DNA from: Cytophagales bacterium
GTDB lineage: Bacteria; Bacteroidota; Bacteroidia; Cytophagales; Thermoflexibacteraceae
Length of the DNA: 64,000 nucleotides
Direction: 5' to 3'
Assembly (NCBI GenBank): GCA_013299115.1
Contig: JAAFKA010000015.1
Coordinates: forward strand, 1 to 64,000
Made by a program: the position numbers and the translations under genes. This document shows, piece by piece, positions 1 to 64,000 of the stretch. Under the pieces are notes generated by a model, which did not search any database, was not told the origin of the DNA, and was given only the letters and a program-made list of their open reading frames with translations. Every line of letters starts with the position of its first letter. Position 1 is the first letter of the stretch.

Positions 1-2
1 CG

Positions 3-641
3 GGTGGTACTATTTTGGCTCAGACCGAACTCTATGTTACTGTCCGTTGGAATGCCAACGTAAGCAATGGGATTGTGAATATGTCGGTTACTGGCTCTTG
101 TGCAAGTGCTTTCCAAAGTTGCTGTGCTTCGCTGGCAATCAATATTCAGCCTACAACGGTTGTAATTTCAGGTAATGTTACCAACAACTGCGGAGGAGGT
201 GTAAGCGGAGTTACTATCAGTTTCGGAGGCATTGGTTCTTCGCCAAGCTATTCGACCAGCACCGACAACAATGGTTTTTACAGTGTAACAGTGCCTTATG
301 GCTGGAATGGCAACATCAACGCCTCCAAACCAAGCCATTCTTTTTCGCCTTCGCAGTCGTCTATTAACACCACAGCAGACCGTACCCTGAATTTTTCGGT
401 AGTGGCACAGGCAGGTTTTTTTATCTCTATTTCTGAATGTAACAACCAGCAGTATAGTATTGGAGGTTTGATACCTGGTTTTGAGTACATTATTACCTAT
501 GAAAATCCCGATTATCAAGGTTCTACCGAAGTGCAAGCCCATAGTCCTACACAAGGTTTCGACTTTAATAGAACTTGTTATAAAAAAATCTGTGTGCAGC
601 CTAAGTGTGGCTCACAAGTTCCTGTCTGCCGTACTTTCTAA
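3..641 (+). CDS. Exported protein with carboxypeptidase-like repeat, 5' end cut by window
   Basis: The reading frame is open from base 3, so the TTG at 15 is probably not the true start; the gene most likely begins before the window. Residues about 50-115 look like a carboxypeptidase-regulatory-like (Cna B-type) beta-sandwich, with the pattern 'VVISGNVTNNCGGGVSGVTI' followed by 'TDNNGFYSVTVPYGWNG'. This fold is common in surface proteins of Bacteroidota. The last 90 residues are Cys-containing ('CYKKICVQPKCGSQVPVC') with no recognised domain. It ends 21 nt before a lipoprotein gene on the same strand and may share its transcript. The domain call is by pattern only; the cellular role is unknown. 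Confidence 0.6.
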   Translation, partial: GGTILAQTELYVTVRWNANVSNGIVNMSVTGSCASAFQSCCASLAINIQPTTVVISGNVTNNCGGGVSGVTISFGGIGSSPSYSTSTDNNGFYSVTVPYGWNGNINASKPSHSFSPSQSSINTTADRTLNFSVVAQAGFFISISECNNQQYSIGGLIPGFEYIITYENPDYQGSTEVQAHSPTQGFDFNRTCYKKICVQPKCGSQVPVCRTF

Positions 642-662
642 ATCTTAAACTTTCTGATACTC

Positions 663-1349
663 ATGAAAAAACACATTGTATTTTTGTGCCTTTTAGCTCT
701 TGTGGGCTTGGGCAGTTGTTCAAAAGAAGAGGTAAATGTAAAACCTACTCCTGTGAAAACCTATCCTGTTAATCCAACAGTTGCTGCCATGAATGTAGAA
801 ATAGGTGGCAGACCTTTTAACATAGAGTTTTTAAAAGATGGCTGGGAGGCTTCTTCTGACAGAGGTTGGGTAGCCAAAGAAGGCGTACCTTATTATATCA
901 AACACTATTTTAGCTTTTTTAGGGGAGAACGTGAAAATGGAAAACACACTGATGCGACCTTTTACTTTGCGGCACCACCAATGTATATTACAGACCCTGA
1001 AGACCTAACTTTTCAGTTTGACAAAACTTACAACTATGCAGCTATTGTCAATCATTTCAAAAAAGGCAACTACCCTGTAAGAGTAGGTAAGGATTTGAAT
1101 GGCTATTTTATGCAGTTATCTTTTGTGGACAAAAACAATATAGAGAATGGTTTTGGCTATTCCACAGGCTTAGGTAGTCAAGAAGGCAGCAAATGGGAGA
1201 TAGTAAAAGTAGAGGAAGTTTATGGGCAGGGTATTTATGTTACCTACCATATAGACTGCAATATTTACTCCTATAACAAACAAAATGAAATAGTTAAAGA
1301 CAGGTTTGTGGGGACTGTTCAGAATTTATATCGTTACCGTCCTTTGTAA
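663..1349 (+). CDS. Hypothetical lipoprotein
   Basis: 228 aa. The N-terminus is a clear lipoprotein signal: MKK, a hydrophobic stretch, then the lipobox 'LGSC' with the acylated Cys at about residue 19, followed by 'SKEE'. The mature part is rich in aromatic and basic residues and shows no motif I recognise. The ATG at 663 starts directly at the signal peptide, so the start is secure. It follows the upstream exported protein by 21 nt and is followed by a plus-strand hairpin with a T-rich tail (1375-1415). Likely a periplasm- or outer-membrane-anchored protein of unknown function. Confidence 0.65.
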   Translation: MKKHIVFLCLLALVGLGSCSKEEVNVKPTPVKTYPVNPTVAAMNVEIGGRPFNIEFLKDGWEASSDRGWVAKEGVPYYIKHYFSFFRGERENGKHTDATFYFAAPPMYITDPEDLTFQFDKTYNYAAIVNHFKKGNYPVRVGKDLNGYFMQLSFVDKNNIENGFGYSTGLGSQEGSKWEIVKVEEVYGQGIYVTYHIDCNIYSYNKQNEIVKDRFVGTVQNLYRYRPL

Positions 1350-1374
1350 GTAAAGTTTAATTGGTAATTTTTTC

Positions 1375-1415
1375 ATTCGTCATACGATTTTACAACCGTA
1401 TGACGAATTTTAATT
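1375..1415 (+). terminator. Rho-independent-type terminator after lipoprotein gene
   Basis: A perfect 12-bp stem (ATTCGTCATACG / CGTATGACGAAT) around a 10-nt loop at 1375-1408 is followed by TTTAATTT. It lies 26 nt after the stop codon at 1349 and is oriented to end plus-strand transcription. Confidence 0.7.
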
Positions 1416-1514
1416 TGTTGCAGTGGTAGTAAGGTTGTAATCATCTTGCCGTATTTCATTATTATTAGCAAGATTTCTAATGCTTTATTTTCTTCTATCC
1501 CCCCCCTCTATAAT

Positions 1515-1544
1515 GTTTTAAAAACCTTATAGATTTTTGGACAA
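1515..1544. repeat. Dispersed repeat, 'GTCCAAAAACCTATAAGG' family, copy 1
   Basis: Read on the minus strand this stretch is TTGTCCAAAAATCTATAAGG followed by TTTTTAAAAC. The same string with one change recurs at 61047-61075 between grpE and dnaJ. It is non-coding and part of the dispersed intergenic repeats of this genome. Confidence 0.5.
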
Positions 1545-1586
1545 TCTCTTGTACTTTTTTAGATTTTCAAAAGAAGCCTAATAAAA

Positions 1587-1618
1587 AAACGCCATTAAAC
1601 TTTCGTTTAATGGCGTTT
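1587..1618 (-). terminator. Terminator of the act-cox cluster
   Basis: A perfect 14-bp stem (AAACGCCATTAAAC / GTTTAATGGCGTTT) with a 4-nt loop. Read on the minus strand it is followed at once by seven T residues (the A-run at 1584-1590), the classic layout of an intrinsic terminator. It lies about 130 nt after the coxA stop and would end the long respiratory transcript. Confidence 0.8.
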
Positions 1619-1634
1619 GGTAGGTTTTTGTACC

Positions 1635-1730
1635 TATTTAGCTACGATTGTCAAGGTCTGCGACCATTGCCAACGTACCTATTTAGCTATGTTGGCAATG
1701 GTCGCAGACCTTGACAAACGTAGCTAAATA
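1635..1730. repeat. Long inverted repeat, 40-nt arms
   Basis: Arms 1635-1674 and 1691-1730 are reverse complements with one mismatch in 40 nt, around a 16-nt loop. The arm contains ATTGTCAAGGTCTGCGACC, which recurs in slightly changed form at 16403-16430 upstream of the DEAD-box helicase. It lies immediately after coxA and before the minus-strand terminator, so on RNA it would make a very stable 3' hairpin that could protect the message from 3' decay. Confidence 0.75.
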
Positions 1731-1745
1731 ACTAATAATGTCAAA

Positions 1746-3620
1746 TTACACCAATTCTTTTTCCAATTTCAAATCATGTTCATCATGCTCGTTGTTAGAC
1801 TCTGGAGTCTGCGACAATGGAATGTGTTGCGGAATGAAATCTGTTTTAGAACCAGGTTTGCTGTAATCGTAAGGCCAACGATAAACCGTAGGAATATCTC
1901 CTTCCCAGTTACCATGTCCAGGGAATCTTGGGGTTGTCCACTCTAAGGTGTTTGAGTTCCAAGGATTAGCAGGTGCTAATCTACCTCTAAACATAGAATA
2001 GAAGAAATTAAAACCAAAGACCAACTGACCCGCTAAGGTTAAGAAAGCAGCAATACTGATGAACATATTCAAATCCACAAAAGCAGGGATATTGAAAGCA
2101 TCAAAGTTAGTCCAAGAATAATAACGTCTTGGGAAACCAGCTATACCAATATAGTGCATAGGGAAAAACACCAAATACACACCTACAAACGTAACCCAGA
2201 AGTGAATATAGCCCATTTTTTCGTCCATCATTCTACCAAACATTTTTGGGAACCAATGATAGACCCCAGCCATCATACCAAAGAACGAAGCAGCACCCAT
2301 TACCAAGTGAAAGTGAGCAACAACGAAATAAGTATCGTGCAACTGAATATCCAAAGCAGAGTTGCCTAAGTGAATACCTGTAACACCACCAGAGATAAAC
2401 AAAGAAACCAAACCAATAGAGAACAACATAGCAGGCGTAAATACAATATTGCCTCGCCACAAAGTTGTGATGTAGTTAAATGCTTTTACTGCCGATGGAA
2501 CAGCTATAATCAAGGTCAAGAACATAAACACCGAACCCAAAAACGGATTCATACCAGACATAAACATATGATGAGCCCAAACAATGAATGACAAGAAAGC
2601 AATGCCCAACATAGAACCAATCATAGCTTTGTAGCCAAAGATAGGTTTGCGTGAGTTGGTTGCAATAATTTCAGAAGTCATACCCAAAGCAGGTAACAAT
2701 ACAATATATACTTCGGGGTGCCCTAAGAACCAAAACAAATGTTGGAACAACACAGGGCTACCACCTACATTTGATAAGGCTTCGCCACCAATATAAATTT
2801 CTGATAAGTAGAAACTTGTACCAAAATGGCGGTCAAACAACAACAACAAAGCTGCCGAAAACAATACAGGGAAAGACAATACGCCAATAACAGCCGTAAT
2901 GAAGAAAGCCCAAATCGTCAAAGGCATTTTGGTAAACGACATACCAATAGTTCGCAAGTTGATAACAGTCGTAATGTAGTTGATACTACCCAACAAAGAC
3001 GAAACAATGAAAATTGCCATACTCAACAGCCACAAGGTCATACCTGTACCCGAACCAGACATAGCCTGTGGTAAGGCACTCAAAGGTGGGTAAATAACCC
3101 AACCGCCACTTGCAGGACCTGTAGAGATAAAGATAGAGGTAAACATCAATACGCTGGAAATAAAGAAGAACCAATACGACAGCATATTTAAGAAACCTGA
3201 TGCCATATCTCTTGCTCCTACTTGCAACGGAATGAGGAAATTACTAAATGTACCACTCAAACCAGCCGTTAGCACGAAAAACACCATAATTGTACCGTGC
3301 ATCGTAACTAAGGCTAAGTAAAACTCTTGGTCTATTTTGCCTTTGTCTGTAAGCCAGCCTCCCAAAAGAGGTTTCAAAATGCTTAGGTCTGCATCAGGAA
3401 AACCTAATTGCAAACGGAAAAGCCCCGACATACCACCACCTATAAAAGCCCACAACAAACCTGTAATTAAGAATTGTTTAGCTATTACTTTGTGGTCTTG
3501 TGAGAAAATATATTTCTCTAAAAAAGATTGTTCATGATGGTCGTGATGCTCATCATGTCCATGCCCGTGTGCGTCATGTGTATGTGCGTGAGCATGAATA
3601 TCAACGTGTGCAGTAGCCAT
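1746..3620 (-). CDS. coxA: Cytochrome c oxidase subunit I
   Basis: 624 aa haem-copper oxidase subunit I, the catalytic subunit that reduces O2 to water and pumps protons in the inner membrane. Visible hallmarks are 'HPEVYI' (CuB His and the cross-linked Tyr), 'WAHHMF' (the CuB His pair) and 'HDTYFVVAHFHLVMG' (His ligands of the haems), within about 12 membrane segments. The first 35 residues form an unusual His-rich cytoplasmic leader (HVDIHAHAHTHDAHGHG...), which could bind metal. It lies 40 nt after coxB and is last in the act-cox cluster, so its likely electron donor is alternative complex III. The family assignment is firm; the aa3 label is inferred from the family. Confidence 0.97.
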   Translation of the reverse strand: MATAHVDIHAHAHTHDAHGHGHDEHHDHHEQSFLEKYIFSQDHKVIAKQFLITGLLWAFIGGGMSGLFRLQLGFPDADLSILKPLLGGWLTDKGKIDQEFYLALVTMHGTIMVFFVLTAGLSGTFSNFLIPLQVGARDMASGFLNMLSYWFFFISSVLMFTSIFISTGPASGGWVIYPPLSALPQAMSGSGTGMTLWLLSMAIFIVSSLLGSINYITTVINLRTIGMSFTKMPLTIWAFFITAVIGVLSFPVLFSAALLLLFDRHFGTSFYLSEIYIGGEALSNVGGSPVLFQHLFWFLGHPEVYIVLLPALGMTSEIIATNSRKPIFGYKAMIGSMLGIAFLSFIVWAHHMFMSGMNPFLGSVFMFLTLIIAVPSAVKAFNYITTLWRGNIVFTPAMLFSIGLVSLFISGGVTGIHLGNSALDIQLHDTYFVVAHFHLVMGAASFFGMMAGVYHWFPKMFGRMMDEKMGYIHFWVTFVGVYLVFFPMHYIGIAGFPRRYYSWTNFDAFNIPAFVDLNMFISIAAFLTLAGQLVFGFNFFYSMFRGRLAPANPWNSNTLEWTTPRFPGHGNWEGDIPTVYRWPYDYSKPGSKTDFIPQHIPLSQTPESNNEHDEHDLKLEKELV

Positions 3621-3660
3621 ATTTTTTATTTGTGTTTAGCTGAGAAAGAACTGAATTAAA

Positions 3661-4713
3661 CTAATTATTGTTTGCACTTAACTTTTCTTTGCCGTCTAAC
3701 TTCAATTTGTCCACATACTCTTTATTTAAAGAGTACCAAGATTTTTGCGACTCCAACCATTTTGCATATTCTTCTGGTGTGTCCACCACTATTTTCATAC
3801 GCATTGCAAAGTGGCTTTGTCCACAAACTTCCGTACAAGCCATTTCGTAGTCAAATTTGTCTGCATTAGGCTTACCTTCTGCCCTTAATTTTTCTCTCAT
3901 TTCGGCAGTAGTCGTTGTCGGCACAAACCAAAAAGAAGTAGGCATACCGGGTACTGCGTCCATTTTCACTCTGAAATGGGGCATAAATACGCTGTGCAAC
4001 ACATCTCTTGCCCTGATTTTGAGCAATACGTTTTTGCCTTTTGGCATGTGTATTTCATTTGGCGTAAAATCGTCAAAATTGTTTTTGTCGTTAAAGTCCA
4101 TACCAAATGAATTGGTTGCATCTATCTTGCGAAAATCATACTTACCAATCACATTGTCTGCACCTGCATAACGAACTTGCCAATTAAACTGTTTGCCCAT
4201 AATTTCTATTTCTACTCTGTTTTCTTTTGGTGCTGGCGACATCACGTCAGACCAAACTTTCCAACCAGAAACAACCAAAATAGTCAAAACAATGGCAGGA
4301 ATGATAGTCCAGATAACCTCCAACTTGTTGTTATGTGGATACCAAAATGCTTTTCTGTTTTCTTGGTATCTGTACTTAAACGGAGCAAAGAACAAAACAA
4401 TGTGTGTTAAGAAAAATACAGCAAAAACAACAGCCGTAGTAATCCAAAACAACTTGTCTGTAATCTTTCCATGTTCTGAAGCAGCTTCAGGCAAAAAATG
4501 CTCTGCTGCCGAGCCAGAATACCACGCAATACCTGCAAACCCAGCAAGAAAGAATACGATAAACAAGAAACCATTGATAGCATTGCTGATACCCACCTTG
4601 TTTTTTGTTCCATCATCTCCTCTTGCTACCTGTACCAATAATAATATTCTGTAAACCATTGCCAAAGCAACAATAAAGAGAATACCGCCAGTAATAAAGA
4701 GTAAAGAAGTCAT
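3661..4713 (-). CDS. coxB: Cytochrome c oxidase subunit II (CuA)
   Basis: 350 aa. Subunit II takes electrons into the oxidase through a binuclear CuA centre. The CuA motif 'CTEVCGQSHFAMRM' is complete (two Cys, His, Met) near residue 290. The N-terminal part has three hydrophobic segments (about residues 4-26, 45-68 and 90-112), and the conserved aromatic stretch 'QFNWQVRYAG' is present. There is no fused cytochrome c domain, so electrons must come from a separate cytochrome such as ActA or ActE. Located between actF and coxA; 340 nt of repeat-rich DNA separates it from actF, so an internal promoter is possible. Confidence 0.97.
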   Translation of the reverse strand: MTSLLFITGGILFIVALAMVYRILLLVQVARGDDGTKNKVGISNAINGFLFIVFFLAGFAGIAWYSGSAAEHFLPEAASEHGKITDKLFWITTAVVFAVFFLTHIVLFFAPFKYRYQENRKAFWYPHNNKLEVIWTIIPAIVLTILVVSGWKVWSDVMSPAPKENRVEIEIMGKQFNWQVRYAGADNVIGKYDFRKIDATNSFGMDFNDKNNFDDFTPNEIHMPKGKNVLLKIRARDVLHSVFMPHFRVKMDAVPGMPTSFWFVPTTTTAEMREKLRAEGKPNADKFDYEMACTEVCGQSHFAMRMKIVVDTPEEYAKWLESQKSWYSLNKEYVDKLKLDGKEKLSANNN

Positions 4714-5053
4714 GTTATTTGTTTATTGTTTTACAATAAAGATACAATATGTTTTGATACAAAGTTTTTAAATTTTCAGAATTTTTTGAAAGTTTTATCT
4801 TTCGAATGTAGCATAGGCTTTAGCCTGTGCTTTTTTAAGATAAGAAAACGTGCTTTCGGTTGCTACAACCGCAAGTATGTTGGATTTGTAGCAACCCCAA
4901 ACACTACGTATTTTTTATTAGTTACACTTGCTAAGTTTTAAAAACTTAGCAAGTATAAAACTTTAGATTTATACGTTGGGGTTGTAGCAACCCTCAACAC
5001 AATGGCAATTTGCAAAATTAAAAACTAACAACTTACCACTAAGAACTAAAATA
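4714..5053. repeat. Repeat-rich gap between actF and coxB
   Basis: No gene is seen in these 340 nt. They hold a diverged copy of the 'GAATGTAGCATACGCTTTAGCG' repeat (4804-4830), an inverted element GGTTGCTACAA...TTGTAGCAACC (4859-4896), a perfect 29-nt palindrome (4926-4954, ACTTGCTAAGTTTT arms), and a second GTTGGGGTTGTAGCAACCC copy (4972-4998). The last element recurs at 57968-57998 between nuoC and nuoM. Confidence 0.7.
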
Positions 5054-6367
5054 CTAAATATGGTGATTCAAACTTTCTTGTAACATAGGGTGATTTTTTG
5101 CTACCAATGGGGCTTTTGTCAAAGCATTGCCAATCCAAAGCACAAACACACCAATATAAATCATTAACAAGCCAATTTCCATAAAACCGAAACCGCCATT
5201 TTCTTTCAATACGCCTGGGGTAATCATTTGGTAGAAGTCTATCCAGTGACCTGCCAATACACCAAAACATACAATTTTCAAAATAATAGTTTTGCGTTTT
5301 GCATCTCTTGTCATTAAGCCCAAGAAAGGGAAAATGAAGTTCAAGAAAATGTTGAGGAAAAATGCTTTTTTATACAAGTCATTTTGGAATCTGTCTATAA
5401 AATAAGCTGTTTCCTCTGGAATATTTGCGTAATAAATCAACAAGAATTGAGCAAACCACACATAAGTCCAGAAAATACTAAACGCAAAAATGAATTTACC
5501 TAAGTCGTGCAAGTGGTTTTCATTTATCATTTTCAAATAGCCTTGGTCTTGCAAAAACAATACGGTCAAGGTAATGGTAGCCAAGCCTGATACGTGCCAG
5601 CTTGCAAACATATACCAACCGAACATCGTTGAGAACCAGTGCGTATCAATAGACATGACCCACATCCACGCTGCAATAGACGAAGAAATAGCCAAGAAAA
5701 TGATAAACAAAGTAGATAAAGTTTTGATTTTCCAAAATCTTTCTGTTCCTCCTTCCAAGTCTTCTGCCAAAGAGTTTTTGCGAATGAAAAACCAAAAAGC
5801 AAACCACACAAAGATAAAGCAAACAGTAACAATAAAGAAGGTCGGATTTAAGAAACCTGCTTTACCTGCTATGATTTCGTCATATTGTGGATTAGGTTGT
5901 CCATTCTCTAAGGTTTCATTGTAAAGATAGCTATGTGTCCAGTGAAACAAGTCGTGTCCTGCCCACAAGAAAATAGCCAACATCACTACACCCAAAACGG
6001 GTAGGTAAGAGCCAAAGGCTTCGGGTACTCTTTTCAAAGCTGCCGACCAGCCTACGTGAGCAGCTGATTGGATAGCCACAAAAAAGACCCCAATCATAGT
6101 GATGCCTGTAAAAAACACTGTGTTTATCCACAAATCTGATTTTAAACGAGTTACCCATGAAAAACCATGTCCACCCTCGCCCACATGACCCGTAGGGTCG
6201 CCGTATGCTAAGGCATGAGCCGCACTATGGTCGCCGCCAAAAGCAAGCATTGCCACGCCGATTGCAAAGAAGATAATACCAAGTATCAATACTATGAATA
6301 CGTTTTTCTTCGCCTTGTCCGAGAAAACATACCTTTCGTCTAAGTTATACTGTACGTCTGATTTCAT
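5054..6367 (-). CDS. actF: Alternative complex III subunit ActF, quinol-oxidising membrane subunit
   Basis: 437 aa, about ten transmembrane segments, with a short charged N-terminus that includes 'DLDERYVFSDKAKKNVF'-like residues just before the first segment. ActF is the smaller homologue of ActC in alternative complex III; both are NrfD-type membrane proteins and form the quinone-side core with possible proton paths. Conserved polar or charged residues lie within membrane segments, for example 'HDLFHWTHSYLYNE' and 'GHWIDFYQMITP'. It is the last act gene, 20 nt after actE, consistent with co-transcription. Assignment rests on gene order (A-B-C-D-E-F then cox) and on the family's length and topology. 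Confidence 0.93.
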   Translation of the reverse strand: MKSDVQYNLDERYVFSDKAKKNVFIVLILGIIFFAIGVAMLAFGGDHSAAHALAYGDPTGHVGEGGHGFSWVTRLKSDLWINTVFFTGITMIGVFFVAIQSAAHVGWSAALKRVPEAFGSYLPVLGVVMLAIFLWAGHDLFHWTHSYLYNETLENGQPNPQYDEIIAGKAGFLNPTFFIVTVCFIFVWFAFWFFIRKNSLAEDLEGGTERFWKIKTLSTLFIIFLAISSSIAAWMWVMSIDTHWFSTMFGWYMFASWHVSGLATITLTVLFLQDQGYLKMINENHLHDLGKFIFAFSIFWTYVWFAQFLLIYYANIPEETAYFIDRFQNDLYKKAFFLNIFLNFIFPFLGLMTRDAKRKTIILKIVCFGVLAGHWIDFYQMITPGVLKENGGFGFMEIGLLMIYIGVFVLWIGNALTKAPLVAKNHPMLQESLNHHI

Positions 6368-6387
6368 TGTTCCTAAGAGTTAAGAAG

Positions 6388-7056
6388 TTAGTTTTCGCCC
6401 CTTTGCAATTTTTGCACATAGTGGACAATTTTCCACCTTTCTTCGGGATTAATTTGACTTTTATGCGACCACATACGGTTACGACCATGCGTAATGACGT
6501 GGAAAATATGACCTTCGGGAGCATTTTTTACTGCTCCACCTGTGAGGTTAGCTACGCCTTTATACATTTCGCCCACTTTGCCATCGCCTTTGCCTCCTGC
6601 CCCATGACAAGGAGAACAAAAATTGGTATAAAGATGTTTGCCTTCTGCAATCACCTGACCTGCCGAATCCAAAGGAATTGGATTTTTCAAAATGCGACCC
6701 GCCAAAGCAACGCTGTCTTTGTGCAATTCATACACCAATAATTTTGTAGAATCCGTTAAACGAATGTTGCCTGTGGCTGCTACATAATTTTGGCGTTTTA
6801 CAGTACCTGCAACAGGTAAACGCATATTGATAGACTTTTTAGGATTAAAACTTTCGTTGTTCCTAAAATCATTGTGATTATTCGAGTTAAAATCACTTGC
6901 CGTAGGGTCTATCACTTGCGATAAAGGGTCATAGGCTACAGTGGTGTACATCTGTGGCGAATATTCAGTCCCTGTACTTTCGCCACCTGCTTTACAACTC
7001 CAAAGGGCAACGCCTATGGTAGCTGCAAGGAATATATTTTTTGTGCTTTTCAACAT
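6388..7056 (-). CDS. actE: Alternative complex III subunit ActE, mono-haem cytochrome c lipoprotein
   Basis: 222 aa. The N-terminus is a lipoprotein signal with lipobox 'ALWSC' (Cys near residue 21), so the protein is anchored facing the periplasm. One haem-binding motif 'CSPCH' lies near residue 148 in 'NFCSPCHGAGGKGDG', and 'RNRMWSH' near residue 195 gives a probable axial Met. ActE passes electrons from ActA toward the oxidase. Gaps to neighbours are 21 nt (actD) and 20 nt (actF). Length and single-haem content are typical of the subunit. Confidence 0.94.
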   Translation of the reverse strand: MLKSTKNIFLAATIGVALWSCKAGGESTGTEYSPQMYTTVAYDPLSQVIDPTASDFNSNNHNDFRNNESFNPKKSINMRLPVAGTVKRQNYVAATGNIRLTDSTKLLVYELHKDSVALAGRILKNPIPLDSAGQVIAEGKHLYTNFCSPCHGAGGKGDGKVGEMYKGVANLTGGAVKNAPEGHIFHVITHGRNRMWSHKSQINPEERWKIVHYVQKLQRGEN

Positions 7057-7077
7057 ATCTTTCGCTAATTAGACGTT

Positions 7078-7689
7078 TTAGTTTAGTTTACGACTTGAAC
7101 TTGTTACGCCTTTTGTAAACAAATCTACCAAGTAAGTAAGGAAAGACTCCGAATTGTCTTCGTCTGTGAAGTCTTTGCGATAGATTTCGTTGGCGTGTGC
7201 TTCTTTCAAAACTGCCTTGATTTGGTCTTCGCTTAACGAATTGTTGCCCAAATCTATTGCCATCACCAATTTGTCATCTGTACTTCTGCGGTCAAACAAA
7301 CGTGGGGCTTTGAGAGGGTGCAAACCACAAGCTACCAAAAAAGTGCCTACCATACCAAAAGATGCCAACAAAACTGTTGACTCAAAAGTAACAGGCACAA
7401 AGTCTGGAATAGCCAAGAAAGACTTACCACCAATAATCATAGGCCAGTCTATGCCCATCATACCAGATTGCATAGCAATAGCCAAAGTAGTACCTGTAGC
7501 ACCGAACAAAAAGGCTGCTCTCGGCATATAAGACCTCTTGTAGCCCAGTTCATGCTCTAAGGTGTGGATAGGATAAGGTGTAAAAACCTCGTGAATTTTG
7601 ACTCCTGCATGACGTATATGCTCAACTGCGTGCAATAATTCGTCTTGGTCGTCAAAAATTCCTACTAAAAAATGCTTATTTTTTTCCAT
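7078..7689 (-). CDS. actD: Alternative complex III subunit ActD (DUF3341)
   Basis: 203 aa. The N-terminal soluble part begins 'FLVGIFDDQDELLHAVEHIR', an ACT-like pattern typical of DUF3341, followed by two hydrophobic segments (about residues 58-80 and 95-125). ActD is a small membrane subunit with no cofactor that packs beside ActC. It sits between actC and actE as in other Bacteroidota. The 81-nt gap to actC contains a small hairpin at 7736-7760. Confidence 0.93.
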   Translation of the reverse strand: MEKNKHFLVGIFDDQDELLHAVEHIRHAGVKIHEVFTPYPIHTLEHELGYKRSYMPRAAFLFGATGTTLAIAMQSGMMGIDWPMIIGGKSFLAIPDFVPVTFESTVLLASFGMVGTFLVACGLHPLKAPRLFDRRSTDDKLVMAIDLGNNSLSEDQIKAVLKEAHANEIYRKDFTDEDNSESFLTYLVDLFTKGVTSSSRKLN

Positions 7690-7735
7690 GTATTGAAATG
7701 TCTTGAATACCTACAATAAAATTTTAAAATTATGC

Positions 7736-7760
7736 ATCGGGTAGCTCAAAGCCACCCGAT
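7736..7760 (-). promoter_or_regulatory. Intercistronic hairpin between actC and actD
   Basis: CGGGTAGCT / AGCCACCCG stem with one mismatch around CAA, ten nt after the actC stop on the minus strand. No T-run follows, so it is more likely an RNA stability or processing element than a terminator. Confidence 0.4.
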
Positions 7761-7770
7761 ACATAGACTT

Positions 7771-9213
7771 TTAGTGAGCATGAACTAAGTCCTTCTCAAT
7801 AGCTTTTTTGTCTGCTGCTGGAATTTCGTCTTCAGAAACTGTACGTCTTGCACGATATACTCTTGGATTTGATTCTTTCCAAACAGCTTTTACTTCCGCC
7901 ATATTTACTACTGGGAAATATTTGGCAAACAAGAAAAAGAAAGTAAAGAACAAACCAAAGCTAAATATATAGCACATCACGTCATAAATAGTTGGGCTAA
8001 AATAAACCCAGCTTGATGGCAAATAATCTCTGTGTAAAGATGTAACAATAATTACAAACCTCTCGAACCACATACCAATATTTACGATAATAGACAAAAC
8101 AAAAGTAGCCAAAATGCTTGTACGTACTTTTTTAATCCAGAATAATTGCGGAGAAATTACGTTACAAGTCATCATAGACCAATATGCCCACCAATAAGGA
8201 CCTGTTGCTCTGTTCACAAAAGCATATTGTTCGTATTCAACACCTGAGTACCAAGCCACAAAAAACTCTGTTGTATAAGCAATACCTACAATAGAACCTG
8301 TAACAATGATAATAATGTTCATCATTTCTATGTGTTCCATTGTAACGTAATCTTCTAATCTATATACTTTGCGTATCACCAACATCAACGTTAATACCAT
8401 TGCAAAGCCCGAAAAGATAGCACCCGCAACGAAATAAGGTGGGAAGATAGTGGTGTGCCACCCTGGTATAACCGAAGTAGCAAAGTCAAAACTTACAATC
8501 GTATGCACTGACAATACGAGTGGTGTGGACATACCCGCCAAAATCAAAGATACAGCTTCGTAGTGCATCCAAGTTTTTGCTGCACCGTCCCAACCAAAAC
8601 TCAACATTCCGTACATTAAACGACCAATTTTGCCTGTTGCTCTATCTCTAATCGTACCAAAATCTGGTATCAAACCAATGTACCAAAACACTAAGGAAAC
8701 AGAAAGATAGGTACTAATGGCAAAAACGTCCCAAATCAATGGAGAGTTGAAATTTACCCACAAAGAGCCGTAAGTGTTGGGCAAAGGCAGACACCAATAA
8801 GCCAACCAAGTACGCCCAACGTGCATCAAGATAAAACTACCTGCACAAAAAACGGCAAAGATAGTCATAGCTTCGGCTGCACGATTGATAGAAGTTCTCC
8901 ACTTTTGGCGGAACAACAACAAAACGGCGGAAATCAAAGTACCAGCATGACCAATACCTACCCACCAAACGAAGTTGGTAATATCCCAAGCCCACTCTAC
9001 TGATTTGTTTAGACCCCAGCGACCAATCCCACTCCATAATAAATCTCCCAAATAGATACCGCCAGCTATAAACATCAAAAGAGAAAAGGCAAAGCCACCC
9101 AACCAAGCTGCCGAAGGAGATTCCTCTACTCGGCTGCTAATGTCCTCTGTTATATCACGAATGGTTTTACCCCCCGTAATCAAAGGCTCTCTTACTTGTG
9201 AAACTACTTGCAT
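7771..9213 (-). CDS. actC: Alternative complex III subunit ActC, NrfD/PsrC family
   Basis: 480 aa polytopic membrane protein with about ten segments, belonging to the NrfD/PsrC family. In alternative complex III ActC contacts the iron-sulfur subunit ActB and forms the quinol-binding site. Features seen include 'HVGRTWLAYWCLPLPNTYG', 'HYEAVSLILAGMSTPLVLSV' and 'VPGWHTTIFPPYFVAGAIFSG'-type stretches carrying polar residues inside membrane segments. Unlike most act operons, a methyltransferase gene (9302-9931) separates it from actB. The start is an ATG at 9213; an 88-nt A/T-rich leader precedes it. Confidence 0.95.
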   Translation of the reverse strand: MQVVSQVREPLITGGKTIRDITEDISSRVEESPSAAWLGGFAFSLLMFIAGGIYLGDLLWSGIGRWGLNKSVEWAWDITNFVWWVGIGHAGTLISAVLLLFRQKWRTSINRAAEAMTIFAVFCAGSFILMHVGRTWLAYWCLPLPNTYGSLWVNFNSPLIWDVFAISTYLSVSLVFWYIGLIPDFGTIRDRATGKIGRLMYGMLSFGWDGAAKTWMHYEAVSLILAGMSTPLVLSVHTIVSFDFATSVIPGWHTTIFPPYFVAGAIFSGFAMVLTLMLVIRKVYRLEDYVTMEHIEMMNIIIIVTGSIVGIAYTTEFFVAWYSGVEYEQYAFVNRATGPYWWAYWSMMTCNVISPQLFWIKKVRTSILATFVLSIIVNIGMWFERFVIIVTSLHRDYLPSSWVYFSPTIYDVMCYIFSFGLFFTFFFLFAKYFPVVNMAEVKAVWKESNPRVYRARRTVSEDEIPAADKKAIEKDLVHAH

Positions 9214-9301
9214 AATTTAATTTGTTTATATGTTTTGATATTTCCAATTCAAAAACTAATTATTTTTTTGGTTGTTTACACCCAAAAGACATTAAAACTG
9301 T

Positions 9302-9931
9302 TTAAGAATTAGGTTTAAAGTAAATTGCTGTATCTGTAACCCCATTGGAAGTCCATATTCTTCGCCAATGTTGGGTAAGATAATAATATTCTTTCCATAT
9401 AGGCTCACATTCTTCGATAGAATGTTTAGAGGTTGGACTAACTGTATTACTTGGCAACTCCCAGTTTACATTATCTAAGATAATAAAACCATTTGATTTG
9501 ACCTTTTTAATAGCAGCTACTGCACAATACCCTCTGTGTGAACCATCTACTAACACAACATCTACAGAACTATCAGCTAACTCCGAAAATATTTTGGTAT
9601 ATTCTGAGGTACTTGGGTTTTCTGTTTTTGTCGTATTGCAAAATCTATAATCAACATTGGAGGTTTTTCGTAATTCTAATTGCCCTTTCACATGACTAAA
9701 CCACGACTGATTATCCTCAATAGAATAAAGAAATTTAACACGCTGGGCAAACCAAAGTGTACTTCTACCAGAGCCAAATTCTAACATAATATCCTTATTG
9801 GTAAGCAAATCATTTAGAATCTTAATAGAATCAGGTGTAAGCCAAGGATTATCAGCATTTTGTTTTCTATACAAGGCTTCTTTCAGCCTATTTTGGATAT
9901 ACAACCGATTCCAATGTTTTTGGATTTTCAT
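9302..9931 (-). CDS. Class I SAM-dependent methyltransferase lodged in the act cluster
   Basis: A Rossmann-type methyltransferase. The SAM-binding motif I is 'MLEFGSGRSTLWFA', an acidic residue follows the second strand ('YSIEDNQSW'), and 'VDVVLVDGSHRGYCAVAAI' plus 'GFIILDNVNWELP' match the post-motif strands of Methyltransf_24-like proteins. These act on small molecules or glycans; the substrate here is unknown. I prefer the ATG at 9931 (about 209 aa) over the GTG at 9985, because that GTG lies inside a 36-nt palindrome (9972-10007). It sits between actB and actC, same strand, and has no known role in complex III. Probably an insertion into the operon; the alternative is a lineage-specific accessory gene. 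Confidence 0.75.
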   Translation of the reverse strand: MKIQKHWNRLYIQNRLKEALYRKQNADNPWLTPDSIKILNDLLTNKDIMLEFGSGRSTLWFAQRVKFLYSIEDNQSWFSHVKGQLELRKTSNVDYRFCNTTKTENPSTSEYTKIFSELADSSVDVVLVDGSHRGYCAVAAIKKVKSNGFIILDNVNWELPSNTVSPTSKHSIEECEPIWKEYYYLTQHWRRIWTSNGVTDTAIYFKPNS

Positions 9932-9971
9932 TTTAAACTGAACAACAAATTTAGATAAAAAATACTTCTGT

Positions 9972-10007
9972 AAATTTGCAAACACTCAAAAAAGTGTTTG
10001 CAAATTT
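9972..10007. repeat. Perfect palindrome between actB and the inserted methyltransferase
   Basis: 15-bp arms AAATTTGCAAACACT / AGTGTTTGCAAATTT with a 6-nt loop. It begins 12 nt after the actB stop on the minus strand. It may act as a partial terminator or RNA-processing hairpin; a T-rich stretch (ATTTTTTATC) starts about 8 nt downstream on that strand. Confidence 0.65.
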
Positions 10008-10018
10008 GACTTATTAGA

Positions 10019-13000
10019 TTAGGCTTGTGTTTTTTCTACGTCTTTGTTGCGTATTTTTGTCAAATACCAAACATTAGGACGGGTGTTAATCTCCGATAAA
10101 ACATTGTAAGCCCTGTTGTTTACTTCGTGGTCAAGCACTTTTGATATTTTGCTTTCAGGATTGTTCAAATCTCCGAAAATAATAGCATCAGAAGGACAAG
10201 CCGAAGCACAAGCTGTAACCACTTCACCATCTTGCATAGGACGTTTTTCTATTTTGGCTTTCAACTTACCAGATTGGGTACGTTGTACGCACATAGAACA
10301 TTTTTCCATTACACCCCTTGACCTTACAGTTACGTCAGGATTCAAGACCATACGACCCAAATCGTTGTTGGTGTGGTAATCAAACTCATCGTTGCCATTG
10401 AATTTGAACCAGTTGAAACGGCGAACTTTATAAGGGCAGTTGTTTGCACAATATTTAGTACCAATGCAACGGTTGTATGCCATTTGGTTCAAACCTTCGC
10501 TGCTGTGTGTGGTTGCAGCCACTGGGCAGACAGTTTCGCAAGGTGCGTTGTTGCAGTGCTGGCACATCATCGGTTGAAACACCACTTCTGGATTCTCGGC
10601 TGCTTGGATGAGCAAATCATATTTGCCAATTAAGCCCGCCTTTTTAGCCTCCACTGTGCTTACAATAGAGCTATAATAACGGTCTATCCGCAACCAGTGC
10701 ATTTCTCTGCGTTTAATTACTTGGTCAGAGCCTACAATGGGTACGTTGTTTTCTATGTGGCAAGCCACTACGCAAGCCGAACAACCTGTGCAAGAGTTAA
10801 GGTCGATGGCAAGCCCCCAATGGTGGTTAGGATACAAGTGTGTATCTGCTGTTCCGTTCGGGTGGCGGTTGTTCCACAAACTTTTTTCGTATTTTTCGGT
10901 TTCTGCGTCTTTTTTCTTTTCAGGCTCGTGTGAGTCTTTGCCCTTGTAGCCATCACCTTTAATATCCCATGCAGAAAGGTCGGTTGGGGTAGTTTTTCCT
11001 TTGGCTGTTGTAACTTTGGGGAAATAACGACCTGCTTTTTCGTCTTTTTGGTAGGCAGCCAACAAAGATTCCTGAATAATGGTTTCACGACCCATTATGG
11101 TTTGGAAAGTTTGTGTCTGAGGAATATGACGACCTGAACCTGCAATTTCTAAATTAATACCTTCGGTGCGAATGTTAATCACTGTACCATTTACTTGCAT
11201 AAACGGATACGCATTGACACCGCCTGCTTCTTTTGCTACTTTACCAAAACTTTCATCTCTGCCGTAACCCAAAGCTACCGCCAATACGCCTTTTGCCAAC
11301 CCTGGTTGTACGATAACAGGCAAGGTATAATCTTTGCCAGCCACGACCAACTTCACTCGTTGCGTAGTCAATTCAGAAATTTCTATGTTTAAGGCTGTTG
11401 CATCGGCTTGTGATACGGCAACAAAATTGCCCCAACATACCTTAGAAATAGGTTCTGGTGTTTCGTGCAAGTAAGGATTGTTTGCTTGTGAGCCTGTACC
11501 CAACACTGTATTTTCCATTATCACCAACTCAAAGGCACCAGCTTTGTATTTACCTAATTCGCCTGCTAAGGAAGTATAATCAAAAGCTGTAACCGCAGCA
11601 GGTGCTGCTTTGTCTTTGTCGTGTTCTGAAATGTAAGTAGCTGCTGCTTTGGTTTCAAAAACGCCATTGTGCAGACTTCTTGTCCAAAACTCCTCAAAAG
11701 TAGCTTCTTTGGTTTGGAGAGGAAAGACCAAAGTTTTCCAAAAATCTTGCACCAAAGCCAAATAATCTGTTGTGCTACCTGCCCATTTCAATAAAGAGTC
11801 TTGTGCTTGACGAGTATTGAAAATTCTACCAATGGTAGGTTGTGCCAAGCTATAAAAACCTCTTTTGATTTCGGAATCATTCCAAGACTCCAAATAGTGG
11901 CTATCAGGTGTGTGATAACCGCACAATTTGCCTGTTTCGTCTAATCTGTCGGTAGTAGAAATTGATAAACCAACAGAAGGAAGTTTTTGGGCTAAGGTAG
12001 CTCCCAATGGGTGGTCGTAAACAGGGTTGCAATTATAGAAAACAACAGCCCCTACGCCTCCGTTAGAAACTTCTTGAATGAAAGTAGCCATTGCCGTATC
12101 ATCACCTTGACGTTGGTAAGAGTAGGCATTGTCTATGTCTATGGTTTGTCCGTAGTTTTCAAGCATTTCGTTAATGCCATTCACAACTACTTGTATATCA
12201 GTATCATTAGAGCCTGAAACTACCAATGATTTTCCTTTGGCAGCTACCAACTCATCGGCTGCTTTTGCCAAATACTTAAATTCTTTGTTATCAAAACTAC
12301 CAATCGTAGGTTTGCCCAATTTGGCAGCTACTGCATTATACAAAGCTGCTGCTACGGTTGCCTGTTGCGAAGGTTTGATAGGAGTTCTATAATCTGCACT
12401 TGCCCCTGTGATAGACAAAATAGATTCAAAAGCATACAATCTCGACATTTCTTTTTTCATGTCGCCGTCTGTACCTGCTATTTTGCCTATTTTGCGAGTT
12501 TGGGCAAATTGTTTTGCGTGTTCTATATCGGAAATCCAAGAGCCTAAGAAATCAGCACCCAACGTAACCACTACGCTTGCTTTGCTGAAATCGTAAGAAG
12601 GCAATACGGTTTTTCCTTTGGTTTTTTGGTGGGCAGCTACAATGGCGTAACGAGAAACGGCATCATACTGCACCAATTTGGTGTTAGGATATTTGGCAAT
12701 GAACTGGGCAATGGCACGTTTGGTAGAAGGGCTGGTAATGGTGTTTGCCACAATACGAATTTGCCCTGCACCAGCCAATTTGCCTGTAATTTCAGAATCA
12801 ATAGCCTCCCAACTTACTTCTTTGCCTTTTACAGAAGGTGCTTTAGCCTTTTCTTTGTCGTACAAAGACAAAACCGAAGCATTTACTCTGGGGTTTGTAC
12901 CCCCTTTGGTAATGCTTGACAAAGTATTGCCCTCTACAAAAATAGGTCTGCCTTCTCTTGTTTTTACAACCACAGGTACAGCTTCGCTGCCGTCTATGAA

Positions 13001-13300
13001 AGTAGAGGCATAGTAGTTTGGAATACTGGGGTCTATCGTTTCAGGTTTATTGAGGTAAGGAATGGCGTGCTTAACAGAGGTTTCGCAAGCTGCCAACGAA
13101 ACGGCTGCTACGCTAAAACCCATGAGTTTTAAGAAATCTCTACGCGAAGTACCACCATTGTCGTCGGCTTGGCTGTTATCACCATACGAGTCCTTAATGG
13201 TCAAGTAATCTGGAAACTCTTTTTCAGCATACTTGATAAATTCAGGGTCATTGGTCAACTGCTCAATGCCTTTCCAATATATTTTGTTGTTTTCTTCCAT
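10019..13300 (-). CDS. actB: Alternative complex III subunit ActB, molybdopterin-family / iron-sulfur fusion
   Basis: 1093 aa. Residues 52-75 form a twin-arginine signal ('TSRRDFLKLMGFSVAA', R53-R54). The long middle resembles the molybdopterin oxidoreductase fold, which in ActB has lost its cofactor. The C-terminal third is an NrfC/DMSO-reductase-B-like ferredoxin with four Cys clusters: 'CTGCSACVVACHIENN', 'CQHCNNAPCETVCP', 'CIGTKYCANNCPYKVRR' and 'CSMCVQRT' with 'CASACP'. These hold one [3Fe-4S] and three [4Fe-4S] centres in known complexes and carry electrons from quinol to ActA. Flanked by actA (117-nt gap with a hairpin) and the inserted methyltransferase. Length and architecture match the family. 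Confidence 0.96.
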   Translation of the reverse strand: MEENNKIYWKGIEQLTNDPEFIKYAEKEFPDYLTIKDSYGDNSQADDNGGTSRRDFLKLMGFSVAAVSLAACETSVKHAIPYLNKPETIDPSIPNYYASTFIDGSEAVPVVVKTREGRPIFVEGNTLSSITKGGTNPRVNASVLSLYDKEKAKAPSVKGKEVSWEAIDSEITGKLAGAGQIRIVANTITSPSTKRAIAQFIAKYPNTKLVQYDAVSRYAIVAAHQKTKGKTVLPSYDFSKASVVVTLGADFLGSWISDIEHAKQFAQTRKIGKIAGTDGDMKKEMSRLYAFESILSITGASADYRTPIKPSQQATVAAALYNAVAAKLGKPTIGSFDNKEFKYLAKAADELVAAKGKSLVVSGSNDTDIQVVVNGINEMLENYGQTIDIDNAYSYQRQGDDTAMATFIQEVSNGGVGAVVFYNCNPVYDHPLGATLAQKLPSVGLSISTTDRLDETGKLCGYHTPDSHYLESWNDSEIKRGFYSLAQPTIGRIFNTRQAQDSLLKWAGSTTDYLALVQDFWKTLVFPLQTKEATFEEFWTRSLHNGVFETKAAATYISEHDKDKAAPAAVTAFDYTSLAGELGKYKAGAFELVIMENTVLGTGSQANNPYLHETPEPISKVCWGNFVAVSQADATALNIEISELTTQRVKLVVAGKDYTLPVIVQPGLAKGVLAVALGYGRDESFGKVAKEAGGVNAYPFMQVNGTVINIRTEGINLEIAGSGRHIPQTQTFQTIMGRETIIQESLLAAYQKDEKAGRYFPKVTTAKGKTTPTDLSAWDIKGDGYKGKDSHEPEKKKDAETEKYEKSLWNNRHPNGTADTHLYPNHHWGLAIDLNSCTGCSACVVACHIENNVPIVGSDQVIKRREMHWLRIDRYYSSIVSTVEAKKAGLIGKYDLLIQAAENPEVVFQPMMCQHCNNAPCETVCPVAATTHSSEGLNQMAYNRCIGTKYCANNCPYKVRRFNWFKFNGNDEFDYHTNNDLGRMVLNPDVTVRSRGVMEKCSMCVQRTQSGKLKAKIEKRPMQDGEVVTACASACPSDAIIFGDLNNPESKISKVLDHEVNNRAYNVLSEINTRPNVWYLTKIRNKDVEKTQA

Positions 13301-13380
13301 GATGTATAAAGGTATGCCGTTTGGCTCTTGTTACATAAATTTGGATAAAATTTGAAACTGTACTTAGATAACTCTATAAA

Positions 13381-13406
13381 ACCTTACAAGGTTGCCCTTG
13401 TAAGGT
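13381..13406 (-). promoter_or_regulatory. Intercistronic hairpin between actA and actB
   Basis: A perfect 11-bp stem (ACCTTACAAGG / CCTTGTAAGGT) with a 4-nt loop lies 10 nt after the actA stop on the minus strand and is followed by TTTTATAG. It could be a weak terminator or attenuator setting the ratio of actA to downstream transcript. Confidence 0.5.
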
Positions 13407-13416
13407 CTGTTTTTGT

Positions 13417-14724
13417 TTAGTAGTGGCACTTTCCGCACTCCAAACCTCCAATGTCTTCTACTTTCAGAGGCTTTTTAGATTTGTCGGCGTGTAGTTTCAC
13501 CAATTTATCGTAATAACCGTTGCCCTGTTTGTTTACATCTGTCTTGCGGTGGCAATCTATACACCAGCCCATAGTCAAGAGAGAAACCTGCTGCACCACT
13601 TCCATTTCTTTAATATCGCCATGGCAATTTTCGCAAGCCAAGCCACCTACTTTTACGTGCTGTGCGTGATTGAAGTAAGCCAAGTCGGGCAAATTGTGAA
13701 TACGTACCCACTGAATTGGCTCATCTTTTAACACTGCATCATAAATTTTTTGCATATTAGGCGAAGTCGTTTTGATAGCATTGTGGCAATTCATACAAAT
13801 ATTGGCAGAAGGAATGTTGGCAGATTTGCCTTTTTCTACTCCTGTGTGGCAATATTGACAAGCAATTTCGTATTGTCCTGCGTGCAATTTATGTGAGAAT
13901 GGAATAGGTTGTGTAGGAGCATAACCTTGTTGCACACCAATAGCTAAGGTACTTTCTAAACCTGATTTGGTAACTAAACCTAAGAACAAGAAAGCTACAA
14001 TGCCTATGAAAGACCTGCTGCGGAGCATATCACCCAAACGCCATTCGGGTTCTAAAACCTCCATGTCTTCGGTAGATAAACCTTTTGCTTGACGCAAATA
14101 TTTTGTTAAAGTAGCTGCCATAAGGAACAAAGCACCCAAGACAATAGCCAACATAATAGACAATCCTACAATAACGGCTGTTAATAAACCTGAACTTACG
14201 CCTTGTTTAGTTTTAACAGGGTTTTCTGGGCCAACTGTTATTGTTCCGTCACCATGTTTACCATTTTTTACGTAAGAAATAATAGAAACAATTTGAGCAT
14301 CCGACAAAAAGTCGTGATTAGGCATAAATTGTTTGTATTTTACATACAAAGCCTTTGCATACTCATCACCACTTTCTATGGTTTTTTGCGGATATTTAAT
14401 GAAGTTGATAAGCCAAGGCAAATTTCTACGGTCATACACTTTGGCTAAGGCAGGACCTACTACTTCTTTATCCACAGCGTGGCATTGCTTACAGTTGCCC
14501 TCAAATAAGGCTTTGCCTGCATCTAACACCGCTTGGTCGGCAGATAGTTCGAGTCCTGCGGGGGCAGGTGCGGGTGCGGGCGTTGGTGCTTGCTGTCCGT
14601 CTGGAGTCTGTTGGGTCGTTTGCTTGTTGTCTTTTTGGTCTTGTGCCAAGAGAGAAGAGCTACACCAAAACAACCCTAACGAGAAGGCTAATGCCAAACG
14701 AAATGATTTTGTGTGTAATTTCAT
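13417..14724 (-). CDS. actA: Alternative complex III subunit ActA, multi-haem cytochrome c
   Basis: 435 aa from the ATG at 14724, chosen because it opens directly on a signal-like stretch ending 'SSSLLAQ'; an in-frame ATG lies at 14742. There are six CxxCH haem motifs: CKQCH in an N-terminal cytochrome c domain after a Pro/Gln-rich linker, then two membrane segments, then CQYCH, CMNCH, CENCH, CIDCH and CGKCH in a cytochrome c3-like domain. ActA takes electrons from ActB and passes them to ActE or the oxidase. Well-studied complexes have a pentahaem ActA, so the extra N-terminal mono-haem domain stands out. First gene of the act-cox cluster, preceded by a good promoter at 14809-14838. Confidence 0.95.
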   Translation of the reverse strand: MKLHTKSFRLALAFSLGLFWCSSSLLAQDQKDNKQTTQQTPDGQQAPTPAPAPAPAGLELSADQAVLDAGKALFEGNCKQCHAVDKEVVGPALAKVYDRRNLPWLINFIKYPQKTIESGDEYAKALYVKYKQFMPNHDFLSDAQIVSIISYVKNGKHGDGTITVGPENPVKTKQGVSSGLLTAVIVGLSIMLAIVLGALFLMAATLTKYLRQAKGLSTEDMEVLEPEWRLGDMLRSRSFIGIVAFLFLGLVTKSGLESTLAIGVQQGYAPTQPIPFSHKLHAGQYEIACQYCHTGVEKGKSANIPSANICMNCHNAIKTTSPNMQKIYDAVLKDEPIQWVRIHNLPDLAYFNHAQHVKVGGLACENCHGDIKEMEVVQQVSLLTMGWCIDCHRKTDVNKQGNGYYDKLVKLHADKSKKPLKVEDIGGLECGKCHY

Positions 14725-14808
14725 TTTATACATAATATCCAAATAGATTTTCGATGTGCGAATGAATGATATGATGCTGCAATTTGTTAAAATTTCTTAA
14801 TCAGTTTG

Positions 14809-14838
14809 CAAAGCTAAAAAGCAAATTTGTTTTTACAA
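14809..14838 (-). promoter_or_regulatory. Bacteroidota-type promoter of the act-cox cluster
   Basis: On the minus strand: TTG (14838-14836), 19-nt spacer, TAGCTTTG (14816-14809). This matches the Bacteroidota primary sigma consensus TTG-N17-23-TAnnTTTG. The predicted transcript start near 14802 leaves a leader of about 78 nt before the actA ATG at 14724. Confidence 0.7.
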
Positions 14839-14948
14839 GCAATTTGCCGTTAAAATTTTGCCTTTTATGCCACTACAAATAAACAAGAGGTTTATATGAT
14901 TTTCAAATTTTTTTGAAAGAATTGTATGCGGTTTTGGGTGTTTGTAAG

Positions 14949-15024
14949 TAATTTAGAATTATTCTAAATTATTTTTTCTGTTGGCACTACAAGTTTCTTT
15001 TTTTACATTCGCCTAAAGGCGAAT
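14949..15024. repeat. Two palindromes between actA promoter and DEAD-box helicase
   Basis: 14949-14971 is a near-perfect palindrome (TAATTTAGAAT arms) followed on the plus strand by TTTTTT. 15007-15024 is ATTCGCCT-AA-AGGCGAAT, 4 nt past the helicase stop. One or both may end helicase transcription. The rest of the 14725-15027 gap holds only the act promoter. Confidence 0.4.
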
Positions 15025-15027
15025 ATA

Positions 15028-16350
15028 CTACGCTATCATACGCCCTTTTTTTGGTTTGCGAGCTTGATATTTTTGATTTTTTATTTCTTTTGCCTTGATT
15101 TGCTGCTTGCTTTCGTGAAAAGCACCCAAAAATTTGGGATTTTCCTTGCGTTTTTGTCTGTCTATTTCACGCAACATTTCTATTTCTTCCTCTTTGGGTG
15201 TTGGCAATATTTCCAAATCAGTAGGCAGTGGTGAAACAGGAATAGTCATTTGGATTAACTTTTCTATTTTTGCTATGTGATAATCTTCGGCTTGTGTGCA
15301 GAAAGTAATGGCAGTTCCCAAATTTTTTGCCCTGCCTGTACGCCCTATTCTATGCACGTAATCGTCATAGAGATTAGGCACGTCAAAGTTAATCACGTGG
15401 CTCACTTTGCTTACGTCTATGCCTCTGGCTGCTACGTCTGTGGCAACCAAAATCCGAATTTCATTGTTTTTAAACTCGTCCATAGAGTTTATTCGGGTAT
15501 TTTGTCCCTTGTTTGCGTGAATAACCTTTACACTTTTTGTCAGTTTTCGGTCTATAAACTTGTAGATATTTTCGGCTGTATGTTTGGTTTTAGTAAACAC
15601 GATTACTTTTTCTATTTGGTCTGTTGCCAATAAATTTACCAATAAATTGATTTTTGTTCGCAAATTAGGCACTTTGTATAGCACTTGGGTTACAGTTTCT
15701 ACGGGAGTTGCCTGGGGCGTAACCTCTATGTGCGTGGCGTGTTCGAGAAATTCCTCCGATAATTTTATTACTTTTGCGGGCATGGTAGCCGAAAACAATA
15801 GATTTTGTCTTTTGCGAGGCAACACTTCTAATAGGCGGCGAATTTGGGGCATAAAACCCATGTCCATCATACGGTCTGCCTCGTCCAGAACTAAGGTTTG
15901 AATGGCTTTCAATACCAAATTTTCAGAGAGGTAAATGTCCATCAGCCTTCCTGGGGTAGCAGTCAAAATATCTATGCCTTTGGCTATTGCCTCTATTTGC
16001 ACTTTCATACCTGTACCGCCATAAACGGCTGTGTGGCGGAGGTCTGTGTATTTGGCAAGCAACGCCACGTGCTGGTCTATCTGCATAGCCAACTCTCTGG
16101 TTGGGGCTAAAATCAACACTCTGGGGTGGTTGCCTTGGGCATATTTCACTTTCATCAGAATAGGGAGCAAAAAAGCTGCTGTTTTGCCTGTGCCTGTTTG
16201 GGCTATACCAAAAATATCTTGCCCCGCCAAAATAGGTGGAATGGCTTTGACCTGAATAGGGCTGGGCTGCACATAGTCCGCATCTGCAATGGCGTTAAGC
16301 AGTTGCTTGTTTAGTTTAAAATCCTCAAAAGAGGTAGTTTCAGGCTGCAT
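15028..16350 (-). CDS. DEAD-box ATP-dependent RNA helicase, RhlE-like
   Basis: 440 aa from the ATG at 16350. The frame is open to a TTG at 16431, but that stretch would be translated from a dispersed repeat (16403-16430), so the shorter start is preferred. Helicase motifs in order: 'PSPIQVKAIPP' (Q), 'AQTGTGKT' (I), 'PTRELAMQ' (Ia), 'TPGRLMD' (Ib), 'VLDEADRM' (II, DEAD), 'FSATMP' (III), 'ATDVAARGIDV' (V), 'HRIGRTGR' (VI). It unwinds short RNA duplexes, in rRNA maturation, decay or cold response. The basic C-terminal tail ('KYQARKPKKGRMIA') is typical of RNA binding. Transcribed alone from a probable promoter at 16459-16466. Confidence 0.95.
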   Translation of the reverse strand: MQPETTSFEDFKLNKQLLNAIADADYVQPSPIQVKAIPPILAGQDIFGIAQTGTGKTAAFLLPILMKVKYAQGNHPRVLILAPTRELAMQIDQHVALLAKYTDLRHTAVYGGTGMKVQIEAIAKGIDILTATPGRLMDIYLSENLVLKAIQTLVLDEADRMMDMGFMPQIRRLLEVLPRKRQNLLFSATMPAKVIKLSEEFLEHATHIEVTPQATPVETVTQVLYKVPNLRTKINLLVNLLATDQIEKVIVFTKTKHTAENIYKFIDRKLTKSVKVIHANKGQNTRINSMDEFKNNEIRILVATDVAARGIDVSKVSHVINFDVPNLYDDYVHRIGRTGRAKNLGTAITFCTQAEDYHIAKIEKLIQMTIPVSPLPTDLEILPTPKEEEIEMLREIDRQKRKENPKFLGAFHESKQQIKAKEIKNQKYQARKPKKGRMIA

Positions 16351-16402
16351 AGGTTTTAATGTTGAATTTTTAGTTTCTGTTATTGGTGTCCTCACTTTTG
16401 TC

Positions 16403-16430
16403 CGATTGTCAAGGTTTGCGACCCCTGCCA
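16403..16430. repeat. Dispersed repeat shared with 1635-1730
   Basis: CGATTGTCAAGGTTTGCGACC then CCTGCCAA. It matches one arm of the long inverted repeat at 1635-1730 with a few changes. It lies in the 5' leader of the helicase gene and would supply the first residues if the TTG at 16431 were used. Confidence 0.6.
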
Positions 16431-16458
16431 ATTTATCTAATAGGTTTATTTTCTAGTG

Positions 16459-16466
16459 CAAAGATA
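16459..16466 (-). promoter_or_regulatory. Putative -7 box for the DEAD-box helicase
   Basis: Minus-strand TATCTTTG fits TAnnTTTG. No clear -33 TTG at the usual distance. Start of transcription would be near 16452, about 100 nt before the ATG at 16350. Confidence 0.45.
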
Positions 16467-16650
16467 AGAAATTGATAAGTGCATCTCTTTATGTAAAGAA
16501 AAATAATTGTCATTCTCCACAAGTTTAAGTTGGTTTTAGCAACAAGTTTGTTGGGGGCAAGTTACTATTTTTGTTTCGGCTTATAGCTACGTTTTACTAA
16601 GTTTTTTTGCGCATTATAAATTTGCATTATTAACATTATTTGCAAAAAAG

Positions 16651-16682
16651 TTGTCAATCAATTAATTTTTTATCTACATTTG
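16651..16682 (+). promoter_or_regulatory. Bacteroidota-type promoter for the HAMP/GAF gene
   Basis: TTG at 16651, 21-nt spacer, TACATTTG at 16675-16682. Transcription would start near 16689, which rules out the in-frame TTG at 16684 as start codon and supports the ATG at 16702. Confidence 0.6.
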
Positions 16683-16701
16683 GTTGCAAGCTATTTCAGT
16701 C

Positions 16702-18420
16702 ATGTCTAAACAACCCAAAAAAATACTAAAAACCTACGTAAAGTTTCGGTTAGATACTTTTCAAGGCAGAATGACAAGTGGATTTTTCTTTGTCGGGTTG
16801 CTGGTATTGGTGCTGGTATTTTACCCTGTTTTTGTTTATAGAAGTACCATTTCGAGGTATCAAAACTTGCTTAATCAGTCTATTCCTATCAAATACTATT
16901 GCAGTGTGATGGAAAATGTGCTGGGCAGGTCTATGGTTGCCCTTCAAAATGGCTTGCTTACGCATGATGTGTACTACCAAAACGAAAGAAAACGGCTGTG
17001 GCAGGAGGAGTACAAAAGCACGATGGACTCTATGCTGCACTATACCAATACGGGTGGCAATCTGAAAACTTCGTCTTTGGTTTATACTTTGATAGTGAAG
17101 GCAAACCAACTGCGGGCAAAACAGGATTTGGTCTATAAAGAACATTTTACAACTGATGGCAAACCTATCCAATTAGACGAGGAAAGTCCCAACGCCAAGC
17201 AGCTTTTTATGCTCAACCGCCAAAAACAAGCCCAAGAATTGACGGAATTGCAAGATGGTGCGGTGCTAATTTTGCAACTGATAGTAAAAGAGCAAAATGA
17301 TAATTTAATCAAAACCAATTCGGAGGTAAAAGCCGACCTCGAAAATGTACCTAATGTGTCCACTGCCCTTACTGTTATTGTTTTGTTGGCAAGTTTTATG
17401 ATGGGCTATTATGTAATCACTTTCGTTTTGCGAAGAATAAAGTTTCTTAAAGACAAATTAGAACAATTAGACGATGGTTATTTGCCCGAAGCTATTCAGG
17501 TGGGGCAAGACGAACTAAACCCCATAGCTATTGCTTTCAACCAACTTACGCACCACCTCAAAGAAGTTCGCCAATTTGCTTTGCAAGTAGGGCAGGGCAA
17601 TTTTGATAGTGAATTTAAGGCTTTCGATGCCGAAAGTGATTTGGGTAGTGCCTTAGTGCAGATGCGTGAAAGCCTAAAAATGGTGTCTTATGAAGACAAA
17701 AAACGGGCGTGGGCTGTCAATGGGTTGGCACATTTTTCAACCTTGTTGCGAGATAACAGCCAAGACCTCACGCAACTTTGCGAGGAGGTGATTCAGGAAT
17801 TAGTCAAGTATATAGATGCTCAACAAGGTGGAATTTATACTGTAACAGAGGCAGGTGTAGAAAAACAGTTGGTTTTGCGGTCTTGGTATGCTTTTGAGAG
17901 GAAAAAATACAGGCAAAAAACCATAGCCATAGGCGAAGGGGTATTAGGTGAGGCTTTTCGCGAAAAAAGGACAGTTTATATGAAAAGAGTCCCTGAAAAT
18001 TACCTCAAAATTACTTCGGGTTTGGGTGAGGCAGAGCCAAGTTGCTTGCTTATTGTGCCACTCAAAATAAATGAGGAAATGGAAGGCATCATAGAAATTG
18101 CCTCTTTCCAATTATTGAGTTCACACCAAATTGATTTTATAGAAAAAGTGTGTGAAAGCATAGCCTCGACCATTATTTCGGTAAAAATTAATGAAAAAAC
18201 TAAGCAACTTCTCGAAAATGCTCAGTTATCAGGCGAAATGATGCGGGCGCAGGAGGAGGAAATGCGACAAAACGTAGAGGAATTGCAAGCTACCCAAGAA
18301 GCTCTGCACCGAAAAGAAATGGAACTTGCCGAAATGCTGAATCAGGCACAGATAAGAGAGCAAAAATTATTGCTCAAAATCAGGCAGTTAGAAAATGGGG
18401 GGCAAGAAATGGAATTGTAA
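16702..18420 (+). CDS. Membrane sensor-like protein with HAMP and GAF domains, no kinase
   Basis: 572 aa from the ATG at 16702. A first membrane segment (about residues 24-46) is followed by a periplasmic sensor-like region, then a second segment (about 230-250) and a HAMP-type linker ('VLRRIKFLKDKLEQLDDGYL...'). Residues about 360-505 look like a GAF domain ('IAIGEGVLGEAFREKRTVYM' and 'PLKINEEMEGIIEIASFQLL'). The C-terminus is a Glu/Gln-rich coiled coil. No histidine kinase, cyclase or phosphatase motif is present, so it resembles signalling scaffolds of Cytophagales that act through partners. The signal sensed is unknown. Monocistronic; lspA follows after 131 nt with its own -7 box. Confidence 0.75.
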   Translation: MSKQPKKILKTYVKFRLDTFQGRMTSGFFFVGLLVLVLVFYPVFVYRSTISRYQNLLNQSIPIKYYCSVMENVLGRSMVALQNGLLTHDVYYQNERKRLWQEEYKSTMDSMLHYTNTGGNLKTSSLVYTLIVKANQLRAKQDLVYKEHFTTDGKPIQLDEESPNAKQLFMLNRQKQAQELTELQDGAVLILQLIVKEQNDNLIKTNSEVKADLENVPNVSTALTVIVLLASFMMGYYVITFVLRRIKFLKDKLEQLDDGYLPEAIQVGQDELNPIAIAFNQLTHHLKEVRQFALQVGQGNFDSEFKAFDAESDLGSALVQMRESLKMVSYEDKKRAWAVNGLAHFSTLLRDNSQDLTQLCEEVIQELVKYIDAQQGGIYTVTEAGVEKQLVLRSWYAFERKKYRQKTIAIGEGVLGEAFREKRTVYMKRVPENYLKITSGLGEAEPSCLLIVPLKINEEMEGIIEIASFQLLSSHQIDFIEKVCESIASTIISVKINEKTKQLLENAQLSGEMMRAQEEEMRQNVEELQATQEALHRKEMELAEMLNQAQIREQKLLLKIRQLENGGQEMEL

Positions 18421-18524
18421 TTTGCCTTTACAAAACAAGAGGTTGTTTGCGATGAAATAAATATTTTGCATTTATTTTAACAAAAAAAAACAATTTGCAT
18501 AGAGAGTCATAGCAAAAAATCTTC

Positions 18525-18532
18525 TAACTTTG
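18525..18532 (+). promoter_or_regulatory. Putative -7 box upstream of lspA
   Basis: TAACTTTG 20 nt before the lspA ATG. A TTG at 18495 is farther away than usual for a -33 box, so only the -7 element is claimed. Confidence 0.45.
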
Positions 18533-18551
18533 CCGTCTAAAAAACAGAAGT

Positions 18552-19205
18552 ATGAAATACGCAAAATATTATCTATTGACGGTACTGGTTATTATGATAG
18601 ACCAAACAGTGAAGTTGGCAGTACATAATTACATGGACATGGGAGCAAACGGAGAAATCCCTATTTTGGGAGATTGGTTTAAGTTACATTATACCTTAAA
18701 CCCTGGCATGGCATTTGGTTTGCGTTTGGGTGAAGAATATGGCAAATTGTTCTTAACCCTGTTTCGCCTGTTGTCTATGATAGGTATTTCGGTTTATCTA
18801 TATTTTTTGGCAAGTTCTAAGGCACATACAGGTTTTGTTTGGTGTATTGCAGCCATTTTGGGTGGTGCAGTTGGCAATGTGATAGATAGTACCTTTTATG
18901 GCGTGTTTTTAGATAATGCAGAGAGCAAAATGGAAAATGCTTTGTTTTTTCCGGTGTTTTATGGACAGGTAATAGATATGTTTTACTTAGACCTTTGGAA
19001 AGGCTATCTTCCTGAAAATGTGCCATTTATTGGCGGAGAATATTATGCTTTTTGGCCTATTTTTAACATAGCCGATGCTTCTATTTTTATTGGTGTTACG
19101 CTAATTTTAGTTAGGCAAAAAGTCTTTTTGGCACACCAAAACGAGGAAAAAAACACTTTAAAGGCTATGGAAGACTTGAGAGTAGAGCAACAAAGTGGAA
19201 GTTAG
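18552..19205 (+). CDS. lspA: Lipoprotein signal peptidase (signal peptidase II)
   Basis: 217 aa inner-membrane aspartyl protease that cleaves the signal peptide of prolipoproteins after the Cys is acylated. Family signatures: 'DQTVKLAVHNYMDMG' near the N-terminus, 'NPGMAFG', 'GGAVGNVIDSTFYGVF' (first catalytic Asp) and 'FNIADASIFIGV' (second catalytic Asp). Four or five membrane segments. It is longer than the E. coli enzyme because of an insert between the catalytic motifs, as usual in Bacteroidota. Its substrates in this window would include ActE, LptC, MsrB and the lipoproteins at 663 and 59612. Confidence 0.96.
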   Translation: MKYAKYYLLTVLVIMIDQTVKLAVHNYMDMGANGEIPILGDWFKLHYTLNPGMAFGLRLGEEYGKLFLTLFRLLSMIGISVYLYFLASSKAHTGFVWCIAAILGGAVGNVIDSTFYGVFLDNAESKMENALFFPVFYGQVIDMFYLDLWKGYLPENVPFIGGEYYAFWPIFNIADASIFIGVTLILVRQKVFLAHQNEEKNTLKAMEDLRVEQQSGS

Positions 19206-19224
19206 GTAATTGTCAATTTTTGAT

Positions 19225-19262
19225 TGTAAGTTGATAACTGATTATCAAATTATCAACTTACA
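19225..19262. terminator. Hairpin between convergent lspA and lptC
   Basis: A 13-bp perfect stem TGTAAGTTGATAA / TTATCAACTTACA with a 12-nt loop lies 20 nt past lspA and 8 nt past the lptC stop. The position suggests a shared terminator, although no long T-run follows on either strand. Confidence 0.5.
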
Positions 19263-19269
19263 TCTTAGA

Positions 19270-19869
19270 TTATTTGGTATAAGGATTCTGCTGTTGCAAA
19301 GTAGCCAAACTGTCTTGCTTTTTGCGATTTTCAAGACTGAAAACTCCCGTAGGTCTTTTAATTGTATATCTGCTAAATTCCTCATTAGAAACCAACCCAA
19401 TGCCGTTGAGAGTTTCGTTTTTGGTAACAATCTTAATGGTGTCTTCGGTAAAAATTTCGTGCCTTGCCTGACTCCATTGCAATTCGTCTGTGTAAAGGGT
19501 TTGCTGCTGCTCCAAGTTTGTTACAACTACATGACCTATACCTTTGTAGAGTTGCTGCACATAGTCATACCTGCCTGTATCTGCCTGCAATTCGGTAGTT
19601 TTGATACCCGCAGCATTATACATATCTATCTGCACACCATTCGGATACAAAACATCACTGTTCTGAAAAACCTGTTGGCGAGGCGCCATAATTTTAATTT
19701 TCATCTTTGCATTTTCGCTATACAAAGTCGTTACATTTTTGAAGTTGATAGTTGCCCCTTCATATTTTTGCTTGTTCTTTCGGTCATACAGCCCCGATTT
19801 GTCGCAGGCTACCAAGCCCAACGACAGGCAACAACTTATTATAAACCACCAAGTATTTTTGAAAACCAT
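19270..19869 (-). CDS. lptC: LPS export periplasmic protein LptC
   Basis: 199 aa from the ATG at 19869; longer in-frame starts would precede an obvious lipoprotein signal ('CLSLGLVACDKSG', lipobox LVAC). After it, the pattern 'INFKNVTTLYSENAKMKIKI', 'YPNGVQIDMYNAAG' and 'TTELQADTGRYDYVQQLYKG' matches the OstA/LptC beta-jellyroll that shuttles lipopolysaccharide from LptBFG to LptA. Bacteroidota LptC is a lipoprotein rather than bitopic, as seen here. It converges with lspA. Other lpt genes are not in the window. Confidence 0.85.
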   Translation of the reverse strand: MVFKNTWWFIISCCLSLGLVACDKSGLYDRKNKQKYEGATINFKNVTTLYSENAKMKIKIMAPRQQVFQNSDVLYPNGVQIDMYNAAGIKTTELQADTGRYDYVQQLYKGIGHVVVTNLEQQQTLYTDELQWSQARHEIFTEDTIKIVTKNETLNGIGLVSNEEFSRYTIKRPTGVFSLENRKKQDSLATLQQQNPYTK

Positions 19870-20090
19870 GAATTTTGAATTTTGAATCAGGGTGCGTAAC
19901 CTTTGAATTTTTCTGAAGGCAAAATTCAAAAGCATTAAGCATTAAAAATTATCTACAAAGGTCAGTAGTTTTTAGCTTGCTTTGCAAATTTTTTGGATAA
20001 AACCTGATGATAAAAAAAGTTAAAAACCTTTAAGTTCAAACACTTGCCAATTCTTTATTAAAATTAGCAAGAATTTTTTATATTTTTTTG

Positions 20091-20098
20091 TACCTTTG
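20091..20098 (+). promoter_or_regulatory. -7 box upstream of the WD40-OmpA gene
   Basis: TACCTTTG followed by C, a textbook Bacteroidota -7 element, 41 nt before the ATG at 20139. The -33 element is not obvious in the A/T-rich upstream DNA. Confidence 0.5.
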
Positions 20099-20138
20099 CA
20101 AGGTTATTGAATAGAATAACTAAAAATTACTAACTTTT

Positions 20139-21731
20139 ATGTTCCGCATTCTACTTTCTTTCCTTTTGTTTTGCTCTTCTTTTCTGATATTCGGGCAAAA
20201 CTACAAAACTCTCCACACCTTACAAGGTCATTTTGGGGCAGTGCAAAATCTCCGTTTCAGTGCAGATGGGCAGTGGTTGGCAAGTGCAGGCTTTGACGGC
20301 TACGTCATTCTCTGGGACGTGAAGTCGGGCAAAGTCGTTAAATCTATTAAGGCACACCGAGCCACTGTAACCGAAGTTACCTTTAGCAGAGATGGCAAAT
20401 ATGTGGCAAGTTGCAGCCAAGACGGTATGGCTATGGTTTGGGATACCAAAACAGGCAATAATGTTGCGACTTTTCTCAACAGACCTTTTATTATTTTGGA
20501 TTCTAAAACCAAAAATGGCGTAGTGGTAACAGACACTATTTTCCAAAATGGCGTATCGTTTGTTACTTTTTCGCCTGATAACAAATATGTCTATTTTTCG
20601 GGAGATAACGGCTACATTATGAAGGGTGATATTGGCAAAGGCAGGGCAGAAAGCATAGCCTCTACCAATATTTCCGACAAACAATGGTACAGCAACGTAA
20701 CAGGTGGCACCATTACGGCAGATAATAAATATTTGGTTGTAACCGTAGGGCATCATATCAAATATTTGGATTTGAAAAAAGAAAAAATTACCCAAGAAAT
20801 TTTTTATGCCGATGCCGACCTGAATGATGTAATCAATGCTCCGCAGCCCAATGCTGTGGCAGTGTGGAGTTTTGAGGGCAAAGTTACAATTTGGGACAAC
20901 GCCACCAAAATGCCTATTAAAAGTTATTTGGTAAGTGAACCCGAAAATTATAGTGCTGCCTCTTTTAGCAAAGATGGGTCTAAACTACTCACCTCTGCTG
21001 CGGGCAATGATGCCAAAATTTGGGATACCCAAACAGGGCAAGCCGTAAGTACGTTGGGTGGGCATAGCCGAATTGTGCGGTTGTCCCGATACAGCCCCGT
21101 AGATGATTTGATTGCGACAGGAAGCTACGATGGCACAGTGCGGATTTGGAAAAAAGAAGACCCCGAAAGTTTAATAGCTGCTGTTACGCCCAAAGACCCG
21201 CCAACTACCGAGCCTAAAATAGAACCCAAAGAAACTTTATTGGCTACCAACACCAAAAAAGAGGACAACAAAACTAAAAATAATACAAACACAACCAATA
21301 CAACCAACAATCCACCTGTTGTAACGAAACCTGTCGAAAAACCAAAGGAAAATGCTTTGAAATTCAACGAGGAAGTGGTAGAAGTGGGTAAAACTGTACC
21401 TTTGAAAGCCATAGAGTTTCAGCAAAGTAGCTATGTAATGGTAAAAGAAGCCTACGTAGAATTGGATAAATTGGTGAAGTTTTTACAAGATAATCCAAAA
21501 ATAGAAATAGAACTCAACGGACACACCGATAATGTGGGTGATGCCAATAAAAACCTTACTCTCTCCGAAAGGCGTGTTTCTTCGGTTAAGTTTTACCTCA
21601 TAGGCAAAGGAATCAGCGAAGCAAGGATACAAACCCAAGCCTTTGGCGGGGCAGTACCCATAGCTGACAACAGCACCGAAAGTGGCAGAAGACTAAACCG
21701 CAGAGTGGAAATGAAGTTTTTGAAGATGTAA
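20139..21731 (+). CDS. WD40-repeat protein with C-terminal OmpA peptidoglycan-binding domain
   Basis: 530 aa. Signal peptide at residues 1-20 (ending 'FLIFGQ'). Residues about 25-350 contain WD40 repeats, for example 'LRFSADGQWLASAGFDGYVI' and 'SPVDDLIATGSYDGTVRIWK', forming a beta-propeller. A Thr/Asn/Lys-rich linker follows (about 355-410). Residues about 420-530 are an OmpA/MotB domain with 'LNGHTDNVGDANKNLTLSER' and 'GRRLNRRVEMKF', which binds peptidoglycan. It is probably a cell-wall-attached propeller that recruits a partner in the periplasm or outer membrane. Followed after 16 nt by the DMT transporter gene, so likely co-transcribed. Confidence 0.88.
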   Translation: MFRILLSFLLFCSSFLIFGQNYKTLHTLQGHFGAVQNLRFSADGQWLASAGFDGYVILWDVKSGKVVKSIKAHRATVTEVTFSRDGKYVASCSQDGMAMVWDTKTGNNVATFLNRPFIILDSKTKNGVVVTDTIFQNGVSFVTFSPDNKYVYFSGDNGYIMKGDIGKGRAESIASTNISDKQWYSNVTGGTITADNKYLVVTVGHHIKYLDLKKEKITQEIFYADADLNDVINAPQPNAVAVWSFEGKVTIWDNATKMPIKSYLVSEPENYSAASFSKDGSKLLTSAAGNDAKIWDTQTGQAVSTLGGHSRIVRLSRYSPVDDLIATGSYDGTVRIWKKEDPESLIAAVTPKDPPTTEPKIEPKETLLATNTKKEDNKTKNNTNTTNTTNNPPVVTKPVEKPKENALKFNEEVVEVGKTVPLKAIEFQQSSYVMVKEAYVELDKLVKFLQDNPKIEIELNGHTDNVGDANKNLTLSERRVSSVKFYLIGKGISEARIQTQAFGGAVPIADNSTESGRRLNRRVEMKFLKM

Positions 21732-21747
21732 AACAACCCAATCAATC

Positions 21748-22638
21748 ATGTTTAAAGACTATTTGCACCTTCATTTTATCATTTTCTTGTGGGGTTTTAC
21801 GGCTTTGGTAGGCAAATGGATAACCATACCTGCCGTAGAGTTGGTGTTTTACCGCACCTTGTTTGCTGCCTTGGGGCTGGCAGTGCTGATGAAAATACAA
21901 AACACGACCTTCAAAATTGGTAGTCGAGCCATATTAATTATGTTAGCAACAGGTTGCTTGACTTCGCTGCATTGGATTACCTTTTTTGCCTCCGCCAAAA
22001 TGACTACGGTTTCCATTTGTTTGGTTGGCATGGCTACTACCTCACTCTGGACATCTTTTATAGAGCCTTTGGTGATGAAACGCAAAGTTTTATGGTACGA
22101 AATTGTCTTAGGGTTGGTCATTGTCGGTGCTTTGTATTGGATAATGCGGACTCAATTTCACTACGCTGTGGGTTTGTTGGTGGCAGTAATTTCGGCTGTT
22201 TTTGTGGCTTTTTTCTCTGTTATCAACAGCAAATTAGCCCCACGTTATCACCACAATACCATTACTTTTTACGAAATGTTGGGGGCTTTTGGTGGCATTG
22301 TCCTGTTTTTGCCTTTTTACCAAAGCTATTTTAGCGAAGGACAACCTATTGCGTGGCTCACTTTTACGGAAAAAGATGTTTATAATTGGTTAGGTGTGCT
22401 ATTTTTGGCGTGGATTTGCACTGTGTATGCCTACGCTACTTGCGTAGAAATAATGAAACGAGTTTCAGCTTTTGCTGTTAATCTATCTGTAAATATGGAG
22501 CCTGTTTATGGAATTGTGTTGGCTGCTTTGTTTTTGCAAGAACACCAAGCCATGACTGCCGATTTTTATTGGGGTGCTGCCGTAATTTTGGTGGCGGTGC
22601 TGGCATATCCTTTGTTGAAAAACTATGCAAAAAAATAG
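21748..22638 (+). CDS. EamA-family (DMT) transporter
   Basis: 296 aa, ten hydrophobic segments in two repeated halves, typical of drug/metabolite exporters of the EamA type. The first half contains 'LHFIIFLWGFTALVGKWI' and the second 'AFAVNLSVNMEPVYGIVLAA', the usual EamA hallmarks with a Glu-Pro in the ninth segment. Substrate cannot be told; family members export amino acids, nucleosides or other small metabolites. It lies 16 nt behind the WD40-OmpA gene. A second, different DMT transporter lies at 34777-35715. Confidence 0.88.
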   Translation: MFKDYLHLHFIIFLWGFTALVGKWITIPAVELVFYRTLFAALGLAVLMKIQNTTFKIGSRAILIMLATGCLTSLHWITFFASAKMTTVSICLVGMATTSLWTSFIEPLVMKRKVLWYEIVLGLVIVGALYWIMRTQFHYAVGLLVAVISAVFVAFFSVINSKLAPRYHHNTITFYEMLGAFGGIVLFLPFYQSYFSEGQPIAWLTFTEKDVYNWLGVLFLAWICTVYAYATCVEIMKRVSAFAVNLSVNMEPVYGIVLAALFLQEHQAMTADFYWGAAVILVAVLAYPLLKNYAKK

Positions 22639-22685
22639 TTTGAAATTCTATTATGGCAAAAATTTTAGTTTCCCAATTATTTGAG

Positions 22686-22693
22686 TAACTTTG
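22686..22693 (+). promoter_or_regulatory. -7 box upstream of the 22786 gene
   Basis: TAACTTTGG, matching TAnnTTTG, 93 nt before the ATG. The leader between them carries a copy of the CATACATCATATTTCATATTT repeat (22747-22768). Confidence 0.45.
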
Positions 22694-22785
22694 GGCTATT
22701 GGAACATACTTTTGCTTAACACTAAATTAGTTCACTTCGTATTTCATACATCATATTTCATATTTATAAATAAGTTACAACTCTT

Positions 22786-23289
22786 ATGTTTATTCCATTC
22801 GAAAACTTATCGGCACAGTCTCGTTTGTGGGTTTATCAGGCAAACAGGCTATTAACAGCCCATGAAATAGAGTTATTGAAAGGTAAGCTCCAACATTTTA
22901 CCCAGCACTGGGAAGCCCATCAGCAGCCTTTGCAAGCCTCTTTTGAAATATTGCACCAACAATTTGTACTTGTTAGCGTAGACGAACAGCGCCAACAAGC
23001 CACAGGTTGCTCCATAGATAAATCTGTGGCTTTGATGAAAGAAATGAGTGATTTGTTGCAAATAGATTTTTTTGATAGATTGACTATTTGCTACCAAATT
23101 GGTCAAAATATAAGAACAGTAAACTTAGCAACTCTCAAACAGGAAATAGCTAATGGCGGCATATTGCCTGCAACTTTGGTTTTTGACAACACTATTCAAC
23201 AAAAACAGCAATTAGAAAATCAATGGTTGCGACCAGCTAACCAAACATGGCTCAAAAAATATTTCATACAAGAAACTGTATGTTTATAG
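22786..23289 (+). CDS. Conserved Bacteroidota protein of unknown function
   Basis: 167 aa soluble protein with no signal peptide. It begins 'MFIPFENLSAQSRLWVYQAN' and contains 'CSIDKSVALMKE' in mid-sequence, a layout I recognise from a small protein widespread in Bacteroidota. Databases sometimes label it 'ABC transporter ATPase', but there is no Walker A, signature or Walker B motif here, so that label should not be used. Trp-rich N-terminal half and a single conserved Cys (CSIDKS). It may share a transcript with the gene at 23311 (21-nt gap). Confidence 0.75.
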   Translation: MFIPFENLSAQSRLWVYQANRLLTAHEIELLKGKLQHFTQHWEAHQQPLQASFEILHQQFVLVSVDEQRQQATGCSIDKSVALMKEMSDLLQIDFFDRLTICYQIGQNIRTVNLATLKQEIANGGILPATLVFDNTIQQKQQLENQWLRPANQTWLKKYFIQETVCL

Positions 23290-23310
23290 CTATTTATTCT
23301 CCACCAAACT

Positions 23311-24048
23311 ATGGCACAGAAAACACGCAACAGCCTCAAAGACTTGTTTAAAAAGGGGAAAATGCCCCAAGATGGAGATTTTGCAGACCTCATAGATTCT
23401 ATGCTCAATCTTACAGATGATGGCATGAGCAAAACTATCAATGATGGACTATTGCTAAAACCAGTGAGCAATAGCTCTCAAAAACTGTTGAGTTTTTTCA
23501 AAAGTATAGAAGACAAAAGCCCAATTTGGGCTATTAAAGTCAATAAAGACAATGGAAATTGGGGAATTTATAACCGCCAACAACAACCTGCTCTTAGCAT
23601 TTCGCAAGACGTAAATGGTAACAGTCAAGTAGGCATAGCCACTGACGAGCCACAAACCACCTTAGACGTAAGAGGTACGGTAAGTATGACGGGGCGGATA
23701 GGCAATCAATCTCACCGCATATTGGCTGATGGCGAATGGCACACCGTCATAGATAACTTAAACGGCTGTCATGCCTTCGAAATCATGGCAGGTGTAGGCA
23801 AGCCCAAAACAGGCAAGTATGCCCTCCTCCACGCCACTGTACTCAGTACTTTTGGTGACTCACATCAGGAAATTAAGGAATTGCAAGCCCATTATGGGGC
23901 TGGAACTAACAAAATACAACTTCGTTGGCAAGGAACTACTTTTGATTATGCACTGGAAATGCGAACAAAAACCAATTATGGGGACAATGTGCATATTCAA
24001 TATTTCATTACTCAACTTTGGTTCGATGAGCTGATGGATAGGTTTTAA
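23311..24048 (+). CDS. Tail-fibre- or adhesin-like protein of unknown function
   Basis: 245 aa, no signal peptide. The N-terminus 'SLKDLFKKGKMPQDGDFADL' followed by 'DSMLN' is the head of a family in Bacteroidota in which a short helical start leads to a beta-rich body. The middle has 'VGIATDEPQTTLDVRGTVSM', the pattern seen in phage-tail-fibre and adhesin shafts (usually 'VGIGTTSPSYKLDVNG'), and the C-terminal half is a compact beta domain with 'HRILADGEWHTVIDNLNGCH'. Such proteins often sit with contractile injection systems, but none is nearby. Function is inferred only from pattern. Confidence 0.6.
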   Translation: MAQKTRNSLKDLFKKGKMPQDGDFADLIDSMLNLTDDGMSKTINDGLLLKPVSNSSQKLLSFFKSIEDKSPIWAIKVNKDNGNWGIYNRQQQPALSISQDVNGNSQVGIATDEPQTTLDVRGTVSMTGRIGNQSHRILADGEWHTVIDNLNGCHAFEIMAGVGKPKTGKYALLHATVLSTFGDSHQEIKELQAHYGAGTNKIQLRWQGTTFDYALEMRTKTNYGDNVHIQYFITQLWFDELMDRF

Positions 24049-24119
24049 GCAATAGGTGTGTATTTTTATAGTAAACTAAGTAATAAATTGCCTCAAAACT
24101 ATATTCAACAAAAATTTTG

Positions 24120-24127
24120 TATATTTG
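24120..24127 (+). promoter_or_regulatory. -7 box upstream of the 24147 gene
   Basis: TATATTTGC, 20 nt before the ATG at 24147. Because the box overlaps an alternative in-frame TTG start at 24117, the shorter protein is favoured. Confidence 0.5.
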
Positions 24128-24146
24128 CTATCAAATCTGTGCTACT

Positions 24147-25418
24147 ATGAAAAAAATAATTAGTGTAGGAAGTTTAGCAATGACGTTGTGGCTGGTCAGT
24201 TTTGTGGCACAAGCCTCCTATTTGCTCGTGCCGATGGACGAAACCCAAAAAAACCACCTCAAAGCCTACGGCATGACCTATTGGGTGCTGCGACAAGAGG
24301 TAGAAGCCGAATGGTTGCTGAATTACAGGGGAGGAAGTTTCTTGTTCAAATATGTCCAAAAGTTTGAAAATGAATTGGTAATACGTGGCATAAGCTACGA
24401 GGTAATTTCTGATGCTCAAGCTGTGGCTATCAAAAACGAAATTGCAAGCCCCTCTGCCAACATGGACGTGATGAAATTGGAAGTGCCACCCAAAATTGCG
24501 GTGTATTCGCCAAAAACCAAACAGCCTTGGGACGATGCCGTAACCATGGTGCTAACCTATGCAGAAATACCCTACGACATAGTTTTTGATGATGAAGTCA
24601 TAGACGGTATGTTGCCAAAATACGATTGGTTGCACCTCCATCACGAGGATTTTACAGGGCAATATGGCAAGTTTTACAGGAGTTATGCCTCCGAAAAATG
24701 GTATCGGGACCAACAAAAAGAGGCAGAAGACATGGCTGCAAAACATGGCTTTAAGAAAGTATCGCAACTGAAATTGGGCGTAGTCAAAAAAATAAGAGAT
24801 TTTTGTTTGGGCGGCGGGTTTGTCTTTGCCATGTGTTCTGCCACAGATACTTATGACATAGCATTAGCTGCCGAAGGTGTGGACATTTGCGAGGTCATGT
24901 ATGACAACGACCCCGCCGACCCCGCCTCGCAAAGCAAATTGAATTACTCAAATTGCCTTGCTTTCAAAGATTTCAAACTCCGAATGGACCCGTATGAGTA
25001 CGAATATTCGGATATTGACAATTCGCCACAAGACAGAGGATTAGTAGAAAGTACAGATTTTTTCAAACTCTTCCAGTTTTCTGCCAAATGGGACCCAGTG
25101 CCTACGATGCTTACCCAATGCCACGTAACGCAAATCAAGGGTTTTATGGGGCAAACGACATCTTTCAAAAACAAATTGCTAAAATCTGATGTGGTGGTGA
25201 TGGGTGAAACCAAACAAGCCGAAGAAGCTCGGTATATTCATGGCACAATGGGCAAAGGTACGTGGACTTTTTACGGAGGACACGACCCCGAAGACTACCA
25301 ACACCATGTAGGCGAAGAACCAACAGACCTTAACCTGCACCCAACTTCGCCTGGGTACAGGTTGATTCTGAACAATATTTTGTTTCCTGCTGCCAAAAAG
25401 AAAAAACAAAAAACGTAA
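24147..25418 (+). CDS. Conserved exported Bacteroidota protein, often labelled asparagine synthetase B
   Basis: 423 aa from the ATG at 24147, which opens on a signal peptide cut near 'VAQA-SYLLVPMDE'. Conserved stretches include 'TYWVLRQEVEAEWLLNYRGG', 'VYSPKTKQPWDDAVTMVLTY', 'DWLHLHHEDFTGQYGKFY' and 'GGGFVFAMCSATDTYDIALA'. The fold of the last part resembles class I glutamine-amidotransferase-like or DUF4159-type Rossmann domains, with a Cys after 'FAM'. There is no ATP-pyrophosphatase domain of asparagine synthetase, so that database name is unsafe. Exported, probably periplasmic; function unknown. The mature C-terminus is strongly basic (KKKKQKT). Confidence 0.7.
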   Translation: MKKIISVGSLAMTLWLVSFVAQASYLLVPMDETQKNHLKAYGMTYWVLRQEVEAEWLLNYRGGSFLFKYVQKFENELVIRGISYEVISDAQAVAIKNEIASPSANMDVMKLEVPPKIAVYSPKTKQPWDDAVTMVLTYAEIPYDIVFDDEVIDGMLPKYDWLHLHHEDFTGQYGKFYRSYASEKWYRDQQKEAEDMAAKHGFKKVSQLKLGVVKKIRDFCLGGGFVFAMCSATDTYDIALAAEGVDICEVMYDNDPADPASQSKLNYSNCLAFKDFKLRMDPYEYEYSDIDNSPQDRGLVESTDFFKLFQFSAKWDPVPTMLTQCHVTQIKGFMGQTTSFKNKLLKSDVVVMGETKQAEEARYIHGTMGKGTWTFYGGHDPEDYQHHVGEEPTDLNLHPTSPGYRLILNNILFPAAKKKKQKT

Positions 25419-25430
25419 GAAAGAAAATAA

Positions 25431-25558
25431 GATTTATGATTTATGATTTATGATTTATGAAATAAGAAATAAGAAATAAGAAATTTCATAAATCATAAAT
25501 CATATTTCCTATCTCATACATCATATTTCCTATCTCATACATCATATTTCATATTTAA
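25431..25558. repeat. A/T-rich simple repeats and palindrome
   Basis: Tandem TGATTTA units and AAATAAG units form a palindrome (arms 25444-25463 and 25483-25502), followed by three tandem copies of CATACATCATATTTC and variants, ending just before the ATG at 25562. Related strings precede the genes at 22786 (22741-22768) and 29112 (29067-29100). Confidence 0.7.
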
Positions 25559-25561
25559 ATC

Positions 25562-26473
25562 ATGCAAACCACTACACAGCCTTTGTTAGTTTTTACGCCT
25601 ACTAATTGGAAAGAATATCAACTCATAGATTCGGGCAATTTTGAGAAACTCGAAAGATTTGGCAATTATATCACCGCAAGACCTGAACCACAGGCTGTTT
25701 GGGATAAATCTTTGCCCGATTCTGAATGGCAACAACAAGCACACGCCACTTTTAAACCTGCCAAAGAAAAAGGTGCAGAGCAACTAATAGACAAAGGCGA
25801 ATGGTTTGTCAAACAAGGTATGCAAGACAAATGGTGGGTAAACTACCAACACAAAAACCTAAAATTGCGTTGCAAAACTTCACTGTCGGCTTTTAAGCAC
25901 GTGGGCATTTTTCCTGAACAGGCAGCGAATTGGGATTTTATAGCCGAAAAAGTTGCGTTGCTACAAAAACCCAAAGTGCTAAACCTTTTTGCTTATACAG
26001 GTTTGGCTTCGGTGGCTGCACGCCAAGCAGGGGCAGAAGTTACTCACGTAGATTCGGTAAAACAAATAGTAGGTTGGGCTAAGGAAAATATGGAAGGTAG
26101 CCAAACGGACAACATTCGTTGGATAGTGGAAGATGCCATGAAATTTGTGAAAAGAGAAGTGCGGCGAGGCTCTATTTATCAAGGCATTTTGTTAGACCCG
26201 CCAGCCTACGGCAGAGGGGCAGAAGGGGAAATCTGGAAATTAGAACAACATATCAACGAAATGATACGCCTTTGCAGCCAATTATTGGACAAAGAAAATC
26301 ATTTTTTCATTCTCAATATGTATTCTATGGGCTTGTCGTCTATGGTCGGAGAGAATTTAGTGCGTAGCCATTTTAAGCAAGCCCAAAATCTGCAATGCGG
26401 AGAATTGCACTTGACTGATACTTTTGGAAAAAAATTGCCTTTGGGTAGTATTAGCAGGTTTTCGTCTATGTAA
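25562..26473 (+). CDS. Class I SAM-dependent methyltransferase, RlmI-like
   Basis: 303 aa. A mixed N-terminal domain is followed by a Rossmann methyltransferase core: motif I 'VLNLFAYTGLASVAARQAGA', acidic residue in 'VTHVDSVKQIVGWAKEN', 'WIVEDAMKFVKRE', and motif IV 'GILLDPPAYGRG'. This arrangement is typical of RlmI/RlmK-type 23S rRNA methyltransferases, but without the PUA domain of E. coli RlmI. The target is therefore uncertain; an RNA base is likely. The gene stands alone after the A/T-rich repeat block, and the IS5 remnant begins 60 nt after its stop. Confidence 0.85.
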   Translation: MQTTTQPLLVFTPTNWKEYQLIDSGNFEKLERFGNYITARPEPQAVWDKSLPDSEWQQQAHATFKPAKEKGAEQLIDKGEWFVKQGMQDKWWVNYQHKNLKLRCKTSLSAFKHVGIFPEQAANWDFIAEKVALLQKPKVLNLFAYTGLASVAARQAGAEVTHVDSVKQIVGWAKENMEGSQTDNIRWIVEDAMKFVKREVRRGSIYQGILLDPPAYGRGAEGEIWKLEQHINEMIRLCSQLLDKENHFFILNMYSMGLSSMVGENLVRSHFKQAQNLQCGELHLTDTFGKKLPLGSISRFSSM

Positions 26474-26668
26474 GCTCTGTATTGCGTAGCTATGGAATAC
26501 AATAACTACTTGTTATAAGGAAAAAAGGAAGTCATGCAGAATACTTGGCAAAACATTTACTATCATTATAACAAATGGTCAAAGGACGGTAGTTTTGAAA
26601 AATTATTTTCTTCCTCTCTTCAAGTCATACGAGTAGATTTAGCCTTAGAATGTATCCAATTAGATGGC

Positions 26669-26683
26669 AGCGGAGTGCCGCCC
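26669..26683 (-). repeat. 15-nt hairpin element GGGCGGNNNNCCGCT, copy 1
   Basis: Read on the minus strand: GGGCGGCACTCCGCT. It adds residues S-G-V-P-P between 'DG' and 'SHTPSKKG', where IS5 transposases have DGSHTP. Stem GCGG/CCGC, loop CACT. Confidence 0.75.
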
Positions 26684-26793
26684 AGTCATACGCCATCAAA
26701 AAAAGGGGTCAAAACGTTGAGTGGCAAAGAAGAAAAAGAGCACAAACCGTAAATAATTTAGTTTTTTGTGATAATAAACAACACATATTAGCT

Positions 26794-26808
26794 GGGCGGC
26801 ATTCCGCT
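26794..26808 (+). repeat. 15-nt hairpin element GGGCGGNNNNCCGCT, copy 2
   Basis: GGGCGGCATTCCGCT, opposite orientation to copy 1 in the same transposase. It encodes G-R-H-S-A; without it the protein reads 'ILAISDCISGNHHD', which is the expected family sequence. Confidence 0.75.
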
Positions 26809-27236
26809 ATTTCAGACTGTATTTCAGGCAATCACCACGATAGTTTTGAACTTGTCGAACAATTTGATAAATTAGTAACAGCAATGACCGAGAATGAAAT
26901 CAATTACCAAAATTCGCATCTGAATGCAGATATGGCTTTTGATGTCAAAGAATTTATCAAAATTGTGGAAGAAAAGCATAAAATGATAGCTAATATCCCT
27001 AAAAATACCAGAAATACAAAACAGATTAAACAAGAACACCGATATTTAAGTGAATATATTTACAGTTTTAGATTTAAAATAGAAGGAATATTTGCCTGGT
27101 TAGATACCTACAAACGTATCTTAATACGATTTGAATATTTAGCTAATAACTTTAAATCTTGGCTTAATATTGCTGCAACAATGGTAAATCTAAGGCATAA
27201 ATTCAACTAAACATCTCTATTGCCAATAAAGCAACC

Positions 27237-28940
27237 ATGAAAAACCAACTCTACTATGGCGACAACTTAGCAATCTTACGCCAATGTGTGCCTGATGAAA
27301 GCGTAGCTTTGTGTTACATAGACCCACCGTTTAACTCCAAACGGACTTATAACCAAATTTACAACAACATCGGCACAGAGGACAAGGCACAAGCACAGGC
27401 TTTTTTAGATACATGGACTTGGAATTTTGAAGCCCAAAAAGGCTATGACGAAATTATTGCCAATACATACAAAACCCAAACGCAACAAAGTATTGAGTTG
27501 CTCATGGGACTAAAAAATATTTTGGGGCAAGGTGAATTGTTGGCTTATTTGGTGAGCATGATGCAAAGAATTGCTGAGATTTATCGGGTGTTGCAACCTA
27601 CAGGCAGCTTTTACCTGCATTGCGACCCCACAGCCAGCCATTATTTAAAGTTGGTTTTAGATTGTATTTTTTGTGCAAGAGGCGGAGATTTTAAGAATGA
27701 AATTGTATGGCGTAGGCATTATAGCCACAATGACGGAAATAAATTTGGTTGTATTCATGATGTAATTTTTTATTACACCAAATCCAAAAATTATACCTAC
27801 AATCGTCAATTTATGCCTTATGACACAGAATACATAGAAAAAAACTACGCCACAACAGACGAAAAAACAGGGAGAAAATTTAGGTCGGTTTCAATGAATG
27901 CACAAGGGCAGGGCGAAGCCAAATATTTTGGTAGTGTCTTACTTACACCTCCTGCGGGTACGCATTGGCGGTGGTCGCAAGAGAGAATTAATGAAGCAAT
28001 GGAACAAGGTATTATTTATTTTACTAAAAATGGTGTGCCTCGTTACAAGCAATTTTTAGACGAAATGGAAGGGCTAACAGTGCAAGATACGTGGACAGAT
28101 TTTTATAGTTTATCCTCACAAGACAAAGAAAGATTGGGCTACCCCACCCAAAAACCCGAAGCCTTGTTGGAGAGAATTATCAAGGCAAGCAGCAATGAGG
28201 GAGATGTGGTTTTAGATTGTTATTGCGGTTGTGGCACAAGCATTGCGGTTGCCGAAAAGCTAAAACGCAAATGGATAGGCATTGACATTACCTACCAATC
28301 TATTTCGGTTATTCTCAAAAGATTTCACGAAAGTTTTGGCGGAGATTTTACCAAAGATTTGATAGACAAAGAAACTAAACAAGTCCTTCGCCCCGCCCAA
28401 ATCCAATTAGTAGGTGTTCCCCAAGATTTTGCGGGGGCTTTGGCTTTGGCAAACCGCCAAGACGATAGGGTTCGCAAGGAATTTGAAAAGTGGTTTGTGC
28501 TGCGGTTTAGCAACAATCAGGCACTGATAAACGACAAAAAAGGTGGCGATGGCGGCATCGATGGCATTGCTTATTTGTTAGATACAGACGAAAAAGGCAA
28601 AGAAACTTACAAAAAAATCATTTTTTCGGTCAAGTCCAGCAAAACCCTCAATCCTTCGGTTATTCGGGATTTGGCAGGCACTTTGGAAAGAGAACAGGCT
28701 GCGGTGGGCTATTTGCTAACTTTGTATCCTATGCCCAACTTAGAAAAAGAAGCAACTAAATATGGCAACTACGAAAGCAAATTGTTTCAACGGACTGTGC
28801 AGAAAATACAAGTTATAGACGCACAAATGCTGTTCGATGGCGAATTGTTAAGCCTCCCAACTGTTGATGTGCTGCGGACTGCCGAAAGGAAAAAGAAAAC
28901 AGATGTGGTGAGGGATTTGTTTGAGGAAGGAGAAGACTAA
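27237..28940 (+). CDS. Site-specific DNA methyltransferase fused to a PD-(D/E)XK nuclease-like domain
   Basis: 567 aa. The motif order is beta-class: catalytic motif 'DPPFNS' at residues 29-34 precedes the SAM motif 'VVLDCYCGCGTS' at 324-335, with 'GYPTQKPEALLERII' at 301-315 between. This class methylates adenine N6 or cytosine N4. Residues about 157-300 are the variable target-recognition part. Residues about 410-540 carry 'GGDGGIDGIAYLLD' and 'IIFSVKSSK', an Mrr-like PD-(D/E)XK core (D...SxK), suggesting restriction and modification in one chain. The first 156 residues are almost identical to the paralogue at 63119. It follows the IS5 remnant by 26 nt. The nuclease call is by motif and needs a fold search. 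Confidence 0.88.
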   Translation: MKNQLYYGDNLAILRQCVPDESVALCYIDPPFNSKRTYNQIYNNIGTEDKAQAQAFLDTWTWNFEAQKGYDEIIANTYKTQTQQSIELLMGLKNILGQGELLAYLVSMMQRIAEIYRVLQPTGSFYLHCDPTASHYLKLVLDCIFCARGGDFKNEIVWRRHYSHNDGNKFGCIHDVIFYYTKSKNYTYNRQFMPYDTEYIEKNYATTDEKTGRKFRSVSMNAQGQGEAKYFGSVLLTPPAGTHWRWSQERINEAMEQGIIYFTKNGVPRYKQFLDEMEGLTVQDTWTDFYSLSSQDKERLGYPTQKPEALLERIIKASSNEGDVVLDCYCGCGTSIAVAEKLKRKWIGIDITYQSISVILKRFHESFGGDFTKDLIDKETKQVLRPAQIQLVGVPQDFAGALALANRQDDRVRKEFEKWFVLRFSNNQALINDKKGGDGGIDGIAYLLDTDEKGKETYKKIIFSVKSSKTLNPSVIRDLAGTLEREQAAVGYLLTLYPMPNLEKEATKYGNYESKLFQRTVQKIQVIDAQMLFDGELLSLPTVDVLRTAERKKKTDVVRDLFEEGED

Positions 28941-29100
28941 CTTTTTGATTTTCAGACAAGTAACTTCGTACCCTAAAAGGTGCGGTATAAATCATAATAG
29001 CCTATGGTAAATACCCAAAATAAAAGTAAAATTTTATGGTTGTAACTCCCTGAAAATCAATAACTATTTTCATATTTCATACATTATATTTCATATTTAA
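28939..29100. repeat. Repeat block between the fusion gene and phoH
   Basis: 28939-28955 (AACTTTTTGATTTTCAG) recurs at 38404-38420. 28968-28988 is a diverged GTACCCTAAAGGGTGC palindrome also found at 38432-38454 and 43131-43185. 29067-29100 is another CATATTTCATACATTATATT copy. No gene is seen in the 171-nt gap. Confidence 0.55.
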
Positions 29101-29111
29101 TTCACAACACA

Positions 29112-30071
29112 TTGATAGAAAAAATCATTATCTTAGAAGATGCTGTTTCTCTGTTAGATTTTTTGGGTGCAGAAAACAACAATATAAGAGAAATAGCACA
29201 GGCTTTTCCGCAAAGCAAAATCATTTCGCGTGGCAACGAACTCCGTATCAAAGGCAATGCAGCCGAAGTGATGCGGATAAACGAAGTGATTAATTTGCTA
29301 CTTGCCCACTACAACAAATACGGCAAAGTTACAACCGACAACGTGCAGACTTACCTCAAACAAGAGGTACACGAAACCACGTTTACTGTTGATTCTATGC
29401 CCGAAGATGTGATTATTTATGGAGCAAGAGGTGTGCCTATCAAACCCCGCACAACTAACCAAAAAAAATTGGTAGAGGCTGTTTTCAAACATGATTTGGT
29501 GTTTGCCGTAGGTCCTGCGGGTACGGGCAAGACCTATATTGCTGTAGCTATGGCAGTTCGGGCATTGAAAAACAAGCAAGTTAAAAAGATCATCGTAACC
29601 CGACCTGCGGTAGAAGCAGGCGAAAGTTTGGGCTTTTTACCCGGTGATTTGAAAGAAAAAATTGACCCTTACTTGCGACCTATTTATGATGCTCTCGAAG
29701 ATATGATACCCAGCGAAAAACTGAAATTTTATCAGGAGAAAAACATTATAGAAATTGCCCCACTTGCTTTTATGCGTGGGCGTACCTTGCACCACGCCTT
29801 TGTGTTGCTCGACGAAGCCCAAAATACGACTTCTATGCAAATGAAAATGTTGCTCACTCGTTTGGGAACAAACTCCAAAATGATAGTAACAGGAGATAAA
29901 ACGCAGATAGACCTGCCCCGAAACCAAAAATCAGGCTTGGTAGAGGCGTTGAGTATCTTAAAAAACATGGAAGGAATGGGACTGGTCGAATTAGAAGGCA
30001 AAGATGTAGTGCGTCATCGATTAGTAAAACAAATTATTGCTGCTTATGACAAGCACGAAGGAGAAAAATAG
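29112..30071 (+). CDS. phoH: PhoH family ATPase
   Basis: 319 aa from a TTG start at 29112; no better ATG exists upstream of the conserved region. The N-terminal part (residues 1-100) has a small KH-like fold ('IKGNAAEVMRINEVINLL'). The ATPase core has Walker A 'AVGPAGTGKTYIAV' and Walker B 'FVLLDEAQNTT', with 'ARGVPIKPRTTNQKKLVEAV' before them and 'VTGDKTQIDLPR' after, all diagnostic of PhoH/PhoL. These cytosolic ATPases are linked to RNA metabolism and often sit with ybeY, which is not here. Followed by a terminator-like hairpin at 30193-30222. Confidence 0.92.
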   Translation: MIEKIIILEDAVSLLDFLGAENNNIREIAQAFPQSKIISRGNELRIKGNAAEVMRINEVINLLLAHYNKYGKVTTDNVQTYLKQEVHETTFTVDSMPEDVIIYGARGVPIKPRTTNQKKLVEAVFKHDLVFAVGPAGTGKTYIAVAMAVRALKNKQVKKIIVTRPAVEAGESLGFLPGDLKEKIDPYLRPIYDALEDMIPSEKLKFYQEKNIIEIAPLAFMRGRTLHHAFVLLDEAQNTTSMQMKMLLTRLGTNSKMIVTGDKTQIDLPRNQKSGLVEALSILKNMEGMGLVELEGKDVVRHRLVKQIIAAYDKHEGEK

Positions 30072-30101
30072 ATTTAGTAGTACCACAGATATTATGTCTG
30101 A

Positions 30102-30130
30102 AAGTAACATTTCTCTGAGAAATGCTACTT
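30102..30130. repeat. Palindromic repeat AGTAACATTTCTCTGAGAAATG, copy 1
   Basis: AAGTAACATTTCT / AGAAATGCTACTT with one mismatch. Related palindromes lie at 41937-41979 and 53482-53508, all outside genes. Confidence 0.6.
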
Positions 30131-30192
30131 CTCTCTAATAGATTTTCAGTACTACTTATGTGACACCACCATCATTTTTTAGAGTGTATGCG

Positions 30193-30222
30193 AGGCTGTC
30201 CAAAAATTTGGGCAGCCTTTTA
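30193..30222 (+). terminator. Terminator after phoH
   Basis: 9-bp stem AGGCTGTCC / GGGCAGCCT (one G-T pair) around AAAAATTT, followed by TTTT. It lies 120 nt past the phoH stop. Confidence 0.6.
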
Positions 30223-30330
30223 AGTAGTTAGATTTAAATAATTGACAGTGTTTTAGTGTCTATGTATCTGATTATCAGAATTATTCGCCACCTCAAAGGT
30301 GTCGGATAATTGGGTTTAACCACTTATAAG

Positions 30331-31107
30331 CTACAAAATAAATTGTATCAACGCCGCTGCAAAAGCTGCGGGCTGTTCGGCTTGCACCCAATGCCCTGCA
30401 TTGGCTATGGTTTTAAGTTGCATTTTTGGGAAAAGCAACTGCAAAGCAGGAATTTCTTTGTCGAGAATATAATCAGATTTTTCACCTCTAATGAAAGCAA
30501 CAGGTTTGCTCACTATTTGCTTAAACGGAATGGCTTGCAAAATTTCGGTGTAGGTTTCGGTCAGGAGTTTCAGGTTCATACGCCACGCAAAGTTGCCATT
30601 GTCTTCTCTGTATAAATTTTTTAGCAAAAATTGTCTTACGCCCAAATCTGGTTCATATTGGCTCAATATGGCATCAGCTTCATTTCGATTGGTCAGCGTA
30701 GCCAAATGAATAGCATTGAGTCCGTCTAAAATTTGTTGATGATTGCCTACGTAAGATTTGGGAGAAATATCGACTACCACTAATTTTGCAAAATCATTTG
30801 GATAGAGGGCCGCAAATTGCAAAACAGTTTTTCCACCCATAGAATGACCGACTAAGGAAAAATTGCTAATTTTTTGTTCACTTATAAACTCTTTCAGGTC
30901 GTTTGCCATTGCCGTATAGCTATGCGGAGCAGCCCACGCACTTCGCCCATGGTTGCGTTGGTCTATGAGAAAAATTCGGAAATGTGCAGCCAACTGTTTG
31001 GAAACAGTGAGCCAATTATCGCAAGAGCCTAAAAAACCATGCAAAATAAATAATACATGGGCATCAGGATTTTGTGTTTCGTTGAGTTCTCTGAAAAAGA
31101 GTTGCAT
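30331..31107 (-). CDS. Alpha/beta hydrolase, YbfF-like esterase
   Basis: 258 aa. The alpha/beta-hydrolase fold is clear: oxyanion-hole 'LHGFLGSCDNW', 'IDQRNHGRSAW', nucleophile elbow 'GHSMGGKTVLQFAA' (Ser), a catalytic Asp candidate in 'RGEKSDYI', and catalytic His in 'IANAGHWVQAEQP'. The 'NHGRS' and 'GHSMGGK' patterns are those of YbfF-type short-chain esterases. No signal peptide, so cytosolic. Monocistronic between phoH and nuoH. Physiological substrate unknown; acyl-CoA or short-chain esters are typical of the group. Confidence 0.9.
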   Translation of the reverse strand: MQLFFRELNETQNPDAHVLFILHGFLGSCDNWLTVSKQLAAHFRIFLIDQRNHGRSAWAAPHSYTAMANDLKEFISEQKISNFSLVGHSMGGKTVLQFAALYPNDFAKLVVVDISPKSYVGNHQQILDGLNAIHLATLTNRNEADAILSQYEPDLGVRQFLLKNLYREDNGNFAWRMNLKLLTETYTEILQAIPFKQIVSKPVAFIRGEKSDYILDKEIPALQLLFPKMQLKTIANAGHWVQAEQPAAFAAALIQFIL

Positions 31108-31190
31108 AAGAGTAGTTAGAATTTAGTAGTTAGTGTTTATGCAAAATAACAAAGGAAAGATAATCTTGCCAAACAATCTTTGCGTACTTT

Positions 31191-31312
31191 GCGTTTTTTC
31201 TTTGCTTACTCTGGGGGTTAAAATACAGAATGATTTTTTCTTTACTTACGCTGCGGTTAAAATACAGAATGATTTTTTCTTTGCTTACTTTGCGGTCAAA
31301 ATACACAATAGT
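31191..31312. repeat. Degenerate tandem repeat of about 40 nt
   Basis: Three imperfect units built on CTTTGCTTAC then GGTTAAAATACAGAATGATT and a T-run. The frame open across it (31133-31390) is low-complexity and I do not treat it as a gene. Confidence 0.6.
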
Positions 31313-31408
31313 TTTGTATTTTCAACTTTGATAGAGAAAACTTATATCAAAAATTTATTTTTACCAACTTTTGTGGTTTATTTGCAATAGAGTATTTACT
31401 TTGCAAAA

Positions 31409-31493
31409 TATGTAGTGTGAACTTCAGTCCACACAGTTTTAGTATTTCAAAGCCTTGCTTGGGCTATGTGTGGACTAAAGTCCACACTACATA
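31409..31493. repeat. Inverted repeat upstream of nuoH
   Basis: 27-nt arms at 31409-31435 and 31467-31493, near-perfect (TATGTAGTGTG...TCCACACA), loop 31 nt. It lies 29 nt before the nuoH ATG and could fold in the nuoH leader. Confidence 0.6.
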
Positions 31494-31521
31494 ATAAAAG
31501 TTCAACCACACCACCAACGAT

Positions 31522-32604
31522 ATGGAATTTATTACCTTTGAGTTTTTAGTCAAAACCGCCATTATTCTTTTGGTTTTTGTCATCACGCTGGGCATAGCAG
31601 CCTACTCCACCTTGGCAGAACGTAAAATTTCGGCTTTCTTGCAAGACCGTATAGGACCTAACCGAGCAGGTCCCTTTGGTTTGTTGCAACCTTTGGCAGA
31701 TGCAGGCAAAATGTTTTTCAAAGAGGAATTTATACCTGAAACATCGAGCAAATTCTTGTTCATTTTGGGTCCCAGTTTGGCTATGCTAACGGCAATGATG
31801 GCAAGTGCCGTTATTCCTTTTGGCGATACCTTGCAATTTGGAGATACCGTAATCAATATTCAACCCGTAGAGGCAAATATTGGTATTTTGTATATTTTTG
31901 GAGTTGTTTCGTTGGGTGTATATGGCGTAATGATTGGTGGTTGGGCATCGAACAACAAATTTTCTTTGTTGGGTGCTATTCGGGCTGCCTCTCAAAATAT
32001 TAGCTATGAATTGGCAATGGGATTTTCTATTATTGCTATCCTCATGATGACAGGCTCTTTGTCTTTGGGCGACATAGCCAGCCAACAAAAAGGTTCTTTC
32101 TTTGGCATTAGTTGGTTGCCTTCAGGCACAAATTGGAACATTTTTTACCAACCTTTGGGCTTTATTCTGTTCTGTACTTGTTCCTTTGCAGAGTGTAACC
32201 GTACCCCATTTGACTTGCCTGAATGTGAGTCTGAATTGGTTGGGGGCTACCACACCGAATACAGCAGTATGAAATTAGGTTTGTATTTGTTTTCTGAATA
32301 CGTCAATATGTTTGTGGCAGGTTTGGTCATGTCCACCTTGTATTTTGGAGGTTACAACTACCCTGGTGTGGACTTTGTGGCAGCTAACTTCGGTCAAAAC
32401 ATTGCAACTTTCTTAGGTATTGGCGTGTTGTTGGGCAAAGCTCTTGCATTTATTTTCTTCTTTATGTGGATACGTTGGACTTTGCCACGCTTCCGTTACG
32501 ACCAACTGATGAACTTAGGCTGGAAAAGTATGATTCCTTTGGCTATTTTAAACGTGGTGTTTACAGGCGGATTTATTATGCTAAAAGAGATGTTTTTTAG
32601 TTAA
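31522..32604 (+). CDS. nuoH: NADH-quinone oxidoreductase subunit H
   Basis: 360 aa, eight or nine membrane segments. NuoH is the complex I membrane subunit at the base of the peripheral arm and forms the quinone chamber. Family signatures: 'AERKISAFLQDRIGPNRAGP' near the N-terminus, 'AADAGKMFFKEEFIP'-like 'LADAGKMFFKEEF', and 'ECNRTPFDLPECESELVGGY' with the conserved acidic residues. Length is normal. It is alone: upstream is a convergent-orientation esterase and repeats, downstream an inverted repeat and recQ on the other strand. Other complex I genes lie 25 kb away (nuoM, nuoC), so the nuo operon is broken up in this genome. Confidence 0.96.
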   Translation: MEFITFEFLVKTAIILLVFVITLGIAAYSTLAERKISAFLQDRIGPNRAGPFGLLQPLADAGKMFFKEEFIPETSSKFLFILGPSLAMLTAMMASAVIPFGDTLQFGDTVINIQPVEANIGILYIFGVVSLGVYGVMIGGWASNNKFSLLGAIRAASQNISYELAMGFSIIAILMMTGSLSLGDIASQQKGSFFGISWLPSGTNWNIFYQPLGFILFCTCSFAECNRTPFDLPECESELVGGYHTEYSSMKLGLYLFSEYVNMFVAGLVMSTLYFGGYNYPGVDFVAANFGQNIATFLGIGVLLGKALAFIFFFMWIRWTLPRFRYDQLMNLGWKSMIPLAILNVVFTGGFIMLKEMFFS

Positions 32605-32612
32605 GAAAAAGG

Positions 32613-32729
32613 TTGTCTGACAATTTTTGTGGAATGAAAATAATGTAGGCTTATGATTTATCAAATGCTTTGCTAAAAAGGAGTTTTGATAAATCAAACC
32701 CCTACATTTCCAAAAAAATTGTCGGACAA
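32613..32729. repeat. Imperfect inverted repeat after nuoH, MITE-like
   Basis: The ends TTGTCTGACAATTTTTGTGGA (left) and TCCAAAAAAATTGTCGGACAA (right) are inverted with few mismatches, and internal stretches GATTTATCAAA / TTTGATAAATC also pair. About 117 nt, non-coding. It could be a small non-autonomous element or the nuoH terminator region. Confidence 0.5.
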
Positions 32730-32860
32730 TCAGAAAAATTATCATTTTTTTTAATTAAAATATTAAAGCATTTTCCTCTTTACGCCAACCTCACTTTTAG
32801 GCTAACCACAGTAGCCGCGTTGCTACTGCTGATTTGGACTATCAAAAGTCTTTCTTTTGA

Positions 32861-34759
32861 CTACCCCAGCCCAATTTCTCCTACCTCATTTTGTTTCAGT
32901 TCTCCACTTGCCAGCATAGCCTTGATTTCAGTCATCAACTGTTGCTGGTCTTGGGGTTTGAGTTGTTGCACTAAGGTTTTGATAGATAAATTACCAACTT
33001 GTAAACAATCTTTTATGGCTATTGCGTAAGAAGTTGGAATATTTTTGTCATTTTTTTTCTTTTTCAGACAATTATCACACACGCCACAAGTTTTGTCGGT
33101 CTGTTCGTCAAAATATTCGAGCAGCAGTTGAGTACGACAGCGTTGCGTGTGCTGCACATAAGCAGTTACGGCTTGCACCTTTTCCAAATCACGTTGCTTA
33201 AAAGCTGCCAAAGTTTGGGTGTCTATTGGCAATTCGTCTGCCTTGTAACGCGGAGTCATAAAAGTTAGTTGAGGTTTGTCTTTTTGTGGACTGTACGCCA
33301 CCAACTGGGCTTGGTGCAAATAATGCAGTTGCTTGACCACCGAAGGCACGTCTGTTCGCAGTTGGCGGGCTATGTTTTGCTCGGAAATCATAGAAAAATT
33401 GACAAACAATTCGCCACCATACAACCGCAAAATGGTTTTGATAATGGCATCGAGGGCTGCATTTGCCACCTGAAAGGCATATAAATCTGCCTGTTTCACC
33501 AAAAACATCAGCTTCGAAGGGTGATAAAACGACTCCGAAAGTTGTATCAATCCTTCTTGTTCTAATTGTTTGAGGGCATAGTAAGTGCCAATAGAATCTG
33601 CCTGAAAAGTTTTTTGGAAGTCTGCCAAATCAAAATCATAACTTGCAAAATTGCTACTGCCCACTGCCAAATTAAAATAATTGGCTAAGGATTGATAAGT
33701 TTTTTGCAACAATTCTATGCTTGGATAGGCATTTTCTATGCGTTGTTTCAGTTCTTGAAGGTCTGCCTCGTGATAGAGCAAAACGGCATAAGCCTTTTTT
33801 TCATCTCTGCCTGCCCTGCCCGCCTCCTGATAATACGCCTCTAAGGTGTTGGGCAAGTCTATATGCACCACCACCCGCACATCAGGTTTGTCTATGCCCA
33901 TACCAAAAGCATTAGTGGCTACGATGACACGAGTTTGGTTGCGAATCCACGAGTCTTGCTTTTGACTTCTCTCCACATTGCTCAATCCTGCGTGATAATA
34001 ATCCGCCTTGATTCCTTGTCTAAGCAAAAAATCTGCTATCATTTTGGCTTTTTTGCGACTCTGCACATAGACCACTGCCGAGCCAGCCACTTTTTGGAGA
34101 ATATCCAACAACTTGGCATCTTTGTTTTCCTCTTTGAAAACAGAGTAAGACAAATTGGCTCTTTCAAAACTTTTTTGGAAAATTTTTGCATTGACAAAAG
34201 CCAATTTGTCCTGAATATCGAGGGCTACAGGTTTGGTAGCCGTAGCTGTAAGGGCTATGCAAGGTACATTGGGAATAAGTTGGCGAAAATTGGCAAGTTC
34301 CAAATAAGGTGGGCGAAAATCATAGCCCCACTGCGAAATACAATGGGCTTCGTCTATTGCCAACAAGGTAATTTTCATTCGTTTGACCCTTGCCAAAAAA
34401 ATTTCGGTCTGCAACCTTTCGGGTGATACATACAAAAATTTCAATCCACCTGCTGCTGCATTGTCTAGAATCCTGTCTATTTCTCTGAAACTCATGCCCG
34501 CATACACCGCATCGGCAGCTATTCCGCGTTTGCGAAGTTGCTCTACTTGGTCTTTCATTAAGGCTATCAATGGCGAAACAACCACACACAACCCCGACAA
34601 GGCAAGGGCAGGCACTTGAAAGCAAATAGATTTGCCCCCACCCGTAGGCAACAGAGCTAAGGTATCATGCCCCGCCAACACCGCCTTGATAATGTCCTCT
34701 TGCAAAGGACGAAATTTGGTGTGTTTCCAATAGTGTTGCAGGAGTTGCGTAGGATTCAT
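32861..34759 (-). CDS. recQ: ATP-dependent DNA helicase RecQ-like
   Basis: 632 aa from the ATG at 34759 (a TTG at 34771 is in frame). 3'-5' DNA helicase used in recombination and fork repair. Motifs: 'LLPTGGGKSICFQVPAL' (I), 'SPLIALMKDQVEQLR' (Ia), 'IDEAHCISQWGYDFR' (II plus the RecQ aromatic loop), 'ALTATAT' (III), 'VATNAFGMGIDKPDVR' (V) and 'YYQEAGRAGRD' (VI). The zinc domain has 'CRTQLLLEYF...CGVCDNC'. A winged-helix part follows, but I see no clear C-terminal HRDC domain. Last gene of a STAS-DMT-recQ cluster with 17 nt or less between genes. Confidence 0.93.
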   Translation of the reverse strand: MNPTQLLQHYWKHTKFRPLQEDIIKAVLAGHDTLALLPTGGGKSICFQVPALALSGLCVVVSPLIALMKDQVEQLRKRGIAADAVYAGMSFREIDRILDNAAAGGLKFLYVSPERLQTEIFLARVKRMKITLLAIDEAHCISQWGYDFRPPYLELANFRQLIPNVPCIALTATATKPVALDIQDKLAFVNAKIFQKSFERANLSYSVFKEENKDAKLLDILQKVAGSAVVYVQSRKKAKMIADFLLRQGIKADYYHAGLSNVERSQKQDSWIRNQTRVIVATNAFGMGIDKPDVRVVVHIDLPNTLEAYYQEAGRAGRDEKKAYAVLLYHEADLQELKQRIENAYPSIELLQKTYQSLANYFNLAVGSSNFASYDFDLADFQKTFQADSIGTYYALKQLEQEGLIQLSESFYHPSKLMFLVKQADLYAFQVANAALDAIIKTILRLYGGELFVNFSMISEQNIARQLRTDVPSVVKQLHYLHQAQLVAYSPQKDKPQLTFMTPRYKADELPIDTQTLAAFKQRDLEKVQAVTAYVQHTQRCRTQLLLEYFDEQTDKTCGVCDNCLKKKKNDKNIPTSYAIAIKDCLQVGNLSIKTLVQQLKPQDQQQLMTEIKAMLASGELKQNEVGEIGLG

Positions 34760-34776
34760 TCTAGTATTCAAAACTT

Positions 34777-35715
34777 TTATGTCAGACTTATAATCGTAAT
34801 TTTTTGGTAAGAAAGCAATAAAATAGCAACTAAGGCTAACAAAACGCCAATTTGGTTTATCCTATTGAGTTTGTCACCTAAAAAGAGGATAGAAACTAAA
34901 GTAGCTAACAAAATAATGCAAATATTGAGCATAGGGATAACAAATGCCCCATTGCCACCAAAAGCAGCTAAGGCAGCCAATAAAAAGTAGATAGAAAAAT
35001 AGTTGGGAATACCCAAAATAATGCCAGCCCAAAGACTTTTGAAAACAAAAGGTTCTTTGTTTGCCACCCAATTATAGACAATTCCCACAAAACCAATGCA
35101 AGCCGCTGTTGCAAACAAGACAATAGGAAAAACTACTTCCTCGCCTTTTTGCAACAAATGTAAATTGGCGTAACTCAAGCTGGTGTCTATGATACCTCCC
35201 AAAACGAAAATACTAAGAGGCAAAAGCAAAGTAGTTTTTGTTTTGGAGTTAGTATTTTTATCAGCATTTACATTGAGATTTTCATTATTGGCGTTATTTT
35301 CTGTGGGGGTGTAGCTGCTCAACACAACGGCAGCTAAGGCAAAGACCAACCCCAAACCATTGAGCCAATCGAAGTCGGTAGTGCTTTTGAAAATAAGCAA
35401 ATTAACCAAAACAGGAATAACCATCGACATTTTATTGGCAAGAGTAGTCACAGTTACGCCTGCTCGTTGGGTGGTAATGCCCATGAGGTAAAACGTACCA
35501 ATGAATGTAAAGCCCAAAAAAACAGCCATACCCCACCACTGCGTAGGGTTGAAAACTTGCCAATGGGTGGAATCCGCAAAAACAAGTCCTGTCAAGACGC
35601 AAACTACATAATTAACAGCTACGGCTTGAAAAGTATTGACCTGAAACTTGGAAAAGTACCGAAAGACGATAAAAAGGCTAACCGAAGCTACAACCGAAAG
35701 AAATAAAGGTAACAA
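34777..35715 (-). CDS. EamA-family (DMT) transporter
   Basis: 312 aa from a TTG at 35715, only 2 nt after the STAS gene stop, which suggests translational coupling. Ten hydrophobic segments in two halves, with a hydrophilic Asn-rich insert ('NNANNENLNVNADKNTNSKT') in the middle cytoplasmic loop. The C-terminal half contains 'FVIPMLNICIILLATLVSIL', the usual conserved segment. Substrate unknown. Different from the DMT protein at 21748, which lacks the Asn-rich loop. Confidence 0.85.
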   Translation of the reverse strand: MLPLFLSVVASVSLFIVFRYFSKFQVNTFQAVAVNYVVCVLTGLVFADSTHWQVFNPTQWWGMAVFLGFTFIGTFYLMGITTQRAGVTVTTLANKMSMVIPVLVNLLIFKSTTDFDWLNGLGLVFALAAVVLSSYTPTENNANNENLNVNADKNTNSKTKTTLLLPLSIFVLGGIIDTSLSYANLHLLQKGEEVVFPIVLFATAACIGFVGIVYNWVANKEPFVFKSLWAGIILGIPNYFSIYFLLAALAAFGGNGAFVIPMLNICIILLATLVSILFLGDKLNRINQIGVLLALVAILLLSYQKITIISLT

Positions 35716-35717
35716 AG

Positions 35718-36089
35718 TTATACAAAAATTTTATTGTCTTGTTGCACGTTGCCAAGCAAGGCTTCTACTGCCTGTTCTTTGCTTTTGGTTATAATGAAAA
35801 TGGCATTCAACTTGGTAATAACCAATAATTTATTTACAGAATCAGAGGGATTGACTAAGGCTATGTCGCCATCTTTGTTTCTAAATTTAGTCAATATTCG
35901 TATCAACATGCTCAAACCAGAGCTGTTCATGTAATTGATATTGGCAATATCTATGATGCAATATTTCACGTTTTCGTCTAATTCATTGCTGATAAACTCT
36001 AACAGTTGCACATCATTTTGTAAGCCTAATAAATCCCCTTCGGCTGTAACAAATAGTGTATTTTGTTGGACTTCGTGTGTAAAATTCAT
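35718..36089 (-). CDS. STAS-domain anti-sigma-factor-antagonist-like protein
   Basis: 123 aa single STAS domain, similar to SpoIIAA/RsbV. The phosphorylatable Ser lies in 'INYMNSSGLSMLIRIL', preceded by the beta-strand 'VKYCIIDIANI'. Such proteins bind an anti-sigma factor or another partner depending on Ser phosphorylation. No kinase or phosphatase partner is encoded nearby, so the partner is unknown. First gene of the cluster with the DMT transporter and recQ, whose functional link is not obvious. Confidence 0.88.
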   Translation of the reverse strand: MNFTHEVQQNTLFVTAEGDLLGLQNDVQLLEFISNELDENVKYCIIDIANINYMNSSGLSMLIRILTKFRNKDGDIALVNPSDSVNKLLVITKLNAIFIITKSKEQAVEALLGNVQQDNKIFV

Positions 36090-36152
36090 ATTTTTTGGAA
36101 TATTTTTTGAAAAACAAGTAATAAAAAACTGTTACTTTACTTTTTGTTATGC

Positions 36153-36160
36153 TATATTTG
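36153..36160 (+). promoter_or_regulatory. -7 box upstream of the peroxiredoxin gene
   Basis: TATATTTGC, a good TAnnTTTG match, 73 nt before the ATG at 36233. No clear -33. Confidence 0.5.
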
Positions 36161-36232
36161 CAAATAAAGCAAAATTGCTTTACTTTACCAATAAAATTGA
36201 AATAGTATTTCCAATTTTAAACCAAACTTATC

Positions 36233-36808
36233 ATGTCATTAGTCAATAAACCCGCACCTCTTTTCAAGTCAAGTGCAGTTATCAACGGCAAAGAGATAGT
36301 CAATAATTTTTCTCTTGACCAGTATATAGACAAAAAAACAGTTGTGTTTTTCTTCTTTCCCAAAGCCTTTACTTCGGTTTGTTCGTCTGAAGTTTTTGCC
36401 TTTCAAGAAAAATTGCAAGAATTTGAGAAACGTGGTGCTGTAGTAGTAGCTTGTTCTACGGATACAGATGCAAGCCTCATGGCTTGGCTCAATACCCCAA
36501 AAGAAAAAGGTGGCATTGAGCGTATTACCTATCCCATAGTGGCAGATGCAACCAAAACCATTTCGGCTAACTTTGGCGTTTTGGGTGGTGAATATTACTA
36601 TGACGAACAAGGACAATTAGCCTTTGAAGGAGCACCAATAGCTTTGCGTGGCACATATTTGATAGACAAAAAAGGAATGATTCGCCACGAAACTATCAAT
36701 CATTTTCCTCTGGGCAGAAATATAGACGAAACTTTGCGTATGGTGGATGCCCTGCACCACAACGAACAACATGGCGAGGCTTGCCCTGCAAATTGGAAAA
36801 CAAAATAG
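36233..36808 (+). CDS. Peroxiredoxin, typical 2-Cys (AhpC/TSA)
   Basis: 191 aa thiol peroxidase that reduces H2O2 and alkyl peroxides. The peroxidatic Cys is in 'FFPKAFTSVCSSEVFAFQEK' (residue about 51), and a C-terminal resolving Cys is in 'GEACPANW' (residue about 185), as in the AhpC/Prx1 group. 'RGTYLIDKKGMIRH' is the conserved beta-strand. No signal peptide. The usual 'TFVCPTE' is 'TSVCSSE' here, a variation of the active-site loop. Followed after 48 nt by msrB, forming an oxidative-damage pair. Confidence 0.93.
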   Translation: MSLVNKPAPLFKSSAVINGKEIVNNFSLDQYIDKKTVVFFFFPKAFTSVCSSEVFAFQEKLQEFEKRGAVVVACSTDTDASLMAWLNTPKEKGGIERITYPIVADATKTISANFGVLGGEYYYDEQGQLAFEGAPIALRGTYLIDKKGMIRHETINHFPLGRNIDETLRMVDALHHNEQHGEACPANWKTK

Positions 36809-36856
36809 GTAATTGTTTAGGTAGATTGACACCAATATCATTTAGAACAAAACAAA

Positions 36857-37396
36857 ATGACTACACAATTCTTTTTTATCTTGACTTTGCTGGTAGGTTT
36901 GCTGGCAAGTGGCTGTTCGGAGGCACAAAATAAGAATAAAAATATGAAAGAAACAGATAAAAACGCAGACATGACTTCTAAAATTGCAACCAAAGAACTC
37001 ATGAAAGACTCCATACAAAAAACAGAGGAGGAATGGAAAAAAATTTTAACTCCTGAACAGTTTTATGTCCTCCGTCAAAAAGGAACAGAAAGACCTTTTA
37101 CAGGCAAGTTTTTGGTGCATAATGAAAAAGGAGTTTATACTTGTGCTGCTTGTGGAAACGAATTATTTACCTCCACCCAGAAGTTTGATTCGCATTGCGG
37201 CTGGCCAAGTTTCTATGACGAAATAAAAGGGGGCAAAATCAAAACAGTAACAGACAACACACACGGCATGGTGCGTACAGAAATTTTGTGTGCCAAATGC
37301 GGTGGACACTTAGGTCATGTATTTGACGATGGACCTAATCCCACAGGGTTGCGTTATTGCGTAAATTCTCTTTCGTTAGACTTTAAAAAAGACTAA
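36857..37396 (+). CDS. msrB: Peptide-methionine (R)-S-oxide reductase, lipoprotein form
   Basis: 179 aa. Lipoprotein signal with lipobox 'LASGC' at about residue 20, so the enzyme repairs oxidised methionine in the periplasm. The MsrB domain spans about residues 55-178: '[20 protein letters not shown]', zinc Cys pairs 'CAACGNELF' and '[10 protein letters not shown]', 'HCGWPSF', and the catalytic Cys in '[13 protein letters not shown]'. A Lys/Asp-rich linker separates anchor and domain. It follows the peroxiredoxin and precedes prmC by 11 nt, so the three may be one operon. Confidence 0.95.
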
Positions 37397-37407
37397 CAAA
37401 TTTTTTT

Positions 37408-38259
37408 ATGAACAGCCGACAACTTTTTCAGTATTGCTACCAACCACTGCACACAATTTATGACAGTCAAGAGGCAAAAAGTATTGCGTTTAGGCTAATA
37501 GAAAAATTGTATGGTTTGGACAAAACGGCTGTTTTGGTAGCTAAAGCTTTGCCATCTAATTCATTGCCTATCAAGCAATTACAAAATTATATAGAAAAAT
37601 TATTAGCTTACGAACCTTTGCAATATGTAGTAGGCGAAGCCCCTTTTTTTGGGCGAAACTTTGTGGTTACGCCTGCCACCTTAATCCCAAGACCTGAAAC
37701 AGAGGAATTGGTGCAGTGGATGATGGAGGAAAATAAATCTCAAAAATTACCACAAACTTTATTAGATATAGGCACAGGTTCGGGCTGTATTCCAATTACC
37801 TTATTTTTGGAGTTGCCCCAACTTAGCGTCTATGCCATAGACAACAGTGCGGCGGCTTTGGAGGTAGCCAAACAAAATGCAATGAATCTCCAAGCTACAA
37901 TTCATTGGCAACTGCTCGACATTCTCCATCAATCTATCGAAAATTTGCCTTTTTTTGATGTCATCGTAAGCAACCCACCTTATGTATGTGAGAGTGAAAA
38001 AGCAATGATGCAGCCCAACGTCTTGCAATATGAACCTCCAACAGCTTTGTTTGTTCCTAATGAAAATCCTCTGCTTTTTTACCAACGCATAGCCAACTTA
38101 GCTTGGCAACGGCTCAAGCCCAACGGCAAACTCTATTTTGAAATTAATCAACAATTTGGGCAAGAAACTTATAATTTATTGGCAAGTATTGGTTTTAAAG
38201 AAATCACAATTCGCAAAGATTTGAGTGGCAATGTTAGATTTTCCAGTGCTATAAGGTAG
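37408..38259 (+). CDS. prmC: Release factor glutamine methyltransferase
   Basis: 283 aa. It methylates the Gln of the GGQ motif in peptide release factors. The N-terminal helical domain is followed by 'EPLQYVVGEAPFFGR' and 'LIPRPETEELVQWM', then SAM motif I 'LLDIGTGSGCIPITL' and the catalytic 'VSNPPYVCESE' (NPPY). These are diagnostic of PrmC/HemK. Length is typical. It sits 11 nt after msrB. Confidence 0.95.
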   Translation: MNSRQLFQYCYQPLHTIYDSQEAKSIAFRLIEKLYGLDKTAVLVAKALPSNSLPIKQLQNYIEKLLAYEPLQYVVGEAPFFGRNFVVTPATLIPRPETEELVQWMMEENKSQKLPQTLLDIGTGSGCIPITLFLELPQLSVYAIDNSAAALEVAKQNAMNLQATIHWQLLDILHQSIENLPFFDVIVSNPPYVCESEKAMMQPNVLQYEPPTALFVPNENPLLFYQRIANLAWQRLKPNGKLYFEINQQFGQETYNLLASIGFKEITIRKDLSGNVRFSSAIR

Positions 38260-38287
38260 TGCTTATACTATACACATCGGAAAGTGG

Positions 38288-38309
38288 TTTTGAAATTTTA
38301 ATTTCAAAA
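38288..38309 (+). terminator. Possible hairpin after prmC
   Basis: TTTTGAAAT / ATTTCAAAA stem with a 4-nt loop, 28 nt past the prmC stop. A/T-only and with no long T-run, so weak. Confidence 0.3.
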
Positions 38310-38403
38310 ATACAGCATATTTGGATTAGGATTTGTTTAAAATTTCTGCAAAAGTATGTAATTTTTATTAGAGGTTATTACGATAGTTTTTGTATAGAAA
38401 ATT

Positions 38404-38454
38404 AACTTTTTGATTTTCAGCTCATTGACCCTGCACCCTGAAGGGTACGGTACA
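38404..38454. repeat. Dispersed repeats near the CHAT gene 3' end
   Basis: 38404-38420 matches 28939-28955; 38432-38454 (TGCACCCTGAAGGGTACGG) is the GTACCCTTTAGGGTGCA palindrome family also present at 28968 and 43131. Non-coding, 16 nt past the end of the CHAT gene. Confidence 0.6.
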
Positions 38455-38469
38455 AGGGGGATACAAAAA

Positions 38470-41400
38470 TTAATTCCCCACCAGCACAAAAGCACCCCAC
38501 AAAGAAGGACGGGGATATTTCTCCCGAATTTGCACCTGAGCCAAACGGAAAGCATCGCGGCGGTTGCCTACTTTGAGCCAATTTTCGTAGAACTTCACCA
38601 TTAGCTCCTGCGTTACTTGGTCATCTACTTTCCAGTGGCTCATCAAAATTGACCTTGCCCCTGCCACCTTAAAGGCACGTTGCAGCCCATATACGCCTTC
38701 TCCATTCTTAATTTCGCCCAAAGCTGTTTCGCAAGCCGACAAAACCACCAAATCAGTGTTTTCTAATCGCAAATCTTGGGCTTCGTGGGCAGTCAAGATG
38801 CCATCATCCACATCAAATTTCAACTCATTGCGGTAATAATTGGAAACACCCGATAGCAAAATACCCGAATTGAGCATAGGATTTTCGCCATTCAAGCCCT
38901 TGATAAAGAAACCATGCGTGGCAATGTGCAGAATAGTAGGACTTTTCAGCCCCTTGATTTTTTGCTCGGTAGCCTGCTGCAACACATATTTTTCGGTTCG
39001 CAAATCATTGTTGCGAAGCATATTGTTGATAAGCGTAACTTCTGCCTCTGTGCCTATCAAATCTGCTATTTTGTTGTTTCGCATATCTCGCATATCTCGC
39101 AGCACATAGCTTTTGGTAGTCTTTTTGTGCAGTTCTACGCTGGCTAAATAGGCTACACTGTCCATATCGTAGGCAGGACGACCAAAAAGCACTGCCCTAA
39201 ACTCCTCGCTGCCCTCCGCAGCCTTGTTTACCAATGCCTCACTTTGGGGATTGGCTTGCTTGGCGTTGAGTGCCAAAATATCACTGGTGTTGGTCAGTTG
39301 TTGAATTTCCACCTCGTCAAAAATATATTGCTTGCTGTCGGGGTTTTGCAAAATATTCAGATTGATTTGGTTATAGATACCATCGGGCGAAAAATACACC
39401 TTGTCTATACCTTTTAGCTTTGCCTTGATGGGCTGCCAATACAGTTCATAGCTTTTTTTGTCTGCCACATTATAAACCACAGAATTGCGGTATCTCTTAA
39501 AAAAAACATCTTCCATTTTGTTGCCATCTGCCAGCATTACCAGTTCGGGCTGTTTAGACCTTTTGCGGATAATCAAGGCTGCATAACAGACCGTATCCGT
39601 ATGCCCATAAATAGCATAGCGAGGATATTTGACAGACGAAGAGTCGGTTATTACCCTGTTTATGCCTAATTTGTTGATGCGGATAATTTCTATGGCTGCT
39701 TCTTTTCTTTTCAGTTTTTTGCGTATGTCCTGCCAAGTAATTTTTAGGGTGTCTGATAGGGTAACAAATGCCTGCGACCGTACAGACAAGGCTTTTTCCA
39801 TATCGTTGCTCTTGTCTAATAGCGAATCTAAGTTGATTTTGTCTTTTTTCAAGTCCTCTTTGGGCATCTGTTTATATTTGGCAAGGTTGAGTTTAAAAGA
39901 AGCCCAATTTTCATAGTCCCTAATCAAGGTAGAATCTTGACTATCTAAAATCCTGTTTTTTATCTTTTGGGAGGCTTTGAGCAGCACCCCCTTCGACAAA
40001 AGCTGCAAATCATAGAGCTGGTCGTTGTAGCTTTGTTTTGCCCCTTTTTCGTATTGACTGACGACAAAAGCATTAAAATTTTCAAAAATCCTTTTGAATC
40101 TCTCGTCATAGATTCTTACCTTTTCGGCTTCGCTAAACAGCGGAAAAAGATGGCTGATTTGATAGATAGCACTGTTTTTGTTTTCCAAAAACAAAGGCAT
40201 AGCCTTGTCTGCCTGCTGCCTTTCGTAATAAAACAAAGCCAAACACTGGCGGTTATACATTGTATGAAAACCTGCCCTGCCTTGCAGTTTTTCTATCAAT
40301 GCCTCGCCCGCCACCAAGTTTTGCTCGGCTTCGGCATACCTTTTTTGGGCTGTTTGAATAAGCCCCATAATGTTGTAAGTCCAAAATAAATCACTGTTCT
40401 GATTTTTTTTAAAAATAGGATAACTGATAGTTGCCAAAGAATCGGCAAGGGCATAGTGGTCTGTATTTTTATACAATTCTGCCAAATTAGCACCTGCACG
40501 AGCATAATCGGGATGGTCTTTACCCACTAATTTTTCATAGCTTTGCAAACATTGTTTGTAGAGTTTTTCGGCTTTGGGGTAATCTTTCTTATACCAATAC
40601 ACAGCTCCCAAATCTCCTATCCAGAGGGCATAGTTTTTGCTATTTTCGCCTCCCACTTCTTTTTGCAAAGCCAACAACTGCTTAAAAGTCTGCTCTGCTC
40701 TGTCATAGTCATTGGTGTTTTTATAGAGATTCGCTAAATCACGCAGCGAAATTAAATAAGCCTCGTTTTTTTCGCCTACTATTTCTTTGCGTGCTTCCAG
40801 CACTGTTTTTAGGTTGAGTTCGGCTATGGGGTAGTTGCCCATTGTTTGCTGCAAAGCAGCCAGATTGGCTAAGGCTGTGAGGGTGGAAAGGTGCTTTTCG
40901 CCCAGCACTTCTTGGCGAATGGCAACCACTTCTTTGTAATATTTTTCTGCCAATACATTGTTGCCTATCTTTTTATATACAATTCCCAAATTATTTAGAG
41001 TAGTGAGATAGCTATCATTTTTTACCCCCAAAGTCTGTTTTCTTATCTGCAACACTTCTTGGTAGGTCCTTTCGGCAAGCAGGTAGTTATTGGTGGTCAG
41101 GTATAAGGTGGCTAATATTTGCAAAGCATAGGCATAATCGAGATGTTTTGTCCCTACCATTTCTTGGCGAATTTTTAAGGCTATTTGTAAATAGCCCATA
41201 CTTTTATCTGCATCATTACCTCTGTTTATAGGCAAATAGAATGTGCCTATATTTAGTAAAGCCTGTGTATATAAAGTAGTTTTTTCTCCCTTTTGAATAC
41301 ATAAGCCTATATTCTCTGTCAAAATTTGCAAAGTCTTTTCTTTCTCTCCCGCAAAAATCATATAACGTCCCAAACTGTTGCGGGTAAGCAAATATTCATC

Positions 41401-41586
41401 ACTGGCTTTGCCAAATTCTTTTTCGGCTAAAGGTAGGGTTTGTTCATATTGCAAAACTGATGCTTTATACAGCAATTTCTCAGCTAAGGAGTCTGCTTTT
41501 TGGTAGTTACTTTTCCAATTTTGAGCAAAAATACTTGAAATGGTTAAAAAAGGTAAAAAAAAATAAAGGGAAGCTATTTTTTTCAT
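38470..41586 (-). CDS. Secreted TPR-CHAT protein, caspase-like protease fold
   Basis: 1038 aa. Signal peptide at residues 1-21 (ends 'SSIFAQ'). Residues about 30-430 hold eight or more TPR_12-type repeats, each built on patterns like 'TTLNNLGIVYKKIGNNVLAE'. A helical linker (about 450-720) leads to a CHAT domain with the His in 'HIATHGFF' (His891) and the Cys in 'VVLSACETALG' (Cys952), the caspase-type dyad. The end 'REKYPRPSLWGAFVLVGN' is the usual CHAT closing strand. Secreted TPR-CHAT proteins are common in Cytophagales, role unknown. It is unrelated in layout to Csx29 of type III-E CRISPR: no cas genes are near. The intact dyad suggests it can cleave protein. Confidence 0.9.
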   Translation of the reverse strand: MKKIASLYFFLPFLTISSIFAQNWKSNYQKADSLAEKLLYKASVLQYEQTLPLAEKEFGKASDEYLLTRNSLGRYMIFAGEKEKTLQILTENIGLCIQKGEKTTLYTQALLNIGTFYLPINRGNDADKSMGYLQIALKIRQEMVGTKHLDYAYALQILATLYLTTNNYLLAERTYQEVLQIRKQTLGVKNDSYLTTLNNLGIVYKKIGNNVLAEKYYKEVVAIRQEVLGEKHLSTLTALANLAALQQTMGNYPIAELNLKTVLEARKEIVGEKNEAYLISLRDLANLYKNTNDYDRAEQTFKQLLALQKEVGGENSKNYALWIGDLGAVYWYKKDYPKAEKLYKQCLQSYEKLVGKDHPDYARAGANLAELYKNTDHYALADSLATISYPIFKKNQNSDLFWTYNIMGLIQTAQKRYAEAEQNLVAGEALIEKLQGRAGFHTMYNRQCLALFYYERQQADKAMPLFLENKNSAIYQISHLFPLFSEAEKVRIYDERFKRIFENFNAFVVSQYEKGAKQSYNDQLYDLQLLSKGVLLKASQKIKNRILDSQDSTLIRDYENWASFKLNLAKYKQMPKEDLKKDKINLDSLLDKSNDMEKALSVRSQAFVTLSDTLKITWQDIRKKLKRKEAAIEIIRINKLGINRVITDSSSVKYPRYAIYGHTDTVCYAALIIRKRSKQPELVMLADGNKMEDVFFKRYRNSVVYNVADKKSYELYWQPIKAKLKGIDKVYFSPDGIYNQINLNILQNPDSKQYIFDEVEIQQLTNTSDILALNAKQANPQSEALVNKAAEGSEEFRAVLFGRPAYDMDSVAYLASVELHKKTTKSYVLRDMRDMRNNKIADLIGTEAEVTLINNMLRNNDLRTEKYVLQQATEQKIKGLKSPTILHIATHGFFIKGLNGENPMLNSGILLSGVSNYYRNELKFDVDDGILTAHEAQDLRLENTDLVVLSACETALGEIKNGEGVYGLQRAFKVAGARSILMSHWKVDDQVTQELMVKFYENWLKVGNRRDAFRLAQVQIREKYPRPSLWGAFVLVGN

Positions 41587-42012
41587 TTTTTTGAAGTCTA
41601 AATAAGTTAAGAAATAATATTAAATACTTCACATTACACAGACTAAATCTAAAAACTTTGTTGTTTGCTTTAAAAGCAATGAAATTTTAAAGTAAAAAAG
41701 TATTTTTAACTTTAAAATTACAATAGTCTTGTAATAGTTTGTAAAACAAAGTAACCTTTAAAATTTAGTTTTGCCAAAAATACAACTTGTATAACATTAG
41801 TTAATATGTTGCACATAGGACTATAAGATATTCCGACCCTTTGACGTTGCAAAGAAGTTATTCCTTAAAATGGTTACTACTTATCAAAAATCAATAGTTT
41901 TGTGATTTCGGTAAACTAAATAATGTTAATTTAACCTCATTATAAGTAACATTTTTCTAAGAAATATTACTTATAATGAAGTTATAGTATTACCTAAATT
42001 TGAAAATCAATT
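41587..42012. other. 426-nt gap before the CHAT gene, A/T-rich, one palindrome
   Basis: The only structure seen is the palindrome 41937-41979 (TCATTATAAGTAAC...), a member of the AGTAACATTTCT family and likely the terminator side of neither gene. The rest is A/T-rich leader of the CHAT gene; no clear TAnnTTTG box on the minus strand. Confidence 0.5.
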
Positions 42013-42924
42013 CTATTCTTGTTGTATTACAGCATCGTCCCCTTCAAGAGGATCCCCATAATAAAACTGAATACTAAATGAGTTGAGGTCATAAGTAGTT
42101 CTACCGTTGGTACATTCGGCTGTAGTTCCGTAGTCTGGGTTGGTCATAGAGAGGTAAACATCAGAAGAAAAAGACTGAGATTCTCCTGATTTAATTGTAT
42201 TCAAAAGTTGCCCTCCTAACAACCTATCCCAAACACTTATGGTTTGATTAGCACTAAGTCCTTGTTTTGCTGTAATGGTAAATGGTTTGCATTTTATTGG
42301 GCTGTTTGCTGCAATTTCTGCATCAGTTCGTTTCACTTGTGCAGCTTTAATCAAAGTGCGAGGTGCTTCCAAATACCAAACTTGATTCTTTACTTTGTTT
42401 TTGTCCCAGTAGTCATTTTTCCATTCAAAGCCTATAATAGGTGTATTTTCTTCAAAATTCGCACCTTTCAAGTCCATAACCAACGAAGGAGCAGTCTGTA
42501 CCGCCAATTTTAAAGGGCGAGGAGCACCTACCGAGTCCTCTAACCAATTAGGTAAAACTTGAAAGTTCCACACTATTTTTTTAGGGTCTTGCTTGAAATC
42601 ATAGTGTTTTATTTCTTCAGGAGTCATTGTTACTAAATATAAGCTTTCCTGACTTTTTCCTGTGCTGGCTATGTAGTCATTGGTGTTGTAGTGTAAAATG
42701 ATAAATTTCCCTATCGGATTTCGTTTTCCGTCATTTCCTCCTTCCAAAATGTTCAAATCCCACAACTGGTCTTTGAGTGCAGCAGAGGGTGTTCCTATTG
42801 CACTATTTCCTATTATCTTTTCGGTTATCAATTTGCCGTTACTTGTACCCACTGTTAGCGGTTTAGTACTTTTGTCACTTTGCAATGTCCGTATGTAAAC
42901 GGTTGCTAAAAATTTAAGTCCCAT
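42013..42924 (-). CDS. Ricin-type beta-trefoil-like protein
   Basis: 303 aa, no signal peptide (starts MGLKFLATVYIRTLQ). Two QxW-type repeats are visible: 'KDQLWDLNILEGG' at about residue 52 and 'KNQVWYLEA' at about residue 185, the latter after 'LVMDLKGANFEENTPIIGFE', which matches the ricin B lectin strand pattern (VLDL...N.TPI..W). The C-terminal 90 residues are different, with 'YDLNSFSIQFYYGDP'. A carbohydrate-binding or lectin-like role is inferred from the fold only. It lies upstream of the CHAT gene on the same strand, 426 nt away. Confidence 0.65.
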   Translation of the reverse strand: MGLKFLATVYIRTLQSDKSTKPLTVGTSNGKLITEKIIGNSAIGTPSAALKDQLWDLNILEGGNDGKRNPIGKFIILHYNTNDYIASTGKSQESLYLVTMTPEEIKHYDFKQDPKKIVWNFQVLPNWLEDSVGAPRPLKLAVQTAPSLVMDLKGANFEENTPIIGFEWKNDYWDKNKVKNQVWYLEAPRTLIKAAQVKRTDAEIAANSPIKCKPFTITAKQGLSANQTISVWDRLLGGQLLNTIKSGESQSFSSDVYLSMTNPDYGTTAECTNGRTTYDLNSFSIQFYYGDPLEGDDAVIQQE

Positions 42925-43035
42925 TTCTTATTGTTTTAAAAGGTTCAATGCCAGACATAGTTCGTGCTTTGTGGGGAAAGTTAGCTGTTCTGTTTTTAGT
43001 AAGAAATGCTTTTTTTGCTTCACTGTTAGCCTTGC

Positions 43036-43317
43036 TCATATAGCACGTCCAAACCTACTGCTATTTTTTGTATTTGCAAGTTTTTGGCAAAAATTTATTC
43101 CAAAAAGTTTTAAATCCCTCTCCCCCTCTTGTACTGTACCCTTTAGGGTGCAGGACTTTGTTGTACCATACCCTTTAGGGTGCAAGGTGTATATCAGGCT
43201 CAAATTGTTGATAAGCAGCAAACTATCTGCCTGTCGCAAAGAAATTTTTAGGCTGTCTTGGGCAAAAAGGTTGGTACTAAATACCAAAAGAAGAAGTAAA
43301 AATAGAGATTGTTGCAT
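43036..43317 (-). pseudogene. Relic of an outer-membrane efflux (TolC-like) gene
   Basis: The 93-residue frame starts with a good signal peptide ('MQQSLFLLLLLVFSTNLFAQ') followed by 'DSLKISLRQADSLLLINNLS', the usual first helix of TolC-family outer-membrane efflux proteins (ADSL...N). After residue 42 the frame runs into the palindromic repeats at 43161 and 43131 and the similarity ends. I read it as a 5' fragment truncated by repeats. A short secreted peptide gene cannot be excluded. Confidence 0.4.
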
Positions 43318-43347
43318 AGTTTAGTAAATAATACAAATTGCCTAATC

Positions 43348-43426
43348 GAATGTAGCATACGCTTTAGCGTGTGTAAAATGTAGCATACGCTTTAGCGTAT
43401 GTTACATTTTAGCGTATGCTACATTC
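43348..43426. repeat. Cluster of CACACGCTAAAGCGTATG palindromes
   Basis: Three inverted or direct units GAATGTAGCATACGCTTTAG... within 79 nt. This is the most abundant repeat of the window, also at 4804, 49525, 53415, 53523-53658, 56421, 58652-58747 and 61011. Confidence 0.8.
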
Positions 43427-43596
43427 AGAAGTGCCAATTTTGCTAACTTTTTTCAGACTAAAAAATAAAAAACATTAAAAAATGTTTAATTCTCTGTTAG
43501 TTATGAGTATTTTGGTAGTTATTTAAGATATTAGCAACCCAAAGATAATTATCCGAAAAAAAATTGCAACTTACCATTAAAAACTTAGCACTACTT

Positions 43597-46224
43597 ATGT
43601 TCCAAACCATTCAAAAAACCATTCTTTGTAGCCTTTTGGCGTGCCTGCTGGTCAGCACGTCTTTTCAGGCTGTGGCTTGCGTCTTTGCCGACTACAAAAA
43701 CGTCTATCTTTTTGGCGTTAATCTGTTGAGCAACCCCCAATATCGCAATTATTTTTACAATTCGCCTTATGCCGAAGATATGTGTTTGCCAGGCAACGAA
43801 AAAAATATAGCCGAGTGGCAACTTCGCTATGCTGCTGCCAAAAAAACAGACGACTTTCATGCCCTCATTTACAAGGCTGATTTGCAAACTCTGCAAAAAA
43901 TTTATGCTGCTACGCAAGGGGGAGGAAAAAATCCTTTGGCTGACAACGAAATAGCCAATTTGTTGGTGGCAAACAAAGACCAAACTGCTTTGGCTTATTT
44001 GGTTTTTGCCAAAAAATGCGAAAGTTTTGTCGTCATGAAATTTGAAGGTTGGGAGCAAGAGCAAAAAGAAAAAGCAAACCCCAAAACCATTGCAGACTTG
44101 TTGGCAACAGGACAGGCACTGCTCGACCAAACAACTGATGCTTTTTTCAAACAACGCTATGCCTTCCAATTAGTCCGTTTGGCTTATTACCAACAGCCTG
44201 ATAAACAACAAGTTGTGGACTTGTTCGATAAAATTGTGCCTACTAACGAAAAAAATTATATCTATTACCGCACCTTGTTGCACAAGGCTTTTGCTCTCAA
44301 AACCCTCAATAAAAGGTCGGAGGCTAACCTCTTATTTGCCGAAGTTTTTAACCAATCTGCCGACTTGCGTTGCTTGGCTTTCAAAAATTTTGCTATCTAC
44401 AAAAACAACAAATTTTATGAAGGTATAGACGAAGCTGCTTGGAATGAAACCATAGGCAAACAGACCAATGCCGACCTCAAAGCTGCTTTGTATCTGCTCA
44501 GAGCCTCGTCTGAATACAAACTCAACCCTGTTTTTTTTGCCAATAGTTTTCAAACTGGGGCAAACATAGAGCAACTCGAAGTGTTTTTGCTCCGCCAACT
44601 CAAAGCCGCAGAATCTGAATTGTATTTGCCTAATTTGCAACAAACCGTAGCCTTAGATTCTGCCAAATTGACTTTTGGGGAAATAGCAATAGATGCAACA
44701 CAAGTAGCTGATAATCAAGGTTTTTTTGGCAGAATTTGGTCTGCTATTGTCAATTTTTTTAAAGGTTTATTTGGGTCAAAAACAAGCAATAACCAAAATA
44801 ATCAAACACCCGAAGTTTTGTATGGGCAAATTTATGGCTACCAAGAAACCAAAGACTATACCAAAAACCTCACTGAAAATCCTGACCTGAAAACCATAGA
44901 GGAAACTGCTGTTGCTATTGCCGAAAAATATCCGCAACAAGCTACTTTGTTTTATTTGGGGGCTGCTTACTGCCAAATTATGCGACAAAAATATGGTTTG
45001 GCTGCCGACAACCTTGCCAATGCTAAGAAAACCAAACACAACAACCCCGCTTGGACTTCTCAAACCTTGTTTTTAGAAACTTTGCTAGCGGTTGCTAAGG
45101 CTGAAACCATAGACTCTGAAACCGAAAATTTGGTAGCTACCAACAGCAAAACCTTGTGGGCAGACCTTCGCCCCGACAACAAAACGTGGCAACGCCTGAT
45201 AATTTTCAGCGAATTGGCTCGCAAATACCTCAAACAAAACGACCTAAACAAAGCTGTTTTGGCTTTTCAGTATTGCAAGCAATATGATGTTGCCAATATT
45301 TTGTTAGACTTTTATTTTTTGCCAAACGACTTAGAAAATTTTGCTACCTACTGCAAAGCCAATCCAAGTGGCGAACTTGACAAGTTGTTTATTGCCGAAC
45401 TACAAAATGCTAACCAACTGAAAACGAATTGGTTACAAGACATACAAGCTACCAAATTGGCAAGGGCAGGACTGTTTGCAGAAGCCTTAGCCAAATTTCA
45501 GGTTTTGCCTGCAGACTATTGGCAGGACAGCACCAGCTACTACGCCACGCCTTACAATCCGCAAGACACTACTTTCCGCCCTTCGGCTACGGCTATGGGT
45601 ACAATTATGGACGGAGTAGGGGAAGGAGTTTATTATTCAGGTTCTTTTGGCGATGAATGTCGCAAAATTAAAACCTCTTTTGAAAGTTCTCCTGATAACC
45701 AAAACACTAAATATGAGGTGTATGAAAACAAGATGAAATTTTTGGAAAAATTGGTGGCTTTGCAACAAAAAGCTACCAACAGCAAAGAAAACGAAGCTGC
45801 TCAATTCTATATGCAAATGGCAAACGGCATGAGTCATACTCCTTTTTGGTTGTATAACAATTCGTTGTGGGGTTGCGGCGGTATGCTCGATGCCATGCGA
45901 CACAGCAACCCTGCGGGCTATCCGTTTAACGTCAGCACAACTTTTGCTACGGAGTTTCACAACCGCAAGATGCACGTAGTCCGCAGTTATTGTGTGCCTT
46001 ATTTGGCTTCCGAATACTACAAAAAAGCAAAAGAAACAGCCACAGACAAAGAATTGCAAGCACAGGCTTTGTTTGGGCAATCAGCAGCCCTGCACCACCC
46101 TTTGGCAAGTCATTGGGAAAGTGGAATTCAACTCAATGCAAAAGCTACCTTGAAACAACTTATTTCCGACTACGCCAATTCGCCTTATGCGCAGATGGCA
46201 CATGGTTGTATGGGGAGTTATTAG
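43597..46224 (+). CDS. Large exported protein of unknown function, TPR-like
   Basis: 875 aa from the ATG at 43597, chosen because it opens on a signal peptide ('FQTIQKTILCSLLACLLVST...AVAC'); a TTG at 43564 is also in frame. The body is mostly helical with repeated Ala/Tyr/Leu patterns such as 'FKQRYAFQLVRLAYYQQPDK' and 'LNKAVLAFQYCKQYDVANIL' that resemble degenerate TPR or Sel1-like repeats. A short region about residues 370-400 ('GFFGRIWSAIVNFFKGLFGS') is amphipathic and hydrophobic. Around residue 760, 'WLYNNSLWGCGGMLDA' is unusual. No catalytic motif seen. It converges with serS, sharing the terminator 46254-46297. Confidence 0.7.
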   Translation: MFQTIQKTILCSLLACLLVSTSFQAVACVFADYKNVYLFGVNLLSNPQYRNYFYNSPYAEDMCLPGNEKNIAEWQLRYAAAKKTDDFHALIYKADLQTLQKIYAATQGGGKNPLADNEIANLLVANKDQTALAYLVFAKKCESFVVMKFEGWEQEQKEKANPKTIADLLATGQALLDQTTDAFFKQRYAFQLVRLAYYQQPDKQQVVDLFDKIVPTNEKNYIYYRTLLHKAFALKTLNKRSEANLLFAEVFNQSADLRCLAFKNFAIYKNNKFYEGIDEAAWNETIGKQTNADLKAALYLLRASSEYKLNPVFFANSFQTGANIEQLEVFLLRQLKAAESELYLPNLQQTVALDSAKLTFGEIAIDATQVADNQGFFGRIWSAIVNFFKGLFGSKTSNNQNNQTPEVLYGQIYGYQETKDYTKNLTENPDLKTIEETAVAIAEKYPQQATLFYLGAAYCQIMRQKYGLAADNLANAKKTKHNNPAWTSQTLFLETLLAVAKAETIDSETENLVATNSKTLWADLRPDNKTWQRLIIFSELARKYLKQNDLNKAVLAFQYCKQYDVANILLDFYFLPNDLENFATYCKANPSGELDKLFIAELQNANQLKTNWLQDIQATKLARAGLFAEALAKFQVLPADYWQDSTSYYATPYNPQDTTFRPSATAMGTIMDGVGEGVYYSGSFGDECRKIKTSFESSPDNQNTKYEVYENKMKFLEKLVALQQKATNSKENEAAQFYMQMANGMSHTPFWLYNNSLWGCGGMLDAMRHSNPAGYPFNVSTTFATEFHNRKMHVVRSYCVPYLASEYYKKAKETATDKELQAQALFGQSAALHHPLASHWESGIQLNAKATLKQLISDYANSPYAQMAHGCMGSY

Positions 46225-46253
46225 GCTATCATATTTTTTACCACTATCTAATA

Positions 46254-46297
46254 CAAAACTCCTTGTAAGTTGCACAACCTATAAGGAGTTTTGTTTT
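46254..46297. terminator. Bidirectional terminator between the 43597 gene and serS
   Basis: 14-bp stem with one mismatch (CAAAACTCCTTGTA / TATAAGGAGTTTTG) followed by TTTT on the plus strand and preceded by A residues that give a short T-run on the minus strand. It lies 30 nt past the plus gene and 15 nt past serS. Confidence 0.7.
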
Positions 46298-46311
46298 AAA
46301 GAATTTTACTA

Positions 46312-47586
46312 CTAATCTATCTTATCGAAACCCGTATAAGGTCTTAACACCTTTGGTATCCAAATCCCTTCAGGAGTTTGGTTGTTTTCGAGAATAGCAG
46401 CTAAAATGCGGGGCAATGCCAAGGCACTTCCATTAAGCGTATGCAGCAGTTGCGTTTTGCCTTCTCCATCTTTCATTCGCAATTTTAGTCTGTTGGCTTG
46501 GAAAGTTTCAAAATTACTTACCGAACTCACCTCTAACCAGCGTTGTTGAGCAGCCGAATACACCTCCATATCATAGCAAAGTGCTGCCCCAAAACTGATG
46601 TCGCCACCACACAAACGCAAAACTCTGTAAGGCAATTCCAATTTTTTGAGCAAAGACTGAATATATTGCGACATTTCTTCGTGTGTTTCGTAAGACTTGT
46701 CGGGGTGCTGAATCTGCACAATTTCTACTTTGTCAAATTGGTGCAGCCTATTCAACCCCCTCACATGCGCACCCCATGAGCCTGCCTCACGTCTGAAACA
46801 AGGCGTGTAACCTGCAGTTTTGATAGGCAAATCTTTGGGATTGACAATCACATCACGATATAAATTGGTAATAGGCACTTCGGCTGTTGGTATCAAATAC
46901 AAACCATCAGCATTGATAAAATACATTTGCCCCTCTTTGTCAGGTAGTTGCCCTGTGCCATAGCCCGATGCTTCATTGACCACAATAGGAGGTTGCACTT
47001 CTCCGTAACCAGCCTCAGCAGCTTGGTCTAAGAAAAAGTTTATCATTGCTCGTTGGAGTTTTGCCCCTTTGCCTTTGTAAACAGGAAACCCAGCACCCGA
47101 AATTTTTACGCCTAACTCAAAATCTATGATGTCGTATTTTTTTATCAACTCCCAATGGGGCAAGGCATCAGCAGCCAAAGGTTTCACTTCGCCATGTTCG
47201 TACAGCACCTCGTTGTCGTCCGCCCCTGCACCTTCGGGTACAGACGCATGAGGCAAGTTAGGCAACAAATAAAGCTGTTGGGTAAGTTGCGTTTCGAGGT
47301 CTGCAAACAGAGTTTCCAATTCTTTAGCTTGCGTTTTGAGGTCGGCAGTTTGTGTTTTCAGGATTTCCGCCTCTGTTTTTTTGCCCGCCTTCATCAGTTC
47401 GCCAATTTCCTTTGCCAACACACCTTGTTTTGCCCTGTTTTGGTCTAATTTTACCTGTGTTTCGCGTTTTTTGCTGTCTATTTCCAATACTTTTTCTACG
47501 GCTTCGGCTGCATTTTTCAGCCTTTTTTTCTCTAAACCAGCTAGGGTGAGAGCCTTGTTTTCTCTAATCCAATGAATTTGTAACAT
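46312..47586 (-). CDS. serS: Seryl-tRNA synthetase
   Basis: 424 aa class II aminoacyl-tRNA synthetase. The N-terminal coiled-coil arm that grips tRNA-Ser spans about residues 25-110 (Lys/Glu-rich heptads). The catalytic core shows motif 2 'TPCFRREAGSWGAHVRGLNR' (FRxE) and motif 3 'LNGSALALPRILAAILEN' (GxAxxR), plus 'HQFDKVEIVQI'. Length and order are standard. Monocistronic; a minus-strand -7 box (TACTTTTG, 47636-47629) lies 43 nt upstream. Confidence 0.97.
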   Translation of the reverse strand: MLQIHWIRENKALTLAGLEKKRLKNAAEAVEKVLEIDSKKRETQVKLDQNRAKQGVLAKEIGELMKAGKKTEAEILKTQTADLKTQAKELETLFADLETQLTQQLYLLPNLPHASVPEGAGADDNEVLYEHGEVKPLAADALPHWELIKKYDIIDFELGVKISGAGFPVYKGKGAKLQRAMINFFLDQAAEAGYGEVQPPIVVNEASGYGTGQLPDKEGQMYFINADGLYLIPTAEVPITNLYRDVIVNPKDLPIKTAGYTPCFRREAGSWGAHVRGLNRLHQFDKVEIVQIQHPDKSYETHEEMSQYIQSLLKKLELPYRVLRLCGGDISFGAALCYDMEVYSAAQQRWLEVSSVSNFETFQANRLKLRMKDGEGKTQLLHTLNGSALALPRILAAILENNQTPEGIWIPKVLRPYTGFDKID

Positions 47587-47628
47587 GACGACTTGATATG
47601 ATAAGGTCTAATAAGATTTGTAAAGTTG

Positions 47629-47636
47629 CAAAAGTA
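47629..47636 (-). promoter_or_regulatory. -7 box of serS
   Basis: Minus-strand TACTTTTG fits TAnnTTTG. Transcript start near 47622, leader about 35 nt. No clear -33. Confidence 0.45.
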
Positions 47637-47804
47637 TAAAAAAAATAATGGTTTTCTATATATGATTTGTAATTTTTTTGTGCAATTTTGGATTGTAAGA
47701 TAATTTTTTGGAAATGGAAACAAAAAGGTATTTCGTAGTAGGTTTTCTGCATCAAAATTTTTAATCCGTCAGTTTACCATATATTTTAAGGAACATCACT
47801 ACTT

Positions 47805-47889
47805 TTTAACACTTAGGCACTAAGAAACACTAAGTTTCACTTAGAATTTCTTAGTGAAACTTAGTGTTTCTTAGTGCCTAAGTGTTAAA
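47805..47889. repeat. Perfect long hairpin, 36-bp arms
   Basis: TTTAACACTTAGGCACTAAG... at 47805-47840 is exactly inverted at 47854-47889, with a 13-nt loop. Within each arm ACTTAG/CTAAGT units recur, so it looks built from short ACACTAAGTT blocks. It lies between serS and the AAA/PD-(D/E)XK gene, ending about 98 nt before the latter's ATG. Confidence 0.85.
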
Positions 47890-47986
47890 AGAAAGCTAAA
47901 AGTTTTGATGCGGAAAACCTAATTTCGTAGATTCAACTTTGAAATACAATTTTTTTATAGCTAACTTTACAAAAATCTCAATCCTC

Positions 47987-49510
47987 ATGCAAGCATTACC
48001 CATAGGCGAACAGCATTTTGCGACCATCAGACAAAAAAACTTGTTGTATGTGGACAAAACTGCCTATATTTTTGACTTGTTAGAAGAAAGTAGCTATAAT
48101 TTTTTATCTCGTCCTCGTAGATTCGGCAAATCTTTGTTAGTAAGTACACTCAAAGAAATTTTTTTGGGCAACCAACACCTTTTTAAAGGCTTATTTATTG
48201 AAAATAAAATCCAATGGATTGCCCATCCAATCGTACATTTGGATTGCAGCAAAATTGGGTTTAAAGAAATTGGGCTGACCCAAGCCCTCACAAAAGAATT
48301 GGAAAAAATAGCCAATAGCTACCAACTGAGCTTGCAAAATGAGGGAGTTAGTGGAAAATTTAAAGAATTAATAGAGAAATTGCACCAAAAAACAGGCTTA
48401 GGTGTAGTGATTTTGATAGATGAATATGATAAACCCATTACAGAGTATTTGGAAAGTGGCGAAACAGCCCTATCACAACGAGAAATTTTAAAATCTTTTT
48501 ATAGCATAGTCAAGGGTAGTTCGGAGTATATTCGTTTTTTTTTCTTAACAGGTATTAGTCGTTTTTCTAAAGTTTCTCTCTTTTCTGAACTCAACCACCT
48601 CCACGATTTAACTTTTCACCCTCGTTTTGCTGCCATTTGTGGCTACACACCAATCGAACTGGAGCAATATTTTGGTGATAGATTGGAGAAAGCAGCCCAA
48701 GAAAATCAACTCCAACCCGACTTGTTGAAGGAAGAAGTGCAAAAATGGTACAATGGCTATTCGTGGGATACCAAAACAAGGCTTTACAATCCCTTTTCCA
48801 TACTTAATTTTTTCAGCACCTATACATTTAGCAATTATTGGTTTGAGTCGGGAACTCCTACTTTTTTGGTTAAATTGTTGAAAAAAGATTTTCAATTTGA
48901 TTTAGAAAATATGGAAGTCCCTATGACTGCCTTTAACAGCTATGCCATAGACGAAATAGAACCTACAGCTTTGCTTTTTCAGGCGGGTTATTTGACTATC
49001 AAACAAAAAACGCCGTTTAATAACTATGTGCTTGATTATCCAAACCAAGAAGTAAAGGACTCAATGTTGCAGCATTTGTTTAATGCTTATACGGAGAAAA
49101 AAACAAACTCCACCTTAACCGAAAAGTTGATTAAGGCAGTGCAACAACACAACTTTGAACTGTTAGTAGAAACTATTAATACGCTGTTTGCTGCTATTCC
49201 AAATCTTATTTTTTTGCAACACAAAGAAGCCTATTATCACTCCATTTTGTTTATAGCCTTCAAATTAGCTGGTTTTTATATTGGGGCGGAGGTTAATCAA
49301 GCCATAGGCAGGTTAGATGCTGTTTTGACATACCAAAACAGAGTCTATATTTTGGAATTTAAGTTAGACCAATCCGCAGAGGCAGCTTTGCAACAAATTA
49401 AAAGTAAAAACTACGCCCTTGCGTATGAAAACCAAGAGAAACAAATTTTTTTGGTTGGCATTAATTTTAATTCTAAACTAAAAAAAGTCGACGATTGGAA
49501 AATAGGTTGA
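47987..49510 (+). CDS. AAA-ATPase-like protein with C-terminal PD-(D/E)XK domain
   Basis: 507 aa from the ATG at 47987; the frame extends upstream to a TTG at 47939, but the family starts 'LPIGEQHFATIRQKNLLYVD'. Residues about 15-215 match the AAA-ATPase_like family: Walker A-like 'FLSRPRRFGKSLLVSTL' and Walker B-like 'VVILIDEYDKPI', with 'FFLTGISRFSKVSLFSELN' as sensor. The C-terminal 100 residues carry the PDDEXK_9 signature 'GRLDAVLTYQNRVYILEFKL' (D...ExK). Such genes are abundant, multicopy and often linked to mobile or defence functions in Bacteroidota; their true activity is not known. Isolated between the long hairpin and gldG. Confidence 0.9.
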   Translation: MQALPIGEQHFATIRQKNLLYVDKTAYIFDLLEESSYNFLSRPRRFGKSLLVSTLKEIFLGNQHLFKGLFIENKIQWIAHPIVHLDCSKIGFKEIGLTQALTKELEKIANSYQLSLQNEGVSGKFKELIEKLHQKTGLGVVILIDEYDKPITEYLESGETALSQREILKSFYSIVKGSSEYIRFFFLTGISRFSKVSLFSELNHLHDLTFHPRFAAICGYTPIELEQYFGDRLEKAAQENQLQPDLLKEEVQKWYNGYSWDTKTRLYNPFSILNFFSTYTFSNYWFESGTPTFLVKLLKKDFQFDLENMEVPMTAFNSYAIDEIEPTALLFQAGYLTIKQKTPFNNYVLDYPNQEVKDSMLQHLFNAYTEKKTNSTLTEKLIKAVQQHNFELLVETINTLFAAIPNLIFLQHKEAYYHSILFIAFKLAGFYIGAEVNQAIGRLDAVLTYQNRVYILEFKLDQSAEAALQQIKSKNYALAYENQEKQIFLVGINFNSKLKKVDDWKIG

Positions 49511-49524
49511 AGTAAAGCAAAAAT

Positions 49525-49549
49525 CACACGCTAAAGCGTATGTTACATT
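49525..49549. repeat. CACACGCTAAAGCGTATG repeat between convergent genes
   Basis: One unit, 15 nt after the AAA/PD-(D/E)XK gene and directly before the gldG stop. It may help end both transcripts. Confidence 0.65.
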
Positions 49550-49550
49550 G

Positions 49551-51203
49551 TTACGCATACTTTCTTTTTCGCCAATAAAACCTTGCCACGCCAAAAGCAA
49601 GCACCACCGCCATAGGCAGAGCCAAATTGACGACTTGCCAAAAAGTTTTTTCCTCTTTTATCCTAATTTCGTCTAAGGGACGGAGGGCAATTTCTTTGCT
49701 ACGGGTGTTTATCAAGCCTTGTTCGTCGAGCAAATAAGCCAATAGGTTTTGTACCAATTCTTTGTTAGCAAAAGTTTGGCGGGTAATAGGGTCGAAGCCC
49801 AAAGGCAGGGGCTGTTTGTTTTTTCGGTCTATTTCGTTGCGAATAAGGTCGCCGTCGCTGCATACAATTACTTTGGTAGGTGTACTTTCGGTGGTTGGTT
49901 TCGAGCCATCAGGTGCAAAACGGTTTTTATAGGCAGAGGTAAATTGTCCTTCGAGGAGGTAAACCACAGGCAAATATTGCTTTTGGTACAATTCCTTTTG
50001 CATATCCAACTTTAATTCGTCTAAGGAAATTTGGTTGGGTACTTTTCGCACACGAGAATAACGATTGGTAAACAACAAAGGTGTTTTTTTCACTTTGTCG
50101 GCTTTTACAGTGTCTATGGTGCTGGCAAAACGTGCATACACCGCATTCAAATTGCGAACTGTTGGGTGGTTGGCAAATTGGTTGAGGGCTATGTGATAAG
50201 GAAATCGAATGGGCTGCAAGTTGGCTGCATTGCCAAAACGACCGACATTGACCACTATATTGCCCATAAAAAGGTCTTGCAAGAGGTCTTGATTGACCCT
50301 TACACCATACCGAAACAGTAAATTGTCTATCCCCAAATCGTAGCCAAAAGCATAAGTACCTCCCAAAGGAATACTGTCCACATTCATCTGCACCGCATCT
50401 ATGAAAAACAGGGCTTTGCCTCCTTTCATAATAAATTGGTCTATTTTGTAGTTGGCAATTTCGCTGTATTTGCGTTTAGGTTGGGCTACAATAATGGCAT
50501 CATAGCCGTTGAGGTCGTCTTGGTTAGGATTTACCCTATCTATCAAGTAAGATTCGGCTAAGGCAGTGGTAAGGTCAGCCGTTTGGTCTGCGGTCAGTTC
50601 CTCTTGTCCCTCGATGAAAGCAAGGGCAGGTTTGCGAGTTTGCGTAAGGTTTTTGACAGCCGTAGCCAATTCATATTCTACACCCTCTACGGATTGGTTG
50701 AGTTTTTCTTTTGCCGAAGCAGCCACGTTGCCTTTGAGCAACAAAACAGGAATTTCTTTGTTTTGGTAGCTTACCAAAGCATAAGGAAAAATAATTTTTT
50801 GTACTTTTTTTCCTTCCACATTATCGAATAAGTTAGTTGGTTGCAACCCTTTTTCTACCAAACCCTGATAAAATTTGTTCCTTTCTTTTTCAGAAGTAGC
50901 CTCATCGGGGTTTATAAATTGGTACTGCACCAAATCTCCGCCATATATCCTAAATTCGTCTAAGGTTTCTTGTACGGCATTGCGAAGTCGTTTGAAATCT
51001 GCATTCAAATCTCCCGCCAAGAAAACCTGCACCGTAACGACATCATCTAAATTTTTAAGCAATTCTTTGGTATTGGGTGCAATAGAATACCTTTTTTCTT
51101 CGGTCAGGTCTAACCTAAGAAATTGTTTGGCTGCCAAGAGATTGAGCAAAATCAAGAGCAAGCCAAAGGCAGAAAATTGTAAAAAGTCTTCCCATTTTTT
51201 CAT
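49551..51203 (-). CDS. gldG: Gliding motility protein GldG, ABC-transporter-associated
   Basis: 550 aa. A first membrane segment (residues about 9-27, 'FSAFGLLLILLNLLA') and a last one (about 520-540) flank a large periplasmic domain of the ABC-2/IftL-like type: 'DLTEEKRYSIAPNTKELLKN' and 'VTVQVFLAGDLNADFKRLRN' at the start, 'YDAIIVAQPKRKYSEIANYK' in the middle. This is the GldG family, which with GldA and GldF forms an ABC system needed for gliding in Flavobacterium. GldA and GldF are not in this window, so the set is split or lies elsewhere. Co-directional with the OmpA gene 26 nt upstream. Confidence 0.92.
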   Translation of the reverse strand: MKKWEDFLQFSAFGLLLILLNLLAAKQFLRLDLTEEKRYSIAPNTKELLKNLDDVVTVQVFLAGDLNADFKRLRNAVQETLDEFRIYGGDLVQYQFINPDEATSEKERNKFYQGLVEKGLQPTNLFDNVEGKKVQKIIFPYALVSYQNKEIPVLLLKGNVAASAKEKLNQSVEGVEYELATAVKNLTQTRKPALAFIEGQEELTADQTADLTTALAESYLIDRVNPNQDDLNGYDAIIVAQPKRKYSEIANYKIDQFIMKGGKALFFIDAVQMNVDSIPLGGTYAFGYDLGIDNLLFRYGVRVNQDLLQDLFMGNIVVNVGRFGNAANLQPIRFPYHIALNQFANHPTVRNLNAVYARFASTIDTVKADKVKKTPLLFTNRYSRVRKVPNQISLDELKLDMQKELYQKQYLPVVYLLEGQFTSAYKNRFAPDGSKPTTESTPTKVIVCSDGDLIRNEIDRKNKQPLPLGFDPITRQTFANKELVQNLLAYLLDEQGLINTRSKEIALRPLDEIRIKEEKTFWQVVNLALPMAVVLAFGVARFYWRKRKYA

Positions 51204-51229
51204 AGTTGCAATGATACAAAAAATTTAAT

Positions 51230-51958
51230 TTATTGACTAAAATCCATCACCACAAATTCCACCCTTCGGTTGGCTTCGTGGTCTGCCCCGCCACAACGAA
51301 TGCCGTTGGCACAACCATTGACTAACCGACTTTCTCCGTAGCCCACGCCTCGCAGTCGGGTGGCTGTAATGCCTTGCGTTATCAGGTAATTGACTATGTA
51401 AGAGGCTCTTTGTTGCGAAAGTTGCAAATTGTAGTCGTCATTTCCCCGCGAGTCGGTGTGAACAGCAATTTCTACTATCAAACTTTCATTGTCTTTCAGC
51501 ACCTTATAAAATTTATCGAGGGCAGGATAAGTATTTTTGGTAAACGAAGTATCATTGACCTGAAAGTTTATTTTCTCTACCAACAGGGCTTTGCTCAAAT
51601 AAATTTGTTTCAGGGGAAGTTGCAAAGGATAGATTTTTCGGTGTTGAAAAGTTTGCAGCTCCACTTCCTCCATTGCCAAAAAGTTTTTGTGGCTTGCCCG
51701 CAATACATACACTTTGTTTGCCTCTACCAACAAATCGAATGTGCCGTTGGCTCTGGATTGCAGATTTATCACTTCTTTGTTTGTTTTATTGCTGATGACC
51801 ACCGCAGCATTGGCTATGGGCTTGCCTGTGTCTTCGTCTATCACCATGCCCTCGATGATGTAAGTCCGCAACAAAACAGGGCTGTTGTTGGTAGCCCAAA
51901 CAGGCAAACAACCCAGCGAAAAGACTAATAACGTAAAGAAAAAATATAAAATAGGCAT
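51230..51958 (-). CDS. OmpA-family protein with carboxypeptidase-like domain
   Basis: 242 aa from the ATG at 51958, which starts on the signal peptide 'PILYFFFTLLVFSLGC'; a GTG at 51970 is in frame. Residues about 35-105 are a CarboxypepD_reg-like beta-sandwich ('IIEGMVIDEDTGKPIANAAV'). Residues about 125-240 are an OmpA domain ('VEIAVHTDSRGNDDYNLQLS' and 'ANRRVEFVVMD') that binds peptidoglycan. Upstream of gldG on the same strand with a 26-nt gap, so probably co-expressed with it. The IS630 element is inserted 24 nt upstream of the start codon, in or near its promoter. Confidence 0.88.
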   Translation of the reverse strand: MPILYFFFTLLVFSLGCLPVWATNNSPVLLRTYIIEGMVIDEDTGKPIANAAVVISNKTNKEVINLQSRANGTFDLLVEANKVYVLRASHKNFLAMEEVELQTFQHRKIYPLQLPLKQIYLSKALLVEKINFQVNDTSFTKNTYPALDKFYKVLKDNESLIVEIAVHTDSRGNDDYNLQLSQQRASYIVNYLITQGITATRLRGVGYGESRLVNGCANGIRCGGADHEANRRVEFVVMDFSQ

Positions 51959-52060
51959 AGGATTTATCACCTTTTTGATGTTATACCTTTGTTCGTATAA
52001 AATCTGTCATTTTTTTGAAAAAAAGTGAGCATCTTTGTAAGTTCCTTAGGCTTTCAAACT

Positions 52061-52886
52061 ATGCTCACAGTAAAATCTGATAGTTCTCAAATTTCAATGC
52101 TAATCTACGAAATGTATCATCGGGCGGCGAACCGCTATCCTGATGCAATTGTGCAAAAAAGATTTCATGTTATTTACCTAAAAATGACTAACCCCGAATT
52201 AAGTTGCACGCAAATTGGCTCTTATGCAGCCTTGCACTGCAACACCGTAAGCAGTATTATTCACACCTATAATGCTTCTGGTCTGGAGGGACTAAAATAC
52301 AACAACTATGGTACAAATCAATCTGATTTGTGCAAGCATAGCCATAGAAAAGGCAAAAAAGGGAGAAATAGCCCTGCTTTTTTGCGACTCTGCTCATTTT
52401 GTGATGGGGGTATTTCTTAGTCATCTGTGGGCTATTTGTCGAGTTTTTATTCCTTCTTCAGCAGGTAGAAGCCGTTTAAATGTTACAGGTGCCATAGACG
52501 CAATCACCAAAAAACTCTATTTCCAAACCAATAACACAACAGTCAATGCACAGTCGTTTATGGAATTTTTGTTGTATTTGCGAAGTCAAATGCTTGACAA
52601 AGCCATTGTCATTGTATTGGACAATGCACGCTATCAGCATTGCAACCTAGTCAAAGAGCTGGCAGTAACTTTAGAAATTACCTTGTTGTTTTTGCCTCTC
52701 TATTCGCCAAACCTCAACAATATAGAGAGATTATGGAAATTTGTAAAGAAAAAGGCACTCTACGGGAAGTTTTATCAAAATTTTGACTTATTTCAACAAG
52801 CTATTACACAAACTCTCTATAAAACAAACACGGAATATGCAAAAGAAATAGACACCCTAATTACCCTAAAATTTCAGAAATTTTAA
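52061..52886 (+). pseudogene. IS630 transposase, internally deleted and frameshifted
   Basis: The first frame (52061-52420) encodes a helix-turn-helix half: 'VQKRFHVIYLKMTNPELSCT' and 'SSIIHTYNASGLEGLKYNNY'. The second (about 52320-52886) encodes the DDE half: 'LLFCDSAHFVMGVFLSHLWA', 'VIVLDNARYQHC' and 'LPLYSPNLNNIERLWKFVKK', giving all three acidic residues. About 50-60 residues between the two halves appear deleted relative to complete family members, and the join shifts frame. A 15-nt GGGCGGNNNNCCGCT insert at 52122-52136 adds five codons in the first half. Not expected to be active by itself, but the ends could be mobilised by an intact IS630 transposase. Confidence 0.82.
52122..52136 (+). 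repeat. 15-nt hairpin element GGGCGGNNNNCCGCT, copy 3
   Basis: GGGCGGCGAACCGCT, in frame in the IS630 transposase, inserting R-A-A-N-R between 'EMYH' and 'YPDAIVQKRFH'. Same length and stem as the two copies in the IS5 remnant, different loop (CGAA). Confidence 0.72.
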
Positions 52887-52914
52887 ATGCTACTTTTTAT
52901 GCAAACAAAGGTAT

Positions 52915-53043
52915 ATGTTTAACAAATTGAGTAATTTGCTGCTCAAAAAAGAAATTGCGGCTGAGGCTGTTGGTTCTTATCATTTGGTAATGACCGAAAA
53001 AGGTAGTATAGTCAATCCTGCTATGCAAGCCACTACATGCTAA
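52915..53043 (+). CDS. Small ORF beside the IS630 end, possible gene fragment
   Basis: 42 codons, starting at an ATG that overlaps the last base of the IS and encoding 'MFNKLSNLLLKKEIAAEAVG' followed by 'SYHLVMTEKGSIVNPAMQ'. Composition looks protein-like and it sits 33 nt before the SUI1 gene on the same strand. Removing the IS and one TA leaves the ATG intact, so it could be a real short gene whose promoter was displaced. No family recognised. Confidence 0.25.
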   Translation: MFNKLSNLLLKKEIAAEAVGSYHLVMTEKGSIVNPAMQATTC

Positions 53044-53076
53044 AAAGCTAAAAGTAAATAAGAAATATAAAATCAA

Positions 53077-53409
53077 ATGAAAAAAAAAGACAGACAAGGC
53101 GTTGTTTATAGCACCAATCCTGATTTTGCCTATCAAACACCCGATGAAACGCCAATAGAAACTTTGCCACCAGCCCAGCAGCAGTTGAGAATACAACTCG
53201 ACAAAAAAGCAAGGGCAGGCAAACAGGTTACACTCATTACAGGTTTTATAGGTACGGAGGAGGATTTGGAAACTTTGGGTAAGTTGCTCAAAAATAAGTG
53301 TGGCACAGGGGGCAGTTGCAAAGACAACGAAATCGTCATTCAGGGAGATTGGCGAGATAAAATTCAGCAGTTGTTGGTGGAGCAAGGTTATAAAGTGAAA
53401 AAAATGTAA
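53077..53409 (+). CDS. SUI1/YciH-type translation initiation factor
   Basis: 110 aa. The C-terminal 70 residues are an eIF1/SUI1 fold: '[20 protein letters not shown]', '[20 protein letters not shown]' and '[20 protein letters not shown]'. Bacterial YciH proteins of this family influence start-codon choice on mRNAs, similar to eIF1. N-terminal 30 residues are variable linker. Isolated by the IS630 element upstream and by repeats downstream. Confidence 0.9.
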
Positions 53410-53414
53410 ATTTT

Positions 53415-53440
53415 GAATGTAGCATACGCTTTAGCGTGTG
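53415..53440. repeat. CACACGCTAAAGCGTATG repeat, single unit
   Basis: GAATGTAGCATACGCTTTAG followed by CGTGTG, 5 nt after the SUI1 stop. Inverted relative to the tandem array at 53523. Confidence 0.65.
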
Positions 53441-53481
53441 ATTTTTGGTAGTGCAAAAAATAATGCTATGAACTTATTAGC

Positions 53482-53508
53482 AATAACATTTCTTTGAGAA
53501 ATGTTATT
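53482..53508. repeat. Palindromic repeat AATAACATTTCT / AGAAATGTTATT
   Basis: A perfect 12-bp-arm palindrome with a 3-nt centre, a member of the family at 30102 and 41937. It lies between the single unit and the tandem array of the other repeat. Confidence 0.65.
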
Positions 53509-53522
53509 ACGGAGCATTAAAA

Positions 53523-53658
53523 CGCCACACGCTAAAGCGTATGTTACATTCGAGGAAACGCCACACGCTAAAGCATATGTTACATTCGAGGAAACGCCAC
53601 ACGCTAAAGCATATGTTACATTCGAGGAAACGCCACACGCTAAAGCGTATGTTACATT
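53523..53658. repeat. Four-copy tandem array, exact 36-nt period
   Basis: Units begin at 53523, 53559, 53595 and 53631. Each is CGCCACACGCTAAAGCGTAT then GTTACATTCGAGGAAA, with only a G/A change in the core. The array is directly before the 3' end of the TonB receptor gene (stop at 53663). Both strands stay open because the period is a multiple of three, so annotated frames across it are artefacts. Confidence 0.85.
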
Positions 53659-53662
53659 TATT

Positions 53663-56029
53663 TTAAAACTTAAAATTATACGTAACAGAAGGCAAGAAAG
53701 AGCCAAATACCGAAAACTCTATGGCTTGCGTTTGGGTTAGGTTGTCGGGGTTTTGGCGGAAGTAAATAGCAAAAGGATTGCGGCGGTTGTAGATATTGTA
53801 AACCGCAAAAACCCATGAGCCTTTCCAACGGCGGTTTGGTTTTGCCCTGTCCCACGTGAGAGAAACGTCTAACCTGTGGTAAGCTGGTATTCTGAAATTA
53901 TTGCGACTTTCATTAGCACTGTTTGGAATATTGCCAATATCACGCAAAACAAACCTGTCTGTAGGGAAAGTACCAGGTGTACCACTTGCCAAAGTGAAGT
54001 TAGCCGATAAGGTAAGTTTTTTCGACAATTCATAAAAAGCCACTACATTTAGGTTGTGCGGTTTGTCAAAACGAGTAGGGAACCAGTCATCTTGGCTGAT
54101 TCCTGCCACTTTTCTCTCTGTTCGAGCCAATGTATAGCTTACCCAACCTGTGAATCTGCCTTTGTTCTTTTTGAGGTAAAACTCCAAACCGTAAGCCCTA
54201 CCGAAACCACTCAATAAATCTTGCTCAAAAAGTTCATTGAGGAACAACTCTGCACCATCTATGTAGTCTATTTGGTTTTGCATTTCTTTGTAATAGCCTT
54301 CTACCGAAAATTCGTAGCTGTCGTCTTTGAAGTTTCGGAAGTAGCCCAACGCAATTTGGTCTGCTATTTGGGGTTTTATGTTGTTTGAACTTGGTGTCCA
54401 AACGTCCAAAGGCGTAGCTGCTGCGGTGTTTGAAAGGAGGTGAATGTATTGAGCCATGCGGTTATAACTCAATTTGACTGAATTTTGCGAATTAAACACA
54501 TAATTCAGGGCTGCACGAGGCTCGAAGTTGCCATAATTTGGCGAATTAGCAAAACCACCACTTGACGTTTTACTTACAAAAGGTCGGCGTGTGCCTTGTA
54601 TGGCTGGGTTGCCAAAGTTATAGGTAAAATCTGTATTGTTGTTAAAATAAGAGTAACGCAAGCCGTATTGCAACGATAATTTGTCTGTAACTTTTTGCTC
54701 ATTGCCTACATACAAAGCCATTTCTAAGGCAGCTTTTTCTTCCAAAACTCTCACTATGCTTGTGTTGCCAGAGGTAACGGTGGTGCTACCGGGCTTAAAG
54801 GTATGCACAATAAGTTGTCCGCCAAAGGTCAGCGTATTTTTTGGACTTACGTAGTAGGTAAATTCAGGTTTTACACTGTAATTGATAATGTTCGATGCCC
54901 ATTGAAAGCCGTCGCCATTGGTAGTAGTGCCTAAAGTGCCTAAGAGGTAGTCGTAGTTGCTGTAATAACCAGTGAGGTTGAGAAACAATTTGTTGTTGAA
55001 AACGTGATTCCAACGCAAGGTGGCAGTGGCATTGCCCCAATTAAATCGGAAATTTGCCCCAAAGACATCTCTACCAAAATAACCCGACAAAAATAGCTTA
55101 TCTTTTTTGCCCAGCGTATAATTGGCTTTGGCGGTGAGGTCATAAAAATAAAATTGCGAATTGCTTAAACCTCCACTTAAAAAAGGCTTTGCCAATACGT
55201 CAATATAAGACCTGCGACCTGCAATGATAAAAGAACCTTTGTCTTTCACTATCGGAGCTTCTATACTGAAACGGCTGAAAATCAAGCCCAAACCTCCTTG
55301 CATAGTAAATTTTTTGTTGTTGCCCTCTTTCAAACGGACATCGAGCAAAGAAGACAACCTACCGCCATACTGGGCAGGAATACCACCTTTGACCAACTTA
55401 ATATCTTTGACTGCATCGGGATTGAAAACAGAGAAAAAACCAAACAAGTGCGAGGAGTTGAAAACAGGAGCCTCATCGAGCAGTACCAAATTTTGGTCTA
55501 TGTTGCCCCCACGTACATTGAAACCTGTAGCCCCTTCGCCTACGGTGCTTACCCCAGGTAAGAGTTGAATACTCCGCACCACGTCCACCTCACCCAACAG
55601 GGCAGGCATCTTGCGGAGGGTGGACATATCCACCTTGTTCACACTCATTTCAACAGCCTGTATGTTTTCGTCTGCTGCTCTTTCTGTTACCACCACCTCC
55701 GCCAAAGCCACGTCTTCGGTAGCAAATTCTATGCTGATTTGCACGTTTTCGGTCAGCGTAATGGTTTTGGTTTGCGTTTGGTAGCCTATAAAAGTATAAA
55801 CCAAAGTATAAGTGCCTTCGGGCAATGAAATGGCATAAAAACCATATTCGTTAGAGGTAGCCCCTGTTTTGAGTTCCTTCACATACATTGTAGCCCCTAT
55901 CAAAGTTTCGCCACTTTTGGCATCTTTGAGGTAGCCATTGATAGTAAATTTAGGGGTTTTGGTTTGGGCAACGGCTGTAAAACAAGCCAACAAGCACCAA
56001 AGGCTTGCTAAGAGTTTAAAATTTTTCAC
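53663..56029 (-). CDS. TonB-dependent outer-membrane receptor
   Basis: 788 aa from the GTG at 56029, chosen because it opens on a signal peptide ending 'LLACFTAVAQ'; a GTG at 56083 is in frame. Residues about 25-105 are a carboxypeptidase-like domain ('INGYLKDAKSGETLIGATMY'), usual in Bacteroidota receptors. The plug follows ('DVVRSIQLLPGVSTVGEGAT', 'GFNVRGGNIDQNLVLLDEAP'), then a 22-strand barrel ending in the aromatic 'SVTYNFKF'. It imports a bulky nutrient or iron compound using TonB energy. No SusD partner is adjacent, so a glycan role is unlikely. It ends 5 nt from the 36-nt repeat array. Confidence 0.92.
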   Translation of the reverse strand: MKNFKLLASLWCLLACFTAVAQTKTPKFTINGYLKDAKSGETLIGATMYVKELKTGATSNEYGFYAISLPEGTYTLVYTFIGYQTQTKTITLTENVQISIEFATEDVALAEVVVTERAADENIQAVEMSVNKVDMSTLRKMPALLGEVDVVRSIQLLPGVSTVGEGATGFNVRGGNIDQNLVLLDEAPVFNSSHLFGFFSVFNPDAVKDIKLVKGGIPAQYGGRLSSLLDVRLKEGNNKKFTMQGGLGLIFSRFSIEAPIVKDKGSFIIAGRRSYIDVLAKPFLSGGLSNSQFYFYDLTAKANYTLGKKDKLFLSGYFGRDVFGANFRFNWGNATATLRWNHVFNNKLFLNLTGYYSNYDYLLGTLGTTTNGDGFQWASNIINYSVKPEFTYYVSPKNTLTFGGQLIVHTFKPGSTTVTSGNTSIVRVLEEKAALEMALYVGNEQKVTDKLSLQYGLRYSYFNNNTDFTYNFGNPAIQGTRRPFVSKTSSGGFANSPNYGNFEPRAALNYVFNSQNSVKLSYNRMAQYIHLLSNTAAATPLDVWTPSSNNIKPQIADQIALGYFRNFKDDSYEFSVEGYYKEMQNQIDYIDGAELFLNELFEQDLLSGFGRAYGLEFYLKKNKGRFTGWVSYTLARTERKVAGISQDDWFPTRFDKPHNLNVVAFYELSKKLTLSANFTLASGTPGTFPTDRFVLRDIGNIPNSANESRNNFRIPAYHRLDVSLTWDRAKPNRRWKGSWVFAVYNIYNRRNPFAIYFRQNPDNLTQTQAIEFSVFGSFLPSVTYNFKF

Positions 56030-56447
56030 CAGATAGAGGTCAGTTGAAGTTAGTAATGAAAATGATGCAAAATTGGTTTGCACCCTTACTAAACTCTATT
56101 AAGGTGGTGTTTGTTCCCAAAAATAGAAAACTTACCAAATAGAATGAGTAGCAGGGCAAGTCAAGACAAAGAAACTTCTGATTTAAAAATTGAAGTGGCT
56201 TGGGTTGTACGAGAGCAATAATTGCAAGTTTTTCATGATACCTACTAAAAAATAAATAATTGGACAAATTTATCGGACACTTTTAAAGTGGACTTGTTTA
56301 GTTGCCTTCAAGCAGACCACTTAGCACGCAGATAACACTGATTAAATTGATTTTTGCGGATAAAAAAAATCATTATATAATTTTGAGTTATATAACGATT
56401 TTTTACGTAGTAAAAAACTACACGCTAAAGCGTATGCCACATTTTTC
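56030..56447. other. 418-nt gap between the TonB receptor and nuoM
   Basis: No gene seen. It contains the receptor's leader on the minus strand and one CACGCTAAAGCGTATG unit (56421-56444) immediately after the nuoM stop. Confidence 0.55.
56421..56444. repeat. CACACGCTAAAGCGTATG repeat after nuoM
   Basis: CACGCTAAAGCGTATGCCAC then ATTT, 3 nt past the nuoM stop, the same relation to a 3' end as at gldG and the SUI1 gene. Confidence 0.65.
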
Positions 56448-57899
56448 CTACTTCAAAAAAGTCATCAAGTTAGCCAAAGCAGGTTCTGTTACACGCAAGA
56501 ACGTAGCAGGATACATACCGACCCAAAACACCATAGCAATGAGGGGGAAAAGAGCAATTTTTTCACTCAATGTGAGGTCTGTCATGGCTTTGGTATATTT
56601 GGTTTGCTCGCCAAACATAGTACCTTGAAACAGACGCAACATATAAGCAGCACCCAAAATAATGGTTAGTCCCGATACAATGCCGTACCATAGATTGTAT
56701 TTGAAAATACCTAACAAGAGCATAAATTCGCCAACAAAACCATTGGTAAGAGGCAAAGCCACACTGCCTAATAATAAAATGAGGAACATCACAGTCAAAT
56801 TAGGTGTATTTTGGGTAATTCCACCCAAATTTGCCAATTCTCTTGTGCCTATTCTCGAAGAAATGGCTTCTACTATCAAAAACAAACCAACCACATTGAC
56901 CCCATGGGCAAACATTTGAATAGTAGCCCCTTGCAAACCTTCGGTTGTGCCTGAAAAAATACCTGCTGCCATCAGCCCTACGTGAGCAAAAGACGAATAG
57001 GCTATCAATCTCTTAATATCTTGTTGTTGCAAAGCAATGATAGAGCCGTAAATAATACCAATGATAGACAAAATCATAGCCGTTGTCCCCCAAGTATCCA
57101 CTGCCATAGGCACGATGGGCAACAACCAACGCATGAGTCCGTAAATCCCCATTTTGAGCATAATGCCCGACAAGAGCATAGTAGCTGGCGTAGGCGACTC
57201 GGTGTAAGTATCTGGCTGCCAAGTGTGGAACGGAAAAATTGGCATTTTGATAGCAAAAGCAATAAACAAACCCCAAAAAATCCACGTTTGCTCTGCCTCC
57301 GATAGTTTGGTTTGCAAAGCATACAAGTCTGTCAAAGCTGCCGAATGTGTGCCTTCGGTTTGAAAGTACAGATACATCAAGGCAAGCAACATAAATAAGC
57401 TACCAAAAATGGTGTAAACGAAAAATTTGAAGGTGATTTTAATTCGTTTTTCGCCTCCCCAAACCGCAGCAATGAAGTAAACAGGAATGAGGGCTACCTC
57501 CCAAAAGAAGTAAAACAAAACGGCATCTTGAGCCGAAAAAACACCTATTAGCCCTGTTTCCATAAACAAAATCAAGGCGTAGAAAGCCGAAGGATTTTTA
57601 TAGTCGTGGTTTTGAGCAGACAAAACAATGACAGGCACAAGCAAGGTGGTCATTAAGACAAGCAAAAGGCTGATGCCGTCCATGCCTACGGAAAATTTGA
57701 TGCCCGCAGATGCCAACCAGTCGTAGCTGGCTGCAAACTGCACCGAAGAGTCTGGTGTAAATTGCCACCAAGCCACCACAGCTATTGCTAAATTGGCTAA
57801 AGAACCTAACAAGGCTACTTTTTTCACCAACTCGCCATTGAGCAGCAACACCAAGAGAGCCGTAACGACAGGTATAAGCAGTAAGGTAAGCGTAAACAT
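56448..57899 (-). CDS. nuoM: NADH-quinone oxidoreductase subunit M
   Basis: 483 aa, about 14 membrane segments, an antiporter-like proton-pumping subunit of complex I. Signatures include 'FFYFFWEVALIPVYFIAAVW'-like 'VLFYFFWEVALIPVYFI' with the key Glu, 'FAIKMPIFPFHTWQPDTYTE' with the conserved Lys, and 'DIKRLIAYSSFAHVGLMAAG'. Length is normal. It is downstream of nuoC with a 107-nt gap containing a repeat; nuoD to nuoL and nuoN are not adjacent. Confidence 0.96.
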   Translation of the reverse strand: MFTLTLLLIPVVTALLVLLLNGELVKKVALLGSLANLAIAVVAWWQFTPDSSVQFAASYDWLASAGIKFSVGMDGISLLLVLMTTLLVPVIVLSAQNHDYKNPSAFYALILFMETGLIGVFSAQDAVLFYFFWEVALIPVYFIAAVWGGEKRIKITFKFFVYTIFGSLFMLLALMYLYFQTEGTHSAALTDLYALQTKLSEAEQTWIFWGLFIAFAIKMPIFPFHTWQPDTYTESPTPATMLLSGIMLKMGIYGLMRWLLPIVPMAVDTWGTTAMILSIIGIIYGSIIALQQQDIKRLIAYSSFAHVGLMAAGIFSGTTEGLQGATIQMFAHGVNVVGLFLIVEAISSRIGTRELANLGGITQNTPNLTVMFLILLLGSVALPLTNGFVGEFMLLLGIFKYNLWYGIVSGLTIILGAAYMLRLFQGTMFGEQTKYTKAMTDLTLSEKIALFPLIAMVFWVGMYPATFLRVTEPALANLMTFLK

Positions 57900-57967
57900 A
57901 TTTAAGATTGTTAATTTTGCTGTTTTTAAAAATAATTAATTTAGTCAAGTGATTTCGGTTTCTTAAA

Positions 57968-57998
57968 ACCGCAAGTACGTTGGGGTTGTAGCAACCCC
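57968..57998. repeat. GTTGGGGTTGTAGCAACCCC repeat between nuoC and nuoM
   Basis: ACCGCAAGTACGTTGGGGTT then GTAGCAACCCC, matching elements at 4859-4896 and 4972-4998 in the actF-coxB gap. Both are intercistronic positions within respiratory operons. Confidence 0.6.
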
Positions 57999-58006
57999 TT
58001 GCACTG

Positions 58007-58510
58007 TTACCTTCCAAAATACTCGTCATGTTTATCACGTCTGGTGGGGTCTTCCAGCGGAAACTCTTTGCGTAGAGGGAAATAATCCATGTCCTCTATG
58101 TTTAAGATGCGAATCAAGTTGGGGTGTCCTGTAAAGACCACGCCATAAAAGTCATAAGTTTCCCTCTCCATCCAGTCTGCCGCAGCAAAAAGTTTGGTTA
58201 ACGTAGGCACTTGTGGGTCTGTTATGGGGAAAAATATTTTCAACCGCAGTCTGGTGTTGGTAACTAAACTATGCAAATGATAAATCACACCTAACTCCTG
58301 CCCCTTGTTGTCGGGGTGGTGAATACCGCAAAGGTCTGTCAAAAACTGAAATTGAAACTCTTTGTGTTCGTACAAATAAGTTATCAACTCAATGATTTTT
58401 TCTCTTTTGGTGGTGATAGTAAGGAAGTTATATGGTTCCTCTGTTTTTAATATGGATTCACCAAATTTGGCTGTAATAGCTTCTATCAAAGTTTGGTTGG
58501 GTATTGGCAT
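58007..58510 (-). CDS. nuoC: NADH-quinone oxidoreductase subunit C
   Basis: 167 aa, the 30-kDa peripheral-arm subunit of complex I, on the cytoplasmic side. The family signature is complete: 'VIYHLHSLVTNTRLRLKIFF' and 'AADWMERETYDFYGVVFTGH' followed by 'PNLIRILNIEDMDYFPLRKE'. Normally nuoC lies between nuoB and nuoD; here its neighbours are a repeat and nuoM, with no nuoB or nuoD. The start is an ATG at 58510. Confidence 0.95.
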   Translation of the reverse strand: MPIPNQTLIEAITAKFGESILKTEEPYNFLTITTKREKIIELITYLYEHKEFQFQFLTDLCGIHHPDNKGQELGVIYHLHSLVTNTRLRLKIFFPITDPQVPTLTKLFAAADWMERETYDFYGVVFTGHPNLIRILNIEDMDYFPLRKEFPLEDPTRRDKHDEYFGR

Positions 58511-58623
58511 AACCGAATTGATTTTTATGGTCGCAAATTAGAAATAAATTGCATACTTCTATACAAAAACCAAACTTAGTTATAAAAAAAATATTTTTTG
58601 CAATTTTTGTAAAGTCTTTTTCG

Positions 58624-58747
58624 TAATTTTGCACTCAATTTAGGTTGTATCGAATGTAGCATACGCTTTAGCGTGTGAAGTTAGTATGAAAATCACACGC
58701 TAAAGCGTATGCTACATTCATCACACGCTAAAGCGTATGTTACGTTC
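58624..58747 (+). promoter_or_regulatory. -7 box and repeat cluster upstream of the Rpn-like gene
   Basis: TAATTTTG at 58624-58631 fits the -7 consensus on the plus strand. It is followed by a 96-nt cluster of three GAATGTAGCATACGC/CACACGCTAAAGCG units (58652-58747) ending 26 nt before the ATG at 58774, so the repeats would lie in the transcript leader. Confidence 0.5.
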
Positions 58748-58773
58748 ACAATTTTACAACTGAAAACTGATTT

Positions 58774-59589
58774 ATGCTTGGCAATTTAGACAACGAAGTA
58801 ATTTTTAAGAAAGCCTTTACAGACCCCACTGTTTTTAAGGCTTTTGTGCGTGATATTTTGGGAATAGAAATAGAAGTAGAGAAAATAGAAACCGAAAAGA
58901 AAAGCCCCCTGCCCCCCAAAGGGGGAATAATAGAAGATTTTGAGTTGGACATATTTGCAGAAAGTACAGACAAAAGAACTTGTATTGAGATTCAACGTGT
59001 TGAATATGATACGCATTTCGATAGGTTTCTGCATTATTTTTTGATGCTCATAGCCGAACAACAAAAAAGTAGCAAAGAGTATAAGATAGAAAGAACAGTT
59101 TATGTGATTGTGGTTTTGACTGCCCCTTACAAAATCAGTGAAAAAAATGGCAAACCTGTTCTCGATGAGGTGTTGCTTTTGACCCTCAACCCACAAACTT
59201 TGCAGGGTAAAATTCGAGATTTGTACGGACACCAATTTGTTTGCTTAAATCCTAACCACCCAAACGAAGAAACGCCACAGCAGATACGAGATTGGTTGGA
59301 TTTGATTTACCAATCTATTCACAGCCCTGAAAGACCTGTTTTGAATACCAAAAACGAGGGAATTAAAAAGGCGGTGGAGTTAATCAGTTTTGATAACTTG
59401 ACACACGCAGAACGGACAAAGGCAAAGAACAAGGAGGCTGCAAAAATTGTTTTGACAATGGAAAGAACAGCAGAAAAAATTGAAATTGCTAAAAAGGCTA
59501 TTTTAAAAGGGCTTGCCAATGAAATGATTGCTGATATTACAGACTTAACGATTGAACAAATAGAAAAACTTCGGCAAGAAATCCAATAA
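58774..59589 (+). CDS. Rpn-family recombination-promoting nuclease / PD-(D/E)XK transposase-like
   Basis: 271 aa. The start 'NEVIFKKAFTDPTVFKAFVR' and 'IEDFELDIFAESTDKRTCIE' with 'IEIQRVEYDTHFDRFLHYF' form the PD-(D/E)XK core (D...ExQ) of the PDDEXK_2/Rpn group, which nick or cut DNA and promote recombination. The C-terminus is a Lys/Glu-rich coil ('AAKIVLTMERTAEKIEIAKK', 'GLANEMIADITDLTIEQIEK'), usual for the family. Residues about 43-51 (SPLPPKGG) come from a palindromic CCCCCTGCCCCCCAAAGGGG insert that keeps the frame. These proteins are typically multicopy in Bacteroidota; host function unknown. Confidence 0.88.
   Translation: MLGNLDNEVIFKKAFTDPTVFKAFVRDILGIEIEVEKIETEKKSPLPPKGGIIEDFELDIFAESTDKRTCIEIQRVEYDTHFDRFLHYFLMLIAEQQKSSKEYKIERTVYVIVVLTAPYKISEKNGKPVLDEVLLLTLNPQTLQGKIRDLYGHQFVCLNPNHPNEETPQQIRDWLDLIYQSIHSPERPVLNTKNEGIKKAVELISFDNLTHAERTKAKNKEAAKIVLTMERTAEKIEIAKKAILKGLANEMIADITDLTIEQIEKLRQEIQ
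58905..58925. repeat. In-frame palindromic insert, CCCCCT...AGGGGG type
   Basis: CCCCC-TGCCCCCCAAA-GGGGG, 21 nt, inside the Rpn-like gene. G/C-rich in an A/T-rich gene, and at a point where relatives have a shorter loop between 'ETEKK' and 'IEDFELDIF'. Confidence 0.55.
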
Positions 59590-59611
59590 AAAACTATATT
59601 TAACTTTTAAA

Positions 59612-60370
59612 ATGAAACTAATCAATTTACTTTGTGTGATTTGCCTTTTGGCAAATCTTACGGCTTGCAATACCATTCCAGAGGTATTGAGTTCGGAGGC
59701 TGATGTGAAGATTTTGGTAACAGATACCAAAAACAGACCCATAGTAGGGGCTACTGTGACTTTCTATGCTACGGAAGTGGATATGCGTAAAGACCAAAAT
59801 CGTTTGGCGGTGTACGACACTTTTAAAACAGACCGCAAAGGTATATTTTATACCAAAACACAAGACTTAGGTAGTCGAGATTTGTTTGTGAGTGTAGAAT
59901 ATGAGCAAAACAACAACTGGGACGACAAGAAAATGTTTGTCCTTAACAATACAGATTTGACTTCTGTTAATCGTACCAAAACCATTGTGATTAAAGAGTC
60001 GGTTCGGAATTTCATAGCAGGCAGACAAGAAAAAAGGTGGAAACACACCGCCTACAAAGTAAACGGCAGAGATTTTCCCGGTTGTGGCAACCGTCTGATT
60101 TGGGGTTTCCAACGAGATGGACTCCGCAATTTCATTCGGAGGTATGCACCTGCGGGTAGTTCTTGCGTAGTCCGCAATGACGACTTTTTGGGCGTATGGC
60201 AAATAGACGAAAGCAAACCTGATAAAATTCAGGTGGATAATTCGGGTTTAGGAACAGAAATTTACACCCTTACCGAACTCAACGCCAAGACTATGAAATA
60301 TTTTTATCAAGACTTTTTGCCCTCTGGACAAAAAGGTGTGTTGATAGAATATGAATTTGAGGCGGAGTAA
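59612..60370 (+). CDS. Hypothetical lipoprotein with beta-sandwich N-terminal domain
   Basis: 252 aa. Lipoprotein signal with lipobox 'LTAC' at about residue 19. Residues about 30-105 ('VKILVTDTKNRPIVGATVTF', 'TDRKGIFYTK') resemble a carboxypeptidase-like or Big-type beta-sandwich. The remainder, with 'GKVNGRDFPGCGNRLIWGF'-like 'RDFPGCGNRLIWGFQRDG', is not recognised. It follows the Rpn-like gene by 22 nt. Located at the membrane surface facing the periplasm or outside. Confidence 0.65.
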   Translation: MKLINLLCVICLLANLTACNTIPEVLSSEADVKILVTDTKNRPIVGATVTFYATEVDMRKDQNRLAVYDTFKTDRKGIFYTKTQDLGSRDLFVSVEYEQNNNWDDKKMFVLNNTDLTSVNRTKTIVIKESVRNFIAGRQEKRWKHTAYKVNGRDFPGCGNRLIWGFQRDGLRNFIRRYAPAGSSCVVRNDDFLGVWQIDESKPDKIQVDNSGLGTEIYTLTELNAKTMKYFYQDFLPSGQKGVLIEYEFEAE

Positions 60371-60397
60371 AAAGTTGGCAAAGTGTCTTCTTACTTG

Positions 60398-60440
60398 CTG
60401 TCATTTTGTCAGTCTTTTTGTTTTGGCAAATAAATTGCCA
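60398..60440 (+). promoter_or_regulatory. Sigma-54-type promoter with upstream element for grpE
   Basis: TTGGCA (60423-60428), six nt, TTGCCA (60435-60440): GG and GC are 10 nt apart, as required for the -24/-12 elements bound by RpoN. Upstream, CTGTCATTTTGTCAG (60398-60412) contains two GTCA units and may bind an activator. No TAnnTTTG box is seen in this gap. The predicted transcript start near 60450 is 24 nt before the grpE ATG. Confidence 0.5.
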
Positions 60441-60473
60441 AAGTAAAGCGTAACTTGTGTCTATACAAAAATT

Positions 60474-61004
60474 ATGGAAACTAATCCTATCAACGACTCA
60501 ACAGACGAAACCACAGCAGAAAATAATGCTGCCAATTCAGTTGATTCGCAAGAAGAAATAGCAAAACTCAAACAAGAAATTGGAGAGTTTAAAGATAAGT
60601 ATGTACGCCTCTTTGCAGACTTCGACAACTACAAACGCCGTACAGCAAAGGAGAAATTGGAGTTTCACAAAACAGCTACCGAGTCGGTTTTATTGGCTCT
60701 GTTGCCTGTTTTAGATGACTTTGAAAGAGCAGCCAAAACTTTTACACCCGACATGACAGCCCTCGAACCTGTTAAACAAGGCTTTGATTTGATACATAAC
60801 AAAATGTATAAAATCTTAGAACAACAAGGGCTAAAACCTATCCAGACCATAGGCGAAGTGTTTGATAGTGAACTGCACGAGGCTATCACGCAAATACCTG
60901 CCCCTACGCCTGAGTTGAAAGGTAAAGTGGTGGACGAGGTAGAAAAAGGGTATTTTTTGGGTGAAAAGGTCATTCGTTTTTCAAAAGTAATCATTGGGGC
61001 ATAA
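60474..61004 (+). CDS. grpE: Nucleotide exchange factor GrpE
   Basis: 176 aa, co-chaperone that releases ADP from DnaK. Acidic, low-complexity N-terminus, then a long coiled coil (about residues 20-75, 'EEIAKLKQEIGEFKDKYVRL'), the conserved 'ADFDNYKRRTAKEKLEFHKT', and the beta-wing head ending 'KGYFLGEKVIRFSKVIIGA'. Length is standard. dnaJ follows after 142 nt; dnaK is not in the window. Confidence 0.96.
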   Translation: METNPINDSTDETTAENNAANSVDSQEEIAKLKQEIGEFKDKYVRLFADFDNYKRRTAKEKLEFHKTATESVLLALLPVLDDFERAAKTFTPDMTALEPVKQGFDLIHNKMYKILEQQGLKPIQTIGEVFDSELHEAITQIPAPTPELKGKVVDEVEKGYFLGEKVIRFSKVIIGA

Positions 61005-61010
61005 CCTTTT

Positions 61011-61087
61011 GTAACGTAGGCTTTAGCCTGCGTAAACTCATTGGGGTTGTCCAAAAACCTATAAGGTTTTTAAAACCTTATAGGTTT
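61011..61087. repeat. Repeats and perfect palindrome between grpE and dnaJ
   Basis: 61011-61034 is a diverged GTAACGTAGGCTTTAGCCTG repeat unit. 61055-61087 is a perfect palindrome with 16-nt arms (AAACCTATAAGGTTTT) around one T; its left half is shared with 1515-1544. It may attenuate read-through from grpE to dnaJ. Confidence 0.65.
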
Positions 61088-61146
61088 ATGCCCTCAATAC
61101 GTTTTCAAACAATTAAAGTATTTGAATAAAATCATACAAAAAAATC

Positions 61147-62295
61147 ATGTCAAAAAAAGATTATTACGAGGTGTTGGGCGTAGAAAAAGGCAGTAGCACA
61201 GAGGAAATAAAGAAAGCCTATCGTAAACTTGCTATCAAATATCACCCCGACAAAAACCCAGGGGACAAAGAATCGGAGGAACTTTTTAAAGAGGCTGCGG
61301 AGGCTTATGATGTGCTAAGTGACCCTGACAAAAAAGCAAGGTATGACAGATTTGGGCATCAGGGCATGAATGGCGGCGGCAATGCTGGCGGTTTCAGCAA
61401 CATGGACGATATTTTCTCTGCCTTTGGCGATATTTTTGGCGACAGTCCTTTTGGCGATATGTTTAATAGAGGACGCGGCGGACAACGTATGCGTAAAGGC
61501 TCTAACCTCCGAATCAAATTGAAGTTGAATTTAGAGGAAGTAGCCAATGGAGTGGAGAAAAAGATAAAAGTAAAACGCCAAATTATTTGTACTTCTTGCG
61601 AAGGAACAGGAGCAAAAGATGGCAAATCTTTTAAAACTTGTCCCTCTTGCAATGGTGCAGGACAAGTTCGAAAAGTGATGAACACCATGCTCGGACAAAT
61701 GGTATCAGCTGCCACCTGCCCCACTTGCAACGGCGAAGGCAAAGTAATTACAGACCGTTGTGTAACTTGCAGTGGCGAAGGTGTGCAAAATGAGGAGGAA
61801 GTAATCCCAATTAAAATTCCCGCAGGCGTAGGCGAAGGTATGCAGCTTTCTATGCGTGAAAAAGGAAACTATCCGCAACGGGCTGGTAGAGATGGCGTAG
61901 CTGGCGACTTGCTCATTGCCATAGAAGAACAGGAAGACCCTTTGCTCAAACGTGATGGCACGAATTTGCATTATGAACTGCACATCAGCTTTGTAGATGC
62001 TGCCATAGGAACTACGGTGGAAGTGCCAACGGTGGGTGGAAAAGTAAAAATTGTGGTAGAACCTGGCACGCAAAGTGGCAAAATTATGCGACTAAAAGGC
62101 AAAGGACTGAAAGACATTAACGGCTATGCAAACGGCGACCAACTGATTCACATCAACATCTGGACTCCTAAGCAACTGAACAAGGACGAAAGAGCCTTGT
62201 TGGAAAAATTGCGAAATTCGCCCAATTTTAGCCCTAATCCCGATAAATCTGAAAAAGGTTTTTTCGATAAAATGAAAGACTTTTTTCAGGCATAA
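61147..62295 (+). CDS. dnaJ: Chaperone DnaJ (Hsp40)
   Basis: 382 aa type I J-protein, stimulates the DnaK ATPase. J-domain with HPD in '[12 protein letters not shown]' (residues 1-70), Gly/Phe-rich region (75-120, '[20 protein letters not shown]'), four zinc repeats 'CTSCEGTG', 'CPSCNGAG', 'CPTCNGEG' and 'CVTCSGEG' (about 150-215), and the C-terminal substrate-binding domains. All CxxCxGxG motifs are intact. It follows grpE and precedes a TauE/SafE permease by 11 nt. Confidence 0.97.
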
Positions 62296-62306
62296 AAAAT
62301 ATTTTC

Positions 62307-63104
62307 ATGTTAGAAATCATTGGGTATATAGCAGCTATAGGTATGGGCTTGGTGTTAGGATTAACAGGTAGTGGCGGGGCTATTTTAACAGTTCCTATTT
62401 TAGTTTACCTTTTTTCCACAGATGCTTTATTGGCTACTACTTATTCTTTGGGTATTGTGGGGGTTACAAGTTTGGTAGGTACAATTAAACAGCTGCGTTT
62501 AGGCAATGTTGTTTGGCAGACAGCCCTCACTTTTGGCTTGGCTTCGGTAGTAGGCGTGGTAGTAGCTCGGCGTTTATTGTTGCCCTTTGTGCCAGATGTC
62601 ATTCAAATAGGTAGTTTGGTTTTGCCTAAAGCCATTGGCTTGTTGCTACTGTTTGCCTTCTTGATGTTGTTTGCTGCTTACAAAATGATAAAACCCCAAC
62701 AATACAATCTCAATGAAATGCCAACGGCTAACAATCCTGTCATTTTTACTCTCAAAGGACTTTTGATTGGTTTGGTAACAGGTTTTGTAGGGGCTAGTGG
62801 TGGTTTTTTGATTATTCCTGTCTTAGTGCTTAGTGCCAAATTGGAAATGAAACAAGCCATTGGTACTTCCCTTTTTATAGTCATGGCAAACTGCCTGATA
62901 GGATTTGCAAGTAGTTTAAATGGGCAAATTCCAATCTCATGGGGCTTTTTCACCTGTTTTGCGGGGTTGGCAATCATAGGCATCTTGACAGGTATTCAAT
63001 ATGCTACTAAAATAAGCAACGCCAAACTCAAACGTGCTTTTGGCTGGTTTGTACTCTGCATGGGTTTATTTATTGTGATGAAAGAATTGGTGTTGAGATT
63101 TTAA
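62307..63104 (+). CDS. TauE/SafE-family membrane permease
   Basis: 265 aa, about eight membrane segments with the family's 'VLGLTGSGGAILTVPILVYL' glycine-rich repeat near the N-terminus and its counterpart 'GFVGASGGFLIIPVLVLSAK' in the second half. Members export or import sulfite, sulfonates or other small organic anions. Substrate not predictable. It begins 11 nt after dnaJ and ends 14 nt before the methyltransferase gene, so it may be read through from the chaperone operon. Confidence 0.88.
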   Translation: MLEIIGYIAAIGMGLVLGLTGSGGAILTVPILVYLFSTDALLATTYSLGIVGVTSLVGTIKQLRLGNVVWQTALTFGLASVVGVVVARRLLLPFVPDVIQIGSLVLPKAIGLLLLFAFLMLFAAYKMIKPQQYNLNEMPTANNPVIFTLKGLLIGLVTGFVGASGGFLIIPVLVLSAKLEMKQAIGTSLFIVMANCLIGFASSLNGQIPISWGFFTCFAGLAIIGILTGIQYATKISNAKLKRAFGWFVLCMGLFIVMKELVLRF

Positions 63105-63118
63105 ATCCAAAAAACCAC

Positions 63119-64000
63119 ATGAAAAACCAACTCTACTACGGCGACAACTTAGCAATCTTACGCCAATGTGTGCCTGATGAAAGCGTAGCTTTGTGTTACA
63201 TAGACCCGCCGTTTAACTCCAAACGGACTTATAACCAAATTTACAACAACATTGGCACAGAGGACAAGGCACAAGCACAGGCTTTTTTAGATACATGGAC
63301 TTGGAATTTCGAAGCCCAAAAAGGCTATGACGAAATTATTGCCAATACATACAAAACCCAAACCCAACAAAGTATTGAGTTGCTCATGGGACTAAAAAAT
63401 ATTTTGGGACAAGGTGAATTGTTGGCTTATTTGGTAAGTATGACCCAAAGAATTGCTGAGATTTATCGGGTGTTGCAACCTACAGGTAGCTTTTACCTGC
63501 ATTGCGACCCCACAGCCAGCCATTATTTGAAGTTGGTTTTAGATTGTATTTTTTGTGCAAGAGGCGGAGATTTTAAGAACGAAATCACTTGGAAAAGATA
63601 TGCAGTGCATAGCCTTTCCAAAAACCGTTATGATGCTATTTCGGATATTATTTTTTTCTATACCAAAACAGAAAAAGCACCTTTCAAATTGCAGTATGAA
63701 AATTTATCTGCCGAAGAAATTAGCAAAAAATTTCCGCACACCGAAGCCGAAACAGGCAGACGTTATCAACACGTAGCCTTAGAGCAAAGTTCAAATAAGC
63801 AAAGTGTAGGGCAAGAACGGATAATTCAGGGCAGAAAAGTAAAAAGTGCGTTGGGGTGGCGGTGGACACAAGAAACTTTTGACGCAAGATTAGCAAAAAA
63901 TCCTCACCTGATTTATTGGACAGAAACAGGTAAACCTCGTTATAAAATCTACGCAGACGAATATGCGGGCAGACCTGTTTCTAATATCTGGACAGATGTA
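63119..64000 (+). CDS. Second site-specific DNA methyltransferase-nuclease paralogue, 3' end cut by window
   Basis: Open to the last base of the window (294 codons seen). Residues 1-156 differ from the protein at 27237 by a single residue (Thr for Met near 109), and I count about a dozen nucleotide differences in the first 470 nt, nearly all synonymous. From codon 157 (63587) the two diverge abruptly: here 'WKRYAVHSLSKNRYDAISDI' replaces 'WRRHYSHNDGNKFGCIHDVI'. 'GWRWTQETFDARL' and 'GKPRYKIYADEYAGRPVSNI' then line up again with the paralogue. Motif IV 'DPPFNS' is present; motif I and the nuclease domain would lie beyond the window. A second specificity is expected. Confidence 0.88.
   Translation, partial: MKNQLYYGDNLAILRQCVPDESVALCYIDPPFNSKRTYNQIYNNIGTEDKAQAQAFLDTWTWNFEAQKGYDEIIANTYKTQTQQSIELLMGLKNILGQGELLAYLVSMTQRIAEIYRVLQPTGSFYLHCDPTASHYLKLVLDCIFCARGGDFKNEITWKRYAVHSLSKNRYDAISDIIFFYTKTEKAPFKLQYENLSAEEISKKFPHTEAETGRRYQHVALEQSSNKQSVGQERIIQGRKVKSALGWRWTQETFDARLAKNPHLIYWTETGKPRYKIYADEYAGRPVSNIWTDV

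Follow-up and report, generated by a model that had tools for sequence, protein, structure and literature searches.

Probable exchange of target recognition domains in paralogous single-chain methyltransferases with a predicted endonuclease fold in a Cytophagales bacterium

Two genes of a Cytophagales bacterium, copies A and B, encode proteins with closely similar ends and different central modules. We consider it probable that A and B are paralogues of one enzyme whose cassette-like target recognition domain (TRD) has been swapped through recombination in the conserved codons that flank it. The stretch of 64,000 nucleotides that was analysed (the window) lies on contig 7 of a genome of 5.5 Mb that is assembled into 74 contigs, and contains all of copy A and the beginning of copy B. 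The boundaries of the module were located by alignment, and the five genes of this kind in the genome (A, B, C, D and E) carry five different TRDs. The features of copies A and B are as follows.

27237-28940, forward strand: copy A, single-chain methyltransferase/restriction-endonuclease-fold protein of 567 amino acids with matches to PF01555 and PF04471.
27237-27704, forward strand: conserved 5' part of A, codons 1-156, with DPPF at residues 29-32; 97.2% nucleotide identity to B over codons 1-155, dS 0.138.
27705-28127, forward strand: putatively exchanged module of A, the TRD, codons 157-297; 33% amino acid identity to the module of B.
28128-28940, forward strand: conserved 3' part of A with motif I (residues 326-335) and, from the fold search, a predicted endonuclease fold at the C-terminus (about 394-542); no difference from B in the 686 nt that start at the left edge, dS 0 over codons 298-511.
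63119-64000, forward strand: portion of copy B in the window; the gene stops at contig position 64837.
63119-63586, forward strand: conserved 5' part of B, from the alignment to A.
63587-64000, forward strand: putatively exchanged module of B in the window, running on to contig position 64024; 33% amino acid identity to the module of A and 69% to the TRD of a gene in a relative (G002 C216).

The reading frame of B is open from the ATG at 63119 through the window end and encodes 572 amino acids in the host contig. A sequence-only reading of the window had placed the loss of similarity between the copies at 63587, codon 157, and alignment confirmed this edge (A 27705, B 63587). Over codons 1-155 there are 13 nucleotide differences, which are dispersed and change 12 of the 155 codons, 11 of them silently. 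For the middle part (codons 156-297) dN is 0.67 and dS is saturated. Similarity resumes at codon 298 (A 28128, B 64025, i.e. 25 nt beyond the window) in the sequence ERLGYPTQKP, and from there to the stop codon only 3 of 810 nt differ (99.6% DNA identity), all three within the final 126 nt. That reading had also staked the exchange of an internal module on the 3' half of the gene past position 64000, and the near-identity of this half bears the proposal out. Its choice of RWSQE/RWTQE and PRYK as the end of the module had to be corrected: both motifs lie inside the divergent module, where sliding DNA identity is 46-57%. The DNA common to A and B spans exactly from ATG to stop, and the flanking sequences are unrelated. 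A second case was found in G002, where two genes have ends that are 92/94% identical and TRDs that are 35% identical, one of the genes being broken off in the endonuclease domain. This pair, together with the unlinking of TRD and backbone over the whole family described below, further supports a separate history of the module.

Pfam analysis of copy A gave matches to PF01555 (N6_N4_Mtase) at residues 23-356 (4e-41) and to PF04471 (Mrr_cat) at residues 432-509 (2e-5). Beta-class amino-methyltransferases have a DPP(Y/F) motif, followed by the TRD and then by an FxGxG-like motif I, so that the TRD lies between the DPPF half and motif I. Copy A has this order, with DPPF at residues 29-32, the divergent module at 157-297 and motif I at 326-335. 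A structure of A predicted from a 21-row alignment had a mean pLDDT of 81.5, with block means of 90-95 over residues 181-280, which form part of the TRD. The folds nearest to this model were RsrI, CcrM, M.BceJIV and MboIIA (Z 22-23, rmsd 2.8-3.5 over 217-249 residues), and the top rank in Foldseek was held by EcoP15I chains, which were taken as Mod. The divergent module is the TRD of a beta-class N6-adenine DNA methyltransferase.

The C-terminal 192 residues were modelled separately (pLDDT 83) and matched MspJI, AspBHI, BspD6I and FokI (Z 8.1-9.8); the restriction-enzyme rows had Z scores of 8.0-9.8 over 123-135 residues with an rmsd of 3.0-4.5, and rows for RNA polymerase subunits were also present, ranked under the restriction enzymes. 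In Foldseek, MspJI was matched with an E value of 1e-4, and only two rows reached E<=0.001. The predicted domain combines a restriction endonuclease fold with a conserved Asp and x-Lys, as in PD-(D/E)XK/Mrr-type enzymes: Asp442 is kept in 58 of 59 family members (Glu in one), and Lys466 in all 58 that reach that far. These residues and the modelled fold make nuclease activity of the C-terminal domain likely. It is graded as likely rather than established because the PF22722 model, named 'inactive restriction endonuclease', also matches, under the cut-off in A, B and D. Among seven further members, PF22722 was over the cut-off in five and outscored Mrr_cat in six, and the position two before Lys466 varies (Ser 35, Gln 15, Glu 8; n=58). 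Both observations would fit the alternative that the C-terminal domain is no nuclease and that these proteins are orphan methyltransferases, in which TRD swaps alter an epigenetic mark and not restriction. We regard this as rather doubtful, given that the Asp and Lys are kept even in distant members and that the top fold neighbours are restriction enzymes. The alternative concerns function, and is compatible with the exchange of modules.

The relation between TRD and backbone was analysed over the family. All three parts were present in 77 of 83 candidate ORFs, and 59 of these were kept after the removal of two partial duplicates and 16 sequences under the score thresholds (N>130, R>50); one kept member, L027, breaks off in the endonuclease domain. 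The lengths of the 59 members, this truncated one included, are 466-622 amino acids. Over all 1711 pairs, the Spearman correlation of identities was 0.82 between the N and C parts, 0.008 between N and TRD and 0.014 between C and TRD (0.65, 0.11 and 0.09, respectively, in the closest 39 members). The median TRD identity was 23-31% across all backbone bins, and the near-zero correlation of the TRD is partly an effect of saturation, since most TRD pairs are too diverged. Therefore, the evidential weight lies on the 31 informative pairs with TRD identity of at least 50%, whose backbone identities span about 39% to 94%; here the TRD correlated weakly with N (0.36, p 0.05) and not significantly with C (0.28, p 0.13). 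A TRD partner at this level was found for 35 of the 59 proteins, and it was also the best backbone partner in 2 of the 35, one reciprocal cyanobacterial pair.

Backbones that differ were found to carry similar TRDs, and near-identical backbones to carry TRDs that differ. The TRD of A is 77% identical to that of a Dysgonamonadaceae MAG protein with ends of 62/46%, and 70% identical to another with ends of 46/37%; the nearest kin of the TRD of B, at 69%, is that of G002 C216, which comes from the same bacterial family and has a similarly distant backbone. In 13 pairs, the TRD identity is at least 60% and exceeds both flanks by at least 8 points (e.g. 42/74/36, with the TRD in the middle). The averaged profile of these pairs is the mirror image of the one obtained from 32 pairs in which the ends are alike and the TRDs unlike; its edges fall near residues 157 and 300. 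An extension of similarity to residue 348 in the 13 pairs was discarded as a signal, as it may simply reflect the conserved motif I. Trees of 20 members built from the TRD and from the backbone disagree, and all six clade tests ended in rejection; among them, TRD data reject A+B (p-AU 3e-79) and the G002 pair (1e-4), and backbone data reject the grouping of A with its TRD kin (1e-34). The clades A+B and G002 pair were fixed from the backbone and the other clades were picked after identities or trees had been viewed, so the p values of the latter are descriptive. Over the family, the histories of TRD and backbone are unlinked.

For neither TRD was a close donor found, the best matches being those at 77% (A) and 69% (B); in viral contigs, the TRD of A had one 42% match and that of B none. 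Since its own genome holds no close donor of either, the TRDs of A and B probably came from outside this genome. The third-position GC content is 32% in the TRDs of A and B and 43-45% in the ends, with amino acid make-up uncontrolled. For this reason, and because the other copies also have lower third-position GC in the TRD (C just slightly), base composition was set aside as evidence.

The ends of A and B bear on how the pair arose. Synonymous differences amount to 11.5 of 91.5 sites in codons 1-155 and to 0 of 138 in codons 298-511, and dS is 0.03 in the last 56 codons. The exact run of identity from the right edge of the TRD is 686 nt; it was equalled in 1 of 20,000 codon shuffles with both ends pooled, and shuffling of the right end alone gave p 0.016 (500 shuffles). 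It is extremely unlikely that A and B are ancient duplicates with constrained ends and a middle part under relaxed or diversifying selection, without any recombination. The TRD is the part of a methyltransferase expected to evolve fast, and dN in the ends is low, as this explanation would have it; however, protein constraint cannot produce 0 of 138 synonymous differences, the near-identical synonymous sites in the ends refute it, and the TRD trees reject A+B. A simple duplication followed by a TRD swap is disfavoured as well, because the ends differ in age (dS 0.138 versus 0). Most simply, the data can be read as two backbones about 2.5% apart, overlaid by one recent conversion tract from the right edge of the TRD to near codon 525; the 686-nt identical tract suggests that A and B underwent gene conversion recently. 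A similar patch was found in the tandem pair of G002 (L054 2205-3908 and 4001-5686, 92 nt apart), whose members share the first 95 nt from the ATG exactly and diverge sharply thereafter. Among C, D and E, the search for short conversion tracts gave no strong signal (smallest p 0.024 of six tests, uncorrected).

The earlier proposal of recombination between distant copies is supported for the right flank, where the run of identity is found. The two occurrences of the 686-nt repeat lie 36 kb apart on the same contig and could owe their identity to assembly or polishing, in which case the claim of recent conversion would be void and the difference in TRD would stand. That reads from one gene's ends served both copies is very unlikely, despite the fact that an exact 686-nt repeat could be merged or polished to identity in an assembly of 74 contigs: the left ends differ in 12 scattered codons, 11 of them silently, both genes are intact with distinct flanks, and the same pattern is present in another genome (G002).

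Conversion may also be given the whole role in the A/B pair. In that case, two old paralogues with TRDs of their own at two loci would have had their ends homogenised by conversion that skipped the TRD, and neither locus would have seen a replacement since then. DNA shared from ATG to stop between unrelated flanks fits conversion of resident genes better than segmental duplication, and the unequal ages of the ends (dS 0.138 on the left, 0 on the right) and the tandem pair of the relative, identical only over the first 95 nt from the ATG, point the same way. Against it, the same TRDs occur on distant backbones throughout the family, which means that TRD transfer does happen, and the TRD of A is 77% like one borne on a 62/46% backbone. 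We consider this reading unlikely; for the A/B pair, it and the swap of a cassette-like TRD are mutually exclusive. Under replacement in place and homogenisation of the ends alike, the TRD and the chassis have separate histories. As the kin of the TRD of A sit on distant backbones and that of the TRD of B on a similarly distant one within the same bacterial family, A may tentatively be taken as the recipient of a foreign TRD and B as the older pairing. A grouping of A+B with the G002 pair was neither supported nor rejected by backbone data (p-AU 0.485; support 58/20).

The surroundings of the five copies were examined for mobile elements. The further copies and the elements are:

Contig 29: copy C, whose start would be TTG.
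Contig 7, 73651-75189, minus strand: copy D.
Contig 74: copy E.
26650-27207, forward strand: probable IS transposase remnant upstream of A, with DDE_Tnp_1_2, DDE_Tnp_4 and DDE_Tnp_1 matches, all under the curated Pfam cut-offs.
Contig 7, 64942-66246 (L021 4943-6247): IS element that carries a DDE_Tnp_1 transposase between 22-bp terminal inverted repeats; it lies 104 bp beyond the stop of B and outside the window.

It had been suggested that A lies beside an IS5 remnant and that no mobile element separates B from the chaperone operon and the TauE/SafE gene. The DDE fragment at 26650-27207 is present, with Pfam scores that stay below the curated cut-offs; the statement about B holds upstream of the gene, and downstream the IS element follows the stop codon after 104 bp. 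Therefore, transposase sequence adjoins both copies. The far end of this IS is overlapped by an ORF with weak AAA_15 similarity. A local shufflon, which had been considered improbable from the start, was rejected: TRD queries against the 74-contig genome (E<=1) matched only known methyltransferase reading frames, and no silent spare cassettes. A distant methyltransferase relative on contig 4 (158645-159834, minus strand) consists of two open frames (155 and 473 amino acids) and is possibly broken.

To look for empty sites, relatives were searched for the protein next to each of three copies: TauE for B and, both named by eye, a PhoH-like protein for A and a carbamoyltransferase for E. In 10-kb stretches of the relative G001, dnaJ/grpE were not next to TauE and no family member was next to the PhoH-like gene; the sigma-factor neighbour was absent from the 1.5-kb flanks of the carbamoyltransferase gene in 7 of 7 relatives. 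Searches for target duplications around the five copies returned only matches of 10-18 nt, at the level of chance. Inspection by eye of the ORF lists, with a profile search of some neighbours, revealed no Res-like neighbour of B, C, D or E. Elsewhere in the window, a short repeat around CACACGCTAAAGCGTATGTTACATT occurs at 43384, 49525, 53423-53673, 56419 and 58722, with a 36-nt period at 53526-53673, and a sequence similar to it lies upstream of a family member in G002. Near-perfect long hairpins were found at 1635-1730 and 47804-47890 (arms of 47 and 43 nt, 94% and 98% complementary, respectively).

The family was sampled by matches to the 3' part at E<=1e-60, with the own genome included in every count. 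Its distribution is patchy: in the order, class and phylum samples, the genomes with matches numbered 8 of 390, 5 of 395 and 2 of 395, respectively, and within the order sample the number of places per genome was five in the own genome, four in G003, three in G002 and two in G009. The family occurs in Bacteroidota, Cyanobacteria and other phyla, as well as on plasmids and phages. One place with at least 80% query coverage was present in 7 of 14 matching plasmid records and in 28 of 29 matching phage records, 22 of the latter being Streptomyces phages; identity was about 36-40% among the plasmid and phage matches listed (20 of the 29 phage records). Four records were inspected singly. Two are phages, one of Streptomyces with an annotated serine integrase and one of Mycobacterium with an integrase note; the other two are a Microbacterium plasmid and a conjugative plasmid of Mesorhizobium. 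Full-length relatives in a Streptomyces phage (L225 3998-5626) and a Mycobacterium phage (L227 3001-4626) have the endonuclease-like domain with the Asp and Lys retained, and would be an odd cargo for a phage if they cut DNA.

In the mechanism that we favour, the chassis would consist of a catalytic DPPF half, the TRD, a SAM-binding half and a C-terminal domain with a predicted Mrr/MspJI-like endonuclease fold. Homologous recombination in GGDFKNEI on the left and ERLGYPTQKPE on the right would place different TRDs into the same chassis, where every TRD may read its own DNA motif. Because methylation and cutting would both depend on the same TRD, a single swap would shift the two together, and the new enzyme would still protect its host. 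Later gene conversion between A and B, halted on the left by the non-matching TRD, may have made codons 298-525 identical. In the papers considered, TRD exchange is described chiefly for pathogens that carry Type I and Type III systems; here it is seen in a compact chassis encoded by a single gene, where one TRD would serve methylation as well as probable cleavage. Should both activities be real, every natural chimera is a ready experiment in the transplantation of recognition modules, with natural cut points at residues 157 and 298 of A. A and B also suggest a testable picture of conversion tracts that halt at a non-matching module, leaving paralogues with a common frame and different targets. 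As a tentative extension, less likely than not, this little-described single-chain beta-methyltransferase/Mrr-fold family could be an open platform for TRD exchange. Several unlinked copies in some genomes would share a chassis kept uniform by conversion unable to cross the TRD, and the cell would have a set of restriction specificities in one format that could be refreshed from outside.

Several known systems resemble the one described here in part. Type III Mod proteins work with a separate Res helicase-nuclease; here, the endonuclease fold is on the methyltransferase chain, and A, B and D gave no Pfam match to a helicase or ATPase domain. Movement of TRDs in Type III mod genes of H. pylori was reportedly described by Furuta and Kobayashi in 2012. 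Recombination at conserved motifs moves these TRDs between non-orthologous genes and across species (PMC3983042), which is the same process of TRD movement between genes. In modA of Neisseria and Haemophilus, a variable DRD lies between conserved 5' and 3' regions, and the DRDs move as whole units and are related to DRDs of other species (PMC3311624). The conserved ends around a variable recognition domain are shared with our genes; there, the variants are phase-variable alleles between strains, whereas here they are paralogues in one genome. In the single-chain Type IIG/IIL enzymes BcgI, Eco57I and MmeI, one TRD serves both activities and allows a one-step change of specificity (PMC4833311), and one TRD would likewise serve methylation and predicted cleavage here. 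Type IIG enzymes, however, are gamma-class with a TRD that is C-terminal or on a separate subunit (PMC3874165, PMC4081073), and their cleavage domain is N-terminal (PMC3874165). By motif order and fold neighbours our proteins are beta-class, with a central TRD and a C-terminal endonuclease fold. With both predicted domains and their conserved residues on one chain, they are candidates for Type IIC, taken broadly as R and M activity in a single polypeptide. The C-terminal domain has the fold of MspJI and Mrr nucleases, with the Q-x-K variant in 15 of 58 members. MspJI recognises modified DNA by an SRA-like domain (PMC12707154), in contrast to the methyltransferase that is the partner domain here. 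In the literature searched, with REBASE outside its scope, no description of a single chain joining a beta-class methyltransferase to a C-terminal Mrr fold was found, nor is this architecture described in the available parts of PMC12707154 and PMC12839542. The evolutionary process is already known; the enzyme chassis is less familiar, and differs from the single-chain kinds in the cited papers.
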